A DNA stretch of 64,000 nt from Pratylenchus scribneri (lineage: Eukaryota; Nematoda; Chromadorea; Rhabditida; Pratylenchidae). The position numbers were made by a program, and so were the translations under genes. Positions 1-64,000 of the stretch are shown here, in pieces; the first letter of the stretch is position 1; the number at the start of each line of letters is the position of its first letter. The notes beneath the pieces were generated by a model, which ran no database searches, was not told where the DNA came from, and was given only the letters and a program-made list of their open reading frames with translations. The stretch covers positions 1 to 64,000 of the forward strand of contig JAQSEB010000002.1 of NCBI GenBank assembly GCA_030063045.1, in the 5' to 3' direction.

Positions 1-2936
1 AGGATTTGATGGCTGCTGCTGTTGCAATTCTACGCTTTCAAGAAACATACGAAAGGGAAACAGAAGATTTAATCCGAGAATATGGGGAAAAGAAAACTTC
101 ATTGTTGAATCCCATGAAATGTCAGAATTGAAGGAAAATTTGTTGCTTTCATTGAGCGCTGAAGATTGCTTCGAAATTGGTTTAATCGCCTACAAATTAA
201 AAGTTTGTTTAAAAATTTAAAAGATAATCTCAGAAGGAAGATAGAGAAAACGGAAGTAAACAATGAAAATGAAATCCCTTTGAAATCTCCTTAAGGCAAT
301 AATTTCAAAAAAACTATGAAATGGATTTACTTTTCTTCCATAATTGCTCATAAAATTATAACAAGCAATAAATTCTTTGTGTAGACTAAAATTTAAACCG
401 AGAAAATTATAAGAAGTAGATTACCTAACTTATGTATATCATTGTGAATTTTGAAGACAAATAATTTACAATTTAGCGCCATTTCTATACCGTTGAATGG
501 ATGCAAGCTGCCTTTGATCGATTTCAATCAAATGATGCTTCAGATTTAAATCTCAAAATCTTCGAATATTGGCTTACAGCCCATTACGAACAAGGAAATT
601 TGGATAAAGCATTGAGAGCCGCTGAAAAATTGACAGAATTAGCACCGTCCAATCATTCTAGCGCCGATGATGGAGGCAAAATTTGAAATTATATCGAAAG
701 AAACTGTCAGAATCGAAGAATGCAAATTCCAAAGATTCTACTGATGAAGCAAAAAATTCGATTCAAGTTGAAAATAAAGCAAAAAGTGTAGAAGAAAAGG
801 AAAAGATTGAATCATGGAAAGGTACAAACAATTATGTCGCGGACAAATGCCGACAAACAAAACTGCTGCTGGAAATGCATCCAAGTTAATGTGCTATTTG
901 AAGAGGGACAAGGTTCGTAGAAGATTGGAATTGATTATTGTAATATTATAAAAAAACCTCAATAAAATGAAAATTATCGCTGGATAAAAAATTAATTCAT
1001 CTCTATGAAAAAATATTCCCGACATTGCCATTAGAAAATGGGAATAGAAGATAAAAAAATAAACTTGCCAAGGCTTTTATAATACTCCAAAAAACCCATG
1101 GACAAAATGTTTTAAGAGTTTAAAATATAAATACATTTTCTACGGTGCTAGGTCGATTCCACAATGGTGCAAATATGGGCGATTCCACAATGGTGCAAAT
1201 ATAAAGTTTTTGGCTTCTAATAAATCAGAAACTGGTTTTAGACCCTACAAACCTTATACCATTTTGTAGATCTCATCGAGGCGCATCGATTGGTATATAA
1301 TTTGTCTCAAAATAAGAGAGTTTAAAACCAAAATATGGAAAAAATGGTTTAAATGGTTTAATACTCTTTAATTTTGACCAAATCTTGACAAATTATATAC
1401 CACTAGATGCGCTCGATGAGATCTACAAAATGGTATAAGATTTGTGGGGTCTAAAACTAGTTTCTGATTTGTTAGAAGCCAAAAACTTTATAATTTGCAC
1501 CATTGTGGAATCGCCCATATTTGCACCGCCCTTTGCTTATTGTGGAATCGACCCCGGACGATTTTCTACTTTCTAGTATATACTAGGCAAATATAAAACA
1601 AAAGCTTGCTGAATTCAATTAGGGCCATTTGGACTCTAGTTTCGCATAGAAATTTGTATATAAAATCAAAAAACCATTAATAACAGCCGTACCTGAAATT
1701 GGCCCCATTGAAAGTTGAAATTATTCATTTGGAGCCGTTGATCGTCTTTTTCCGTCAAGTAATTTCAGACAAAGAAATTGAATTGGTCAAACAATTGGCA
1801 ACACCACAGGTTATTATAAATTCGAGATAAAAAAACGAATAATACGACAGTAATATAAGGAATAAGATTGGGTAAATTCTGCTATAGATTCTGAGTCTTG
1901 AGTTTACCGAAACTTCCTTTTTTTCTTTTAAAGCATATTTTTACGAGCTCGGAATCTCAATCTTGAATCTTTATTTCTCCTGTCTCTAAATAAATTTAAT
2001 TTTTGCAATTAAAAAATTTAAAAATTTTCCAAGTTGTCCCGTGCGACTGTGTTGAATTCAAAAGGTGAAGCAGTCTATGCCTCATATCGAATTACAAAAA
2101 CAATGTGGCTCGGCGATGATGACCATTCAATAGTGCAGCAACTAAATAAACGCATTGAGGCAATGACCAATTTGGATATGGAAAATGCATTCAAATTGAA
2201 AGTGTTCAAATATGGCATTGGCGGTCATTATGATCCACACTATGATTTGGCGGTTGGAATTGGAAACAATAAATTATATGGGAATGGGAATATTCATCAT
2301 ATATTTGTTAGTTATTTAAGAAAATGTTGACAAATAAAAGGATATTTTTGATGTCAAGTTAAGTTATTTTAAAATTTTTTTAAATCTATGATTAAAATTC
2401 ATTTTCATTAAATAAATTTATATTTTTTCTAACTCATCGGGAATTCATCGTTTTCTAAATTATAAAAAAGTCATAATTAAGGTGCTTAACGATGATGGCA
2501 AAGACCCATTAGATATGGAGGCAAAATTGGGCAATCGTGTGGCGACTTGTCTGTTCTATGTATGCCATTTTTAATATTTCATTTTTATATATTATTCAAA
2601 TTCAGCTTTCGCAACCAGCCAAAGGTGGGCTCACAATTTTCACTGAATTGGGACTGAGCATTACGCCTTCTGTTAATGATGCTGTATTTTGGTACAATAT
2701 GGATAGAAATGGCCAAGGCGATTTGCGAACAAAACATGTTTGTTGATTAGATTAGGTTTAAATATTTTAAATTAATGATTTTTTCCTTGTAGGCTGCTTG
2801 CCCGGTACAGAAAGGCGACAAATGGATATTCACGAAATTGATAAATGAACGGGGTCAAGAATGGAAACGGCCATGCCCTAAAAAAATTAACCAAAAGGGT
2901 GAAGAATTTGTAGGCGATTTGACTGGAGCTATTTAA
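1..2936 (+). pseudogene. prolyl 4-hydroxylase alpha subunit, 5' partial, frame-broken
   Basis: Collagen prolyl 4-hydroxylase alpha subunits hydroxylate proline in procollagen in the ER, using Fe(II), 2-oxoglutarate and ascorbate. The window opens inside the N-terminal dimerisation/peptide-binding part (DLMAAAVAILRFQETYE, then LSAEDCFEIG and YTVEWMQAAF). Likely exons are 1-202, 477-912, 1687-1809, 2034-2306, 2482-2559, 2606-2737 and 2793-2936. The catalytic half is clear: iron motif GGHYDPHYD (HxD), GLTIFTELG, and the distal His and 2-oxoglutarate Lys in LRTKH/AACPVQKGDKW, ending at a stop at 2934-2936. The N-terminal half is not open: the homology changes frame near 110-125, 675-683 and 850-875. 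The last three exons look intact. So this is either a decaying copy or a real gene with assembly indels. The family call is confident; the functional state is not. Confidence 0.75.
1144..1560. mobile_element. foldback MITE in a P4H intron, 9-bp target duplication
   Basis: Two long inverted arms meet near the middle. The outer ends align over 19 bases at 15 positions (GGTGCTAGGTCGATTCCAC against the complement of the right end). The flanks carry the 9-bp direct repeat attttctac at 1135-1143 and 1561-1569. There is no coding capacity. It lies wholly in the intron between the N-terminal and catalytic parts of the prolyl hydroxylase gene. Confidence 0.75.
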
Positions 2937-3447
2937 AAAAAGAGGAAATAATATAAAATTTTATTCCAAAATTCAATTCAATATTTTATTTTTTAAAGAC
3001 ATATAAATTTATATCTATTAATAAAACCCAAATAAATATATAAAATGAATTTTTAAATTTTTATTATTATAATCCACTATTGTTAGCCTAGTTTTCTAGT
3101 AAAAAGAAGTAATCCATCATATTAAAAAAGAGTTCGAGAACGGAAAGCGGCTTGACATTGATCGATTGCTATCGATATTCGATGGGTGAGAAAAAATGGC
3201 CAACGCCCCCATGTGTTTGCTGGGACTTTTCAACGAGAAACAATTTGTGGAAGCAAATAAGCCAATTGTTTAACCAAAGATATGTTTTTTAATTTCTTCT
3301 TTATAAAAAATATCTTTTCATTACAATGCAAGACAAGATGTAAGTAACAAGAAACATAAGTCTTGAAAATTTTTTTTTTGCCATAATCTCATCTCAATAA
3401 TAAAATGTTCTGAATAGATTGCAATTTAAAAAATTGCCCACATAAAA

Positions 3448-3806
3448 ATGGCCTCGATACAACCGTTTGGTATGAGTTATGAAAAGCCGAGTGACCTATT
3501 CCGAGGTCCAAAATGTGAACGATGCGACCAGGAAATTCCGCTGGGCGAAAAAATTGTCAAAGACAGAAAAACTAGTAAATAATGGAATTATAATTTAAAT
3601 TTTATTTTTTAGGATAAATATTTAATTAATTAATTGAAATAAAAATAAAATTGAAAAAATAAAATTAATTTTAATTTTTTCCTAAAGTCCATAAATCCTG
3701 CTATAAATGCGCAATTTGCGACAAATCATTGGAACATGGTTCCTGCGGATTGGATAATGGACTTTGCCGTTTTGGCCCAATTTGGCTTTGTCGGGAGCAT
3801 CTGTAA
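3448..3806 (+). CDS. single-LIM-domain protein, two exons
   Basis: Exon 1 is 3448-3574 and exon 2 is 3688-3806, joined by a GT-AG intron, giving 81 aa. The protein is essentially one LIM zinc-binding domain: C23-x2-C26, then H44-x2-C47, C50-x2-C53 and C76-x2-H79, spacing that fits the double zinc finger. LIM domains bind protein partners rather than a fixed DNA target. The exon join falls between the first zinc pair and the His, and only splicing completes the finger, which supports the model. The protein is very short for a LIM protein, so upstream exons (for example around 3190-3240) may be missing. No catalytic domain is visible. Confidence 0.6.
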
Positions 3807-5294
3807 TTTGGGCATTGCTTTTTTGGAGGAGATGAACATTACCATTTTTAATTTTAGTCTACTTTCGCCCCCAGAGAAGGAACAAATGTTGGCGCAAAAA
3901 GGATTCCAGCCTCGATTCAGTAGCAAAAAATGAAGATGGAAATGAAATTCATGGTACGATGGAAGGTTGAAATTGAAATGCATTGAAATAAAATTTAAAA
4001 ATGATGATTCGGATTTTACGGTTGAATTTATCAGAAATTTGATAAAAAGGTTCATTTTAATAAAATTTTTGAAGTTGATTAGCAGTAAGCAGACTCTCAG
4101 ATAAATATAAAATTTGTCAACGTAAATTTGTTTGGCAATTGATATTATGTAAAACTTGCATTAAATAAAATTGAACCGATATTTTCATATTATGATAGTG
4201 GGATAAAATATTGGAACTTCTTTTTGACATAAATTTGACAGAAAATTTTTTGCTTAATTTATGGTTCTAAACACACTTTCTATTTTAATTTTAGTATGTG
4301 CTTCAAATTGATGATTTTGCATTCAAAATTGAAATCTGTTCAAATAAAAAAGGGAAATATTTCAAAAAATGAAAATAAAACATCAAACAAAAATTTCAAA
4401 ATTTTCTGGATATTTTTAATATTTTCATTTTGTATTTAATGAAAACTTAATCATAAGCGAAATTCATTTAATTTTTAAAAAAATGTAATTAGTTATGATT
4501 TTAGTGAAGCTTTTTTTCTTTTTGGAAATTGGCATTTTTAAGTTAAATAAAAAATAAATAAAAACTTGACTGAATTGTGAATTCTGTAATCCTTCCTATC
4601 TTATCTTACGTTATAATTAATTTTCCTGAAATTAATTATGTCCATGTTTTTGACCTTACAAAAAGTTTTGTATTATTTAATTACTTTTTGCAGTAATATC
4701 TTAACATTTCCTTTTGAAAAATTAATTTTAAAATTAGTTTAAAATAAAATTTTCTTGAATCTATTTGTCTTGCATCTGCTTATACAACAATGGCTTCAAT
4801 TCAAATAGAGATGTCACATTTTGACTCTGAAATTTACTAAAAATATATCTGTTAATGGAGAGGCAATGATGCAAAAAGTTTGAATTTTGTATGGAAGTGA
4901 AAATGATCATTGAGTTTTCGTATTTATTTTGTTAGCTGCTGGTCGTAATAATAAAAAATTCGCGACAAGTGACAAACTATACTGCTCAGGAAGGCATATA
5001 AATTTGGGATCGAAATAGCCTGAAAATATTTTAAATTTACTTTTATTCTCTTTTTAGGTAAAATGTTTCTTTGTAACTTTGATTTGATTTATAATTTAAA
5101 ATGTGTAAAATGAAATGAATTTTTCAATCCAAAAAAATTTAAATTTATATTAATCTTGATCTCGAGTATATCCTTTCTCTTTTCAAAATTATTCATAAAA
5201 TAAAAAGGTTATACAAATTGAAAATTTAATCATCTAATTCCACAGTGCATTCCATTATTAATTTGCTTTAAGTAAAGAAAAACAATTATTCGCA
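3807..5294. other. AT-rich intergenic stretch without a recognised gene
   Basis: Both strands are broken by frequent stops and I recognise no conserved motif or repeat array. The short ORF overlapping exon 2 of the LIM gene is a frame shadow. Confidence 0.6.
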
Positions 5295-5789
5295 ATGGCC
5301 TATTTATGCCTATTCCCAGGGTCGCAAAAAAAATACAGAGCAAATAATTTTGAGAATTTCATTAAATTTTGTAAATATTATAAAAATAATGTAATTTGTA
5401 AAATATCTTGAGAATAGAAGAATTCTGAAAAGTATTATAAAATGTTCACCATTTTGAAATCGATTTTTAGACGAATTTTGAAAATGATTCAAAAAATAAT
5501 ATGAAAATAAATTCTCAAAATGTTATAAATTTCAGAATATTTATGTAATATCTTTATTTTAAAAATATGCTAAAAATAGTTCAATTTTTATAATAATCTC
5601 AAAATGGATTTGTTCTCAAAATTTATTTTTTGCATTCATTTTCAGAATCATTTTGAAATTTTGAGTTAAAATATTGTTAAAATAGTACATTCACAAAATA
5701 TATTTGGAAATGCATTCAAATTTTGAGAATATTCTGACCCACAAGACAATAAAAGGAATAAATAAATGTTTTATGGAGGGATATGCATA

Positions 5790-5860
5790 GCCTCTTTAGC
5801 TCAATATTATGTCGCTGACTTTGGCACTTGACTACTCGGGTTCGAATCCCAGCTGCGGCA
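5790..5860 (+). tRNA. tRNA-like sequence or degenerate tRNA/SINE head
   Basis: The 71 bases have a box-A-like TTTAGCTCAATATTATG and a perfect box B, GGTTCGAATCC. The acceptor stem pairs only partly and the D stem does not close properly. This suggests a tRNA-derived pseudogene or SINE-type head inside the 5315-6385 element rather than a working tRNA. An anticodon cannot be assigned safely. Confidence 0.3.
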
Positions 5861-5875
5861 GGTAATTATATGAGT

Positions 5876-6032
5876 GAAATCAGAATCAGAACAAGGGGAA
5901 AAAATCAGAATGGTGCGCGAGAAAAATCAGAACAAGGAAAAAAATCAGAACAGAAAATCAGAACAAGGGAAAAATCAGAACAGAAAATCAGAACAAGGAA
6001 AAAATCAGAACAGAAAATCAGAACAAGGGAAA
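5876..6032 (+). repeat. short tandem array, AAATCAGAACA-type units
   Basis: Near-tandem copies of a unit around aaatcagaacaaggg/aaatcagaacag follow the tRNA-like sequence. Two overlapping ORFs here (repeating KSEQ/NQNR) are by-products of the array and not genes. Confidence 0.75.
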
Positions 6033-6688
6033 TCAAATTTTTTGCCCCATTTTCAGAATATTCTGAGAATTATGGCATTTTGAAGATCATTTTTTGGCCA
6101 ATTTTGAGAATGCATGCTTAAAATAAGGCTGAAAATGGATTTTGAAATGAATTTTATTTTTAAAATATTTCCAAAATTCCAAATATTTTGAGAATTGATT
6201 TTTTCATTCAGTTTTAAGGTATATTCTGAGAATGGAAATGACTTATATTTTTAGAATCATTCTCAAAATTCTGTTATCTTAATTATATTCCCAGAATTGT
6301 CGTATTTCCATTTTGGTTATAACTCGGAAATACCACTATTCTCAAAATGATTCTCAGAATTTCGACCAAAAAATGCGACCCTGGGTTAATTCTCTCATTT
6401 CTTATCGTTGTGGAAATTGAGCTTTCTACAAGTCAAACAATTACATCAACGAGTACTTCGACAACAGCAACCACCTCAATATCAGCATCATGTTCCGACA
6501 TTGGAAGGTTGGTGCTAGCTAAATTGGAATTAGAACATTTAATTGTTATTCAAATTATTTAATTTTATCTCATAGAAAATATAAACAAATTTTTTCATAG
6601 ACGCTGCTTTTTGGTCAATTCGTTTCCTGGATTGTGCAACAGATGGCAAGCAAGATTGGTTTGTAGAGCCAGTTGTAAACTTTGTTGA

Positions 6689-7067
6689 ATGATGGCAGAA
6701 TTGAATAACTTATGGATTTTGGATGGAAATGGATTACATTTCGTGTGTATATTCAAATTCATGATTTAATACAATTGTTTTAAACCTCATCAGCAGAATG
6801 GGAAAGTCTGCAAATAAAAATGGAATTTTCAAAATGTTGAAAATATAAAAACTATAAACATCACCGCTGAAATATTTTTAAATTAATTTTGGTATCATTT
6901 TGAATCCCTCATTCACAGAACTTTTCGAAACGCGAACTTTAAATTTCAAGGTCAGTTTTACTGATTACAATTATGTCTAATATTTGCCTGTGCCTTACAT
7001 TTGTTTGTTTAAAAGAAATTGACTTCATCGAAGTGTACGAAAATGATTCGGATAGTCAAGGGTTGAA
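6689..7067. other. left flank of the Polinton; no gene assigned
   Basis: AT-rich. A short open stretch with possible splice sites runs at 6920-6950 and 7013-7067, but I cannot link it to a family. The last six bases, 7062-7067 (gttgaa), are the left target-site duplication. Confidence 0.4.
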
Positions 7068-7137
7068 AGCAGCTACTTATATTTTTTAATCGCGAAATAA
7101 AATTGTGAAGTACATAAAATAGAGCCCAAACCTTTCC
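7068..7137 (+). repeat. Polinton left terminal inverted repeat
   Basis: Matches 32181-32250 in inverse orientation over 70 bp with one mismatch (position 7115). Beyond it similarity falls to a shared pyrimidine-rich character only. Confidence 0.95.
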
Positions 7138-7479
7138 CCTTTCAAATTAATCCCATTCAAAATTCACCCTCCTACCCAATCCCAATTCTTTCCCTTCCCT
7201 TATAATCCCAACCTCCCATTTTCCTTTCCAATCAATATTATAAATAAAATTTATCAAAACGAAATGTAAAAGTTTACAAAAAATTGTATGAATTGTATTT
7301 TATAAAAATAAAATTGTTTGTATTTTATAAAAATAAGATTGGTGAATTTTGCCAGCTTGAAAATGTTCTGCCGCTCAATTTATTGGCATGGAATATTCGA
7401 TAATAAAAATGACGGCTGCACAGCATTTTCCTTTAAAATTTATAAATAATTAAATTTCTATTTTATGAAAAAAACCTTT

Positions 7480-7721
7480 TCAACGGCTTAAGCCGATGAG
7501 GAAGAAGAGGTTGATGGTCATCAACAACACAATAATGACCAAAAGAGCCACAAAGTGGCGTTCTATTTTGAATTAAAAATATAATTTAAATTTACAAAAA
7601 AACCTTTCCAAAGGGCAATGCCCAATTGTTCATGTCCATGTCCACCGCCTCCATTTTGTTGGCCATCTTCCTCTCCTCCTTCAACATCATTTCCTCCTCC
7701 AGCTTGCAAATAATTTCCCAT
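7480..7721 (-). CDS. small spliced tail-anchored membrane protein
   Basis: On the - strand, exon 1 is 7721-7604 and exon 2 is 7562-7480, with a 41-bp GT-AG intron (7603-7563), giving 66 aa. The N-terminal half is Gly/Glu/His-rich and hydrophilic. Residues 43-64 are strongly hydrophobic (FVALLVIIVLLMTINLFFLI) and end three residues from the C terminus, as in tail-anchored proteins. Support comes from the GT-AG intron, in-frame joining and a hydrophobic run that exists only after splicing. It is the leftmost gene of the Polinton. I do not recognise a family. It could be a membrane-targeting accessory protein; function unknown. Confidence 0.4.
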
Positions 7722-8313
7722 ATTTTGGTCGATTTGTTGAAAAAAAAATTTTAATTGAGATTTGTTTTTGCTAAAAATTGAAAGTTTATATTATGAAATT
7801 ATTGATTAATGCGTTTATAAAATAAAATTATGTGAATGATTGGAATGATTGATATATGGAATGAAGATTATGAGGTGGTGAATGCATTTGATTTCATAAT
7901 AATGATATTGATGGAAAGTAAAAAAGTAAGAATACATTATGCCAAAAATTTAATTTTTAAATAAATTTGCAAATAACCTTTCGTTTTCGTAACATTATTA
8001 GTTTCAATTTTCTACAATATCTATAACCAAAATATCTAAAAACAAAATAATTAAAAACAAAATATCTATAATCAAATTACTACATATGAAATATCTATAA
8101 CCGAAATATCTATAACCAAAATATCTAAAAACAAAATAACTAAAAACAAAATATCTATAATCAAAATATCTATAACAAAAATATCTATTACTAAAATATC
8201 TATATTCAAAAATATTTAATCTCTATAAAAATATATATATAATTAAAATATCTATAACCAAAATACATATACATTTATTCAAATTTAAAAATTCATTCTA
8301 AAATTATTTAAAA
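7722..8313. repeat. AT-rich stretch with degenerate AAAATATCTATAACC repeats
   Basis: From about 8023 to 8262 there are many imperfect copies of a unit near aaaatatctataacc/aaaacaaaataacta. The rest is AT-rich with no gene. It lies upstream of the first + strand ORF and may hold its promoter. Confidence 0.6.
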
Positions 8314-8787
8314 ATGTCTTCAGAAAATAATTTTAATAAAAAATACGAAAGATTTGGAATTATACACAAGGGATATAGATATTTATATAAATGTCTAGTT
8401 TACAATCCCAGAGAGTGGATAAGGACAGATCAATATGAAAGATGGAATTGCGATTTAGCCGATACGGCTTACAAATGCAAAGCATATATCATAAGAGATG
8501 ATTGGAATGTTGATGAAGATAAAATTAGAGCTTATGGAAAACATGAACATGCTCTTATTGAAGCATGGGAACCATATTATGGTTTACTCTATGATTGGCA
8601 AGATGATAACGATCAATATCCTCATCTAGATTTTGATTGGGGGGATATTCCAGATATCCCCGAAGACGATTGTGATCATTTCCCTCATCCTGATTGTGTT
8701 TATTTGGATGAAGATGACTTTTCTATCAACGACATTCCAGAAATTCCTGAAGATAATTCTATGCATTTTCCTCTTTCCTCATCTTGA
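8314..8787 (+). CDS. acidic Polinton protein of unknown function, 157 aa
   Basis: An intact ORF with an AAAATG start, like most genes of the element. The protein is rich in Tyr, Trp and acidic residues and becomes strongly acidic after residue 85. Two related segments are visible near the C terminus: DIPDIPEDDCDHFPHPD and DIPEIPEDNSMHFP, so the tail has a duplicated motif. There is no signal peptide, membrane segment or known catalytic motif. First gene of the + strand cluster. An acidic, aromatic protein might mimic DNA or bind basic core proteins, but that is speculation. Confidence 0.6.
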   Translation: MSSENNFNKKYERFGIIHKGYRYLYKCLVYNPREWIRTDQYERWNCDLADTAYKCKAYIIRDDWNVDEDKIRAYGKHEHALIEAWEPYYGLLYDWQDDNDQYPHLDFDWGDIPDIPEDDCDHFPHPDCVYLDEDDFSINDIPEIPEDNSMHFPLSSS

Positions 8788-8825
8788 TTGTGTTTGCTCG
8801 GATGAATATTGATTCGACAAAAACG

Positions 8826-8834
8826 CGTATAAAT
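8826..8834 (+). promoter_or_regulatory. TATA-box-like motif
   Basis: gtataaata, about 65 bases ahead of the 8891 start; one of a set of similar motifs before the element's genes. Confidence 0.45.
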
Positions 8835-8890
8835 ATCGGAGTTTTTTGTTTAAATCATTTATAAATCATTTAAAATTTTAAAAATCAAAA

Positions 8891-9439
8891 ATGTCTTTGC
8901 CTACATTAACTTCTCAAATTCTACCGGAAATCGATTTCAATATCCTTTCAACTGGAATTACTATTAATTCTAATGAACGACTTTCTACTCCTCGCTTCAT
9001 TCCTTACGATCAATGTGGTCGTTGTAGGGAATGTAAAGCAACTGAAGTGGAATTGGATTTTATCGTGACTAAGGATGGAGTGACAGTTTATTGTAGTCGA
9101 ATTAAAGGACCAAAATTTGTTGCATTTGATAATACATATGAACTTCCAGGTTACTGTTTCTTTCGGATTAAAAATAAAGGACGTGTTTTCAATATCCCAC
9201 ATGGAGAAATGCCACCTCCAAAAAATATGCAACCTAATATTCCACCTTACTCAAATATTCCTCCTCCAAATATGATTTCAAAACCGGACTTTGAACAATT
9301 TCTTGGGCATTTGAATGCTATGAGATATCCAATGAATTCACAAATCCAAAAACCAAATAAAGAAACTAATGAAAATGAAGATATAAAAATCATTGAAGAA
9401 TTTCTTAAACCAGACATCCCATTAAATCAATCATTATAA
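8891..9439 (+). CDS. Polinton protein with domain shared by the 461-aa protein, 182 aa
   Basis: No known family recognised. Residues about 18-100 align by eye with residues 15-97 of the 461-aa protein at 18312-19697: both have an ILxxGIxIxS start, RF(I/L)PY, a central block ending V(Y/F)CSRI, then the P(G/D)Y(C/T)(F/L)F block. So the two genes share a module of about 85 residues. Here it is followed by a Pro-rich linker and a short acidic tail. A CxxC pair (CGRCREC) near residues 42-48 is absent from the paralogue. It sits just ahead of the packaging ATPase in the morphogenesis cluster. No signal peptide or membrane segment; function unknown. Confidence 0.65.
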   Translation: MSLPTLTSQILPEIDFNILSTGITINSNERLSTPRFIPYDQCGRCRECKATEVELDFIVTKDGVTVYCSRIKGPKFVAFDNTYELPGYCFFRIKNKGRVFNIPHGEMPPPKNMQPNIPPYSNIPPPNMISKPDFEQFLGHLNAMRYPMNSQIQKPNKETNENEDIKIIEEFLKPDIPLNQSL

Positions 9440-9472
9440 ATATATTTATTATTTTCATTCTATATTTTTAAA

Positions 9473-10132
9473 ATGTTTGATCAACATTTATTTGAAGATA
9501 AAGATTTAAAATTCAAATTACCATTTGGAATGATAGTTTCTGGCCCTACATCTAGTGGAAAAAGTAGCTTTCTTCTAAAGTTTATTACCGAATCGGATGA
9601 GCTCATTGACCCAAAACCAGCATCAGTACTTTATTGCTATGGTGAAATGAATCAATTAATACCAATTTTTCAAAAAGCTGGTGTTGGTATCTATTCTGGT
9701 GTTCCACCAGAAGAGATAATAAAACAGCAACCAAAACCTTTATTACTTATTCTTGATGATTTATTACTTTCTACACCAGAGGCTTATCTCTCATCTCTGT
9801 TTACGGCTAAAAGTCATCATCAAAATTTTGGTATAATTTTTGTAACCCAAAACCTATTCGAGAAGAAGATCAAAGTTGCTAGACAGAATGCTCAGTATTT
9901 GGTATTGATGCGTTCGCCTAATTCGGCTCTATCTATAAGGAATATTGGTGTACAACTATTTCCGAAACAGCTCGATTACTTTTTGGATGCCTACAAACAG
10001 GCGACAAAAGAACGATATGGTTATTTGCTTATTGATATGCATGCTTCTTCTGATTCATTATTGCGTTTAAGAACAAATATATTTAAACGAGACGAAGAAA
10101 AAATTATATTCATTCCAAAAAATGGTTCATAA
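9473..10132 (+). CDS. genome-packaging ATPase, FtsK/HerA (A32) type
   Basis: 219 aa. Packaging ATPases of Polintons, adenovirus-like and other double-jelly-roll viruses drive viral DNA into preformed capsids. Walker A is GPTSSGKS at residues 24-31, Walker B is LLILDD at 91-96, followed by the conserved Gln of GIIFVTQNLF (about 120-129). Length and order fit the A32-like clade. Start: AAAATG at 9473, 33 bases after the previous stop. The 3' end overlaps the next ORF by 11 bases, which suggests tight coupling or a shared transcript. No damage seen. The family call is very secure; placement within the packaging step comes from family knowledge. Confidence 0.93.
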   Translation: MFDQHLFEDKDLKFKLPFGMIVSGPTSSGKSSFLLKFITESDELIDPKPASVLYCYGEMNQLIPIFQKAGVGIYSGVPPEEIIKQQPKPLLLILDDLLLSTPEAYLSSLFTAKSHHQNFGIIFVTQNLFEKKIKVARQNAQYLVLMRSPNSALSIRNIGVQLFPKQLDYFLDAYKQATKERYGYLLIDMHASSDSLLRLRTNIFKRDEEKIIFIPKNGS

Positions 10133-10496
10133 AAATTGTTGTCAAATTAATCCAATTATTTGTGAGAATAAAGATTTTTTAAAAAAATTATCCAAAACAA
10201 AATCATCTATTAAACGACATAAATTATTAAAAAATGCTACAAAAGAGCAATTATTGGCAATTGCAGAGATTTCATTAAACATTGTAAAATCTCGTTTTCC
10301 TTTGACAAAATGTCAAAAACAAAAACTTATACCATATGCAAATATTGTTCGTCAAATGAGTAGACTGAGAAGCCAAAAGGGTGCAAAGAAATTAATTATA
10401 CAAAAAGGTGGTGGAGCAGCCGGATTATTCTCATCACTTTTAACTCCCATTCTTTTAGAATTGGCCAAATCATTATATATAAAAGATAAAGTTTAA
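10122..10496 (+). CDS. pX-like virion core peptide precursor, 124 aa
   Basis: Small basic protein. Residues 20-92 are Lys/Arg-rich helices with KRHKLLKNATKEQLLAIAEI and the LTKCQKQKLIPY block, a pattern typical of a small conserved Polinton gene. It then has a Gly-Gly-Gly at 96-98 followed by a hydrophobic stretch (AAGLFSSLLTPILLELA). Related Polinton/adintovirus proteins have been compared to adenovirus protein X (mu), a DNA-condensing core peptide released by the viral protease; the GG may be such a cleavage point here. It overlaps the ATPase by 11 bases. The assignment rests on composition, order and motif, so it is probable rather than proven. Confidence 0.7.
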   Translation: MVHKNCCQINPIICENKDFLKKLSKTKSSIKRHKLLKNATKEQLLAIAEISLNIVKSRFPLTKCQKQKLIPYANIVRQMSRLRSQKGAKKLIIQKGGGAAGLFSSLLTPILLELAKSLYIKDKV

Positions 10497-10511
10497 ATCA
10501 TTTTTTAAAAA

Positions 10512-11927
10512 ATGGCAAATAAATTTATTCTATTACCTGATGAAATTTATCGAGGATTAACTTCTTTTAGTGATAGTGGTGACATAAACTTAGATTTTAC
10601 AAAAAATCTACTTGAAAATACTAAGAGACAAAAAATTTCAAATTCTGCCAAAAATGTAAATTATAATCAAGAATTACGTCGCTATCTTTTTCTAAGAAAT
10701 GAAAAAGAACATAAACCTATTAATGTCGCTGTTAGTAATGCCGATGCACTTTCAGGAGCATTATTCAATGAATCAATTGTACCCCAACCAAAAATTGAAG
10801 TTTCGAATACTCAAGAACATCCGCCTCCTCCTTCAACCCCTTCGAACAGAAGGAGAATAACTAAAATTAAACGAACCAGAAATACACCTCAAAATAATAC
10901 GGAAGGAAATGTTTCAAATTTTAATGAGAATAATGATAATTCCTTAAACAATAATGAATCTACAAATAATAATCCGGAAGAAAGAAATGATGTGGATGAT
11001 GTTTTTGTGGAACAAAAAGATGAAGAACCAATGCATAAAGGAGGAATTAAAAGAAAACCAGAAACGGATGAATTTCATCCTAGAATGTGGCCTTTGAAAA
11101 AACAATCGATTGAAATTGAACCCGTTTTTAGAGAATCCACTAAAAAACAATATGAAACAAAAAGAAAGAAGGGAAAACAAATTGAAATTATACAAAGACA
11201 TGAAAAACCTATAGAAACTGAAAATGATGATGAATTTGGTGATTCTCCTCCACCTTCACCTCTATTACCTTTATCGTTACCGCTTCCAAGTCGAGAACAA
11301 TTGGCTATATTGGATACTCCTTCCACAAAAGATAAACTAAATTCAAAGGCCTTGGTAAAGAAGAATAAAAATAGAGTAACCGCATACCCTAAGGAAACGT
11401 CAGAGAGAAAGAAGATTGTCAAATCAAATAGACAAAAGGGCACTGTATCATTGCTTTCTCGTCCATCCGTAATAAGAAATTATCATAAAATCAATGAAGA
11501 ATTGGAAGGTCCATCAACTAAATCAGCATTACCTTCATCCTCAGTTCAATTAGCTTTGGAAGCCCCATTACCTGAGTCTAGACCCCAAACATCTATGGAG
11601 TTGTATGGAAGACCCGGGGTAAAATATAGACGAGATCCGGATTTGATTGAAGTAGTTACTACGGGCGTAAGGAAAGAGAGGAAGAGAAAACCATTAGAAG
11701 GTGTTCCGGCCCCAGGAATAGAAAAAAAGACACGAAGAGGAAAACCAGAAAGAGCTGAAGTTGGAATGAGAGTTAAACGAAATTGGGCATCCAGGAAGCC
11801 GACCCAAGATGAAATTGATTCAGTATTATATTCTACGAGTAGAAGACTTCCTAAAATGACAAATAAAGAAAGATTGGAAGCATTACAAAAGAGAGTTGCA
11901 AAATATAAAAATCAAGATAAATTATAA
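10512..11927 (+). CDS. disordered basic Polinton protein, 471 aa
   Basis: Intact ORF between the core peptide and the integrase. The first 80 residues look ordered (FILLPDEIYRGL and VNYNQELRRYLFLRNE), as in a conserved but unnamed Polinton protein. The remainder is low-complexity: Asn-rich at about 120-155, acidic at 155-175, then Lys/Arg/Pro-rich with several nuclear-localisation-like clusters. That composition suggests a DNA-binding core or scaffolding protein kept flexible. No catalytic motif, signal peptide or membrane segment is visible. Order in the morphogenesis cluster favours a virion role. Function is inferred only weakly. Confidence 0.65.
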   Translation: MANKFILLPDEIYRGLTSFSDSGDINLDFTKNLLENTKRQKISNSAKNVNYNQELRRYLFLRNEKEHKPINVAVSNADALSGALFNESIVPQPKIEVSNTQEHPPPPSTPSNRRRITKIKRTRNTPQNNTEGNVSNFNENNDNSLNNNESTNNNPEERNDVDDVFVEQKDEEPMHKGGIKRKPETDEFHPRMWPLKKQSIEIEPVFRESTKKQYETKRKKGKQIEIIQRHEKPIETENDDEFGDSPPPSPLLPLSLPLPSREQLAILDTPSTKDKLNSKALVKKNKNRVTAYPKETSERKKIVKSNRQKGTVSLLSRPSVIRNYHKINEELEGPSTKSALPSSSVQLALEAPLPESRPQTSMELYGRPGVKYRRDPDLIEVVTTGVRKERKRKPLEGVPAPGIEKKTRRGKPERAEVGMRVKRNWASRKPTQDEIDSVLYSTSRRLPKMTNKERLEALQKRVAKYKNQDKL

Positions 11928-11965
11928 TATATATTCATATTGTAATCATTATTAATTTTATTAAA

Positions 11966-13057
11966 ATGGATAAAATTTTGAAAAATATTTACAATAATCC
12001 TTCAAATCCTGCCGGTTTTGCTGGCCAAGATTCATTGCTTAGGGAAGCGCAAAAAGAGAATCCTAATATTAAAAAAGAGGATGTAGAACACTTTTTGCAG
12101 GGTCATCGTACATATACTCTTATGCGACCTAGGAGAATACATTTTCCTAGAGTTAAGACAATTGCTTCTGGTTTTATGACCCATGTACAAGTGGATTTAG
12201 CTGATATGCAAGCTTTGGCCAAGGATAATCAAGGAAATCGATACATGTTAGTTGGAATTGATGTACTTTCAAAAAGAGTATTTGCCGTTCCACTTAAAAC
12301 TAAAAAAGCCGAGGATATGGTTAAAGCATTTGAAGAACTGATTAAACAAATGCCGATGAAACCTATGGTTATCTATTCAGATTTGGGAACGGAATTCAAA
12401 AACCGTCTAATGAATAATTGGTTTAAAAATGAGGATATTCAAAAGTATGAAGCAAGTTCCACTTATCAAAAAGCTGCAGTAGCGGAAAGAGCTATCCAAA
12501 ATTTAAAACAACGCCTTTATAGATATTTTGCTGAAAAACAAACCCAAAAATGGATAGATGTTCTACCGAAAATCGTTAATGCAATCAATCTTTCAAAAAG
12601 TAGAGTGCATGGGATGAGACCTGTAGATGTCAATTTTAAGAATGTTCAACGAGTATGGAAGAAAATTTATGGAAATGCATTGAGTATAAAAAATGATAAA
12701 CCAAAAATAAAATTCAAAGAGGGTGATTTTGTAAGAATGAGTCGAGGCAAAGGTAAATTTGAGAAAGGATATTATACAAACTGGGGAGACGAAATATTGG
12801 AGATTGATAAAATCAAGAAGAATTCTAAACCTGTCGTGTATAAGGTTAAAGATGAGAAAGGCGAACCGTTCAAGGAAAATTTCTATGCGGAAGAATTATC
12901 GAAAGTACGGAAAGATGAAGAGACATCTTATAGAATTCAAGAAATTTTGAAAACGAAAAAGAGAAGAGATGGAACCATGGACTATTTAGTAAAGTTTATT
13001 GGCTATTCAGAACCAGAATGGATACATCAATCTCAGCTAGTTGGAATAGATACATAA
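11966..13057 (+). CDS. retroviral-type integrase with C-terminal chromodomain
   Basis: 363 aa. The rve core shows the catalytic triad D77 (QVDLADM), D139 (YSDLGTEFKN) and E174 (VAERAIQN), with 34 residues between the last two. This enzyme would process the AG...CT ends and make the 6-bp staggered joins seen at the termini. After the core comes a small basic domain (about 245-315) and a chromodomain at about 322-358 (YRIQEILKTK, DYLVKFIGYSEPEW), which may steer insertion to modified histones. The N terminus lacks an obvious full HHCC zinc finger. ORF intact, start AAAATG. Central gene of the element's mobility; high confidence. Confidence 0.95.
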   Translation: MDKILKNIYNNPSNPAGFAGQDSLLREAQKENPNIKKEDVEHFLQGHRTYTLMRPRRIHFPRVKTIASGFMTHVQVDLADMQALAKDNQGNRYMLVGIDVLSKRVFAVPLKTKKAEDMVKAFEELIKQMPMKPMVIYSDLGTEFKNRLMNNWFKNEDIQKYEASSTYQKAAVAERAIQNLKQRLYRYFAEKQTQKWIDVLPKIVNAINLSKSRVHGMRPVDVNFKNVQRVWKKIYGNALSIKNDKPKIKFKEGDFVRMSRGKGKFEKGYYTNWGDEILEIDKIKKNSKPVVYKVKDEKGEPFKENFYAEELSKVRKDEETSYRIQEILKTKKRRDGTMDYLVKFIGYSEPEWIHQSQLVGIDT

Positions 13058-13135
13058 ATCAGAATTGATATAAATATATTCATTTTATTTTTTCAAATTC
13101 ATTTGTAAAATTTTAATTGAATAAAAACTTTAAAA

Positions 13136-14812
13136 ATGTCAAACAGTTTCTTTGTTTATGTTCCCAGCAATATTAAAGATTATCCCGATAATACATCAAA
13201 TAAATTTCGAATGCGTCTACCCAAGCCATTAAAATTTAATGGAGATTGGGTATGCGGATTACATAGTATAAGTTTTCCTTATAGCTGGCATTCAACTATT
13301 GGAACTCTTGATGACCAAGCAATTTTTATTCATTATAAAGATGATAAAGGAAAAAATTATACACTTAGGATACCCGTTCCATCTTCCTCCAATAATTCCG
13401 TGGAAGATTTACATGATTTTCTAAAAGCAACACTTAAATATCAAAGTCAAGCATTAGAATCAATTAGAAAAGGATTCATTGATTCGCCAACAATTACTAG
13501 TTCGGTCCGTAAAAGAAGGAATGTTGAGAATATGGAACAAACCAGTGAAGAATTATTGAATTATATAATTACATTTTTCCATGAACATCCCGATGACTAT
13601 TGGGATGTAATTAATGATAAGAAAAATGAGATAGAAGAAATGGAAAAGGAATTAAAAGAAAAAGCTGATGAATATAAAAATATAAGCAATGAAAATATAA
13701 CTGAAAAACAAAGACTTTGGCATAAAATGCAACAGCAAATGAGAAGTTCCCGTGAAATGAAAGCTAAAATTGAAAAATTGGAAGAAGAAGCAAAAAGGAG
13801 AGACGATTCAACTGAAGAGAATAATAAAATTATTGTCGAACAATTTTTACAAGTCTTTCCCACAAATTACTGGGAAAAGATTGGAGAAGAACGAATTCGC
13901 TTGGTAGATTATTATACAAAAATAAAAGAAAATTTGGAAAGGTATAGAGATGCAAAAGAACCTAAGGAAATTCAAGAAATCGCACATGCATTGAACAGAT
14001 TGAGAGTAAAACAAAGACATTTACGTAATAATTTGAATGTTATTATGAAAGGAATTATTGAGAAGGAACAACAAAAAACTAAAGAAGAATACGAAAAAGA
14101 TAATTGGGAACGAAACTCAGCATATGTGAATGACTTTTTTATAAAAAATCCTATTAATTATTGGGATGCTATAAATAAAAAATTACAAGAACTGCAAAAA
14201 TCATATATAGAACTTAGAGAAAAAAGGGAAATTTTGAATTTGGAAACAGATGAAGAAAGAAAAAAACAATTGACTAATGAAATCAATCAGCTCTCTGGAT
14301 TGATTGCTTATCGCCGAAATCGATTCTCCGCATTAGAATATGAAGGTAAAAGAAGAGATGAAGAAAATTATAAAAAAGAATATGAACAAATGAAATTATT
14401 GGGGCAGATTGGTTTTTACAGTGTCCTTGGTGAAGCATTGACTCCTACCCCAGAAATCCCGGAAGCTCAAGCTCGAAAAGGAAATTTTATGCAAAATACC
14501 TTTGGATTCCGTCCAAGAAATAAAGAAAATGATTTTATGCAAAAAGGATTTGGTATAAGACCGAAAGAGAAAGTAGAAGAAAATAAAAATGATAAACAAG
14601 AAGCGGAGAATAAAGATGAAGAGACAATACCAAAAACCTTGCCCAATGATGATTCCACGAATGTGAATGAAAATAAACATGAACAAGAAGAGAGGAAACA
14701 TTTAGCGAGAATAGAAATGATATGGAAACCCAGACAATACATACAGATGAGGAGAAACCATTTATGCAAAAAGTATTTGGATTCCGCCCAAGAGACAGAA
14801 ATAGGGATATAA
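13136..14812 (+). CDS. minor capsid (penton-type) protein, N-terminal part with coiled-coil expansion
   Basis: 558 aa. Residues 1-100 match the start of the Polinton minor capsid protein (FFVYVPSN, KPLKFNGDWVCGL, SFPYSW). Normally the jelly-roll continues directly; here about 330 residues of charged coiled coil follow, built of three repeats with the signature F-x4-P-x2-YW at W156, W246 and W343 (spacing 90 and 97). Then come two copies of FMQ-x2-FG-x-RP (about 451-475). A third copy and the rest of the jelly-roll are in a different frame downstream, in the ORF ending at 15378. The homology therefore changes frame by -1 between 14683 and about 14755. This may be an indel, programmed shifting or two separate proteins. 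I see no convincing slippery heptamer. Confidence 0.85.
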   Translation: MSNSFFVYVPSNIKDYPDNTSNKFRMRLPKPLKFNGDWVCGLHSISFPYSWHSTIGTLDDQAIFIHYKDDKGKNYTLRIPVPSSSNNSVEDLHDFLKATLKYQSQALESIRKGFIDSPTITSSVRKRRNVENMEQTSEELLNYIITFFHEHPDDYWDVINDKKNEIEEMEKELKEKADEYKNISNENITEKQRLWHKMQQQMRSSREMKAKIEKLEEEAKRRDDSTEENNKIIVEQFLQVFPTNYWEKIGEERIRLVDYYTKIKENLERYRDAKEPKEIQEIAHALNRLRVKQRHLRNNLNVIMKGIIEKEQQKTKEEYEKDNWERNSAYVNDFFIKNPINYWDAINKKLQELQKSYIELREKREILNLETDEERKKQLTNEINQLSGLIAYRRNRFSALEYEGKRRDEENYKKEYEQMKLLGQIGFYSVLGEALTPTPEIPEAQARKGNFMQNTFGFRPRNKENDFMQKGFGIRPKEKVEENKNDKQEAENKDEETIPKTLPNDDSTNVNENKHEQEERKHLARIEMIWKPRQYIQMRRNHLCKKYLDSAQETEIGI

Positions 14813-15378
14813 TCGCATCGATGGGACTTGGTAAACGAGATAAGAATAAGGATGTGATGCAAGTATTTTTTGGACCTCAATGGAAAAATGATAATATAAA
14901 TGTGTCCTATGCTAAACAATTAATCGATTCACTTGAAATCATCTATCATACAGAATTTGAACGTTTTATGGTAACCTTTGACAATCCTAACATAACACAT
15001 ATCTCTTTCACCCATCAGCTTGGTTATGTATTAGGTTTTGAAAATGTAAATTTGGTGAAAAACGGTGAAATCGCAAAATATGTTACAGATCTTCGCGGTG
15101 GGATTTCTAGTTTTGCTGTTTATACAAAAGGCTTAACCGAAAATATGATTATTGGAAATGCACTGAGCTCACTTCTTCGCGTTGTTTCAATATCTGGTGC
15201 TAAACCAGGAGAATATTATGAAAAGATCTACGATTCGCCAATTTTCGCTCGGGTATTACCAAAAGAGGTAAACGAGATTGAAATAGAGCTACAAACAATG
15301 GATGATGGAAGACCAGTCCCATTCTCGTGGGGAACAGTGATGATTGTTCTATTATTTAAAAAAGTTTTTAACATTTGA
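14683..15378 (+). CDS. minor capsid protein, C-terminal part in shifted frame
   Basis: The frame is open from 14683; the first ATG is 14722 (218 aa). It opens with the third FMQ-x2-FGFRP repeat, then continues the jelly-roll homology of the Polinton minor capsid protein: FERFMVTFDN, HQLGYVLGF, and the C-terminal VPFSWGTVMIVLLF. In related elements these are in one protein with the N-terminal block found at 13136-13440, so this is the second half of a broken or expanded gene. It could also be translated alone from 14722. Minor capsid proteins form the pentameric vertices of the virion. Followed after 78 bases by the protein VI-like gene. Confidence 0.85.
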   Translation, partial: TRREETFSENRNDMETQTIHTDEEKPFMQKVFGFRPRDRNRDIIASMGLGKRDKNKDVMQVFFGPQWKNDNINVSYAKQLIDSLEIIYHTEFERFMVTFDNPNITHISFTHQLGYVLGFENVNLVKNGEIAKYVTDLRGGISSFAVYTKGLTENMIIGNALSSLLRVVSISGAKPGEYYEKIYDSPIFARVLPKEVNEIEIELQTMDDGRPVPFSWGTVMIVLLFKKVFNI

Positions 15379-15456
15379 ATATTCAATTGTATTTTTATCA
15401 ATTATCCTTTTCATAAATTCAAAATTATTATTGAATAAACATTATTAAAATTAAAA

Positions 15457-15972
15457 ATGGTTCATGTAATCTTCGATATTTCTACAGTAGGATACGATGA
15501 TTTTATCCAAACGGGTGGAGGTGTATTACCTACAGAACCAAATGATAGTGGTGGTTTTAGCTATTTTCGTGGCTCACCACCATTTCAAAGGGGATATGGA
15601 ATACAAGGAGGAGCAGGAATCGGTGATGTGTTTCGTGGAATATGGAGATTTTTCTTACCCATATTAAGTAAAGCTGGAACAGCCATAAGTGCTGAGGCTT
15701 TGAACACCGGTCAAAGAATTTTAGATAAAATCAAAGAAGGAGAACCGTTAAAGAGTTCGATATTGAGTGAAGGAAAGAAAGGAATCGATACCGTTTTGGA
15801 TCAAGGAGGTTTTCCAAAACAATTTGGAAGCGGATTTCCTAGAAAAAGAAGAGCTACACGGAAAAAACTCGCTCTTATTCCAAATCATCAAACAATAATT
15901 GGAAGCACAATCACTAAACCTTTGGCGCACTCGAAAAAACGATTGCGCTCAGATGCTTTTGGTCTCTATTAA
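15457..15972 (+). CDS. protein VI-like minor virion protein, 171 aa
   Basis: Position (between minor and major capsid genes) and pattern fit the Polinton/adintovirus protein compared with adenovirus protein VI, an internal capsid cement with a membrane-active amphipathic helix. Visible: FRGSPPFQRGYGIQGGAGIG (about 38-57), then the amphipathic helix VFRGIWRFFLPILSKAG (58-74). The Gly-Gly sites at 19-22 and 51-52 may be protease targets. The tail is basic (FPRKRRATRKK, KKRLRSDAFGLY), suited to binding DNA or capsid. The short C-terminal aromatic end is also typical. ORF intact. The assignment rests on motif and order; moderate to good confidence. Confidence 0.75.
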   Translation: MVHVIFDISTVGYDDFIQTGGGVLPTEPNDSGGFSYFRGSPPFQRGYGIQGGAGIGDVFRGIWRFFLPILSKAGTAISAEALNTGQRILDKIKEGEPLKSSILSEGKKGIDTVLDQGGFPKQFGSGFPRKRRATRKKLALIPNHQTIIGSTITKPLAHSKKRLRSDAFGLY

Positions 15973-15975
15973 AAA

Positions 15976-15987
15976 TTGAGTATATAA
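15976..15987 (+). promoter_or_regulatory. TATA-box-like motif before the major capsid gene
   Basis: gagtatataaat, about 35 bases ahead of ATG 16018 and 70 ahead of ATG 16054; same consensus as other motifs in the element. Confidence 0.45.
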
Positions 15988-16017
15988 ATAACTTCCATTA
16001 ATTTTCAAGAATCATTC

Positions 16018-17367
16018 ATGGAAATTTTATCAAAAATTTTAAAATTCTTAAACATGACTTATCATAAAATTGACAACGATAGTATAAACTCAATTACAAA
16101 TGCATTGGATTTTTTCCAAATTCCACCAACCAATGTCAGTGTCTCATCGGCTAAAGTTTTTGAAATTTTAACCAGCAATCCCTTAACCGATACACCGTAT
16201 CATTTTAAAATCCATTCATCACAGAATTATATTGACCTTTCAAAATGTTATTTGCTCACAGAATTTCGTATACGAAAAAAGATTGGCGGAGTATGGACAA
16301 ATCTTCCAGCAAACGAGAAGGTAGCTCCTATTCAATTAATTGGAAACACATTTATCAATAATATGAGGATTAGCATTAATGGGCGGGAAATATTCAATTC
16401 AAATTCTTTAATGGCCTATAAATCCTATTTTTCGCATGAACTATCTTATAGTATGGAAGCAAAAAATAGTCATTTGAATGCAGCGGGATACCATGGGGAC
16501 AATGGAGATACCTTAGAAGGAGGAGCCGGTTTTGATTTAAGAACAAAATTATTTGAAAAGAGTAGAACAATTCAATTCATTTCAAAAATCGATGCGGACT
16601 TATTTTGCCAACCGCTCTATCTGATTTCACATTGCGAAATCGATATTGAAATTTTACCAAATCACACAAAATTTTTAGTAATAGCCCCAGATGCTGTTGA
16701 TACAGACGAATATGAATTTGAAGTAATGAACTGCAAACTCTATGTCAAAAAAGTAGATTTGATGGATGGATTGTCTTTAGATATTGCCCGAAAACTAGAA
16801 ATGAAACCCGCTAGATATGCCGTACGAAAATCAATGATGAAATCTTTATTCATTAGTCAAGGAAGATTTGAATTTAATGCAAATCTCTTTATGGATCAAA
16901 TACCAAGGAGAATTATACTGGGATTGGTATCTAACGAAGACTATCTCGGGCATATCAAGAAAAGTCCTTTCAATTTCCAACCTTTTGATGTGCGAGAAAT
17001 CAGTATTATTGCAAATGGCCGGACATACCCACAAGTTCCATATGATCTGGATTATAATAAAGGAAAATTTTCTCGCCCATTCAATGATATGAATGAGGCA
17101 ATTGGATTTACAAATACGAATAATGGAAATGGAATAACTCGTGTTCAATTTGGCAAAACGCATTGCATCTATGTTTTCAATATGACTAATAGTGGCGAAG
17201 ATCAAGGCGGTCTTTTTGACTTGATCAAAAATGGTACAACAGCTGTTAACATTAAATTTGCGTCACCAGTTCCAGACGGCGGCCTAATGTTGATTGTGAT
17301 GGGCGAGGCTGATTCACTGATTATGCTAGATAAGAATCGAACGATTTCTAGCGATACCACTATTTAA
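16018..17367 (+). CDS. major capsid protein, double jelly-roll
   Basis: 449 aa from ATG 16018, or 437 aa from ATG 16054; the second start begins MTYHKIDNDS and fits the family start better. Conserved blocks: LDFFQIPPTNVS near the N terminus, the YIDLSKCYLLTEFRI strand, APIQLIGNTFINNMRISING, and RRIILGLVSNEDYLG in the second jelly roll. This is the hexon-equivalent subunit of an icosahedral capsid. Full length for the family and uninterrupted, which supports a recently functional element. It follows the protein VI-like gene and precedes the small membrane protein and protease. Confidence 0.93.
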   Translation: MEILSKILKFLNMTYHKIDNDSINSITNALDFFQIPPTNVSVSSAKVFEILTSNPLTDTPYHFKIHSSQNYIDLSKCYLLTEFRIRKKIGGVWTNLPANEKVAPIQLIGNTFINNMRISINGREIFNSNSLMAYKSYFSHELSYSMEAKNSHLNAAGYHGDNGDTLEGGAGFDLRTKLFEKSRTIQFISKIDADLFCQPLYLISHCEIDIEILPNHTKFLVIAPDAVDTDEYEFEVMNCKLYVKKVDLMDGLSLDIARKLEMKPARYAVRKSMMKSLFISQGRFEFNANLFMDQIPRRIILGLVSNEDYLGHIKKSPFNFQPFDVREISIIANGRTYPQVPYDLDYNKGKFSRPFNDMNEAIGFTNTNNGNGITRVQFGKTHCIYVFNMTNSGEDQGGLFDLIKNGTTAVNIKFASPVPDGGLMLIVMGEADSLIMLDKNRTISSDTTI

Positions 17368-17436
17368 TTCTACCTTTTCATTTTACAATTTCATTTATAA
17401 AAAATTTTCAATTATTGTAACTTTTTTAAAGATAAA

Positions 17437-17871
17437 ATGTTTTTATTATATTCCATTCTAATGGCATTTATTTTGCCAATATTTTCCTTAGCAGTAGACA
17501 ACAATGTCAATATAAAAGAAATTCCAGAATTCGCCTATTATCTTAGTCAAGTGGATAATATTACATCAATAATTGGTCAAGAAAATTCATCAAAACCTAT
17601 TGGAGAGCTGATTCACCCAATCGTCGCTACACCTTTCAGTTTCCCTATGCCTTTTTTGTGTAAAGAAAACCCTAAAGATGGCAATTTATATGGTCATATA
17701 TATTGTTGGGGAATGCTAATATTATTTGTTCTACTAATTGGAAGTTTAATTTTCTATCAAATTCGATCAATCATTTGGTTTAAATCAAATATTAAAGGAA
17801 TCAATACAAATAAAAATAAAAATCAAGAGAATATAGAACTGGGATCCCCATATGGACGAGGAGCAAATTAG
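17437..17871 (+). CDS. small type I membrane glycoprotein of the Polinton, 144 aa
   Basis: Residues 1-19 form a signal peptide (FLLYSILMAFILPIFSLA). An ectodomain of about 70 residues has N-glycosylation sequons at N41 (NIT) and N50 (NSS) and cysteines 75 and 90. Residues 91-108 are a membrane helix (WGMLILFVLLIGSLIFY), followed by a basic, then polar, cytoplasmic tail. No family recognised. It lies between the major capsid protein and protease, so it is probably expressed with virion genes; its 3' end overlaps the protease by 20 bases. It could be an envelope or membrane-remodelling protein. It is too short for known fusogens and has no clear fusion loop. Confidence 0.65.
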   Translation: MFLLYSILMAFILPIFSLAVDNNVNIKEIPEFAYYLSQVDNITSIIGQENSSKPIGELIHPIVATPFSFPMPFLCKENPKDGNLYGHIYCWGMLILFVLLIGSLIFYQIRSIIWFKSNIKGINTNKNKNQENIELGSPYGRGAN

Positions 17872-18301
17872 TAAAATTCTTCATCAAAATCAAAAGACAA
17901 GCAATGTGTTTCGAGGATGCTTTCCATGCAATCTGATACCTAATCCTTCAACAATGAAACATCCTTCTGCACTTATTGTAAATTTAGATCCTCATATATT
18001 CCGAGGGTCACATTGGGTGGCTATCTTTACAAATGGAATGGAAAGACAAGTGATTTATTTTGATAGCTATGCCTTACCCATAAACTTGTTAATAAATAAT
18101 TTTTTATCAAAATTTCCTAAAATTATAAGAAATAAAAGATCATATCAAGCATATAATGCAGAAACTTGTGCTCAATATTGTATCCTTTTTATTTATTTCC
18201 TATCACTTGGTTATTCTTTTGATTATTTCCTTGAATTACTTGATAATTGTGGACAATCTGATTTATTTGTACGTAATATGATTAATAAAATTATTGAATA
18301 A
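17852..18301 (+). CDS. adenain-like maturation cysteine protease
   Basis: 149 aa, Ulp1/adenain fold. Active-site residues: H54 (RGSHWVAIF), D71 (IYFDSYALP), Q99 and C106 (ETCAQYCILF). The Q-to-C distance of seven and the His position match the adenovirus protease plan, with Asp in place of the adenain Glu. Such proteases cleave capsid and core precursors at Gly-Gly-type sites, which occur in the pX-like and protein VI-like proteins of this element. Smaller than adenain (about 200 aa), as usual in Polintons. It overlaps the membrane protein by 20 bases, and its stop is the last of the + strand morphogenesis cluster. Confidence 0.92.
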   Translation: MDEEQISKILHQNQKTSNVFRGCFPCNLIPNPSTMKHPSALIVNLDPHIFRGSHWVAIFTNGMERQVIYFDSYALPINLLINNFLSKFPKIIRNKRSYQAYNAETCAQYCILFIYFLSLGYSFDYFLELLDNCGQSDLFVRNMINKIIE

Positions 18302-18311
18302 ACAATTAAAT

Positions 18312-19697
18312 TTATGAATAACTAATATTTAATTTTTCCATAAAACTCACACATTCATTTAGTCTTTCATTCTTTAATGGTTTCACAATTGGAGTAAAAT
18401 TGTATTTGACTGAAATATGCAAGAATGCTGTAGCATATGCGATTAATCGAAACATTTTATTGAAATCTACGTCCGAATCGCGCGAAGGCCATTTAGCCAT
18501 TTCTGGATAATTCTTTCTATAAAGCTCAATTTCCATTACTGTAGGACGAAGATGTTTCTTGTCAGCAGGAGGGTCGGGTGGAGGTGTTCGCCATGTGTAA
18601 TTAAGTAATTGACAATAATATTCAAAAGCGGAACCCCCATATTTTCGAATCAATTTTATAATTCTTGTAGGATTGATTTCCCAATTGCATAAATGATCAT
18701 AGTATTCAATAAGACGCTTAGTTAAGTATTCTAATTCTGGGTATTGTATTGCTCTAAAACTGCCAAGCTCAGCTTGTTCATTTTCTTCCTTCATTATGGC
18801 TGTAGCATTGATTAATATAGGATGTTTGTGGAATTCTTTGATAGGTAAATGCAAATATGTAGCTATACCAGCAATTATTTGAAGAATTGAATCAATTTCG
18901 CTCGATATATGCCTTGGTTGAGTTCGTTCTATTTCTGGATATTCATAAATCTCCTTTTTATTTCGATTATAAAGTTCAATTTCCTCTTGTGTAGGTATTA
19001 AAAACTCATCATCTTTCTTCAAAATAGCAATTCTATGGGGATGTATATTATATAAGCCCTGTTGTAGAACGTGATCGTCAATTAGTTGTGAAATGCGATC
19101 ATCAGAAAAAGTAGGACAATCTAATTTTTGTAGAAAACTGATAATAAATGGATCGCAATTTTCTTTAAGCATATTAAAAACATTTGTAGTAGGAAAATGA
19201 CCTGTTATTATTGCAGCTAAAGCAAGTAAGGTATCAGAGAGAAATGCTAAAAATTCCCAATTGTAATAAAGTCGGTCGAAATCTTCAAATCGGAATTCAC
19301 AACAATTTGGCGTAGATGGTTGGCCATCTAAATCAGGAAATTTGACAATTTCTGGTGCATTCCAATCATAGTCCTTGACAAAGATAGAGCGCGGATTCTC
19401 ATGCTCAACATAAAATTTCTTCCATTTATGGTGTATTGTAAATAATGTATAATCGGGTATGTCATGACATCTTTCTGAAAAAGGTATGTCTTGGCATGTA
19501 TCAATTCGAGAACAAAATACTATAATTCCGCGACAATTAATTGAGAAAGACAATTCAATATCCTGGATAGAATCTTCCTCCAAATTGTATGGTAAAAAAC
19601 GTGAAGAATCACCAAAACGATGACTCCTTATTGAAATTCCATTGTTTAATATAAAAAATTCAGCATAAGGAGGAAAATCTTTAGAGAATATTAACAT
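18312..19697 (-). CDS. Polinton fusion protein of unknown function, 461 aa
   Basis: Converges tail to tail with the protease, with only 10 bases between stops. Three parts are visible. Residues 15-97 are the module shared with the 182-aa protein at 8891-9439. Then come two related helical segments, each starting PTxxEIELYxxN and ending with IAGIATYLHLPIK or IAYATAFLHISVK. A similar hydrophobic signature (IAAGAAYLNHSMELK) occurs in the 172-aa protein at 28384-28902. So the protein looks assembled from two modules that also exist alone in the element. No catalytic motif, signal peptide or membrane segment is visible. Start AAAATG; a TATA-like motif lies about 35 bases upstream. Function unknown. 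Confidence 0.65.
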   Translation of the reverse strand: MLIFSKDFPPYAEFFILNNGISIRSHRFGDSSRFLPYNLEEDSIQDIELSFSINCRGIIVFCSRIDTCQDIPFSERCHDIPDYTLFTIHHKWKKFYVEHENPRSIFVKDYDWNAPEIVKFPDLDGQPSTPNCCEFRFEDFDRLYYNWEFLAFLSDTLLALAAIITGHFPTTNVFNMLKENCDPFIISFLQKLDCPTFSDDRISQLIDDHVLQQGLYNIHPHRIAILKKDDEFLIPTQEEIELYNRNKKEIYEYPEIERTQPRHISSEIDSILQIIAGIATYLHLPIKEFHKHPILINATAIMKEENEQAELGSFRAIQYPELEYLTKRLIEYYDHLCNWEINPTRIIKLIRKYGGSAFEYYCQLLNYTWRTPPPDPPADKKHLRPTVMEIELYRKNYPEMAKWPSRDSDVDFNKMFRLIAYATAFLHISVKYNFTPIVKPLKNERLNECVSFMEKLNISYS

Positions 19698-19729
19698 TTT
19701 AAAAATGACAAAATCTATGAAATTCTTCC

Positions 19730-19740
19730 TTTATATACTC
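19730..19740 (-). promoter_or_regulatory. TATA-box-like motif for the 461-aa gene
   Basis: Read on the - strand, gagtatataaa, about 35 bases ahead of the start at 19697. Confidence 0.5.
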
Positions 19741-19743
19741 CTC

Positions 19744-19803
19744 CCGTGGCGGCGGCGGCGGTGGCGGCGGCAGTGGCGGCGGCGGCGGCAATGGCGGTGG
19801 AGG
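19744..19803 (+). repeat. GGC-type microsatellite
   Basis: Imperfect (ggcggt/ggc)n run just upstream of the 461-aa gene promoter. Strikingly GC-rich in an AT-rich element. Confidence 0.85.
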
Positions 19804-19903
19804 GGCAAGGGGTTATGAAACACCTGACTTCTTTTGATTATCGTTAAAATTATGAAATTTTTGGAATTTTTTAAAATTTCGTAACTGCTGTCTCCCTAAT
19901 GAC

Positions 19904-20403
19904 TGACGTCACTGATTACGTCATTTGTGATGTCATTAAAAATGACATCACTAATTACGTCATTAATGACGTCATCAAAAATGCGTACCAAATTACGTCA
20001 ATGATGACGTCATCAAAAATGCGTACCAAATTACGTCAATGATGACGTCATCAAAAAAATGACGTCAATAATTACGTTATAAATGACGTCATAAAAAATG
20101 CGTAAAAAATTACGGCAATGATGACGTCATCAAAAAAAATGACGTCAATAATTACGTTATAAATGACGTCATAAAAAATGCGTAACAAATTACGTCAATG
20201 ATGACGTCATCAAAAAAATGACGTCAATAATTACGTTATAAATGACGTCATAAAAAATGCGTAACAAATTACGTCAACGATGGCGTAATCAAAAATGACG
20301 TCAATAATTACGTTATAAATGACGTCATAAAAAATGCGTAACAAATTACGTCAACGATGGCGTAATCAAAAATGACGTCACTAATTATATCATTTATGAC
20401 GTA
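19904..20403. repeat. tandem array of TGACGTCA palindromes (CRE-like)
   Basis: About 78-bp units carry TGACGTCA, ATTACGTCA and AAATGCGTAAC blocks; I count about fifteen perfect TGACGTCA octamers. TGACGTCA is the classic CREB/ATF bZIP site, so an enhancer is possible; the dyad density would also suit an origin or packaging element. It lies between the 461-aa gene and the 164-aa gene. Confidence 0.85.
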
Positions 20404-20504
20404 ATAAAAATTTCTTAATTTTATGTACTCCTTTTTTTTTTAAATTATTAATTACGGATTAAATATTTATAATTATATTGAAAAGAAATTAACAAATATT
20501 AACT

Positions 20505-20999
20505 TCATTTGTATTTTGAATTAATCCATGTTGATCGATAATTTTTTGGCTGCTCGATTGAATGTAGTGTTTCTTCAAAAAATTTTTTCATATTTGGGTT
20601 CCTCTTCTTTTCCTTTCGAATTTTACAGGGCCATTTAACAATGATTTGATCGACAAAATTTTTAAGATACTCGGTACGCTGAGCATCTTTTTGTCGTTGT
20701 TGGCCGGCAGTTCTTTGAACTTTAGGAAGCCAATGGTCGTCATTTCTAAAGCATTTCACGCATCCGTGTATGTCACATCCGTTGATTTCTATTATAATTT
20801 TTTCCGTTCGCCCATCCTTGGTTGTTTGTTCATAATACCCGTCAACAGAAAATCGGCCAATTCTTTTTTCACCCTCTTTGGAATAAAATGCCTGGATTTC
20901 AGTTTTATTTAATTTCTCTAGCCATCTCAAATATTGGTAGGCAATTATTGACTGCTGCCCATTTATTCGAATCATGATTGAGGAATATTTCGGACACAA
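20505..20999 (-). CDS. stand-alone copy of the PolB insert domain, 164 aa
   Basis: Aligns by eye with residues about 778-905 of the PolB at 23878-28065: shared GEK+IG-x2-xVDG, then IIE(I/F)NGC-x2-HGC-x2-CF, TAG-x2-RQKD and +TEYL/RLEYF. This is the block between exonuclease and palm in PolB. Its D53 (SVDG) and E71 (IIIEINGC) resemble the acidic pair of PD-(D/E)XK nucleases, and PolB keeps the same residues (D818, E829); that nuclease reading is inference. The copy is diverged, not a recent duplication, has its own start and TATA-like motif, and is intact, so it looks selected. It may be a separate nuclease or a partner of PolB. Confidence 0.75.
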   Translation of the reverse strand: MCPKYSSIMIRINGQQSIIAYQYLRWLEKLNKTEIQAFYSKEGEKRIGRFSVDGYYEQTTKDGRTEKIIIEINGCDIHGCVKCFRNDDHWLPKVQRTAGQQRQKDAQRTEYLKNFVDQIIVKWPCKIRKEKKRNPNMKKFFEETLHSIEQPKNYRSTWINSKYK

Positions 21000-21037
21000 A
21001 AATTTTTAAAACTGAGCTCAAGAATGTCGGAAAGCTG

Positions 21038-21048
21038 ATTATATACTC
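21038..21048 (-). promoter_or_regulatory. TATA-box-like motif for the 164-aa gene
   Basis: - strand reading gagtatataat, about 40 bases ahead of the start at 20999. Confidence 0.45.
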
Positions 21049-21230
21049 TAAAAATGGGCGTGGTCCAATTCATACAACCAATTAACGACAAGCATTTAGA
21101 TACAGCTGTAATAACGAAAAATTTTATCAAATAAAAGGGTGAAAATTTCTAAAAATAGGAATAATTAATCATTCATAAAATATATAGGAATAAATGAATA
21201 TTTTTTTATCATATTTTATCCATTTTTCAT

Positions 21231-21629
21231 CTATTCCTTTTCAAGCTTTTCCACAAACTTCTTTGGTGTAGCTGGTGCCATTAAATTGGTCATCCAGCAA
21301 TTTACACGAACACAACGAGGGCAAAGATGAATTTTTACATCCACACCATTGTTGTTTCGAACCCATTTTTCAGTAGAATGGAACAGTTTGTATTGACAAC
21401 TTCCACAAAGACGAAACATTAAGACCGTTTTACCTTTGAATAGTTTCCACATTTGTTTCTCCTCAGTTGGTTCCAATTTGCGTTGCAAATCTGTAATAGG
21501 TACTGCTTCAATGTGTTGGTTAATGGAAGCAGCTGGAATATTATTCGTTTGCTCCATAGCTTGAACTTCCTCAACTTCATTTTTTGCTTGCTCGGTTTTA
21601 GTGGGAATAGGAGAACTTGGAGAACTCAT
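21231..21629 (-). CDS. zinc-ribbon-like Polinton protein, 132 aa
   Basis: The first 55 residues are disordered and acidic. The C-terminal half has a CxxC pair (LCGSCQYK) and, about 25 residues on, a second (HLCPRCVRV), the spacing of a small zinc ribbon. KTVLMFRLCGSC resembles no family I can name. Zinc ribbons often bind nucleic acid or polymerase, so a transcription-factor role is possible, but this is inference. It has its own TATA-like motif about 60 bases upstream and is divergent from the innexin gene, with the 20-bp tandem array between them. Confidence 0.6.
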   Translation of the reverse strand: MSSPSSPIPTKTEQAKNEVEEVQAMEQTNNIPAASINQHIEAVPITDLQRKLEPTEEKQMWKLFKGKTVLMFRLCGSCQYKLFHSTEKWVRNNNGVDVKIHLCPRCVRVNCWMTNLMAPATPKKFVEKLEKE

Positions 21630-21685
21630 TTTATTAATTAAAAATTAAATTTTTGAAGAATGAAAATTTTTGAAAAATTTCACTC

Positions 21686-21696
21686 CTTTTATACTA
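21686..21696 (-). promoter_or_regulatory. TATA-box-like motif for the zinc-ribbon gene
   Basis: - strand reading tagtataaaag, about 60 bases ahead of the start at 21629. Confidence 0.45.
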
Positions 21697-21767
21697 GAGA
21701 AAACGTCAGCTGATGTCTATTTCGAAATTCCATTCATTCCATCAAAAATTCATCTCAGTTATTGTCT

Positions 21768-21978
21768 ATTACGAAATAATATTCTTAATTACGAAATAAT
21801 ATTCTTAATTACGAAATAATATTCTTAATTACGAAATAATATTCTTAATTACGAAATAATATTCATATTTAAGAAATAATATTCTTAATTACGAAATAAT
21901 ATTCTTAGTTACGAAATAATATTCTTAATTACGAAATAATATTCTTAATTACGAAATAATATTCTTAATTACGAAATT
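21768..21978. repeat. 20-bp tandem array attacgaaataatattctta
   Basis: About ten copies in strict register with few substitutions, between the divergently transcribed zinc-ribbon and innexin genes. Position suggests a bidirectional regulatory array. The TTACGAAAT core also occurs singly near 28220 by the PolB promoter. Confidence 0.85.
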
Positions 21979-22011
21979 CCATGATTAAAATCGCGTGAGC
22001 TTGTCATTTAA

Positions 22012-22020
22012 GAATATAAA
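22012..22020 (+). promoter_or_regulatory. TATA-box-like motif for the innexin gene
   Basis: gaatataaa followed by aagta, about 50 bases ahead of ATG 22069. Confidence 0.4.
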
Positions 22021-22068
22021 AAGTATTTAAATTCGTATTTTTTTTTCAAAAATTTCATTTTTTACAAA

Positions 22069-23077
22069 ATGTATTTTATCCCATTTATGAATAATGTGTT
22101 TAAAATTTTTAAAAATAAATATTCTAATCCTATTGAACGTCTTAATTATTATATTACGCCTACTATTTTATTAATTTTTGCTGTTTTCCTTTCTGCCAAA
22201 CAGTATTTTGGGAAACCAATTCAATGTTTAATACCAACCGAATTCAAAAATGGTTGGGATGATTATGTAGAAGATTATTGTTTTGTTCAAAATACATATA
22301 TAATTGCAAATAAGGAATTATTTAGTATTGACACCGCCCTCTTTGGAGATTTTTCAAATGAAAAGAAGGAAATAAATTATTATCAATGGGTTCCATTAAT
22401 GCTAATTCTACAAGCTTTAATGTTTTATGTGCCCAACATAATTTGGAAGATTTGTAAACACTTTTTTAATTTGGAATTTATTATCAAGGATGTATCCAAA
22501 ACTAATTTGATTCCTGAACGTTTACAGAAAATTTCAGCAAATCTTAAACAAAATTTTATTTACTCAAAATGTCTACCAATTGATTGTTCTATTACAATTG
22601 CATATGCATTTGTCAAATTGCTCTCTTTATTGAATTTATTATTAATTTGCCCTGCTTATGCTATTTATTGGACAGAACTATATCTTTTGGGGTTTGTCTG
22701 CAATAAAAATGATTTTGTTTGGAAATGGATGGGTCGATTCCCCAATGTTTCCTCGTGTTACGCTTTGTGATTTCAATGTTTATAGATTGGCTGCTGATCA
22801 TCACTATACAGTTCAATGTGTTTTAATGATTAATATGTTTAATGAGAAAATTTACTTATTTTTATGGTACTGGTTTTTCTTATTACTCACTGGATCTTTA
22901 ATTGATATCCTATTTTGCATTTATAATTCAATAATGGCACCACTTTTATGGAAAAAGAGACTACAAAAAATATATGGTGAATCATATTTAACACTGGATG
23001 GCTTATTCATCTTAAAAATGATTGAACAAGAGATGAATGGTGGTGAAAAAACCATTAAGTTAATTAGAGAAATATAA
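22069..23077 (+). CDS. viral innexin (gap-junction protein), one frame break
   Basis: Innexins form invertebrate gap junctions and hemichannels. The first frame (22069-22770) has the N-terminal helix, first membrane segment, KQYFGKPIQC and DYCFVQNTY (two extracellular cysteines), the innexin signature YYQWVPLMLILQALMFYVP in the second segment, and a third segment near residues 188-215. The second frame supplies FPRVTLCDF, YTVQCVL and NMFNEKIYLFLW (second cysteine pair, fourth segment) and the tail ending DGLFILKMI. The frame changes by one base at the C run 22740-22743. All four segments and both cysteine pairs are present across the two frames, so the break is either recent or a sequencing indel. 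Known viral innexins occur in polydnaviruses of wasps; one in a Polinton is unusual. Source is probably the nematode host. Confidence 0.92.
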
Positions 23078-23116
23078 AGATATAATAATTAATTTATTAA
23101 TTGTATGTCGTAAAAA

Positions 23117-23126
23117 AGTATAAATA
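23117..23126 (+). promoter_or_regulatory. TATA-box-like motif for the PAZ gene
   Basis: agtataaata, about 55 bases ahead of ATG 23178, and within 45 bases of the innexin stop, so the PAZ gene has its own promoter. Confidence 0.5.
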
Positions 23127-23177
23127 CTTGAAAAATTTTCATTTTAAATCATTCTGAATCATTTTTAAAAATTAAAA

Positions 23178-23699
23178 ATGGTTCTTCTAACAGATGAATG
23201 TTCCCGTCTTCTAAATTGTAATGTAAAATCAATACGTGATAAAATTAATCATCCTTCAAATCAAGCTATCTTACATCAAGCCCTAATTGGTCGGAAAGCT
23301 CAAACTACATATTCCGATCGTTATGGGATGAAGAAAACAATTATAATAGGAGGTATTACAACAAAAGGCGCTGATAATATTCCAGCATATGGTCGACTTT
23401 CAAGACCATTCAATATATGTGTTACTGCATATTTTTTTTGTCGGCATGGAATTAAACTTCACCATCCATTTCATCCCTGTTTGATTGAAATTTATCCAAG
23501 AGGAGAGAATCGATACTATCCGCTTGAATTGATGGAATTAATTGAAGAAAAACACGAGCTAAAAACCTTATTACCAAATTCTAATTATTCAAAAAAATAT
23601 CTCGGAAAAATGTTCACTACAATTGAGGATAAAGAAAGCGAAAACAATGATTCAGATGAAGAAAGCTGGAGAGCATGCTGTAGTCAAGATACATGGTAA
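23178..23699 (+). CDS. PAZ-domain-only protein, Argonaute-like, 173 aa
   Basis: Residues about 15-127 follow the PAZ pattern of nematode Argonautes: ALIGRKAQTTYSDRYGMKK (loop and strand before the 3'-end pocket), IGGITTKGAD, the VTAYFFCRHGIKLHHPFHPC helix-strand block, and RYYPLELMELI, matching the (Y/L)PxE(L/V) end of PAZ. PAZ binds the 3' end of small RNAs. There is no MID or PIWI domain, no PAZ-proximal Dicer domain, and only a short acidic tail (DSDEE) after it. A free PAZ could sequester small RNAs or their loading factors and so dampen host RNA interference; that is inference. ORF intact with its own TATA-like motif. Confidence 0.75.
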   Translation: MVLLTDECSRLLNCNVKSIRDKINHPSNQAILHQALIGRKAQTTYSDRYGMKKTIIIGGITTKGADNIPAYGRLSRPFNICVTAYFFCRHGIKLHHPFHPCLIEIYPRGENRYYPLELMELIEEKHELKTLLPNSNYSKKYLGKMFTTIEDKESENNDSDEESWRACCSQDTW

Positions 23700-23877
23700 C
23701 GATACACACATACCTCTTGTTCATATATGCATATTCCCTTTATTTTATTAAAATTTTTCAAATTATTTTACTAATATCTTTAAAAAATAAATAAATTTTT
23801 ATTAAAATTGTTAGTTTTCTTCCTTAAATTTTATAATTTATCATCTTATATTTTTCAAATAAAAACTTTATTTACAA
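23700..23877. other. convergent 3' ends of PAZ gene and PolB
   Basis: Short AT-rich spacer between the PAZ stop and the PolB stop, with AATAAA-type sequences on both strands suited to polyadenylation. Confidence 0.4.
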
Positions 23878-26800
23878 TTAATACGTATAGCCATAATCAA
23901 GAACAGTGAAATCAGAAGGTCTTACAATTCCTTTCGCAACGAAAGGCTTATAGATTTTAGTAAGAGGAATAGAATATACAATTCCTTTTTTAACATTAGG
24001 ACGTAAAAAATTGGGGTAAAGAATAGGTATTTCAGGGGGTATTCCAGTATTTGCGAACTGTAGAACACTTTTCTTGAATGTCTCAAAGCGAAGACCCTGC
24101 TCGCTTAATACATTTTGATTCAATGTCATTCCGCGAATTTTTAGTACATATTCGAATTCAGCGAACGGTTTATTTTTAGCTTGTAATTTTATTGCGTATT
24201 GTTTGGCACCTCCACTTACATATTCGAGAATATTATGGTTTGGATATTCGTCGGTCAATCCACCAAGGTGGGGCGAAGTTTTTAGTGGATTTTTATCTTC
24301 CGGATGGACATAAATGACCGAGTCTGTGTCGGTATAGAGAAGCCGACATCCAGAGGAACGGACAATTTTTTGCATTAATTTCAATAAATGTAAACGAGCG
24401 CAACTGGTTGTCCAAAGTGATATGACCACATTGGAAGATTCATGAGCTTCTGTCCATTCCTTTTTATCCAAATAAGTGATCATAATTACATCCTTTGACA
24501 ATTCATCTATATCTGTGACATCAATTTTCCGGTTATCTAGATGTTGCCGAAGAACATAGGGATCATCTGTGATAATAGTTTGAGCCAATCCATAATTTCT
24601 TAAGCCAAATCGACCCCAAAGAGCATTTAGAAGCATTTTATCTGTCTCTCGAAGCCCTTTATTTGGGATCATCTTTTTGCGATCTAGTTCAATACCAAAC
24701 TTTTCTTTAGTCTCTCTAATGAATTGATCTTCGGCCATTGTATTCCCTTTAATGTTTGAATCAAAACCGGATGCATGAAATTTACCTGCCAAATAAATAC
24801 GCATGTATTCTCGAAATAATTCCTTGTCCTCTTTTTCATATATAATTGCCCGATAGAATTTGCTCACTACATAACCATTCTTTAGTGCCTCATTCAATTC
24901 CACAGAAGTACACGTGCTAACCCATCCGCGTTGCCTATCTGTATGTTTGCATTCATAATCTTCTTTAACACCTCCATGAGGGTATTCTTTGGCGCATTTT
25001 GAACACAAAGGAAATAATAGACGGGCATCATCTTTTTTATCCAATTTCATTGGTAAAATTGGAACATCAATTTTACGAGGAGGAGTAATAAAAACTTTGA
25101 GAATGGCCAACGGATACGGATTATGTTCTGGCTTGTTCCACCTTACATCCTTTGGGCCATTTGGTGGAATAAACACTTTGGGAATGCCAACTGGATATCC
25201 ACGAAGACACATTTCTTCATGCATAAAATTAGTATATGGATAGAGACTTGTGACATCATAATAGCTGATTTTCTCTCCTAATTTTGGTTTATAATATAAT
25301 GATACAGGTCCAGTCCTTCCTCCAAAAAAGCAACTCCTTATGTCAATTGGTCCTTCATCTAAATATTCATCAAATTTCTTTTTCATTTCATTGTCCCTTT
25401 CTAACATTTGATCAACTTGGCATCCCCAGTAAACTTCGACTTGATATCCCTGCTTTCTAAAATATTCTAATCTTGTATTATCTTTCTGACGATGCCATCC
25501 AGCTGTTTTTCCGGTGATCATTTTCTCCTGTTCATCGGGAAAGCAATGGGGACACCCATGGTATTGGCATCCATTAAATTCAATAATTTTATTTTCGCTA
25601 TCAATAAACCCATCAACTTGATATGTGCCAATTTTCTTCTCCCCTCCCCTTGAATGTGCATGTTGGATTTCTACATTGTGAAATTCGCCATACCACTTTA
25701 AAAATTTCATTCCAATTGTGCTCTGTTTTTCGGCCTTATCATATCCTCTATCAGTCACCATTGCCAAATGATTCTCTTTTAAATGGTTCATTCTAAATAA
25801 TTTCATGCATGCCGAAGCAATGGTCATTGATTGTCGTAGAGGATCAATACCAGCATGTGGTTCGGAATATATCTTTTTGAATCCAAATCGTTTCTTTACT
25901 CTTTTGCTTCTAGACATAAAACTTTCACGAAATGCCACCAATGCTGCCATAAGTATATCAACATCGTTCAAACAATAACTGGCCAACGCTTCATCCAAGA
26001 AAAATCCATCGTTATAATGCTCATCATACCGTTTGTCAAATGCCTTTCTTTTAGCTGGCATAAAACCTTTGTAAAGATAATCCTCTTTAGGTGGGAGTGT
26101 TTTCATTTTCCTTCCATAGTTGTCTGTTCGATTGGCAAGGTATGGAAAATAAGGTTTGTCTTGTACATCTAAATCAAACATTGGAACAAGCGTAGCAAGT
26201 GGTCTGCTAAGCAGATTGAAGCTGTCCCAAAATTTAAGTTCTGAGTATTCTCCCTCTTTTGCTTCAATTAATAATTCATAAAGTTTATTTCCTCTTTTTG
26301 TCATTCGTGGATTAATTCTTCTCTTGTAAAGTTCCCGACAAATAAACATAAAATCAAATCGGCCACCATTATGCGCAAAAGCATGTGTTTTATATTTTTC
26401 CGGTAAATCATTCAAAAGCCAATTTACAAATGATTCTATTGGATCAATAGTTTCAAAATGATAATCAACACTTGTCTCTTTAAATGGCCGATGGCCGAAT
26501 GTTACAGTTCTATTTTTGCCACATATTTCACAGTCATAACTGCCTTGCATATCCCTTTTCCATTCTTCATTTCTTATGCATTTTGGACATGAAACTTTTG
26601 CTGCAATGAAATTAACTTTATGTTGTCGTCGATTATCATTAGGAGTTTTAATGTCCATTGGGTGATTTTGAGTTGTTTCAAAATCAAATGCGACAATTCG
26701 ATATGCTTTTTGTTTCCAAGGTTCTAGAGGAGTGATGAAACATCCATCTTCTTTATTATGCCAGATTCTACATTTATTGCACCAAGTTTCATCACATTCA

Positions 26801-28065
26801 TGTCCTTCTTTCCCATTCTCTAAATATACTTTTTTATTCCATATAACTCCACATTTTTCGCATTTCTTTGATACATCACAAAATACAGTATCTTTATGAT
26901 GTTGAAAGCATAATCGATTCTTGAAGATTTTATTGCATTCTGTACATTTTTGATGGAAGCCATCTAGTTTTAAACATGGTAGAGAATGGTCCATTTTTGA
27001 ACATAGCTGGCAACGCGAACGACAATACATTGAATGATTGCTTGGGGAATTATAGGTAGATTCACATGATAAGCAATATGATTGATGAAATAATCCATAT
27101 GGTTTTTTAACAGCATCAAAATGTTTCTGTTCACTATTATGGTAAAGAATAATTGGTATCGTATAATTTTCTGGACCATATTTGAATTTTGGTTGATAAT
27201 GTCCGAGATGTCCAAATATAAATAATTTAAAGCGATATTGACCAGCGAATTCCCTGTTAAAATGATCTATTATAATTGGACCATAGATACAAGCATCGTA
27301 TTCTCTCAATGATGGATCAATGTTAAGTTTATGCATTAAATCCCAAGTATCTGCTTTCCATTTTCCACTTCTTTTTACATAATCTGATTTTTGCCATTTA
27401 CTATATCCACGTGTATTTCTTGCCACAATCGCTTGTATTGCATAGAATAAGCAATAAGCATCTTTGTTTTCTACTTTTATTAAGGCTTTTTCCCTGATCA
27501 TATGATGAACTTGTTTTAATTTTCGTTTGCCGCCACCAATTATTTGTTGGGTGGTTGGTAATCTACTACGATCAACATTGTAAATTTTGATACTGAATGG
27601 CTCACCCCATAGTGTTAAACCTTGTTGTTTTTTTGATTGCGCAACTTTTAGAAATTCATTGAGTACAACATCAATTGTATTTTCTGTATATGGTCGGTAA
27701 GGAAGATAAATATGTGGATCAAGTAGAGTACTGCGTATAGTAATTGCCATCAAATCCGGCTCAATTCCATTTTTTTGTGCTTCTTTTCTCGATTCATTTA
27801 AGCAATAGTCAAATATTCCACCCAATAAAGTTTCTGGGTCATTGGGGATATCAACAATTTGGAAATGGGAATCGTATTGAGATAAAGAAAATTTTTGGTT
27901 AAATGTTGATACTCCATCTAACTTTTGAATATATTGCTCCAAAGCATGCGTTTTTTTATGGTGAATAACTTCATTGTATACAAATGAAGGCGGGGGAGTC
28001 AATGCTCTATGAAGACGAATTCGCTTAATTGGGGGAGAATTTGAACGCGTATGTAAACGCTTCAT
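23878..28065 (-). CDS. protein-primed family B DNA polymerase
   Basis: 1395 aa, one uninterrupted ORF. Replicates the element with a terminal protein as primer. Exonuclease: ExoI DFETT (D461, E463), ExoII HNGGRFD (N566, D571), ExoIII YCLND (Y697, D701). Polymerase: motif A DVTSLYP (D937), motif B LLNALWGRFG (about N1147), motif C YTDTDS (D1245, D1247). A block at about 780-905, with VDG and IIEFNGCQYHGC, sits between exonuclease and palm and has a stand-alone paralogue at 20505-20999. The N-terminal 450 residues hold several CxxC clusters and, at about 195-330, KDAYCLFYAI followed by KHFDAV, which resembles the Cys and His of the OTU-like protease domain reported in Polinton polymerases; this part is less certain. 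Main - strand gene of the right half. Confidence 0.96.
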   Translation of the reverse strand: MKRLHTRSNSPPIKRIRLHRALTPPPSFVYNEVIHHKKTHALEQYIQKLDGVSTFNQKFSLSQYDSHFQIVDIPNDPETLLGGIFDYCLNESRKEAQKNGIEPDLMAITIRSTLLDPHIYLPYRPYTENTIDVVLNEFLKVAQSKKQQGLTLWGEPFSIKIYNVDRSRLPTTQQIIGGGKRKLKQVHHMIREKALIKVENKDAYCLFYAIQAIVARNTRGYSKWQKSDYVKRSGKWKADTWDLMHKLNIDPSLREYDACIYGPIIIDHFNREFAGQYRFKLFIFGHLGHYQPKFKYGPENYTIPIILYHNSEQKHFDAVKKPYGLFHQSYCLSCESTYNSPSNHSMYCRSRCQLCSKMDHSLPCLKLDGFHQKCTECNKIFKNRLCFQHHKDTVFCDVSKKCEKCGVIWNKKVYLENGKEGHECDETWCNKCRIWHNKEDGCFITPLEPWKQKAYRIVAFDFETTQNHPMDIKTPNDNRRQHKVNFIAAKVSCPKCIRNEEWKRDMQGSYDCEICGKNRTVTFGHRPFKETSVDYHFETIDPIESFVNWLLNDLPEKYKTHAFAHNGGRFDFMFICRELYKRRINPRMTKRGNKLYELLIEAKEGEYSELKFWDSFNLLSRPLATLVPMFDLDVQDKPYFPYLANRTDNYGRKMKTLPPKEDYLYKGFMPAKRKAFDKRYDEHYNDGFFLDEALASYCLNDVDILMAALVAFRESFMSRSKRVKKRFGFKKIYSEPHAGIDPLRQSMTIASACMKLFRMNHLKENHLAMVTDRGYDKAEKQSTIGMKFLKWYGEFHNVEIQHAHSRGGEKKIGTYQVDGFIDSENKIIEFNGCQYHGCPHCFPDEQEKMITGKTAGWHRQKDNTRLEYFRKQGYQVEVYWGCQVDQMLERDNEMKKKFDEYLDEGPIDIRSCFFGGRTGPVSLYYKPKLGEKISYYDVTSLYPYTNFMHEEMCLRGYPVGIPKVFIPPNGPKDVRWNKPEHNPYPLAILKVFITPPRKIDVPILPMKLDKKDDARLLFPLCSKCAKEYPHGGVKEDYECKHTDRQRGWVSTCTSVELNEALKNGYVVSKFYRAIIYEKEDKELFREYMRIYLAGKFHASGFDSNIKGNTMAEDQFIRETKEKFGIELDRKKMIPNKGLRETDKMLLNALWGRFGLRNYGLAQTIITDDPYVLRQHLDNRKIDVTDIDELSKDVIMITYLDKKEWTEAHESSNVVISLWTTSCARLHLLKLMQKIVRSSGCRLLYTDTDSVIYVHPEDKNPLKTSPHLGGLTDEYPNHNILEYVSGGAKQYAIKLQAKNKPFAEFEYVLKIRGMTLNQNVLSEQGLRFETFKKSVLQFANTGIPPEIPILYPNFLRPNVKKGIVYSIPLTKIYKPFVAKGIVRPSDFTVLDYGYTY

Positions 28066-28135
28066 TGTATTTTGAATTTAGTTGAAAATTGGAAAAATGA
28101 AAGGAGAAAAATTTTAAAAATGAAAAATCCATTTC

Positions 28136-28146
28136 TTTTATACTCA
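28136..28146 (-). promoter_or_regulatory. TATA-box-like motif for PolB
   Basis: - strand reading gagtataaaag, about 75 bases ahead of the PolB start. Confidence 0.5.
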
Positions 28147-28305
28147 TTTTAATAACTATCATGCGATAATTACTTAAAATTCGTGAGTTATTACATTTAA
28201 TATTATGAAATTTCATAAAATTACGAAATTTCATTAAAAATGTTAGTTGCTGTTTTTGATATTACAAATTCCATAGAGAGTCAGCTGTTTCGAAATAATT
28301 TCAAG

Positions 28306-28316
28306 CCTATATAAAT
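28306..28316 (+). promoter_or_regulatory. TATA-box-like motif for the 172-aa gene
   Basis: cctatataaat, about 70 bases ahead of ATG 28384; the PolB motif faces the other way 160 bases to the left, so the two genes share a divergent promoter region. Confidence 0.5.
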
Positions 28317-28383
28317 CGAAGAAAAAGTTAAATTTTTTCATTTATCTGATAAAATTTCAAATTTTCCTCTCATTATTTAAAAA

Positions 28384-28902
28384 ATGGCAAGCCGTCAAAA
28401 GGAATATATTCGTATCCTCGGTGAAATTGTATCCTATCTTGTCATAACAGAGGATGTTCAATTAAAGGAAGAACAAAAAAATAATGAGGATTCGCTCCTA
28501 GATTTTATCCAATCTCTAGAACAAATTATACCCAAATATCCGGATATTCCAAATCCATACATGATAGCCAAAAAAATGAATAAACAAGCCGGTAATGATT
28601 TTATCCGTTATCTCTCCGATTTAAATATTTGCGTGCTTGATCCGCCTGTGCATAAAGAATATGATTTTCCACTAGAAAAATTACAACTTTTCTTTAAGAA
28701 TATGTCTCATTTGCACAAAAGGACGGAAATTTTTCCAATAAAATTAATGCCAGATGATCTCTATATGTTGCTCATTATCATCGCCGCAGGAGCAGCATAT
28801 TTAAACCATTCAATGGAACTAAAACTTGAACGATATGTCCAACAACTAGAAATTGGATCGGTGAAGGAAAAGAACGAAGATAAATTGAATGATAAGGAAT
28901 GA
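28384..28902 (+). CDS. helical Polinton protein related to the 461-aa protein tail, 172 aa
   Basis: Predominantly helical and charged, with no signal peptide. Residues 126-150 (LYMLLIIIAAGAAYLNHSME) resemble the IAxxAxYLH signature that appears twice in the 461-aa protein at 18312-19697, and both have an LY ahead of it. It may therefore be a single-unit member of that family. Divergent from PolB across a 318-base promoter region. The C-terminal end is a charged KEKNEDK tail. No function can be named. Intact ORF, AAAATG start. Confidence 0.6.
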   Translation: MASRQKEYIRILGEIVSYLVITEDVQLKEEQKNNEDSLLDFIQSLEQIIPKYPDIPNPYMIAKKMNKQAGNDFIRYLSDLNICVLDPPVHKEYDFPLEKLQLFFKNMSHLHKRTEIFPIKLMPDDLYMLLIIIAAGAAYLNHSMELKLERYVQQLEIGSVKEKNEDKLNDKE

Positions 28903-29446
28903 TATTTTTGATTAATAAATATTTCATAATAAAATTCCAATTCTTTCTATTTTTAGATTTTTTATATTTTTAGATATTTTTTTATATTTATAATTTTTTA
29001 TTATTAGATATTTTATATTTATAATTTTATTAGAAATTTTTAATTTTTATTTTTTCGCTTTATATTTTTCAATTAGTAGTTATTTTTGATATAAATTATT
29101 AATAATTTTTATTACTGAAATAAATTGAAAGGTGGGCCATCATCAGTACAATGCCTTTCAAAATATTTCCTTAAATTTCTGTTGTTTCGGCCCTTTAAAT
29201 TGTATACAACACTCACAAACCACAACAAATTCTATTTAAATTTAGACAATTATTTTATAATTAGACATTTTTTCTAGGCATTTTTTCTATATATTAGACT
29301 ATTTTATATTTAGTCTATATATATATATTAGACTATTTTATATTTATTCTTTATATTAGACTATTTTATATTTATTCTATATTTAGATATTTTTGTATAT
29401 ATATACTTCTTTCTATTTATTCTATATTTGGACAATTTTGTATGAT
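28903..29446. other. AT-rich spacer, one short open stretch
   Basis: Mostly (TA)n-like sequence. On the - strand about 29105-29225 there is a 40-codon open stretch with non-random composition (LKGRNNRNLRKYFERH), possibly a gene remnant. Nothing else supported. Confidence 0.4.
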
Positions 29447-29712
29447 TAAAACGAATATAAGAATGTTCGGCTAGAATAATAATTTGGTGAGGTATGCAAT
29501 GTTCGGCTACAATAATAATTTGATGAGGTGTGGTGAGGTATATAATAATAATTGGTGAGGTATATGATAATAATTGTTGTGGTGAGGTATATATCTTTTG
29601 GTGAGGTATATGATAATAATAATAATTGGTGAGGTATATGATAATAATTGTTGTGGTGAGGTATATATCTTTTGGTGAGGTATATGATAATAATAATAAT
29701 GGTTGTGGTGAG
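29447..29712. repeat. GGTGAGGTATATGATAATAAT-type repeats
   Basis: Imperfect copies of ggtgaggtatatgataataat and a paired unit with ttgttgtggtgaggtatatatc; two longer units at about 29570-29700 are nearly identical. Confidence 0.8.
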
Positions 29713-29729
29713 AAATGTATTTTTGATTA

Positions 29730-30200
29730 ATATGTTTTTGGTTAAAATGTGTTTTGACTATAATTTTTTGATTAATAAGTTTTTGATTAAAATGTGTTTT
29801 GAGTATAATGTATTTTTTGATTAATATGTTTTTGATTAAAATATATTTTTGATTAAAATGTGTTTTGAGTATAATGTATTTTTTGATTAATATGTTTTTG
29901 ATTAAATATGTTTTTGATTAAAATGTGTTTTGAGTATAATGTATTTTTTGATTAATATGTTTTTAATTAAATATGTTTTTGATTAAAATGTGTTTTGAGT
30001 ATAATGTATTTTTTGATTAATATGTTTTTGATTAAAATATATTTTTGATTAAAATGTGTTTTGAGTATAATGTATTATTTGATTAATATGTTTTTGATTA
30101 GATATGTTTTTGATTAAAATGTGTTTTGAGTATAATGTATTTTTGATTAATATGTTATTGATTAATTGTGTTTTTGGTAATAATGTGTTTTTGATTAAAT
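29730..30200. repeat. tandem array of about 48-70 bp, tttttgattaatatg units
   Basis: Units combine tttttgattaatatg, tttttgattaaaatgtg and ttttgagtataatgtatt. Register varies because sub-units are duplicated. No coding signal; it ends beside the 3' end of the RING gene. Confidence 0.85.
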
Positions 30201-30204
30201 GTTT

Positions 30205-31464
30205 TTACATGCCAGCAAGGCGAATTGGAAAGCAGTCTTGTTCGCTGTCAATAGTTCTTTTACAGACCGCACATTGGGGAATTTTTGATTCAAAAAGATT
30301 GTTATTAAGACAATTAAAGCAGCTATAAGCGTGGGAGCAGGATAAAACCACATTCACACTTTCTTCAAGACAAAAAATACATCTTGTTCCCTGTAATTGC
30401 CCTTCTTCAGTTCCCAAGTCATATTGAACTTTTGCAGCAGCCTCTCTTGCTATTCTGCATTTATTAATTGCATTGCGTTCCATTTTGATTGCAAATTCTT
30501 TATTATTTTGTTCTGATGCTTCTTTGGCCTTTTTTCGTGCCAGTTGTGCCTCTTTCATTGCATTCCTAGCCAAATATTGATCGCAACGCTTCTGTTAGTG
30601 CAAAACAGGTGGAATTAAATTGGGGCAAATAGGCAAAATTAAATTGGGGCAAGCAAAACAGATGGAATTAAATTGGGGCAAGCAAAACAGGCGGAATTAA
30701 ATTGGGGCAATCAAAACAGGCGGAATTAAATTGGGGCAATCAAAATAGGCGGAATTAAAATGGGACAAACAAAACAGGCGGAATTAAATTGGGGCAAGCA
30801 AAACAGATGGAATTAATTTGGGGCAAGCAAAACAGGCGGAATTAAATTGTGGCAATCAAAATAGGCGGAATTAAAATGGGACAAACAAAACAGGCGGAAT
30901 TAAATTGGGGCAATCAAAATAGGCGGAATTATATTGTGGCAAGTAAAACAGGCGGAATTAAATTGGGGCAAGCAAACCAGGCGGAATTAAATTGGGTCAA
31001 ACAAAACAGGCGGAATTAAATTGGGACAAGCAAAATAGGCGGATTAATTCACAAATCAGAAGAAATGAAATTACCTTCCAGAAAGTAGGGGGCCATTTTC
31101 GGCGATTGATCGCTGAGAGTTGTGAAATTGCGAAGTTTGCACGCTTGTGTTCGCGGTAGCCAAATTGTAAGACAATCTCTTTTGCTATGTTTTGTTCCTT
31201 GATTTTTTCTTCTAATGCCACATTCTTTTCTCCCTCTCTTATAAACTTAAGAAAGTTCAAAATTCAAAATATTATAATTAATAATTTACTGCTTCTTGCG
31301 CATTCTTTAGATCGAGTATTAATCTGGAATTTTCTCGCAACGTTTGGCCATACACATGCTTTAATATTGCGATTTCGATGCGAAAGTTAGCTAAAGAATG
31401 CATGAAAACTAATCTGGGTTTAGAAAAAAATACCTATTTCTTGTGCTCTTGTTGTTAAGGGCAT
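30205..31464 (-). CDS. coiled-coil RING-finger protein, four exons, 235 aa
   Basis: Exons on the - strand: 31464-31434, 31408-31290, 31245-31075, 30591-30205; three GT-AG introns, all phases consistent. The C-terminal RING has the C3HC4 plan: CIFCLEE, then CSHAYSCFNC, then CAVCKRTID. Such RINGs are E3 ubiquitin ligase modules, here closest in look to the IAP/neuralized type; there is no BIR domain. The middle (residues 55-170) is rich in Ala, Lys, Glu and Arg and probably helical. The last intron (483 bp) is almost wholly the 30600-31045 minisatellite. It is the rightmost gene of the Polinton. A spliced cellular-type gene inside a virus-like element suggests capture from a host; it may redirect host ubiquitination, which is inference. 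Confidence 0.75.
30600..31045. repeat. 28-bp minisatellite filling a RING-gene intron
   Basis: About fifteen copies of aaacaggcggaattaaattggggcaagc with substitutions. It occupies nearly all of the intron 31074-30592. Confidence 0.9.
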
Positions 31465-31639
31465 TTTATGATTTAGTAAAAAGTAATGAGGATTGGTAAA
31501 AAAGTTTGAATTTTGAAATGATGGTATATGAAGAGTTTGGGAAGACTTATATATAGTGGTTATAAGGATGTTTGGAATGATACATAACATTCCATGCACG
31601 CCCATTTTCATTATAATTTATTCCATTAGTTTTTATGTT

Positions 31640-31980
31640 ATTGGCAAAAATGTTCCATCAAATCATTTTCATAATCATATATTCCATTCGTTTTTATGGA
31701 ATTGGCAACATACACGCCATTTTCATAATCATTTATTTCATTCGTTTTTATAGGATTGCCAACATACGCGCCATTTTCATAATCATTTATTCCATTCGTT
31801 TTTATGGAATTGGCAACATACACGCCATTTTCATAATCATTTATTTCATTCGTTTTTATAGGATTGCCAACATACGCGCCATTTTCATAATCATTTATTC
31901 CATTCGTTTTTATGGGATTGACAACATACACGCCATTTTCATAATCATTTATTTCATTCGTTTTTATGGGATTGACATCA
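31640..31980. repeat. 54-bp tandem array
   Basis: About six copies of a 54-bp unit (contains tggcaacatacacgccattt). Because 54 is a multiple of three the array is open in several frames (18-residue repeats), which produces false ORFs on both strands. Confidence 0.9.
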
Positions 31981-32069
31981 AAATGATGGCCACTCTTGTA
32001 TTAATCTATCCAAACATCAAAAATCATATTTTTATGTTTTGTAAACACTCAATTTTTGGCAAAAATTTA

Positions 32070-32183
32070 TTATATTAATTGATTCGGAGTTGGGAAAGTT
32101 GGGAATGGAAATTGATTGGGAGAGGATTATATTAATTGATTCGGAGTTGGGAAAGTTGGGAATGGAAATTGATTGGGAGAGGA
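32070..32183. repeat. 57-bp direct repeat, two copies, beside the right TIR
   Basis: 32070-32126 and 32127-32183 are near-identical (each contains gattcggagttgggaaag). Purine-rich on this strand; the left end of the element is pyrimidine-rich at the matching place. Confidence 0.9.
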
Positions 32184-32250
32184 AAGGTTTGGGCTCTATT
32201 TTGTGTACTTCACAATTTTATTTCGCGATTAAAAAATATAAGTAGCTGCT
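32181..32250 (-). repeat. Polinton right terminal inverted repeat
   Basis: Inverse complement of 7068-7137, one mismatch in 70. Followed at once by the duplication gttgaa (32251-32256). Confidence 0.95.
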
Positions 32251-32256
32251 GTTGAA

Positions 32257-32820
32257 CATAATCATAATCATATTAAAAAAGAAAGGGTTTTATAGATAGG
32301 AAGTAATTGGTTCGAGTAAATGCATATTAAAGTTTATGAAAAATTTGGGAAGATAGGGAATTTTTTAAATGTTATTATATTAAAATATTTCTGTTTTATC
32401 TTAACATTTATTGCAGAAATCTGGGTCACATATATTTCCCTCAAATTTAACTAACCAATTTTTTGCTCTTCATTTGGCGCAGAAGAACATCTCAAATCCC
32501 ATTCTTTCTGAAGACAATTATGCCGCCTCCAAATTTGAGTGGAGAAAAACTTGCTTTTTGAAGTTTGCGAGATCCTCTGTACCATCTCTATTCATTATTT
32601 TGTATTGTTATGATTGAGCTATAAAATTAAAATCATGAAGCTGCTATGAATGGAAATGTTGCTATTCAAATTAGGAAACAAAGAAAGTAATAAATTAACA
32701 ATTAATTATATTTTTATATAATAAATAAATAATAATCCTTAATTAAAAATCAATAAATTTTTATTTGTAATTAAGATGAATTCAATACTTTAAAATTACA
32801 GGATAAAAACGATTATTGTC
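32257..32820. other. right flank of the Polinton; no gene assigned
   Basis: AT-rich; a short ORF at 32411-32617 has no recognisable domain and no splice support. Confidence 0.4.
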
Positions 32821-33643
32821 ATGGAAATCCATCGCATACTCCTAATTCTATATTTGCTGCAAGCCAATTTTATATTATTGATTGACACTTGTTCTCAAAC
32901 AAGCACCGCTTCCACCCCAACACCGACCACAACCACAAGCACGACGACAACAACATCAACAACAACGACAGCATTGCCATGTTCCACATGCAGTTTGGCA
33001 ACAATAACTTTGACTGCCGGCAACGTGAATCAGGGAACGACGACACCCACCACACCGGGGGTACAATTCGATGCGACTGGATGTGCCATATTGACTGTAA
33101 CGTGCACTGCCCAACCGGGAGGACAAGTCTTCATGCAGGTATTTATTTTGAATTTTTAATTTTAATTATTTTTTCAAAGTAGCATTCAAGAGATCCCTTA
33201 TATTTGAATGAAAACTTTTTAATTTACTAGAGATATTCATTAGATTAGAAGAACAGTATTGGCTTACCTGAAAATATTACTTTCTTAATATATAGATTGA
33301 AATTTTTTAATTTGGTTTTGATTGTTCGCTCATTCCAATATTTGTTAAATATATATGATTTATTGATTATGATTGCAAATAAATGTTTAATTTAAAATAG
33401 TGATTTTGGATTATCTTATTTAAGCAATTTATAAATAAATATAAACAGGCAGCCCTTATTTTTACTATATATTTATACAATGCATTTTTAAAGTTTAATG
33501 TGAATCAAGGAGGCCCATTGAATCCAATAGGGACTGTTGTGACGGCAACTTTGAATTGTAATGAAAACATGCAATGGGAATTCAGGCCAGGAATGGGTCA
33601 ACCAAACCGGGTAATAACCGAAGTGAATTGCGTTCTGGCATGA
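32821..33643 (+). CDS. secreted C6-domain protein, two exons
   Basis: Exon 1 is 32821-33138 and exon 2 is 33494-33643; GT-AG intron, phase 0; 155 aa. Residues 1-23 form a signal peptide, followed by a Thr-rich stretch with long TTTT runs, probably O-glycosylated. The remainder is the nematode C6 domain: CSTC at the start, GCAILTVTC, the second half beginning FNVNQGGPLNPIG, then TLNCNENMQWEF and the last Cys in EVNCVLA. The exon join falls inside the domain and restores its second half, which supports the model. C6-domain proteins are nematode-specific and secreted; their role is not known. Nothing looks broken. Confidence 0.8.
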
Positions 33644-33961
33644 ATGAATTGACAACGGACATCAAAAGCAAGAAATTATTATGTACATAATTTTTATCCT
33701 AATTCGTTTATTTCATTTGATTTAATGTGTTGAAAAAATATCTTAAATTTTCTCAAAAACCCAATTAAATTTTGTATTCGTTCGAGGAACCATATTGCAC
33801 TTATTCAAATTTTTATGCATCTTAGGCATCAGATTTAACAATAAATTAAAATAGATAATCAAAAATTACATTTGAAATTACTGAAAAGCAACAAATAAAA
33901 ATAGATTATTGAAAGCATTTTCGGTATAATGCCAGAAATCAAAAAATAAATTTCTTTTTAG

Positions 33962-34468
33962 CACCGAACTGGGATTCACTCCCAAATAAGATTAAAGATT
34001 ATGATGGTGAACCGGAAAGTGTAAACCGTTTTGCCATTGAACAACAGCATACAAATCTTTCTAAACAAATTAACACCGATGATATGGAGGAAGAGGAAAA
34101 ATCGACAAGTTTCGGTGAAAATTATGGAAAGAAGAAGAATTTATCCGAACAAGTTGAATCCGATGACGAGGCGATAAATTTTGGGATCCTGAAGATTTGG
34201 AATATTCGAAATATAATATAAACTTGAAAGATAAAACCGACATGTAGAATTTGGTGGGAAATCGAAAATGGCAAATGAAGAATTTGACAGAGAAAAAATC
34301 ATACAACACGGTGAAGGAAGTGTTGACAATGATGAACATTCAAATGGGCTCATCAAAATTGGCCAAGAAGATGAAGGGTCCAAAGATGATTGGGAAATGG
34401 TGGATAAGGCAGAAACTGAGCCAATGAAAAATGAAGAAGGAGATGAGCATCGTGAAAGTGGAATATAA
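33962..34468 (+). pseudogene. degenerate acidic coding remnant
   Basis: After a TTTTTAG acceptor-like site an open frame runs 33963-34220 (acidic, with EEEEKSTSFGENYGKK), and another frame runs 34268-34468 (DDWEMVDKAE). Both are acidic and may have been one protein, but frames differ and no start or domain is clear. Probably a decayed exon; could be part of an unrecognised gene. Confidence 0.35.
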
Positions 34469-35180
34469 TCGATGGATGGAAATTAAATGAGATGACCTAA
34501 AGGATCATATTTGTGAATGACGGATATTTAAGAGATTTAACGCTATTTCCAGCGTTTTTGGATTCATAGACGATACATTTTATGGGGAATTTAAACTATT
34601 ACATATTTTAACCCACTCTTTATTTGAAACTATTCTAGCTTTTTCCATACATAATTTAATTTTTCAAATTTCAACAAAAAGGATGTTTTCAGACAAACGA
34701 TGCCATGGTTAAAATTCCTTTTCAAAAAATACAGTAATCATTTTTATCTCTATTTATTTTTTGCTTTTTCATCTTGTCGCATTTCCTTTTGGATATTCCG
34801 ATAACCAAAAAACATTTTTTGGAAATTAATTTGTCGATATTAAATTGTTTGGCGCATGAAGTGAAGCCCAATGATGGGATAGCGAAGTCAATTGAGTTTG
34901 GTAATTTGGCTATTGTTGCTTAACAGTTATCGAATTGTTTAAACTTTAAATATAATTGAATACTATTTGGATAGAAGAATCTCAAAATATGATGAATTTT
35001 TGGAGAATAATATTTATTATTATTACCTATTTTATTATTAGGCTACTAAAAAATTAATATAAATAAATTTATTTTAAAAACCATTATAAACATTATAAAC
35101 AAATAATAAAAATATGGAATTTATATGAAAAATTTGATAATATTAATATGTAATTTTGATCATACAATTCAAATGCTCTT
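34469..35180. other. AT-rich spacer
   Basis: No gene, repeat array or RNA recognised. Confidence 0.5.
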
Positions 35181-36686
35181 TTATTTTTGCCAGTCGCATT
35201 CGGGTCTCCAATTTGGATTGAAACGAGCATTGGATTCCAAATTTTCCATTTGGCATTCCAGGATTTTGTCCAATTTCATCAAACATGGCTAAAATTGTAT
35301 AATGTTTATTTTTATTATTGTAATTAATAGTTAATTAGTCCTTCCTAATAAGATTATTTTAACAAAAGCAATAGATAATTGACCATAATATTTAAAATAT
35401 TTCTTATTTAAAATGTATTCTTAATCAATACTAAACAATATTTAATGCAGAATTCGCGAAATTAAGACCTGATAGGAAAAAATAGATTGCATATCGCATG
35501 TAGGAACATCTCCTTTACAAAAACTGAAACATTGTTCCTCAACACCTAATAAAATAAATGTTGAAAAAATTTTAAATTTATCCTAAAAAATTTCACCCTT
35601 CTGCTTGCAACATTCGGTGTTGTCATTTCCATCTGATTAAATTCAAAATAATAAAAAATAAAATAATTATAATAATAATTAATAATAATAATTTATATAA
35701 AATGAATAAATTTTTAAAATGTAAATTTTTTTTCTTGCTTATAACCTGCAGCGCAATATGCCCATGTTGTTAATTGTGAAACACATTTCAATCCTAAACC
35801 GCTTCCCAGGCTCGATGCGCTCGTATTATAGCCGCAAAGGGGAAGGCAAAATTTCATATCGTGATCTCCGACCTCAAAAAATAATATTGAATAAAAATAC
35901 ACTATTTAATAAAATCTTTTTTTTTTGAAATTATATTTTTTCAATAATTGCAAATTTTTCTTTTTAACCGTTCGGCAACAATTTTGAATGCGTCTATGAT
36001 GTGCATGATGACAACTGCATTTACAGTGTTTAGCCAAAAGTTGGGCCTTTAAAAATTTTATATTAAAATTACAGTAAAAATATAGAATTTATTAGTTTCA
36101 CATTTAAAAGACAGTCAAATTTGACCATAATTTTAGGCATTGTTTTGCTTTTTAAGAGAATTCTATATGCCTATAATGTATAAATTAAATAGGAATCATT
36201 TATTTGGCAATAAAATATTGATAAAAAAAAATGTCGAAAAATTAAATAGGCCAATTTGAGACCATAAAAGATGGTAAAATTAGCTCTCCTACCCGCAACA
36301 ACGATCTCCTCTAATCTAATCCTGTACCAAGCCTAATTTTTATGGTCAAATGAATCCAATTTCAGTTTTTTGTTGCCAAATTCATATTTTCTAAAAAATT
36401 TATTAGCGTTTTTTATTTAGGTAATTCCTTGAAATAATATTTAAAAATTTAGAAGACAAAAACTTTTTTTAAATTAATAACTTTTATCCCCTACCTTGAC
36501 TAATTTTCCATAACAATTGCCTTGGAGTGCTTTTTCTATACAAAATTCCTTTTCATCTGGACAAAATTCTTGAAGCTCTTCCTGGGTCAGTGGATGTGCC
36601 ACAGCGGAACTCATTCGAATTTGAGCACAAATAATCAATAGCATGAAAACCGTGGCCAATAGGCCCAGGGCAAATAAACTAAACAT
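35181..36686 (-). CDS. secreted DB-domain protein, six exons
   Basis: Exons on the - strand: 36686-36495, 36046-35969, 35872-35746, 35632-35597, 35545-35469, 35288-35181; all GT-AG with consistent phases (0,0,1,1,0), 205 aa. Residues 1-30 form a signal peptide or anchor (FALGLLATVFMLLIICAQ). A Cys/His-rich exon follows (CKCSCHHAHHRR), then the DB module: CC, FCLPLCGYN, AYCAADGNDNTECCKQKG, QCFSFCKGD, and PCLMKLDKILEC. DB domains are nematode-specific secreted modules with an Ig-like fold; their function is poorly known. Five independent in-phase joins, each bringing conserved cysteines into order, make the structure convincing. No damage seen. Confidence 0.8.
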
Positions 36687-37359
36687 TTTGAGGGGAAAGA
36701 TTTTTATATATACTAATTTTGCTAAAATATAAAATTTGCGTTCGATTATATTTAACCTAATTGAAAATACATATCGCTTAATATTAAATTCGATTATATT
36801 TAAATTAATTGAAAATACATATCGCTTTATATTAAATCGCATTACCAAATTGAAATCGAAATGAACTTCGATTTAAAAAATTATTCATTGCTCTTAATTA
36901 AGCGCAAATGCCTATTTCTGCTTAATTCACTTGGTTAAATATAAAATTTTAAAAAATAATTAAAAAATCATCTATAACAATCAAATTATTTAAAAATGTA
37001 TTCAACCGATGTGAATTGTGTCGGCCATTTTTTGTCTTGTTTTGCTCCTTTTGTTGCTGTTGTTCAATTAAATTTGCTTTTGCATTATATGTATTAATAA
37101 TATAGCTGCAAGCTTCAAATTTTGGCTCAACACTTACGAGCATTAAAAATTTTTCAATTACCAGAAAATTAACAACCTAAAATATGCGTTGACCATTATT
37201 CTCTCATTATAGGAAAAAAGTGGAGCGCAAACTGAATGAAACATTCATTCTTGGGATTATAAGGATTGGCGGATTCGGGGAAGAGGGTAAATCCTAATCC
37301 TATAAAGAAAGCCATTTTTGATTGAAGTATAAAGGGATGGCTGAAAAATCTATTATTTT
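36687..37359. other. intergenic, no gene recognised
   Basis: Contains two near-copies of attcgattatatttaa...gaaaatacatatcgctt (36740-36835). The - strand ORF over them lacks features of a protein. Confidence 0.45.
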
Positions 37360-37500
37360 TTATTTACGGCGAAACGCGGAATGACTGCGTCTTTCCCATA
37401 AATATTCATCGATATATCCTTTTCCTATCTTGACCAAAGGATCTGCGCGATATGCTGGATCACATTTAAAGGATTTTCGCAAAAATTGATTCAATTTGAT
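37360..37500 (-). CDS. possible terminal exon of an unknown gene
   Basis: A - strand open stretch ends at a stop (37362-37360) and reads SFKCDPAYRADPLVKIGKGY then EYLWERRSHSAFRRK. Composition is protein-like and unlike the surroundings. I cannot find the upstream exons or name a family. Confidence 0.3.
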   Translation of the reverse strand: MKLNQFLRKSFKCDPAYRADPLVKIGKGYIDEYLWERRSHSAFRRK

Positions 37501-38246
37501 GAAGAAAAAATTCAATTGGCATTATCAAATATGATTTAAGATAATCAAGAGAGTTTCAACTGTGATAATGATAATTTTTCTATGAAATTAATGGATCTAT
37601 AGAATTCTTCTTGAACATAAATTCGAGTGGATTCTGATTAATTTAGTAGTATGCATTCTGAAAATTGCCCAATTTCCTTTATTTGTAGTAGAAAATCTCA
37701 AAAAATTTTATTACAATTTATTTTAACAAATTAATAATATACTCTTTCATTAAAAATTGTTTACTTTGATGCTTGGAAAACATGATTTCAGTGTTCTTTG
37801 CTGCATGCTATTTGACTATCGACTTTTTTTCCTTGTGGTCTGATATCTAATAATCTTTACATTAGCCTTATTATAGAAATTCATTGCCGAACTTAATAAA
37901 TATGAGAAGAAAAATAAAATAGGCTTATTAAGTTTTCCATGAAATTTTTCGAAATTTCATATTTTGTATGTAACCAAAAAATGTTGAATGAGCTTTGATC
38001 TTTGCTGTTTACCATTTCCCTTCCCATATTTCACCCCTTCTCTTGAGTTCAAAATAACAAAAATGTAAACAAAAAAAAGCAATAACAATTTTGGTCCCTT
38101 GCCCCTAAATCAATTTCTTTGCTAAAAGTATAAAAAAGTGGTTTAATACAATGATTTTATCCGTGAGAAAAATAAATTATTAAAATTTTTAGAAATATTT
38201 TTTATTCATTGTATTTTTCATCTTCAAAAATCATAGCGCAAAAAAG
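37501..38246. other. intergenic, no gene recognised
   Basis: AT-rich with many stops in all frames. Confidence 0.45.
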
Positions 38247-39058
38247 ATGGCTGAATCACGTCAAGCAAATGTGGTAAAAATTTAATTAAAATATTGGGTA
38301 TTTATTTATTAATATAATAGGAAACTCTGGAAATTCTTTAAAAAATTTTTATTTCGAATTGAATTTCAATAAGAAAACCCTTTAATTTCCTACTTTATTC
38401 AGAGGATCTAAACAAGCTGATTATTCAATTTATATTTATATTATGACTTAGATCTACTGTAAATATTCTATTTTAAGCCCCATCTCTTTTATACCCCTTC
38501 TCTATTTTAAGCCCCCCTATCGAAAAATTCATGTCAAAACAACCAATTTAGAAGCGAAGTTAAGTCGATATAAGCAATTTTTATTTCAAAAAATTCAGAA
38601 AATTTGTCACTCGGAGGGTCTTTGAAATTTTTAAGCCCCGGGCTTAAAATAGAATATTTGCTGTAATATAAAAAAATTATATTTACATTTATAATTTTCG
38701 ATAATGAAATTTCCAGCCTGGCAATGATGCTAAAACCCCCGGGGGTTCATCTCCTTTTGAAGGAAAATCGTCTTCGTCAGCAGCAGTAGGCGGAATGAGA
38801 AAAACGCTCAATTCTATTGTGCCACCTCGTTATCAGCCTTTGACCATTTCTGCATTAGTCGTGGCCGCTGCCGGCTATTACCTCTATTATGGGCCAAAAC
38901 GAACATATCATAGCCAAAATCAACAACAGCAAAATTCTATTGGCATACCTTCTCCAGCACCAGTTTCGGCACCAGGAAGTGGTCAAATGGCTGGCGGACA
39001 ACAATCTGTTCAACCCGGAAAGGAGGTGAAACGAGGTGTCACTGAAAAACGTGCCTGA
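38247..39058 (+). CDS. single-pass membrane protein, two exons, 122 aa
   Basis: Exon 1 (38247-38273) encodes nine residues; exon 2 is 38717-39058; GT-AG intron of 443 bp, phase 0. The N terminus is Gly/Ser-rich and polar. One hydrophobic segment, LTISALVVAAAGYYLYYG (about residues 53-70), is followed by a basic KRTYH and a Gln/Pro-rich tail. No signal peptide precedes it, so a single internal anchor, perhaps in the mitochondrial or ER membrane, is likely. No family recognised. The intron holds a small TA-flanked inverted-repeat element. Confidence 0.6.
38457..38663. mobile_element. 207-bp MITE flanked by TA
   Basis: Ends CTGTAAATATTCTATTTTAA and, inverted, CAGCAAATATTCTATTTTAA; TA dinucleotides at 38455-38456 and 38664-38665 suggest a Tc1/mariner-type duplication. 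Non-coding, inside the intron of the preceding gene. Confidence 0.65.
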
Positions 39059-39581
39059 AAATTCGGATTTAATGAATGGAATGGAGGTATTTGATGGAGA
39101 ATCAGATTTATAAATGCCACAAGAACAAGAGTCTAAATATTTTCCAATTATTATTTTTCAATAAGAAATGATAAACATCTTTTCTTCGCGCCAAATTTAT
39201 CACTATTCATAACAAAAATCAATAAAATACTTAAATTTGTCGAATTTTTGAATTTTACAATTAAAATTTCCATTTAATTTTCATTTTTTTTTTTGATATG
39301 AACTTTTCTTTTCCTCTGTTTGTTCAGTCTAATTTTTTGGAGCGGCATTTTGCCTCTGGTTAACTTTCTCCTTTTTGCGTCAAACTCGCCGGCCAAAAGG
39401 AATGAAGCCATATGGACAAATAATTCATAAAATAAAATTGCTCACATCTGATTTTCCCGAAATTCCATTCAACCTCATAAAATATGAAGTTTGCCCTAAA
39501 TTTCATATAGGTAATTCCTTTTCCTATCTTAAAAATTCTGATTTAAAATTGTCCTTTTTTGCAATTATTTCCACAGGAAAA

Positions 39582-42500
39582 ATGATAAACAAATGTTCCA
39601 TCATATTTTTAATATTATTTTTTATTTTTCCTACTAATGTAACGGCCAAAAAATCTTTAACCGTGATTGGTGACCAAAATTTGGATGGCGCAGGACTGGA
39701 AGACTTACCCGATTTTTGGAAACAGAACAATGATCCGAGAATACATCAAGAAGTATAAAATTTAAATAGATCTTTTTAAAAGAATAAATTTTTTAGAAAC
39801 GTCAAAAACTGATCGAGGAAACATTGGAACAGAAAAAATTCGCAAGTATGCGAAAGGCATTGGCAAAATTGGATGCAAAAAATTTGGAAGAAAAACCAAA
39901 ACCTACTCCAAAAAATATTTTACTCGAAGTGAAAGTAAATTAAAAGCTAATTTTATTATTTTTAAAAATTTTAAGATAAATTTAAAAAATTTTATTAGAT
40001 AAAAAAAGGCAGAAAAATATTTGATTTTTTTTATTCTATTTAAAATTTGGTGGCTATTTTTAAATAATTTGATCAACAAAAAAATTTGATACATTTTTTA
40101 GTTAATGGAACAAGTAAACCAAATTAGCAATGCGCAAAATCCAATACCACGGAATAGAGTGCCTACACCGAAACGCATAAATCAACCTATTGAGGACATG
40201 CTTTTTGGGGTAATGAATGAAAACATAATTTTATCATATAATTTATTTTTAGGGAGATATGCTCCTGCGGAATGATCAAGCAGAGGATACATTCTCCGAT
40301 AATGATGGTAAAAAATTTAAAAAGTGGTTATATAATTTTAATAATTTTTAGTTAAAGCCAATGAGGAATTACATGGGAAAAGGCGACGGCGCAGAAAACG
40401 TCAAGTAATAAAGGGCAAATTGTTCCCTTTAAATCAGGCAAATTTATATAATTATTATTAAATAAATACTGTATTTTTATAGTGGGCCATTTCTCAGCCA
40501 ATTTGTTATATTTTCGATGATTCAATCAGTTCATCTTTCTAATTTTTTATCAAATTATGAAATTTTAAAAATTTAGCCGAAAATACACGCAAATTGGTCC
40601 GATTGGGAACTCAATTCTGGCAGAATAACACTTGTAGGCATACATATTTATATCGTAATCATTTACTTACTTTTTGAGGCGTAAATTTCCAAGAAAATTG
40701 TGCATGGACACCTCGTGTTAAAGTTTTTAAGGGCCAAGGATGCTATAGTGAAGTTGGTCGCGATTTTATGGCCCGGGAACAAACGTTATCCCTGGGAAGT
40801 GGATGTGAAATTGTATGTTTGTTTTGTATTTAAATTAAAAAATATATAAAAATAATTAAATGGAAATGGAAGTAAAAATTTTATTAAATAAATCAGGATG
40901 AATAAAAAACCCAATGAAAGAGTTAATCATCAAGGATCAACTTATTGAAAGAAATAGTATTTAGGTAATGTTATAATATAAGTTTAAAAATCTATTAAAA
41001 TAAACACATTTCTGTATTTATAAACTTGTTAATTAAATATATTATAGTATCTCTTATCTTTGATTGGCGAAAACGAAGCAAAAATTAATGGTTATTATTG
41101 TTCATTCTTGGGATTAATTTAATATTTGAGAATAAAATAAAATTTTATTAAAGTTATTAATTTACCTGATAAATTTTTTTAGTTCGGGGCAAAAGTAAAG
41201 AAGTGTGGTCCCGCCGGATTTTGATTTTAAAAATACAAGAAACAAGTTTCTATGCGTAATTTTAGGCGCTGATCTCGAATCTGAGCTCAGAATTTTGATA
41301 TCTTGTCATCTTGGTAAGATATTGCCAATTTTACCATGAAAAAGCATAGGGGGGACCAAGGGCATTTTAGGTAAAAAATTTTTCGGGGCCAATATATAGC
41401 TCATTCGACGCGGTTTGACGAGCGGAATCCAATGATATCATTCTTAGATGGAATTATTTTGAAATTGCAGAGTTATCACCGAAAGATATTTTTATGCCTT
41501 TGTAAGATTTTTTATTTATAACTTGCATTCTTCAGTATTCCGATGCATAGATGATACCATTGGATTCCGCTCGTCAAACCGCGTCGAATGAGCTATATAT
41601 TAGCCCCGAAAAATTTTTTACCAAAAATGCCCTTGGTCCCCCCTATGCTTTTTCATGGTAAAAGTTGGCAATATCTTACCAAGATGACAAGATATCAAAA
41701 TTCTGAGCTCAGATTCGAGATCAGCGCCTAAAATTACGCATAAAAACGTGTTTCTCGTATTTTTAAAATCAAAGTCCGGCGGGACCACACTTCTTTACGT
41801 TTGCCTAGTTCGGAACGGTCACACATGAATTTGGGCACGTCCTAGGTTTGTTTTTTTTGGTGAATAATAATTAATTAAAATTTTCTAGGTTTCTATCATC
41901 ATCATTCTCGAAATGATCGAGATGGCTTCATTAATTTAATTCAAGAGAATATTGCACCCAATTGGCGAACACAGGCGAATTTCAATCAAAAATTTTAAGT
42001 TAATCTATCCATTCATTCCAGTATACCAAAGCTCCGACTGATCGGGTGGACAACGAAGCTTTAACTTATGAATGGGGCTCCATAATGCATTACGGTGGAA
42101 CTGATGGTAATAGTGCTGTTTGTCCCCCACATTTGTTCAAAAAAAATTTTTTTTGTTTTATTTTACGCTAAAAAAGTATATTTAGGGGTTTTGACGACGG
42201 GAAATCAGAATTTGTCATTATTTTTTCCATTATCTTTATTAGTTGAACCAGTATAGGTTTAAAAAAATTCAACTTTTGTAGCTGATTCTGACAAAATAAT
42301 CATGGCTGCCCATCATAAGCGCTACCAGCATACAATGGGCCGAAATGTTAGCCCAACTTTTCAGGACTTATTGGCAATAAACAAATATTACGGATGTTTA
42401 GGTGAAATGTTCTAAAAAATTTAATATTTTAATATTTTTAAAGAAAAATGCAAAAGTGGCGCCGATTGCAAAAACAAAGGATTTAGAAATTCCAGAAATT

Positions 42501-43756
42501 GTAACAAATGTATATGCCCAGAAGGTTTTGGTGGTGATGATTGCAGTGAATTGGCCCCTGGACAAAATGGTGCAGCTGAGGATTGTGGAGCTATAGTTGA
42601 GGTAGGAATTATGAAAATTAACAATTACATATTGTAAATATGAGTAAATACAAATCAGGCTGGTGATGATCCAAAAATTTTAATTGGGTCTGTAACACCC
42701 AATTTGGATCCTGGCCGGTTGATGTCCGATCGAGCCATTGGCTGCCATTGGCAAATTAAGGTTACAAAGTAAGTTATATTTAAAAAAGGCATAACAAATT
42801 TAAAAGGCACCCGAGGGCAAGAATGTTCAACTTCAAATTAATATGATTAATGGAACCTGCACGCCAGAATGTGAGGAAAGAGTAAATAAATGATTAAAAT
42901 TTATAAAAAAAATCATTTTTTAATTTCAATATTTTTATGATTTAAAATTAAACTTTTAAAGGCTTTTTTGGGGCAGTCGAAATTAAAGTAAATGAAATGG
43001 CCAAAGCTGGTATACGGTATATTTAAAGTGAAAATAAACTGAAATGGTTTTTGTTTTCCATTGAAGAATCTGTTGTGAAAAGCATATAGCCGAAATTGGC
43101 GATAAATTAATTTCGCGGGGTTCAATGGCTGTAAGTAACTTAATTAATAAAATATTGAATAAACTATGATAATAATTTAATTAAATTTTTTTTATCATTT
43201 TTCTAGATTGTCAGTGTTTATAGCCAAAGGGGTGATCGCAATTTCAATATAAGTTATAAAGCCAGTTCGTTTTTAATTTTGAAACTAAATTGTTTAAAAA
43301 ATTATTTTCCTTTTCAAGCAACGGAAAATACCAATTATGACGGTGATTTACTGGGGGGAAGTTCATCTACATCCGCAACTTCCTCATCCAGCAATTCTTT
43401 TACCAATTTATTGTCCGTTTTGAGTGGATTTCTTGGACAAAATCCAAAAAGTAGTTGCCTCGACACAAATCCAATGTAATTTTTTAAGAATAAATTATAA
43501 AATATTTCATTTGTAGATAAGAAAAAATGAAAAAAAATTATTTATAAATTTCATAATTTATTTTATTTTAAACATATTCAAAATTAATTTTTTATATTAG
43601 CTGCCCGACTGATTTTGGTAAAATTATGTGCACTATGCAAGCAGTAATATATTTTCCCATCTTTATTAAGTAATAAACATTTTTCATTTCCAGTATCAAA
43701 CAACAAAGAAGACTATTTGCAAAAAAACATGCAATTGCTGTCTTGGTGGATGTTAA
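39582..43756 (+). CDS. astacin metalloprotease (NAS type) with EGF, CUB and ShKT modules
   Basis: A secreted zinc endopeptidase spread over about 15-17 small exons. Order: signal peptide from ATG 39582 (SIIFLILFFIFPTNVTA); propeptide; furin-type site (RRRRRKRQ, about 40388-40410); catalytic domain with THEFGHVLGFYHHHSRNDRD (41817-41930), SIMHYG (Met-turn, about 42080-42095); EGF module (ADCKNKGF, CICPEGFGGDDC, 42450-42560); CUB domain (42657-43265); Ser-rich linker; ShKT end (CKKTCNCC) with stop at 43754-43756. The fourth zinc-motif residue after GFYH is His, where most astacins have Glu. One exon, ending near 42000, shows an in-frame TAA just before its donor, a likely one-base break. A donor at 40439 appears to be GC rather than GT, or an earlier GTAATA is used. 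NAS proteases serve hatching, moulting or digestion. Confidence 0.85.
41188..41805. mobile_element. 618-bp foldback element at an astacin splice acceptor
   Basis: Near-perfect inverted arms of about 240 bp (outer ends GGCAAAAGTAAAGAAGTGTG and GGCAAACGTAAAGAAGTGTG inverted), flanked by the 8-bp duplication tagttcgg at 41180-41187 and 41806-41813. No coding capacity. An 8-bp duplication with GG ends would suit a Merlin-like or hAT-like family; I cannot choose. The duplication contains the exon's TAG acceptor. Confidence 0.85.
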
Positions 43757-44305
43757 AAAATTGAAGAAAATTTGAATATGAAAAGGCAAATTAAATATCA
43801 CTTTTTTCCTTCATTATGAAATTATAAATATGCCCAAATGAAAAAGAGTAATTTTTATTCATTACAATTATAAAGAAAATGAATTAAAATTAAGCCAAAA
43901 TTTGGTAAGCAACTAGGTACTAGGATTTATTAAGTAGATGACTTTTGCTTGTTGCACCGTCATGTTCCGACTTCCGATTCGAAGGCGATTTTTTAAAATT
44001 TTCCTTTTAAAACTTTTTCCTCCCCACAAGCGAAAATTTTAATGAAAAAATCTCTCAAGCGAAAAATTTTAGCAAAATGTGGCTCCATAGAGAAAAATTA
44101 GACCAAAAATGGCCGCACAGTGATAAGTTTTAACGAAAAATGTCTTTCTTAAAAGAAAGGTTTTGTAAAAATAGCCTCGCAATTATAAATTAAGCTAAAA
44201 ATGGCCTCGTAGATAAAAATTTTAATCAAAATTAGCAGCGCAGTTAGAAACTTTAACCAAAAAATATCCATGGGGAAATGCCCCACCCTATGGGTTATGT
44301 GAGAG
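43757..44305. other. spacer between the astacin gene and the hAT-like element
   Basis: Contains loosely repeated 'aaaaatggcc...gcgaaaatttta' motifs; no gene. 44298-44305 (tgtgagag) is the left duplication of the next element. Confidence 0.5.
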
Positions 44306-46000
44306 CAGGGCTGGAACCGGAATTCCGAATTCCGATTCCGAAAGCCGGAATTCCGGTGTTTGAGTTCCGTTCCGATTCCGAAAAGTGATCGAATTCCGAA
44401 AAATTCCGAAAAAAGCAAAGGGGGTACCCTTTGCTAGTTTCAATCAAAAATTTGGATTATTTATTGAAAAGAATTCCTTTTTTAATTTCAATTTTCTTCT
44501 TTTTCTTATACTATTTTTCTTCTGATTAATTTTATTATAAATTTAAGAAAAAATCTAAACATTTTTGATTCATTTATCATTAATTATAATCACTGAACAT
44601 TACAGCAGATCAGTCTTTTTTTTAATTTTATATCAAAATTAAATAAATTTGTTTTTTTAATATTTTATAGAAAAATGAGTGAATTTGGGAAAGATTCTTG
44701 GTGGTATTATTTTGATAAAATTGGCGAAACAAAAGCAAAATGCAAAGTTTATCAATGATTTGCGCCAAAGTCTGACACCAGAAAATTTAAAAAAGCTCCT
44801 TTTTCTTCACTAAAATGTGCCATTTTACAATTTTAAAATTTGATGCTTTTTGAAATATCATTAAATAATTTTTGAAATAACATTGAATATAATTTTTTGG
44901 ATAAAAATTTTACTTTTTTTTATTTTAAGAATTTTTTTTTAATTTTTAATGGATTTAAAATTTTTTTTTAAAATTCCGAATTCCGGTTCCGAAAGCCGGA
45001 ATTCCGGTGTTTCAGTTCCGTTCCGATTCCGAAAAAAATTCAAATTCCGATTCCGATTCCGAAGCCAATTCCGATTCCGATTTTTTTGAGTTCCGGTTCC
45101 GGCTCTACTACGAAACATCCAAATCACGAAACATCCAAATCACGAAACGTCCAAAAGGAGAAAATGTCACGAAACATCCAAATCACGAAACATCCAAATC
45201 ACGAAACATCCAAAAGACCAAAAAAATCACGAAACATCCAAAAAATTAATTTTTTGTTTTTAATAATAAAATGTTTATAAAATGTATTTCCGGGGTAATT
45301 TGAGCTCCTAATCACGATTTTGATTTCCATTTTGCTCTATTTATTAATCTAAATATTCTATTCCATTTATTTATTAAAATAGGCCAATATTTATTAATCT
45401 GAATTTGATTATTCCATCCCTACTACATCCACCCGATAATTTTATCCCATTTTTTGCTCATTAATTCCATTTTATTTCCATATTTTTGCTCATCAATTCA
45501 ACAATTTATTTATCTATTCAATTTTCATCCCAGTTTTCAATTAAATCAGCCGCAAAATTGATTAAATTTTCTTTATTTTATTTCATTTTTTCCATTTTTG
45601 ATGCTAAAATAAATATTTTCAACATTGTTTTTTTTTGATAATTTTTGGAATTATATTTTAGTTGAATTAATAGACAGAAAAATGAACACCGAAATCGTGA
45701 TCAGCGCCTAAAATTACCCCGAAAATACATTTTTTAAACATTTTATTATTAAAAATAAAAAAAAAAATTAAAATTTTTGGATGTTTCGTGATTTTTAGGA
45801 CTTTTGGATGTTTCGTGATTTGGATGTTTCGTCGTTTTTTCTCCTTTGGATGTTTCGTGATTTTTTGCACTTTTGGATGTTTCGTGATTTGGATGTTTCG
45901 TGACATTTTCCCCTTTTGGACGTTTCGTGATTTGGATATTTCGTGATTTGGATGTTTCGTGATTTGGATGTTTCGTTACATAGCGCCGGTTCCAGCCCTG
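44306..46000 (+). mobile_element. hAT-like element relic, 8-bp duplication
   Basis: Ends CAGGGCTGGAACCGG and CCGGTTCCAGCCCTG (left and right, separated in the right arm by a short insertion), flanked by tgtgagag at 44298-44305 and 46001-46008. CAGGG-type ends with 8-bp duplications are typical of hAT. Inside are a BED-finger remnant, two blocks of attccgattccgaa repeats (44310-44420, 44970-45100) and head-to-head acgaaacatccaaatc arrays (45107-45245 and inverted 45778-45976) that make a foldback arm. Confidence 0.8.
44675..44758 (+). pseudogene. degenerate BED zinc-finger exon of a hAT transposase
   Basis: After a TTTTATAG acceptor-like site the frame reads SWWYYFDKIGETKAKCKVYQ and then stops. 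This is the first half of a BED finger (aromatic W-x-x-F, AKC), with the second metal Cys replaced by Tyr. Its location inside an 8-bp-duplication element supports the assignment. Confidence 0.5.
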
Positions 46001-46008
46001 TGTGAGAG

Positions 46009-46248
46009 TCCTGTCACTGCCATCTGCCACATACACAAAAAAAACAGAAAAAGAAGGCTAGAGGTAAGTAAGCAGAAGCAGAAGCAGTAATAATAATAAG
46101 CAGTAAGCACTAAGCACTAAGCAGGCAGTAAGCAGTAAGCACCAACATTGGATATTTTGTCTTTTTTTTTGAAAATAAAACAAAACAACAAATTAATAAA
46201 AGAAAAGTAAAAAAAGCAAAAGATTCCATGGTGCTGTGGCGTTTCGCA
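46009..46248. other. short spacer with simple repeats and left piece of a MITE
   Basis: Holds agcagaagcagaagcag and aagcagtaagcac simple repeats. 46224-46248 is the left fragment of a MITE family seen again, inverted, at about 55483-55590; it ends in the duplication gtttcgca (46241-46248). Confidence 0.55.
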
Positions 46249-47801
46249 GGCGTCCAGACACTTGGTCCAAGGACCATTTGGTCCAAAAGCATTTGGTCCA
46301 AAATCCATTTGGTCCAAAACCATAAAACGGACATTTGGTCCAAAGGTGTAAAAATTACCTTTTGGTCCAAAACCATTTGGTCCAAAAATCATTTAGTCCA
46401 AAAGACAAAAAATAGTAATTTGGTCCAAAATTTTTAAATATTGGCAATATGGCAATATCAATAATTAAATACTTAAAATATATTGTATTGATTCATTTGT
46501 AAAGCGGTTATAATTTAATCATCGCTTGTCCTTTTTTGAAAAAAAAAACATTTTTGAAAATATATTTAAAAATTTGTACACTCATAGATATCTGGTATCT
46601 GCGTATCTCATGTTCATTCAAAATCATTATCCAATATTTATACACTTAATCAAAATTTGTAGATTATAAAATAGAATCTCGCGCGACAAATTTGAACAAA
46701 ACAATCAAGCCGGTCGGCAAATATTTGAACAATATCATCAAATGCAGCCGTCGGCAAAATTTCCACAAAATCATCGAATCACGGAAAATATTTCATAAAT
46801 AGAATGCAGCCGTCGGCAAAACTTTTGTTAGTCTTAAAAAATGGTCCACTGTGACAAATTATGAAAGAAACCCGTCACAGTGTACCATTAATTTCAATAT
46901 GTACCATTTTTTGGAAAAAGTATTTTTTGGAAAATGGTACATATAGAAATTAAAATGGTACATATTGAAATTAAAATGGTACATATAGAAATTAAAATGG
47001 TACATATTGAAATTAATATGGTACATATTGAAATTAAAATGGTACATATTGAAATTAAAATGGTTCAAAGAGAATAAAATTTATAATTTAATGATTGCCA
47101 ATTATTTATTGGAGAGGATGAAGAAAACACTGGCGAAACATTTGAATTGATCCATGATATTAAAGCGCCAATTGCTCTGTCCCCAAATGCAACATTTAAT
47201 TTGGCCAGCACTTCCAATATCTCTTCCGATTACACAGATCACGATTATTAATTATATTATTTTCCATTTATTCAACTATTATCTTTTATTTTTGCGATTT
47301 TGATCAATTTATTTTATTTTTGCATAAAATCTTTACATATTTGTTTAAACAAATTTTTAGAGGATTCGACAGCCTCAATAATCGATGGCAAACATTTTAA
47401 AGTCTTTGGCACAACTTTTTACTTCAATGGTGCAAATTTTTTGTGTCAATGGTACGATTAATTTTAAACTAGATTTTTCCAATTCGCCAAATATATCTTG
47501 ATTTTTCCCTTCGTTAAATTATCTGCCAATAGTTTATTGAAATTACCGAATTTCCAAAATCTGATGCCAGATTCGGATCCGGGATGGTCGAAAACCCCTG
47601 TATAGTTGAAATCGTAATTTATTTAGCCAAGTATAGCTCTTATTTCCCATTTTGGACCAAATGATTATTTTATGCCTTTTGGACCAAATGAATTTTGGAC
47701 CAAATGGTTTTGGACCAAAAGGTAGTTTTTATTACTTTGGACCAAATGGTAGTTTTTATTCCTTTGGACCAAATGGTCTTTGGACCAAATGTCATGTAGC
47801 C
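46249..47801. mobile_element. 1.55-kb foldback element with TTTGGTCCAAA arms, 8-bp duplication
   Basis: Ends GGCGTCCAGACACTTGGTCC and, inverted, GGCTACATGACATTTGGTCC; flanked by gtttcgca at 46241-46248 and 47802-47809. Each arm is an array of catttggtccaaaa (left 46262-46425; right, inverted, 47652-47790). The middle has a 21-bp array (attaaaatggtacatattgaa, 46915-47065) and a 55-codon open stretch ending near 47250 that may be a captured exon (IGEDEENTGETFELIHDI). It is nested inside an older MITE copy. Confidence 0.8.
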
Positions 47802-47876
47802 GTTTCGCAAATTTATCAAAAATGCGCGTTACGCAAATTTTCCATTTATTTTTAAATTTTATTTTTTGGCGTTTTT
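47802..47876. repeat. right piece of the MITE split by the nested element
   Basis: Continues the 46224-46248 fragment; together they match 55483-55590 in inverse orientation (tttgcgaaacgcgcattttt core there). The match stops near ttttttggcg. Confidence 0.7.
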
Positions 47877-47885
47877 AATTAAAAA

Positions 47886-47924
47886 CGAGCGTTGGGATGC
47901 CGCTTCGCGGCATCCCAACGCTCG
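47886..47924. repeat. perfect hairpin, 18-bp arms
   Basis: cgagcgttgggatgccgc, loop ttc, then the exact inverse complement. Identical 39-mer at 50633-50671. Starts cassette A. Confidence 0.95.
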
Positions 47925-48160
47925 CTAAAACTTTTAAAATAAAAAAGATGGAAAGCGTAAAACTCTCAGTTTCGATTCTGCCTATTTGGAAAATGGAAAG
48001 TACAAAAGCCTCAAACTCTTTTAATTTCTAATCTTGATTATGATTTCAAACTATAACACTAATTGCTAATTCTAATTCATCAATTTTAATTTTTTCATTC
48101 AATCTTCTACTTCAACTTCATTCATCCTCAACATTCTCAATATTTCCATTTATTTTTTCT

Positions 48161-49405
48161 CTTCATTCTCGACCAGTCCCCGCTTTTTACCTTTCATTCT
48201 CGACTATTCCCAGCTTTATAACCATCATTCTCGACCATTCCCAGCTTTTTAACCTTCATTCTCGACCATTCTCCGCTTTTTACCTTTCATTCTCGACTAT
48301 TCTCAGACTATTCCCGGCTTCATACCCTTCATTCTCGACTATTCCCGGCTTCATACCCTTCATTCTCGACTATTCCCCGCATTTTACCTTTCATTCTCGA
48401 CCATTCCCGCTTTTTATCTTTCATTCTCGACCATTCCCGCTTTTTACCTTTCATTCTCGCCCATTCCCGCTTTTTATCATTCATTCTCGACTATTTCCAG
48501 CTTTATAACCTTCATTCTCGAACATTCCCCGCTTTATACCTTTCATTCTCGACAATTCACAGCTTTATAACCTTCATTCCCGACCATTCCCAGCTTTTTA
48601 CCCTTCATTCTCGACCATTCTCCGCTTTTTACCTTTCATTCTCGCCCATTCCCGCTTTTTATCATTCATTCTCGACTATTTCCAGCTTTATAACCTTCAT
48701 TCTCGAACATTCCCCGCTTTATACCTTTCATTCTCGACAATTCACAGCTTTATAACCTTCATTCCCGACCATTCCCAGCTTTTTACCCTTCATTCTCGAC
48801 CATTCTCCGCTTTTTACCTTTCATTCTCGCCCATTCCCGCTTTTTATCATTCATTCTCGACTATTTCCAGCTTTATAACCTTCATTCTCGAACATTCCCC
48901 GCTTTATACCTTTCATTCTCGACAATTCACAGCTTTATAACCTTCATTCTCGAACATTCCGCGCTTTTTACCTTTCATTCTCGACCATTCCCCGCTTTTT
49001 ACCTTTCATTCTCGACCATTCTCCGCTTTTTACCTTTCATTCTCGACCACTCCCCGCTTTTTACCTTTCATTCTCGACCATTCCCCGCTTTTTACCTTTT
49101 ATTCTCGACCATTCCCCGCTTTTTACCTTTATTCTCGACCATTCCCCGCTTTTTACCTTTTATTCTCGACCATTCCCCGCTTTTTACCTTTCATTCTCGA
49201 TCATTCCCCGCTTTTTACCTTTTATTCTCGACCATTCCCCGCTTTTTACCTTTTATTCTCGACCATTCCCCGCTTTTTACCTTTTATTCTCGACCATTCC
49301 CCGCTTTTTATCTTTCATTCTCGACTATTCTCAGACTAATCCCGGCTGCATACCCTTCATTCTCGACTAATCCCGGCTTCATACCCTTCATTCTCGACCA
49401 TCCTT
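48161..49405. repeat. 31-bp tandem array A
   Basis: About 40 copies of a 31-bp unit, consensus around cattctcgaccattccccg then ctttttaccttt, with a higher-order period of several units at 48470-48940. No interspersed unique spacers, so not CRISPR-like. Confidence 0.95.
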
Positions 49406-49671
49406 GAGTTTTTCTCAATTTTTTACCCATCATTTCATTATCGATTATTTCCGGTATTTATCACTTCATTCGTGAACTCATTCATGGCATTTCTAATTCA
49501 TTTCCTCATTTTTCTATTATTATCGGCTTTTTATAACAGATCCCGATAAATATTAATTAATATCTTATTTAACTCCTGAATCTCTCTACAACTTGATCCG
49601 ATCCAAACTATTTTAACCTATTCCCGAGTTTTCTATTACATTATTCCAATGATTTAATTGCTTAAAGGAGC

Positions 49672-49726
49672 GCCCGGGAGCCGCGAGCGCCCGGTCGCCG
49701 CTGCGCGGCTCCCGGCCGCTCCGATT
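49672..49726. repeat. GC-rich palindromic hairpin
   Basis: ggagcgcccgg ... ccggccgctcc with internal gccgctgcgcggc; very GC-rich in an AT-rich region. Related copy at 52999-53038, which lacks about 14 bases. Confidence 0.85.
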
Positions 49727-49744
49727 GGTTCAAAATAATTAATT

Positions 49745-50629
49745 ATCTCAATCATTTCTTAGCATTTTATAAATTATTTACAAAATTTGGCAAATTTTTA
49801 CATTATTTTTTAATAATTCTCGGCTATTCCATTTAAATAATTAAAAATTTTTCTCATTTAATATCATTCTAAAATATTTATTTTTCTTTATTTCTTTATA
49901 TTTTATGTTTAAAAGTTCTTTTTCTTTATTCTTTAACTATATCATTTATTTTTTGGATATTTATTTCAAAATACAAAACGCCAAAGTTAAAATATTCAAA
50001 TGTCAATTTGTCCGGGAAGTCTCCATTTAGTATATTTAGATCTCAATCATTTCTTAGCATTTTATAAATTATTTACAAAATTTGGCAAATTTTTACATTA
50101 TTTTTTAATAATTCTCGGCTATTCCATTTAAATAATTAAAAATTTTTCTCATTTAATATCATTCTAAAATATTTATTTTTCTTTATTTCTTTATATTTTA
50201 TGTTTAAAAGTTCTTTTTCTTTATTCTTTAACTATATCATTTATTTTTTGGATATTTATTTCAAAATACAAAACGCCAAAGTTACAATATTCAAATGTCA
50301 ATTTGTCCGGGAAGTCTCCATTTAGTATATTTAGATCTCAATCATTTCTTAGCATTTTATAAATTATTTACAAAATTTGGCAAATTTTTACATTATTTTT
50401 TAATAATTCTCGGCTATTCCATTTAAATAATTAAAAATTTTTCTCATTTAATATCATTCTAAAATATTTATTTTTCTTTATTTCTTTATATTTTATGTTT
50501 AAAAGTTCTTTTTCTTTATTCTTTAACTATATCATTTATTTTTTGGATATTTATTTCAAAATACAAAACGCCAAAGTTAAAATATTCAAATGTCAATTTG
50601 TCCGGGAAGTCTCCATTTAGTATATTTAG
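49745..50629. repeat. 295-bp unit, three near-identical tandem copies
   Basis: Copies at 49745-50039, 50040-50334 and 50335-50629; I see only single-base differences (for example gttaaaat against gttacaat). A single diverged copy follows array B near 53090-53180. AT-rich, no ORF. Confidence 0.93.
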
Positions 50630-50632
50630 ATA

Positions 50633-50671
50633 CGAGCGTTGGGATGCCGCTTCGCGGCATCCCAACGCTCG
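50633..50671. repeat. perfect hairpin, second copy
   Basis: Identical to 47886-47924. Starts cassette B; the following bases (ataaaagttttaaaagatg) also match those after the first copy. Confidence 0.95.
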
Positions 50672-50783
50672 ATAAAAGTTTTAAAAGATGAAAAGCTTAA
50701 AATTCTCACATCAGTTTCAATTCTATTTAAATGGAACAATGGAAAATAAAGATTCCTCTAAACAATGATCATCAATTTAATCT

Positions 50784-51989
50784 AGGGTTGCGCTCCCGAG
50801 GGTCGGGGACGAGTTGGACGGGGGCGGGGGTGATCGGGGGTGGCACCTTCGGGGGCGGGGACGGGGGTGACCTTGACGGGGACCCTCGCGGGGATCCCCG
50901 CGGGGGTACGGGGTTGACAAAAATTTTTAAAAAAGTCCTATTTTTCAAAAAAAAAATTTCTGAAGAAAAATTTAGTAAAATTTTAATAAATTATAAGCGC
51001 AAATAAATTTTAATTCATAATTCATCAATCTCCTCTTCAATTTCTTCCTGTTCTGGATCATTTGAATTTGTTGGTGCCAGTTACACACGGTTGGGATCAT
51101 TATCATTAGCGTCTAGATCACAAGCGTCTCAGTGATTTTGAATTTGAAGAGCCTTAGCTCATGAGTCATCAGCCAATTTACTAATTTAAATTAAATGATA
51201 TAGTGCATTTAATAGCCCTAAGTATCGGTTATCAAATGATATATTGAACATACAAAACTGTAATGGTTTGGACAAAATATGGCCCTAGATGCCTAGATAC
51301 AAAAACAATTTTTCAAAATTTTTGGCCTCAACTTTGCCAAAGCTTTGAAGTTTTGAATGATCATTATACCATTGGATAGCCAAGATTTGGGACTATTAAA
51401 TATATTTTAGGTCATTTAAATTGGTTAATTGGCTGATGAGCTAATAAGGCTCGTCAAAATCGATGAGATTGGTGGCGAGATGCTAATGTCCCTCGCTGGT
51501 TTTTGTTTTTTCACCTTACACATCATCCAAATTTGCTTTAACAAATAAAATTTGACGGACATTTTTTGCCGGAAAGTCTTATATAAATCTTCAATATGGC
51601 ATGATATGATTATAAGGATGTCAGATTCTTGATTAGCACCCTAAATTAACCATAGAAAGTGATTTTGTGGGGTCTATTATCCATAACAGAAGATTATCAA
51701 GAGCCGCGCAGCGAAAAAATTAACCAAAAATGGCCGCGCAGCGAAAAATTCTTAATGAAAATTTAAAAATCCTACAAAAATCTGCTAAAAATTTCCTTTC
51801 ATATTGCATTTTCCTTGAAAAATCCAATAATATGGGGTGTATGTTCACCCCCGTACCCCCGCGGGGGTGGAGGTTCGGGGGGCGGGAGTGATCGGGGGTG
51901 GACCTTCGGGAGTGGGACGGGGGTGAGACTCAAACCCCCGCGGGGGCCCCCGTCGGGAGTGACCCCCGCGGGGACGGGGGCGCAACCCT
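50784..51989. mobile_element. G-rich 1.2-kb element with 10-bp duplication
   Basis: Ends AGGGTTGCGC and its inverse complement GCGCAACCCT, flanked by aatttaatct at 50774-50783 and 51990-51999. Both arms are extremely G/C-rich (gggggcggggacgggggtga on the left; cccccgcgggggcccccgtc on the right) and should form G-quadruplexes; the centre is AT-rich and non-coding. The long duplication suggests a Mutator-like element; no transposase. The ORF at 50731 is a by-product. Confidence 0.8.
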
Positions 51990-52062
51990 AATTTAATCTA
52001 TGCCTCTAATTCATCATTTCTATATTCATTCCTTCATAAACGTCATCTTAACTCATTCACAA

Positions 52063-52712
52063 CATTCTCGATCATTTCCGACTTTATACCCTTCATTCTC
52101 GATCATTTCCGACTTTATATCCTTCATTCTCGATCATTTCCGACTTTATACTCTTCATTCTCGACCATTTCCGACTTTATACCCTTCATTCTCGATCATT
52201 TCCGACTTTATACCCTTCATTCTCGACCATTTCCGACTTTATACCCTTCATTCTCGATCATTTCCGACTTTATACCCTTCATTCTCGATCATTTCCGACT
52301 TTATACCCTTCATTCTCGATCATTTCCGACTTTATACCCTTCATTCTCGATCATTTCCGACTTTATACCCTTCATTCTCGATCATTTCCGACTTTATACC
52401 CTTCATTCTCGATCATTTCCGACTTTATATCCTTCATTCTCGATCATTTCCGACTTTATACCCTTCATTCTCGATCATTTCCGACTTTATACCCTTCATT
52501 CTCGATCATTTCCGACTTTATACCCTTCATTCTCGACAATTTCCGACTTTATACCCTTCATTCTCGACCATTTCCGACTTTATACCCTTCATTCTCGATC
52601 GTTTCCGACTTTATACTCTTCATTCTCGACCATTTCCGACTTTATACCCTTCATTCTCGATCATTTCCGACTTTATACCCTTCATTCTCGACCATTTCTG
52701 ACTTTATACTTT
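52063..52712. repeat. 31-bp tandem array B
   Basis: About 21 copies of a 31-bp unit (cattctcgatcatttccgac then tttataccctt), very homogeneous. Paralogous to array A. Because 31 is not a multiple of three, a continuous 233-codon ORF cycles through all phases; it is not a gene. Confidence 0.95.
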
Positions 52713-52998
52713 ACATTATCGATTATTCCCGGCATTTTATACTATATTTCATTCATGAACTCAATCATGGCCATACCATTTCTTCGTTCATATTTTCGAG
52801 ATTGATTTACTTCTCATTCCTGGCGTTTCTATATTTCCTCATTTTTCTATTATATTATCGGCTTTTTAAACCAATCCCGTTAAATTTTACTAAATATTAT
52901 CTTATTTAACTCGTGAATGTTTTTACCACTCGATTCAAAATATTCTAACCTATTCCCGATACATTGTTCCAATGATTTAAATGTTTAAAATGTTTAAG

Positions 52999-53038
52999 GG
53001 AGCGCCCGGTCGCCGCTGCGCGGCTCCCGGCCGCTCCC
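52999..53038. repeat. GC-rich hairpin, copy closing cassette B
   Basis: Related to 49672-49726 (gcgcccggtcgccgctgcgc then ggctcccggccgctcc). The AT-rich flanks on the left of both copies are also paralogous. Confidence 0.85.
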
Positions 53039-53891
53039 ATTGGCTCAAAAATTATCATTTTTTACTCATTTCGATATTTTCCTTCTCATTTAATTAATTA
53101 TCTCCATCATTCCATAGCATTATACAATTATTTACAAAATTTGGCATATATTTACATAATTTTTTTTAAAATAATTCTCTATGAAAATGCGCGACATTTT
53201 GAGCCAGTGAATGTTGGGTATACTGCTAGTATTATGGAAAGCATTCATCAATTCCTTTGTTTGATTTTGTTTTCCCTTTACTTTTTTACAATCCATAAAC
53301 TATAATTTTCATAATCATCCAGTGTTTACGAAATAAAAAAGAAAATAAACATTAAAAGTTGAATTTAGTTGGTTGAACTTTGCCATTATATTTTTTCGTA
53401 AATTTATCTAAATGTAAAAAAGGAATATAAAATAGAACATAAAAAAAAACAATAGGAAATATTAGTTTATTAAAAATAATTTATTTTATCAAACAATTAA
53501 TTTGTTTTTTTTAAATTAAATTTTATAATTCTCCCTCTTTTTTTTCCTTTAATTTATGCAAGCAAAAATCTTTTTCCTGAATTATGTACATGTACATCAT
53601 TTTATTATTAATTAAACTGAAAAAACAGAACGCCAAAAATTAAATATTTAAATTTGTGACTAACATGGCTCACTTAATATAATATATAGGATTAATTTAA
53701 AAAATAAAAATCCAAATCCAATAAAACAAAACAAACAAATCCTCTTATTGAATTTAATCACGAATCGAACCAAAAATAAGATAAGATAATTTAAAAAAAT
53801 ATTTATACATTTTTTAATTATGGAAAGTAAATAATTTAATTTTCAGAAAATAAAAAATTATCAATTCAATAATTGAAAAAAAAACAAGCAA
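53039..53891. other. AT-rich spacer before RPL31
   Basis: Holds a diverged fragment of the 295-bp unit (53090-53180) and then no recognised feature until the ribosomal protein start. Confidence 0.5.
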
Positions 53892-55056
53892 ATGGCGGCA
53901 AAAAAGCAGCGAGGCGAGAAAAAGACCAAGAGCTCATTGAACAAGGTGGTCACTCGCGAATACACCATTCACATGCACAAACTCATCCATGGAATGTACG
54001 GTTTGCATTTTATAATTATTTAAAAATCTTTATTGACAAATATTTAAGAGGCAAAAAACAATTAAGTAACGAGAAGATTTAACGGTTTTTAGTGGTTCAA
54101 TGGTTTTGCCTAGACCCTCTAATGTCCAACCTTAACCTTATAACTAATTCCAATTAAAAGATTTTGTGAACACTCATCATTTGAAGCCCTTAGGTTCAAC
54201 CAATTCCAACTTAGTTTTGAACCAAGAAAACAATCGGTTTAAACCGTTTAATATCATTTAATTTTGTCTAAACCATGAAAAATTATATAATACATTTCAA
54301 TACATTTTGATCCAGCTCTATGTTCTAAATTCTATCGTTGAAGTTTGAGCGGATAAGATAAACCCCTAAACCAAAATAATTAATTTTGCATTCTTTTTTT
54401 ACAAAATTAAATATTCCCTTTTTGATTCAGTGGTTTCAAGTATCGAGCACCGCGCGCCATCAAAGAGGTGAAGAAATTTGCCGAGAAGCAAATGGGCACT
54501 CCGGATGTGTTCGCATCGACACTCGGCTGAACAAATTCCTATGGTCTCAAGGCGTTCGGTATTCCATTAAATTATTTTGAATTTAATTATCTTCTAATTT
54601 ATCAAGCAATGTACCTTATCGAGTCCATGTCCGTTTATCCCGTCGACGCAAACGCAACGATGACGAGGACTCATTGCACAAACTCTACACTTCGGTATTT
54701 TATTAATTAAACATTAAATTGATATTTAATCTATCTAGAGTTTTGATATATTAATTTGATAAGTTTTAGTTTAGTAATAAATGCTTTTAAATAACATGAA
54801 AAAAAAGAAAATAAAATTATCGAAGCAAAATCCTACAAATTATCGTTAAATATTTTTGAGTATTGTTCCGAATTCCGATAAAATAAGCGTTTTCGTTATC
54901 TAATGAGTTAGAAATTCAAATAATATTTCCAATTAAGTGTTGTCAAATTTTTTTAATTTTACTTTTCAATTCAATTCCACATTTCTTCAGATCACCCATA
55001 TGCCAGTGGCTTCTTTCAAGCGGCTGACAACCGTTAATGTCGAGAGCGAAGATTGA
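53892..55056 (+). pseudogene. rpl-31: ribosomal protein L31 (eL31), four exons, with a frame break
   Basis: Large-subunit protein near the exit tunnel. Exons 53892-53995, 54431-54558, 54607-54694 and 54991-55056, all GT-AG. Conserved blocks are easy to see: [83 protein letters not shown]. In exon 2 the frame changes between TPDV and RIDTRLN at 54500-54510, where GTGT stands for the expected GT; this reads as a two-base duplication that would truncate the protein. Introns are retained, so it is not a processed copy. Either a dead duplicate or an assembly error; an essential single-copy gene would not tolerate it. Confidence 0.85.
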
Positions 55057-55797
55057 GAAGACAAATGTGTTGCCACAGTTTTGATGATGAAGTTTAAAAG
55101 GAATAAAGACCACACATATATATTTCCAATCAATTTTTCGTTGTTATTTCAATTCAGATTGAATAAAAATTGTTATATTTTGGATCGTAGAAATTTCTCT
55201 TAATACAATTCTTGACTGCTTTATGGCCCTTGCCCTTGCTCCATCTCGGCCTCAGAAAATCTCTAGATATCCTCCCCAGTAGTCCTCACAATCAACTCGC
55301 TACCATTCCATAACAAACAATTATTTATTCTATTCATGAACTTTTATCTAATATTTCCATTGCAGAAATTTATTTTACAAAATATAAACCATGGATTGTT
55401 TAGTATTTTACTTAGATATTGGTGGGTTTTTCGATAAGTTTTTGTTGCATTGCATTTTATTTTTTTTAATTTTTAATTCATAATGCCAAAATAATAAATT
55501 TAAAAATAAATGGAAAATTTGCGAAACGCGCATTTTTGATAAATTTGCGAAACGCGCTAGCACGGATTCCATCCATCATATCATATATCCACATCCCATC
55601 CATATCCACATCCATCCGCAAAAAAGTGCAAAGCAAAGCTGTTGTCTGTTGCGCTTTGCGCATCATCTTCACTACATCTACATTGCCGGGAATTTATTTT
55701 TTTATTCAATATTTTATTTTATTTATTTATTAATTTTCGTCGTATAGATTTGCTACTAAAATCGTTTTCAATTCTTAGAAGGAATAGCAATATAAAA
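55057..55797. other. intergenic, with an inverted MITE copy
   Basis: 55483-55590 is the inverse copy of the MITE at 46224-46248 plus 47802-47876 (tttgcgaaacgcgcattttt). The rest has no gene; a weak first non-coding exon of VPS13 may lie near 55770-55797. Confidence 0.6.
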
Positions 55798-58700
55798 ATG
55801 TTGGAAAGCATTGTTGCATGGGTCCTAAACAATTATATTGGCGAGTATTTGCAATTAAACACTGATCAATTTTCGATTGCATTTCTGCAAGGTTAAAATA
55901 TTTATATTTTATTATAAGACAAGTAATTTTTTAGGTCAAGTGGATTTAACAAATGTGCCAATCAAGAAACAAGCTTTGCGCAAATTCGACATCCCAATCC
56001 AAGTGAAAAATGGTATTATTGGCAAACTCCAGCTTCAAGTCCCACTGCTCAGCCGATCTAGTCCTTGGGTATTGAAAATTGAGGATTTCCTTGTCGTTCT
56101 TGGACCATGCAACATTGGTTATGATGTAAAATGTGTAGAACAATATAAACAGCAGAAGCAAGAGCAGATGCTCGATGAAATTGAACAACAACACAAAGTA
56201 TTAATTTATTAAAAATTTAAAATTGCTATATCGAAATTCCTGTGGCCTGTAGCGTTTCCAGGATTTTTCAGGGTGGTGTTGATTTCGCTGTCAAAAAATA
56301 CAGCATCTCGACGAAATTTTTTCGTTTTTAGTAGTATAATTTACAAAGGAAAAAACCTCAATGTACAATCAGAGCAAAAAAATCGACCCCATTTTTATAT
56401 ATCATCCGAAATTTTCACCAGATTAATTCAATTCAACTCTCATTTCCTAATTCATTTTTATTCTTTTCCAGAAACAATTATTGGCTCAAATTGGTATTCA
56501 ATTTACGGAGGATGTTGAACAGACTGGCCATTGGTGGGGCGCCTCTCTTCTATCAACAATTTCCAATAATATCCAAGTGCACATTCTTCCCAAAAATAAA
56601 TCTATAATTATTATTGTTAAGGTACGAATTGAAAACATACAAATTAAATATGAGTGTATGGAGTACGAATTTGGGATAAAAATTCAATCATTGGCCATCG
56701 AAACTACAAATGCTCAATGGGTAAGAAAATTTTAAAACTCCAACTGCAACTAATAAGACAAAAAGAAATAAATTTTCTGCATAAAAATTATATTTTTTAG
56801 CGTCCCGGATTTATTGAAGTTTCGGAAGGAGCCAATATTTTCAAGAAATTCGATATCAAAGGTTTTTCCATTCACTGGAATCCAGTCCCACGAAAGGATA
56901 ACAATTTTGCCGGGAAATTACTCGGAATGTCTTTAGCCGCAATAAAGGTCTTATAAATTATTATTTATTATAAAACGCATATTTTTTTAAAGGAAGAACT
57001 GAAAAAGAATTTCGCCAACCATCAAAATGGCCAAACTAATTACATTTTACAACCTCTTTCGCTAGATATGCGCTTAGAGAAAAATTCATCACGGCATCCT
57101 CTTCGCACCAATGTTCCACGATTCAAAGTATTAATCTAATTTAAAAATATTAATAAATAATATCCATTGTTTGAATTTAATGGATGAAATTTAAAAAATA
57201 TAAATTCGACTCAACCCCTAATTCGAATAATATATTATATAATTTATTTTTAAAAAAGATTGACATTCGCTCTCGTAAAATTGAATTGGAGCTGAACAAA
57301 CAGCAGATTCGACAAATACAACAATTTTCTGAAAATTGGGTGCTATTCGAGAGGGCCAGACCACACCGGAAATGGCGCCCGATTCTTGCGGTTCTTGACA
57401 GGTTCCTTATTTACAATATATATATTTAAAAATTTTTGATGTCATCATATGTCTTTAATGAAAAAGAAGAAAATAAAAATATAGCAATTACAATTACTAT
57501 TGGAATTAAAAACTAATTTTTAGTCCAAAAGAATGGTGGCGGTTTGCTATTGGTCGAGTATTGGATGAAATTCACTCGCGAAATTACAACTTCCGTTCTG
57601 CTAAATTACTTTGTGCCAGACTAAAACTTCTAAATGCCTATTCGCGGGCTTACCAATGCCGTTTAAAGTGCTATTTAGAGGGGAAATTGAAAACGTAATT
57701 TTTAAATTTAATTAATAAAATTATGATGACTTTTAATTCTTTAAAGAGTAAATCCGAATGCATCGATTTTTATCCCAAAACTATCATTGCCTGATACTGC
57801 AAAAACAGAGAACACAACGACATTAATCAAGCAAATTGAGCATGGCGATGATTTTAGCTGCCAAGTAAATTAATATTACATTTAAAAGTATACCAAGAGA
57901 TATTTTAGGATCTTAGAATTTTACGAGAAGCTGTTTATAATAAATTATCTCAAGAGCTCAAAAATATTGAAGAAGAAAATGCCGAAAATCACAGTTTAAA
58001 AAGGGATGATAGCCCATTTGAAATAATTCCAACAACATCGAGCAGGAATAATGAAAAAGAACATCCATTAACGAAGAATATTGAAAAGGATAATTCAAAT
58101 ATACAACAGGGACAAGGATGGCTAAATTGGATGACTAGTTTGCTTCAAGGACAAAGTTTAGAAGGTTAATATTTAAATTATAAAAAATTTAAGATTATTT
58201 ATCAAATCGAAATTATCAGAAAGCACCAAACAAGCAGAGGATTTTAATGAAGCAATATATTTAAATTTGAGGCCGCCATCATTGGATAAACATTCCTTAT
58301 CACCTGAATTAGAAGAGATCGAGCGAAGAATGGAAGCAGAATTATTGTAGGTGATATAAAATTGTATATGATACAACTTATAATAATTATTTTATTTGTC
58401 AGGTTCTCAATGAAAGTTTTGAAGATTCCAACATTCTTCGGAGGGACAATTTGTTAGCAGAATTGGTGTTAAATTTCTCTCATGTTTTTTTAAGAATCTC
58501 CAAAGAAAAAGTAAAAATTTATAATTTATTAAATAATTTTCATTTATAAGCCTTCAAAACCTGACAAAATTAATGAAAATGGCGAAACAACAACAATGTT
58601 AACATTCGATTTTGATAAAGTTTGCAGTCGAATTCAGCTTTCACCAAAGGAACATAGAATCGAACTTTCTTTGACTGTCAAAGATTTGAGTGTTCAACAA

Positions 58701-61700
58701 ATCCAATTTCAATCATCTGCAGGGATGACGGGTGCAAATACTTGCTCATCTAGTGCATCAGAACAAAGTCAAATCACACCGAATAAAGTAAGATTTACAT
58801 AGAATTTAGAATATTGGTCAGTAACAGTATATGGTTCTAGTGTGTTTTTCCAAAAGGGTGATTTATGATATTTTTTGCATTTAAACAAATCGAAACTTGT
58901 TTCAAATCATTTAATAAATGTTAAGCGCTAACAAAAGGAAATTAAAATATCACCTTATTCAGTGAAAAGCGAAAACACGACATAACTTATATTTGCAAAT
59001 TGCAATTCTTTAGAATTAAAATTTTAAAAAAGTACAATTGTCACTTAATTTTTAAATCAAAAATGATTTAAAACTTAAATTGTATGTTTTTCAGAATTCT
59101 TATGATATTATTGCTCAAGAGGATGAAGTATTAAGTGACAATGCCTGCGAACTTGATTCTCTGGCTTGTGGATTTCACAATAATCTGAAAACACGACTTC
59201 TCTTAACTGTTGGTAGAATATATGATGAGGATGACGAACCAATAGAAAAACGGAAAAGGTGTGATTATTTGAATGTTTATTTAATCGAAATATTAATTTT
59301 TAGCCGAAAGAGGAAAAACAAAAAATCATTTACTGAACAGAAACGCGATAATTGCATATTAAAACTGTTTTACAAGCGCTTGGCTCCTAAACTAGAAGTC
59401 TACAATGAGTTGAATCTGATTTGTGCTCCTCTCTCCATCGTTGCTGATGAACTCGCACTCAACCGAATATTGGATATTTCCGACAGTAATGAGAATGATG
59501 AAGATGTTGAGGTGGGTAGAATTTAAATTTATTAAAATAGCAAATCCAAATAGTATTCAGTTAATACTTGATAGTAGGAATAGGAACTAGGAAATAAATT
59601 GCTTTTAAAAGGTAAAATCAAAATTGGATTAATGAAAATAATAGTATTAGTATTCAAAAATAGACATTGACTTCTGCAACCCATTTCTTAATAACAGACA
59701 AGATATTTGTTGCGCTAGCCGATTTTTCTCGTTCTAAAATTCTTATTGCCTCTCTCAATTCATCGGCACTACATTTGCCAGTCGAGAACATTTTCACTAC
59801 TCCAATACATGCAGAACTTTTTGCTTTTGCGACTAAATCATTTGGGTCTTTCTCTCTTCGTTCCAATTCTTCGAATGCTTTTGCCGCAATCACAAAGTCT
59901 TCAGCGCTGAAAATAAAATTCTTGGACTAGCGAACATTTAAAATCATTTACATATAACAGTCATTGGCAATTAATTTGAGTAACTGTTGTGAATTGGCAA
60001 TATGTTTTTCGCGTTGGTACAGTGACTAAAAATAAAGAAAAAGATGAACATACAAGCAAATTTTGAACCCATGCCGCTTTTCCCTTTTTATTCGCCACAT
60101 AAGCTCTTGCCATGCATAAACAATAGGTCAAATTTGAAGTAATTTGGTGTCCGTTTACATAACGCAAAGTTTTTTCGGCTTCCAATGGGTTGTCCGACAA
60201 CAATTGCGTTTGTCCAAAATTATAATTGAAAATGTCATCGTTTGGGAAGAAAGTCTATTAAATAAAATTTTAACCAATAATCTAATTTATTATACCTTGA
60301 TTGAATCCAAATAAACAAGAACTTCTTCATATTGATTTCTCAAGAAATACGACGATGCCATTGACTGTCTACCAACTAGGGAAAAGTAATACCCGTAATT
60401 TCTATCTTTTAAAAACCCTTTTAAATTTACTTATGGTGTCACATTCTGCCGGCGATTCCCCTACAATTTTGAAGAAATGTGCGGCAGCTTTCAATAGCTC
60501 TTTCTTTAAAATTTTGTGAATTTTGTTTAATTTTTAAAAGAATAAACCGAATTCTCTTCGATTCCTTTGATGCAATATGTGATTCCCTTTAGCAAGTATT
60601 CATAGGTATTTTGAGGTTCCAAATGGTTCATTAGGACAAATGCTGCGTCTGTATCATTCTTTTTCAAATGATAAATGACTAAATTAAGTCTATAATATTT
60701 TAAATTAGCTAATAAAATTGTTCCCATCAAAATAACCGGGCCTCGGGGATCACATCGACAAGAGTTGGCAATAATTGAAGAGCACCGTCACCGTTACGAA
60801 AAACGACCTTTGATATTAGTTGTTGAACATTATATTTATTATTATTACTATAGTTGAATATTATCTTAAATAACTGACTGTATTATGCAAAATAATGTCC
60901 TTTGCGAAATTCAATTCACTACTTGCCAAACTTTTCAATGCCTTCAACTCGGTTTCTGCGGCTTTTGAATTGTATAGTCTATATTGGTTACATGCGCGCA
61001 AATTCACAGCAATCGGACTGTCGGGATATTTTTCCAAATATTGTTGAAGCATTTCCATTGAAATATCATAATAATCCAATTTATAATAGCACAAAGCCAA
61101 ATATACATTAACGGCTAAATATGACTTGTTTTTGGCCAAAATCTTCTTGTAAATGTCTATGGCCTGTTGATAATGAGAGCGGAGACAATGAATTGCGGCC
61201 AGAGAAAGTTGATCCTCGATAATGTCCTTTAGCTGTGTGTGATGAAACATTAAATTTTTTTCATCACTTAGCTTATGTGCAACATGAAAAAGAAGGCCTG
61301 GTTATTTAAAATAGCAATTAATTATTAATAATACTTACGCGTTTGTAATGCATTCTTTGGGCCTAAAATTGCCATTCATAAACTTAAGTATTTGTATTGT
61401 GTATAACCTTTCTCCGCTGCTTTTCGCGCATTTTCATACATTGCTAGGAAGAAATACGCACATCCCATGTAGAGATGTATTTCAGGCGGACATTGTTTAT
61501 TGCCAATTAATTGCTCGTAACATGTACACGATTTTCTAAAGTCGGCGGCGTGAAAATAGCAATAAGCAAGCCAAATTGACAAAGTCATTTGTTGATCAGC
61601 TTCAGTCGCCGATTTGCGTTCATGTTCCAATAGAGAAATTGCACCCATGTAATCACGTTTTTGCAAAAAATTGTCAAGTTTTTTGAGCTCATTTGATTTT

Positions 61701-64000
61701 TCTTTTAATTCCTCCGCTGCTGATTTTTTGTTACGGCGTCCTTGTCTTAGCCGAGAAAGCAGCATTTTAGTTAGTTTATGGCAGGAAAATTTATGATTTT
61801 ATCTTTTGTTTATAGATTTATTCTTGAGGGTCTTTTCTTTTTCAATAGGTTTCCATGGAAACAAGACCAAAGATTTTGTAATAATAACTAAAACATTTTA
61901 ATAGGATCAAAGAAAGAGGAATAATATCAAAAAGAACAAATTAAAATAAATTTACAATTATTCTTTCCAGCAACAACAGCAACAGGAAGTTTACAATGAT
62001 TTTAGTCCGGTGCCGGAAACAATTGTCAATCAAATATTTGCTTCATTTACATGTCCAGAAGTGGGTTTTATTTTATTTAATATAAGTATATACATTTTTT
62101 TTAATAATAATAAAATTAAATTCAGCTTATTATTGAACTCCGAAGTCAGAAGGCAGCCAATAACTGTTTATTCAGCCCACATTTTGTCCCTAATTCAAGT
62201 TCCAAAAAAAATTCTATGGAAAATGAGGGCTCATGTGGACTCGGATTGGATGAAACTCCAGCAACCGATTCTATTACTTTTGTCCGCGCCATCATTCAGA
62301 AGCTCTATCTGACATTAACACAACACAGTGGTTGCAATCATTTGGCCAAAATGGACTTAACATTTGATTCGTTTTTGTTGGAGGATTTATTCGAAAACCA
62401 AACAGAATGGCCGCTTCTGAAAATTGTGGAACTGCATTCATATCAGGAAATTGAAAATGTTTGCACAATTATTTAAATCCATAAATTAATTTTTGTCTTC
62501 TTTTTAGCAAACATTATCTGCCTCATGTCCTGACAACCTTAATTCACTTTCTGTTATGGATGATTTGTATTCAACAGCCAATTTTTCAGCAATGAACAAT
62601 CTAAATTTTGCGGCAATGAGAAAAAGAGGGAGCAGCGAGAAAGAATCAGATTATGCAAAAATTGACTATAATGTTGTACATCAAAAGCTGGGCAATTTGA
62701 ATTATAATAGCAACTCTGGAGGAACAAATACACATAAAAAAATGTTATTAAGCAGAATGCACACTCTTAAATTCATTTTCATCCCAAAAGAACATCCGGA
62801 TTGGGCAACTCATTATAAAAAAGTGAGCAATTAAATAATTTTTCAATTTGTAAAGAAAATAATAATTAAAGAAATATCCACAATATCATATGAATCATCC
62901 TCGCCTTTCAGAATGATTCACTTTTTATATCCTTTTGGTTAACTCTATTATTTATATTTAAAAATTATGTGTTAAAAAATTAATTTTTTGAACACTCAGG
63001 CAAATTGCAAAATTGTTGGCCATTTCAACGATCAGCAAACAAATGTCGAGCTGAATATCAATCGTCGTTGCTGGACACTTTTATTCGACTTTTTTGGACT
63101 TACATCTATTACACCTGAAATTGGCAAAACATCATCAAAATTAGAAAGTTATTTGGTCAATATTGAATTAAGTGCCGCTAATTTGTTGTTGGCTATGAAT
63201 TTTCCACAAAACAAAACTCAGCTGAGCATCTGCAAAATACAACGACCAAAATTGGATATTCAAGTAGGCAATAATTAATATTTGAATAATGATCTGTTTA
63301 ATTTTTAATATTCAAATTTTTCAAATAGAAATTTTTGTTTTTTCAAATAAAATTCTTTTTTTTTAGTTGGATTTGAACATATTCGACAATCCGCATATTG
63401 TTAGCTTCTCTGCCCATTCACTTTCTCTAATTGACTTGACTCCAATTTATGGACGAGTTTATAATGAAATTTTGAAAATTGAATCGAAAAGAGAGACTTT
63501 AGAGAAGCCCTCAATCCATCTAAATCTTCTCAAGTAAATGGTGATTATTTTAATAATCTAAATTTTTTAGATACAGGAACTCGGATGCTTCTACGATATT
63601 CACTCGTGAATTTGATATTTTATTAGCATTGGAAATTGACACTCCAACTCATTATATTCACACTCAACGCTTCTTTTATGCCTTGATGGATTTTTGGTTA
63701 CAATTTGCTGAACTTTTTGATAAAGTCACTCTATATAATGCTAGAGAAATGGACAAAAGAATGGTAAATTCTTTTTCAATTTATTTCTTTAATTACGTAA
63801 TCCTCCTTCCTTGCAACAGGACAATATGAAACTTTTTTCAAGCCATCAACTTTTGAAAACTCGATGCCAACTGAATTTGGAATTGCAAGATCGCCTGAAT
63901 TTATACATTCCCCAACATCATTGCTCAAGCCAATCGATTCTTTTTACATGCGATAAAATTCAAGGAAATAACACATTCATTTGGGCGTCCTCATTGACAA
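55798..64000 (+). CDS. VPS13-family lipid-transfer protein, VPS13D-like, 3' partial
   Basis: VPS13 proteins are long bridges that move lipids between membranes at contact sites. The start [20 protein letters not shown] is the chorein domain and resembles VPS13D (MLExLVAWVLN) more than VPS13A/C. Chorein continues over exons 55935-56197 ([37 protein letters not shown]) and from 56472 (FTEDVEQ, NISNN-type loop). Further exons with VPS13-like strands lie at 56802-56948, 57190-57400, 57525-57695, 57745-58340, 58550-58790, 59093-59511, then 61972 onward to the window end. Intron 59512-61971 (2460 bp) contains the IFT56 gene on the other strand. Many introns are 40-60 bp. Exact joins of several middle exons are unsure. 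Confidence 0.85.
59654..61765 (-). CDS. dyf-13: intraflagellar transport protein IFT56 (TTC26/DYF-13), nested gene
   Basis: A TPR protein of the IFT-B complex needed for ciliary assembly. The - strand start at 61765 ([20 protein letters not shown]) and first exon to 61408 match the family N terminus; then 61365-61337, 61303-60861 ([40 protein letters not shown]), 60780-60530 region ([25 protein letters not shown]), 60350-60060 (PNDDIFNFN-type block, [11 protein letters not shown]) and the last exon 59908-59654 ([29 protein letters not shown]). Length and order fit the about 550-aa family. It lies wholly inside one VPS13 intron on the opposite strand. Nematode cilia occur only in sensory neurons, so expression should be neuronal. 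Confidence 0.88.

Follow-up and report, generated by a model that had tools for sequence, protein, structure and literature searches.

Channels of the innexin family pass small solutes of about 1 kDa, not virus particles. In the C. elegans innexin INX-6 (PDB 5h1q, 5h1r) the extracellular loops form the docking face; pannexins and LRRC8 work undocked. To our knowledge, viral innexins are known mainly from polydnaviruses, and the vinnexins of ichnoviruses, which parasitoid wasps deliver into caterpillars, are believed to influence the coupling of host cells. Nematode Polintons (Mavericks) with host-derived or fusogen cargo are known as well. We analyzed a stretch of 64,000 nucleotides from Pratylenchus scribneri (the window), in which an element of this same type carries an innexin as its cargo. 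The Polinton innexins share family, four-helix fold and loop cysteines with INX-6 and the nematode innexins but, unlike the host genes, are intronless, 24–25% identical to INX-6 in structural alignments, and located in a virus-like element. As with the vinnexins, the innexin is carried by a virus-derived system, a likeness drawn independently of sequence comparison; unlike the ichnovirus case, the element has its own integrase and polymerase. It is practically certain that the window gene and its relatives represent a conserved Polinton innexin.

The element is bounded by terminal inverted repeats (7,068–7,169, forward strand, and 32,149–32,250, reverse strand; 86% complementary) and flanked on both sides by GTTGAA (7,062–7,067 and 32,251–32,256), a target-site duplication of the 6 bp expected for a Polinton. 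Between the repeats lie an integrase (11,966–13,057, forward; rve, E 4e-8) and a DNA polymerase B (23,878–28,065, reverse; PF03175, E 1.6e-34), together with a packaging-type ATPase and a cysteine protease whose scores are modest. The ATPase (9,473–10,132, forward) matches Adeno_IVa2 with E 4.4e-5 and 22.9 bits (cut-off 21) and Pox_A32 below the cut-off (E 3e-4), and the protease (17,852–18,301, forward) is of the adenovirus/Ulp1 type, matching Peptidase_C5 with E 7.3e-5 and 23 bits (cut-off 21.3) and Peptidase_C48 with E 1.5e-4. Polymerase B with integrase, ATPase with protease, and inverted repeats with a 6-bp duplication mark the element as a Polinton. A 449-residue ORF at the place expected for the capsid gene (16,018–17,367, forward) matches no Pfam family over the cut-off, and a RING-finger protein is encoded near the right end (30,205–30,573, reverse; PF13920, E 1.2e-6). 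The innexin lies well inside the element, as the sequence-only reading had stated, between a divergently oriented Cys-rich ORF (21,231–21,629, reverse) and a small PAZ-domain protein (23,178–23,699, forward; PF02170, E 3.4e-9), the two neighbors that it had named. The Cys-rich ORF is zinc-ribbon-like by eye, has no Pfam match and has relatives in other Polintons. It is separated from the innexin by a 20-bp tandem repeat of 10.5 copies (21,768–21,977).

The innexin gene of the window consists of two forward-strand pieces in different frames. The first (22,069–22,770, an ORF of 233 residues) matches PF00876 over profile positions 2–220 (148.4 bits, E 3.9e-43) and the second (22,658–23,077, 139 residues) over positions 184–318 (110.4 bits, E 1.4e-31), against a cut-off of 25 bits, such that the pair spans positions 2–318 of 333. 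On these profile scores, a chance match of the ORF pair is excluded. The translations contain the YYQWVP motif and all four loop cysteines (C-x17-C in the first loop, C-x16-C in the second), and TATAAA begins 54 bases upstream of the ATG, in agreement with the innexin hallmarks and the viral-style TATA motif reported from the sequence. Among proteins of solved structure, the first piece matches INX-6 alone (E 7.1e-20), which an intact relative matches with E 2.5e-35.

Comparison with the intact sister protein L007 locates the break in the window copy. The first ORF follows L007 over 192 residues, up to 22,644, and the second frame, which opens at 22,658, resembles it from the outset at the level of translation; thus the frames part at about 22,645–22,657. 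The C run at 22,740–22,743, which had been suspected as the site of the frame problem, lies about 90 bases further on, where the frames have already separated, and was rejected. The gene is 99.8% identical in DNA to this intact sister, and the broken window copy presumably no longer yields a full protein.

We searched the whole genome (227 Mb) with PF00876, which gave 154 matches, with 121 of 272 candidates scored and mostly single exons or pieces among them, and with the first innexin piece, which gave 98 matches. Among the matches listed, 27 are Polinton innexins, the window copy and 26 further ones, all in this one genome, which places the gene in other Polintons as had been suggested for a search. 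Twenty of the 27 are open in a single frame without introns, and intact copies reach 286.4 bits against PF00876; the host innexins of the genome occur as several exon-like pieces. The intronless state of the gene, noted at the outset for the window copy, is general to the open copies. The number of independent open copies is lower than 20, since some are identical or nearly so (L001/L002 and L015/L016, for example). The remaining seven are broken (the window copy, L008, L009, L010, L024, L025 and L026). Programmed frameshifting as a general feature was rejected, because a single frame suffices in 20 of 27 copies and the disruptions in the broken sisters fall at other places.

Each of the 27 Polinton innexins has a Polinton PAZ gene within 5 kb, a proximity computed on the best 100 of 150 PAZ matches, 27 of which have an innexin within 8 kb. 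We also sought innexins within 26 kb of the packaging ATPase, for which 150 of 330 candidates were listed. Among these listed matches, an innexin is present near all ten ATPases that are 99–100% identical to that of the window, all three at 91–92% and 11 of 13 at 65–69%, and near none of 60 at 71–77%, 13 at 56–59% or 51 at 45–53%. The two ATPases in the 65–69% class that lack an innexin are on C79 and C127, and in the C127 element a short stretch of innexin (18.4 bits) survives next to the polymerase. Innexins on C11 and C176 have no ATPase within 26 kb among the matches listed. None of the 22 host innexin loci examined lies within 26 kb of a listed ATPase match. Searches of the IMG/VR viral contigs with the innexin piece, an innexin alignment, the polymerase and the ATPase confirmed no locus in that collection, which may hold few such elements.

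The Polinton innexins fall into two groups that occupy different places in the element, group A (13 copies, including the window) and group B (14 copies). Identity between the groups is 29–35% (24–26% for the shortened L008), compared with 77–84% and 49–54% between subgroups within A and 45–48% between the two subgroups of B. All group A copies have divergent Cys-rich and innexin genes, with the PAZ gene downstream of the innexin on the same strand. The polymerase lies towards the PAZ gene in six of the 13 and towards the Cys-rich gene in three; in one it is about 13 kb away, and for three none is listed. In 12 of the 14 group B copies, innexin and polymerase are arranged head-to-head, the exceptions being C5, with no listed polymerase, and the second innexin of C55, which belongs to a tandem duplicate. 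The PAZ gene is convergent with the innexin in 12 copies and sits on the far side of the polymerase in the other two (C50 and C110). The Cys-rich gene directly adjoins the PAZ gene in elements on C203, C173 and C175, with no innexin match between them, an arrangement that we read as a putative group A site without the innexin gene. With many intact copies, no introns and related elements that do not carry the gene, both capture and function are directly testable.

To place the Polinton innexins among those of the host, we built trees from 15 of the 27 copies, 22 host sequences and INX-6, the one innexin that turned up among solved sequences and the only C. elegans innexin included. Near copies (L002, L005, L014, L016, L021 and L023) and broken ones (L008, L010, L024, L025, L026 and the window copy) were left out. 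Group A (support 99/98) and group B (100/100) form clades and jointly occupy one side of a branch (85/84, rising to 89/90 when six long or gappy host sequences and INX-6 are removed), far from every placed host innexin. They adjoin the host loci L032, L034, L035 and L046 (91/92), an intron-bearing subfamily; another host locus, L048, groups with INX-6 (100/99). The AU test does not reject trees in which either A or B joins this host subfamily (p 0.25 and 0.10, respectively), and both tree runs warned of long branches meeting at group B. We thus favor a single capture of a host innexin by Polintons on the basis of these trees, with two captures being possible. The proximity of a host subfamily in the same genome points to a capture separate from that of the ichnovirus vinnexins. 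Third-position GC is 0.24 in an open Polinton innexin, within the 0.19–0.29 of four other ORFs of the element, and 0.46–0.49 in three frames that contain exons of the closest host innexins. The divergence among copies and this element-like composition support the long residence in the element that the sequence-only reading had considered.

We propose, with a probability of roughly two in three, that a captured host innexin has been kept in two Polinton lineages and makes channels that change cell coupling. Polintons would have acquired a copy of a host innexin without introns, in one or possibly two events, and retained it as an accessory gene. In a cell with an active element, the protein would reach the surface and assemble into hemichannels, which may dock with host innexin channels or mix into them, and the coupling of that cell to its neighbors would be opened or changed. 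Since such pores pass solutes and not particles, the likely benefit would be the sharing or draining of ions, nucleotides or danger signals. Forming channels with host membranes is, by a smaller margin of confidence, the probable job of the protein. Seven broken copies, the C127 remnant, weaker constraint in young pairs and a tryptophan lost from group B speak against the channel reading. If correct, this would add an effect on cell coupling to the replication and integration functions that an animal DNA element encodes for itself, and an innexin under selection in two Polinton lineages would offer a testable clue to how these elements travel between cells and reach germ lines.

The predicted model of an intact relative (pLDDT 64.8) has four membrane helices and is best matched by INX-6, with further resemblance to pannexins and LRRC8. 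Searches of BFVD gave fold matches to A0A067ZV72 (E 2.1e-14), A0A067ZU31 (E 8.3e-9) and W6JKV6 (E 1.1e-4); the last is from the poxvirus Alphaentomopoxvirus acuprea and the others are unnamed, and all three have an innexin-like predicted fold at 16–21% identity. Taken by itself, the conserved fold would leave docking with host innexins as an extrapolation from the model. Comparison of 16 intact copies shows three of the four loop cysteines to be invariant and the fourth to be present in 15. With borders set by hand from the model, 25 of the 51 invariant residues fall in the extracellular loops, which span 106 of 342 positions, and four in the cytoplasmic loop and tail, which span 98. The tryptophan of the second loop is kept in group A and lost in group B. 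This loop conservation fits a protein that may still build and dock a channel.

The same pattern bears on two other modes of action. The Polinton innexin could join host innexin channels and block them as a dominant negative, isolating the active cell. The strong divergence of group B, the absence there of the second-loop tryptophan and a cytoplasmic loop and tail that are only weakly constrained would suit such a blocker, which selection would likewise maintain; retention of the loop cysteines and of the YYxW(V/L/I)-type motif region, as in a docking channel, makes it the less expected outcome, though we regard it as possible. A viroporin-like role, in which an undocked hemichannel in the membrane of the infected cell alters calcium or ATP release, draws on the resemblance of the fold to pannexins and LRRC8 and appears improbable, given that conservation is strongest in the extracellular loops, with which INX-6 docks.

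We computed dN/dS for 20 pairs of open copies, four of which were too diverged to use. Eight pairs with dS of 0.7–1.3, which share sequences and represent three sets of branches, have dN/dS of 0.076–0.126, indicating selection on the Polinton innexin protein. The ratio is 0.058–0.379 in eight young pairs (dS below 0.2), where constraint is in part weaker. The subgroup to which the window copy belongs has four members, of which three are broken, each at a different place in the gene; the PAZ and polymerase genes are still open in the C2 (window), C41 and C64 copies. The broken copies and the C127 remnant would be expected if the gene were a passenger, captured a single time from the host and carried unused by the element. 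That explanation is very hard to reconcile with 20 open copies, a dN/dS of 0.08–0.13 at dS near 1, and a gene kept through divergence to about 30% identity in two layouts.

The left inverted repeat of the window element is found at seven places in the genome: at both ends of the copies on C2, C64 and C41 and at one end on C13. The C64 copy is flanked by TCTCTC and the C41 copy by TAAAAT, each its own 6-bp duplication around the same element ends. The three are thus separate insertions that each bear an innexin, which excludes an assembly join. An assembly artefact, or a host retrocopy landed in one element, could be suspected from the two broken frames of the window copy alone and is dismissed by these three insertions, the 27 copies and the lack of a near-identical gene among the host innexins placed in the trees. 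The sequence-only reading had named two results that would count against it, a chimeric join and absence from all other Polintons together with near identity to a host innexin; neither was found in the assembled genome, as the gene is internal to the element, has 26 further copies, is intronless and is far from the placed host innexins.

Worms have soma–germline junctions, and a broader role can be tentatively imagined. The innexin might be a standard Polinton accessory that couples the active cell to its neighbors, possibly to the germ line through these junctions, calming or preparing cells before particles arrive, and so might provide a route of spread and inheritance that complements an envelope fusogen or takes its place; we consider this unlikely on present evidence. 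When the genome was searched for glycoprotein B of the herpesvirus type, six matches appeared, all below the cut-off and none on the contig of the window (C90:258269, C203:676707, C175:7272, C50:540428, C23:1437636 and C23:2487974). These sit in open frames of 805–2,684 residues and perhaps belong to other virus-like elements.

Several further observations concern the makeup of these elements. The small PAZ-domain protein is widespread in the Polintons of this genome (at least 100 matches with E below 1e-16), and it might bind the ends of small RNAs and interfere with silencing. On C55 (576269–583544; L013, L014 and L057), the innexin–PAZ unit is tandemly duplicated, 4,284 bp apart. Comparison of the window element with those at C41 (52–70 kb) and C15 (1568–1586 kb) gives a dS of only 0.18–0.21 for the ATPase and of 0.6–1.4 for the innexin, PAZ and Cys-rich genes, and the Cys-rich/innexin/PAZ trio is flipped relative to the ATPase in six of 13 group A copies. 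Polintons of this genome seem, from such comparisons, to exchange and flip blocks. Upstream of the group B innexins L013, L017, L018 and L022, CCGCCC and GGGCGTGG/GGGCGTGT boxes were seen by eye ahead of a TATA-like motif; these boxes are absent, again by eye, from the upstream regions of the window and four group A loci inspected. Within the window element, an ORF at 20,505–20,999 (reverse) resembles by eye a piece of the element's polymerase B and is perhaps a remnant of another element. The ORFs at 18,312–19,697 (reverse) and 8,891–9,439 (forward) have starts that look alike (RFxPY ... CSRI) and are perhaps paralogues within the element.
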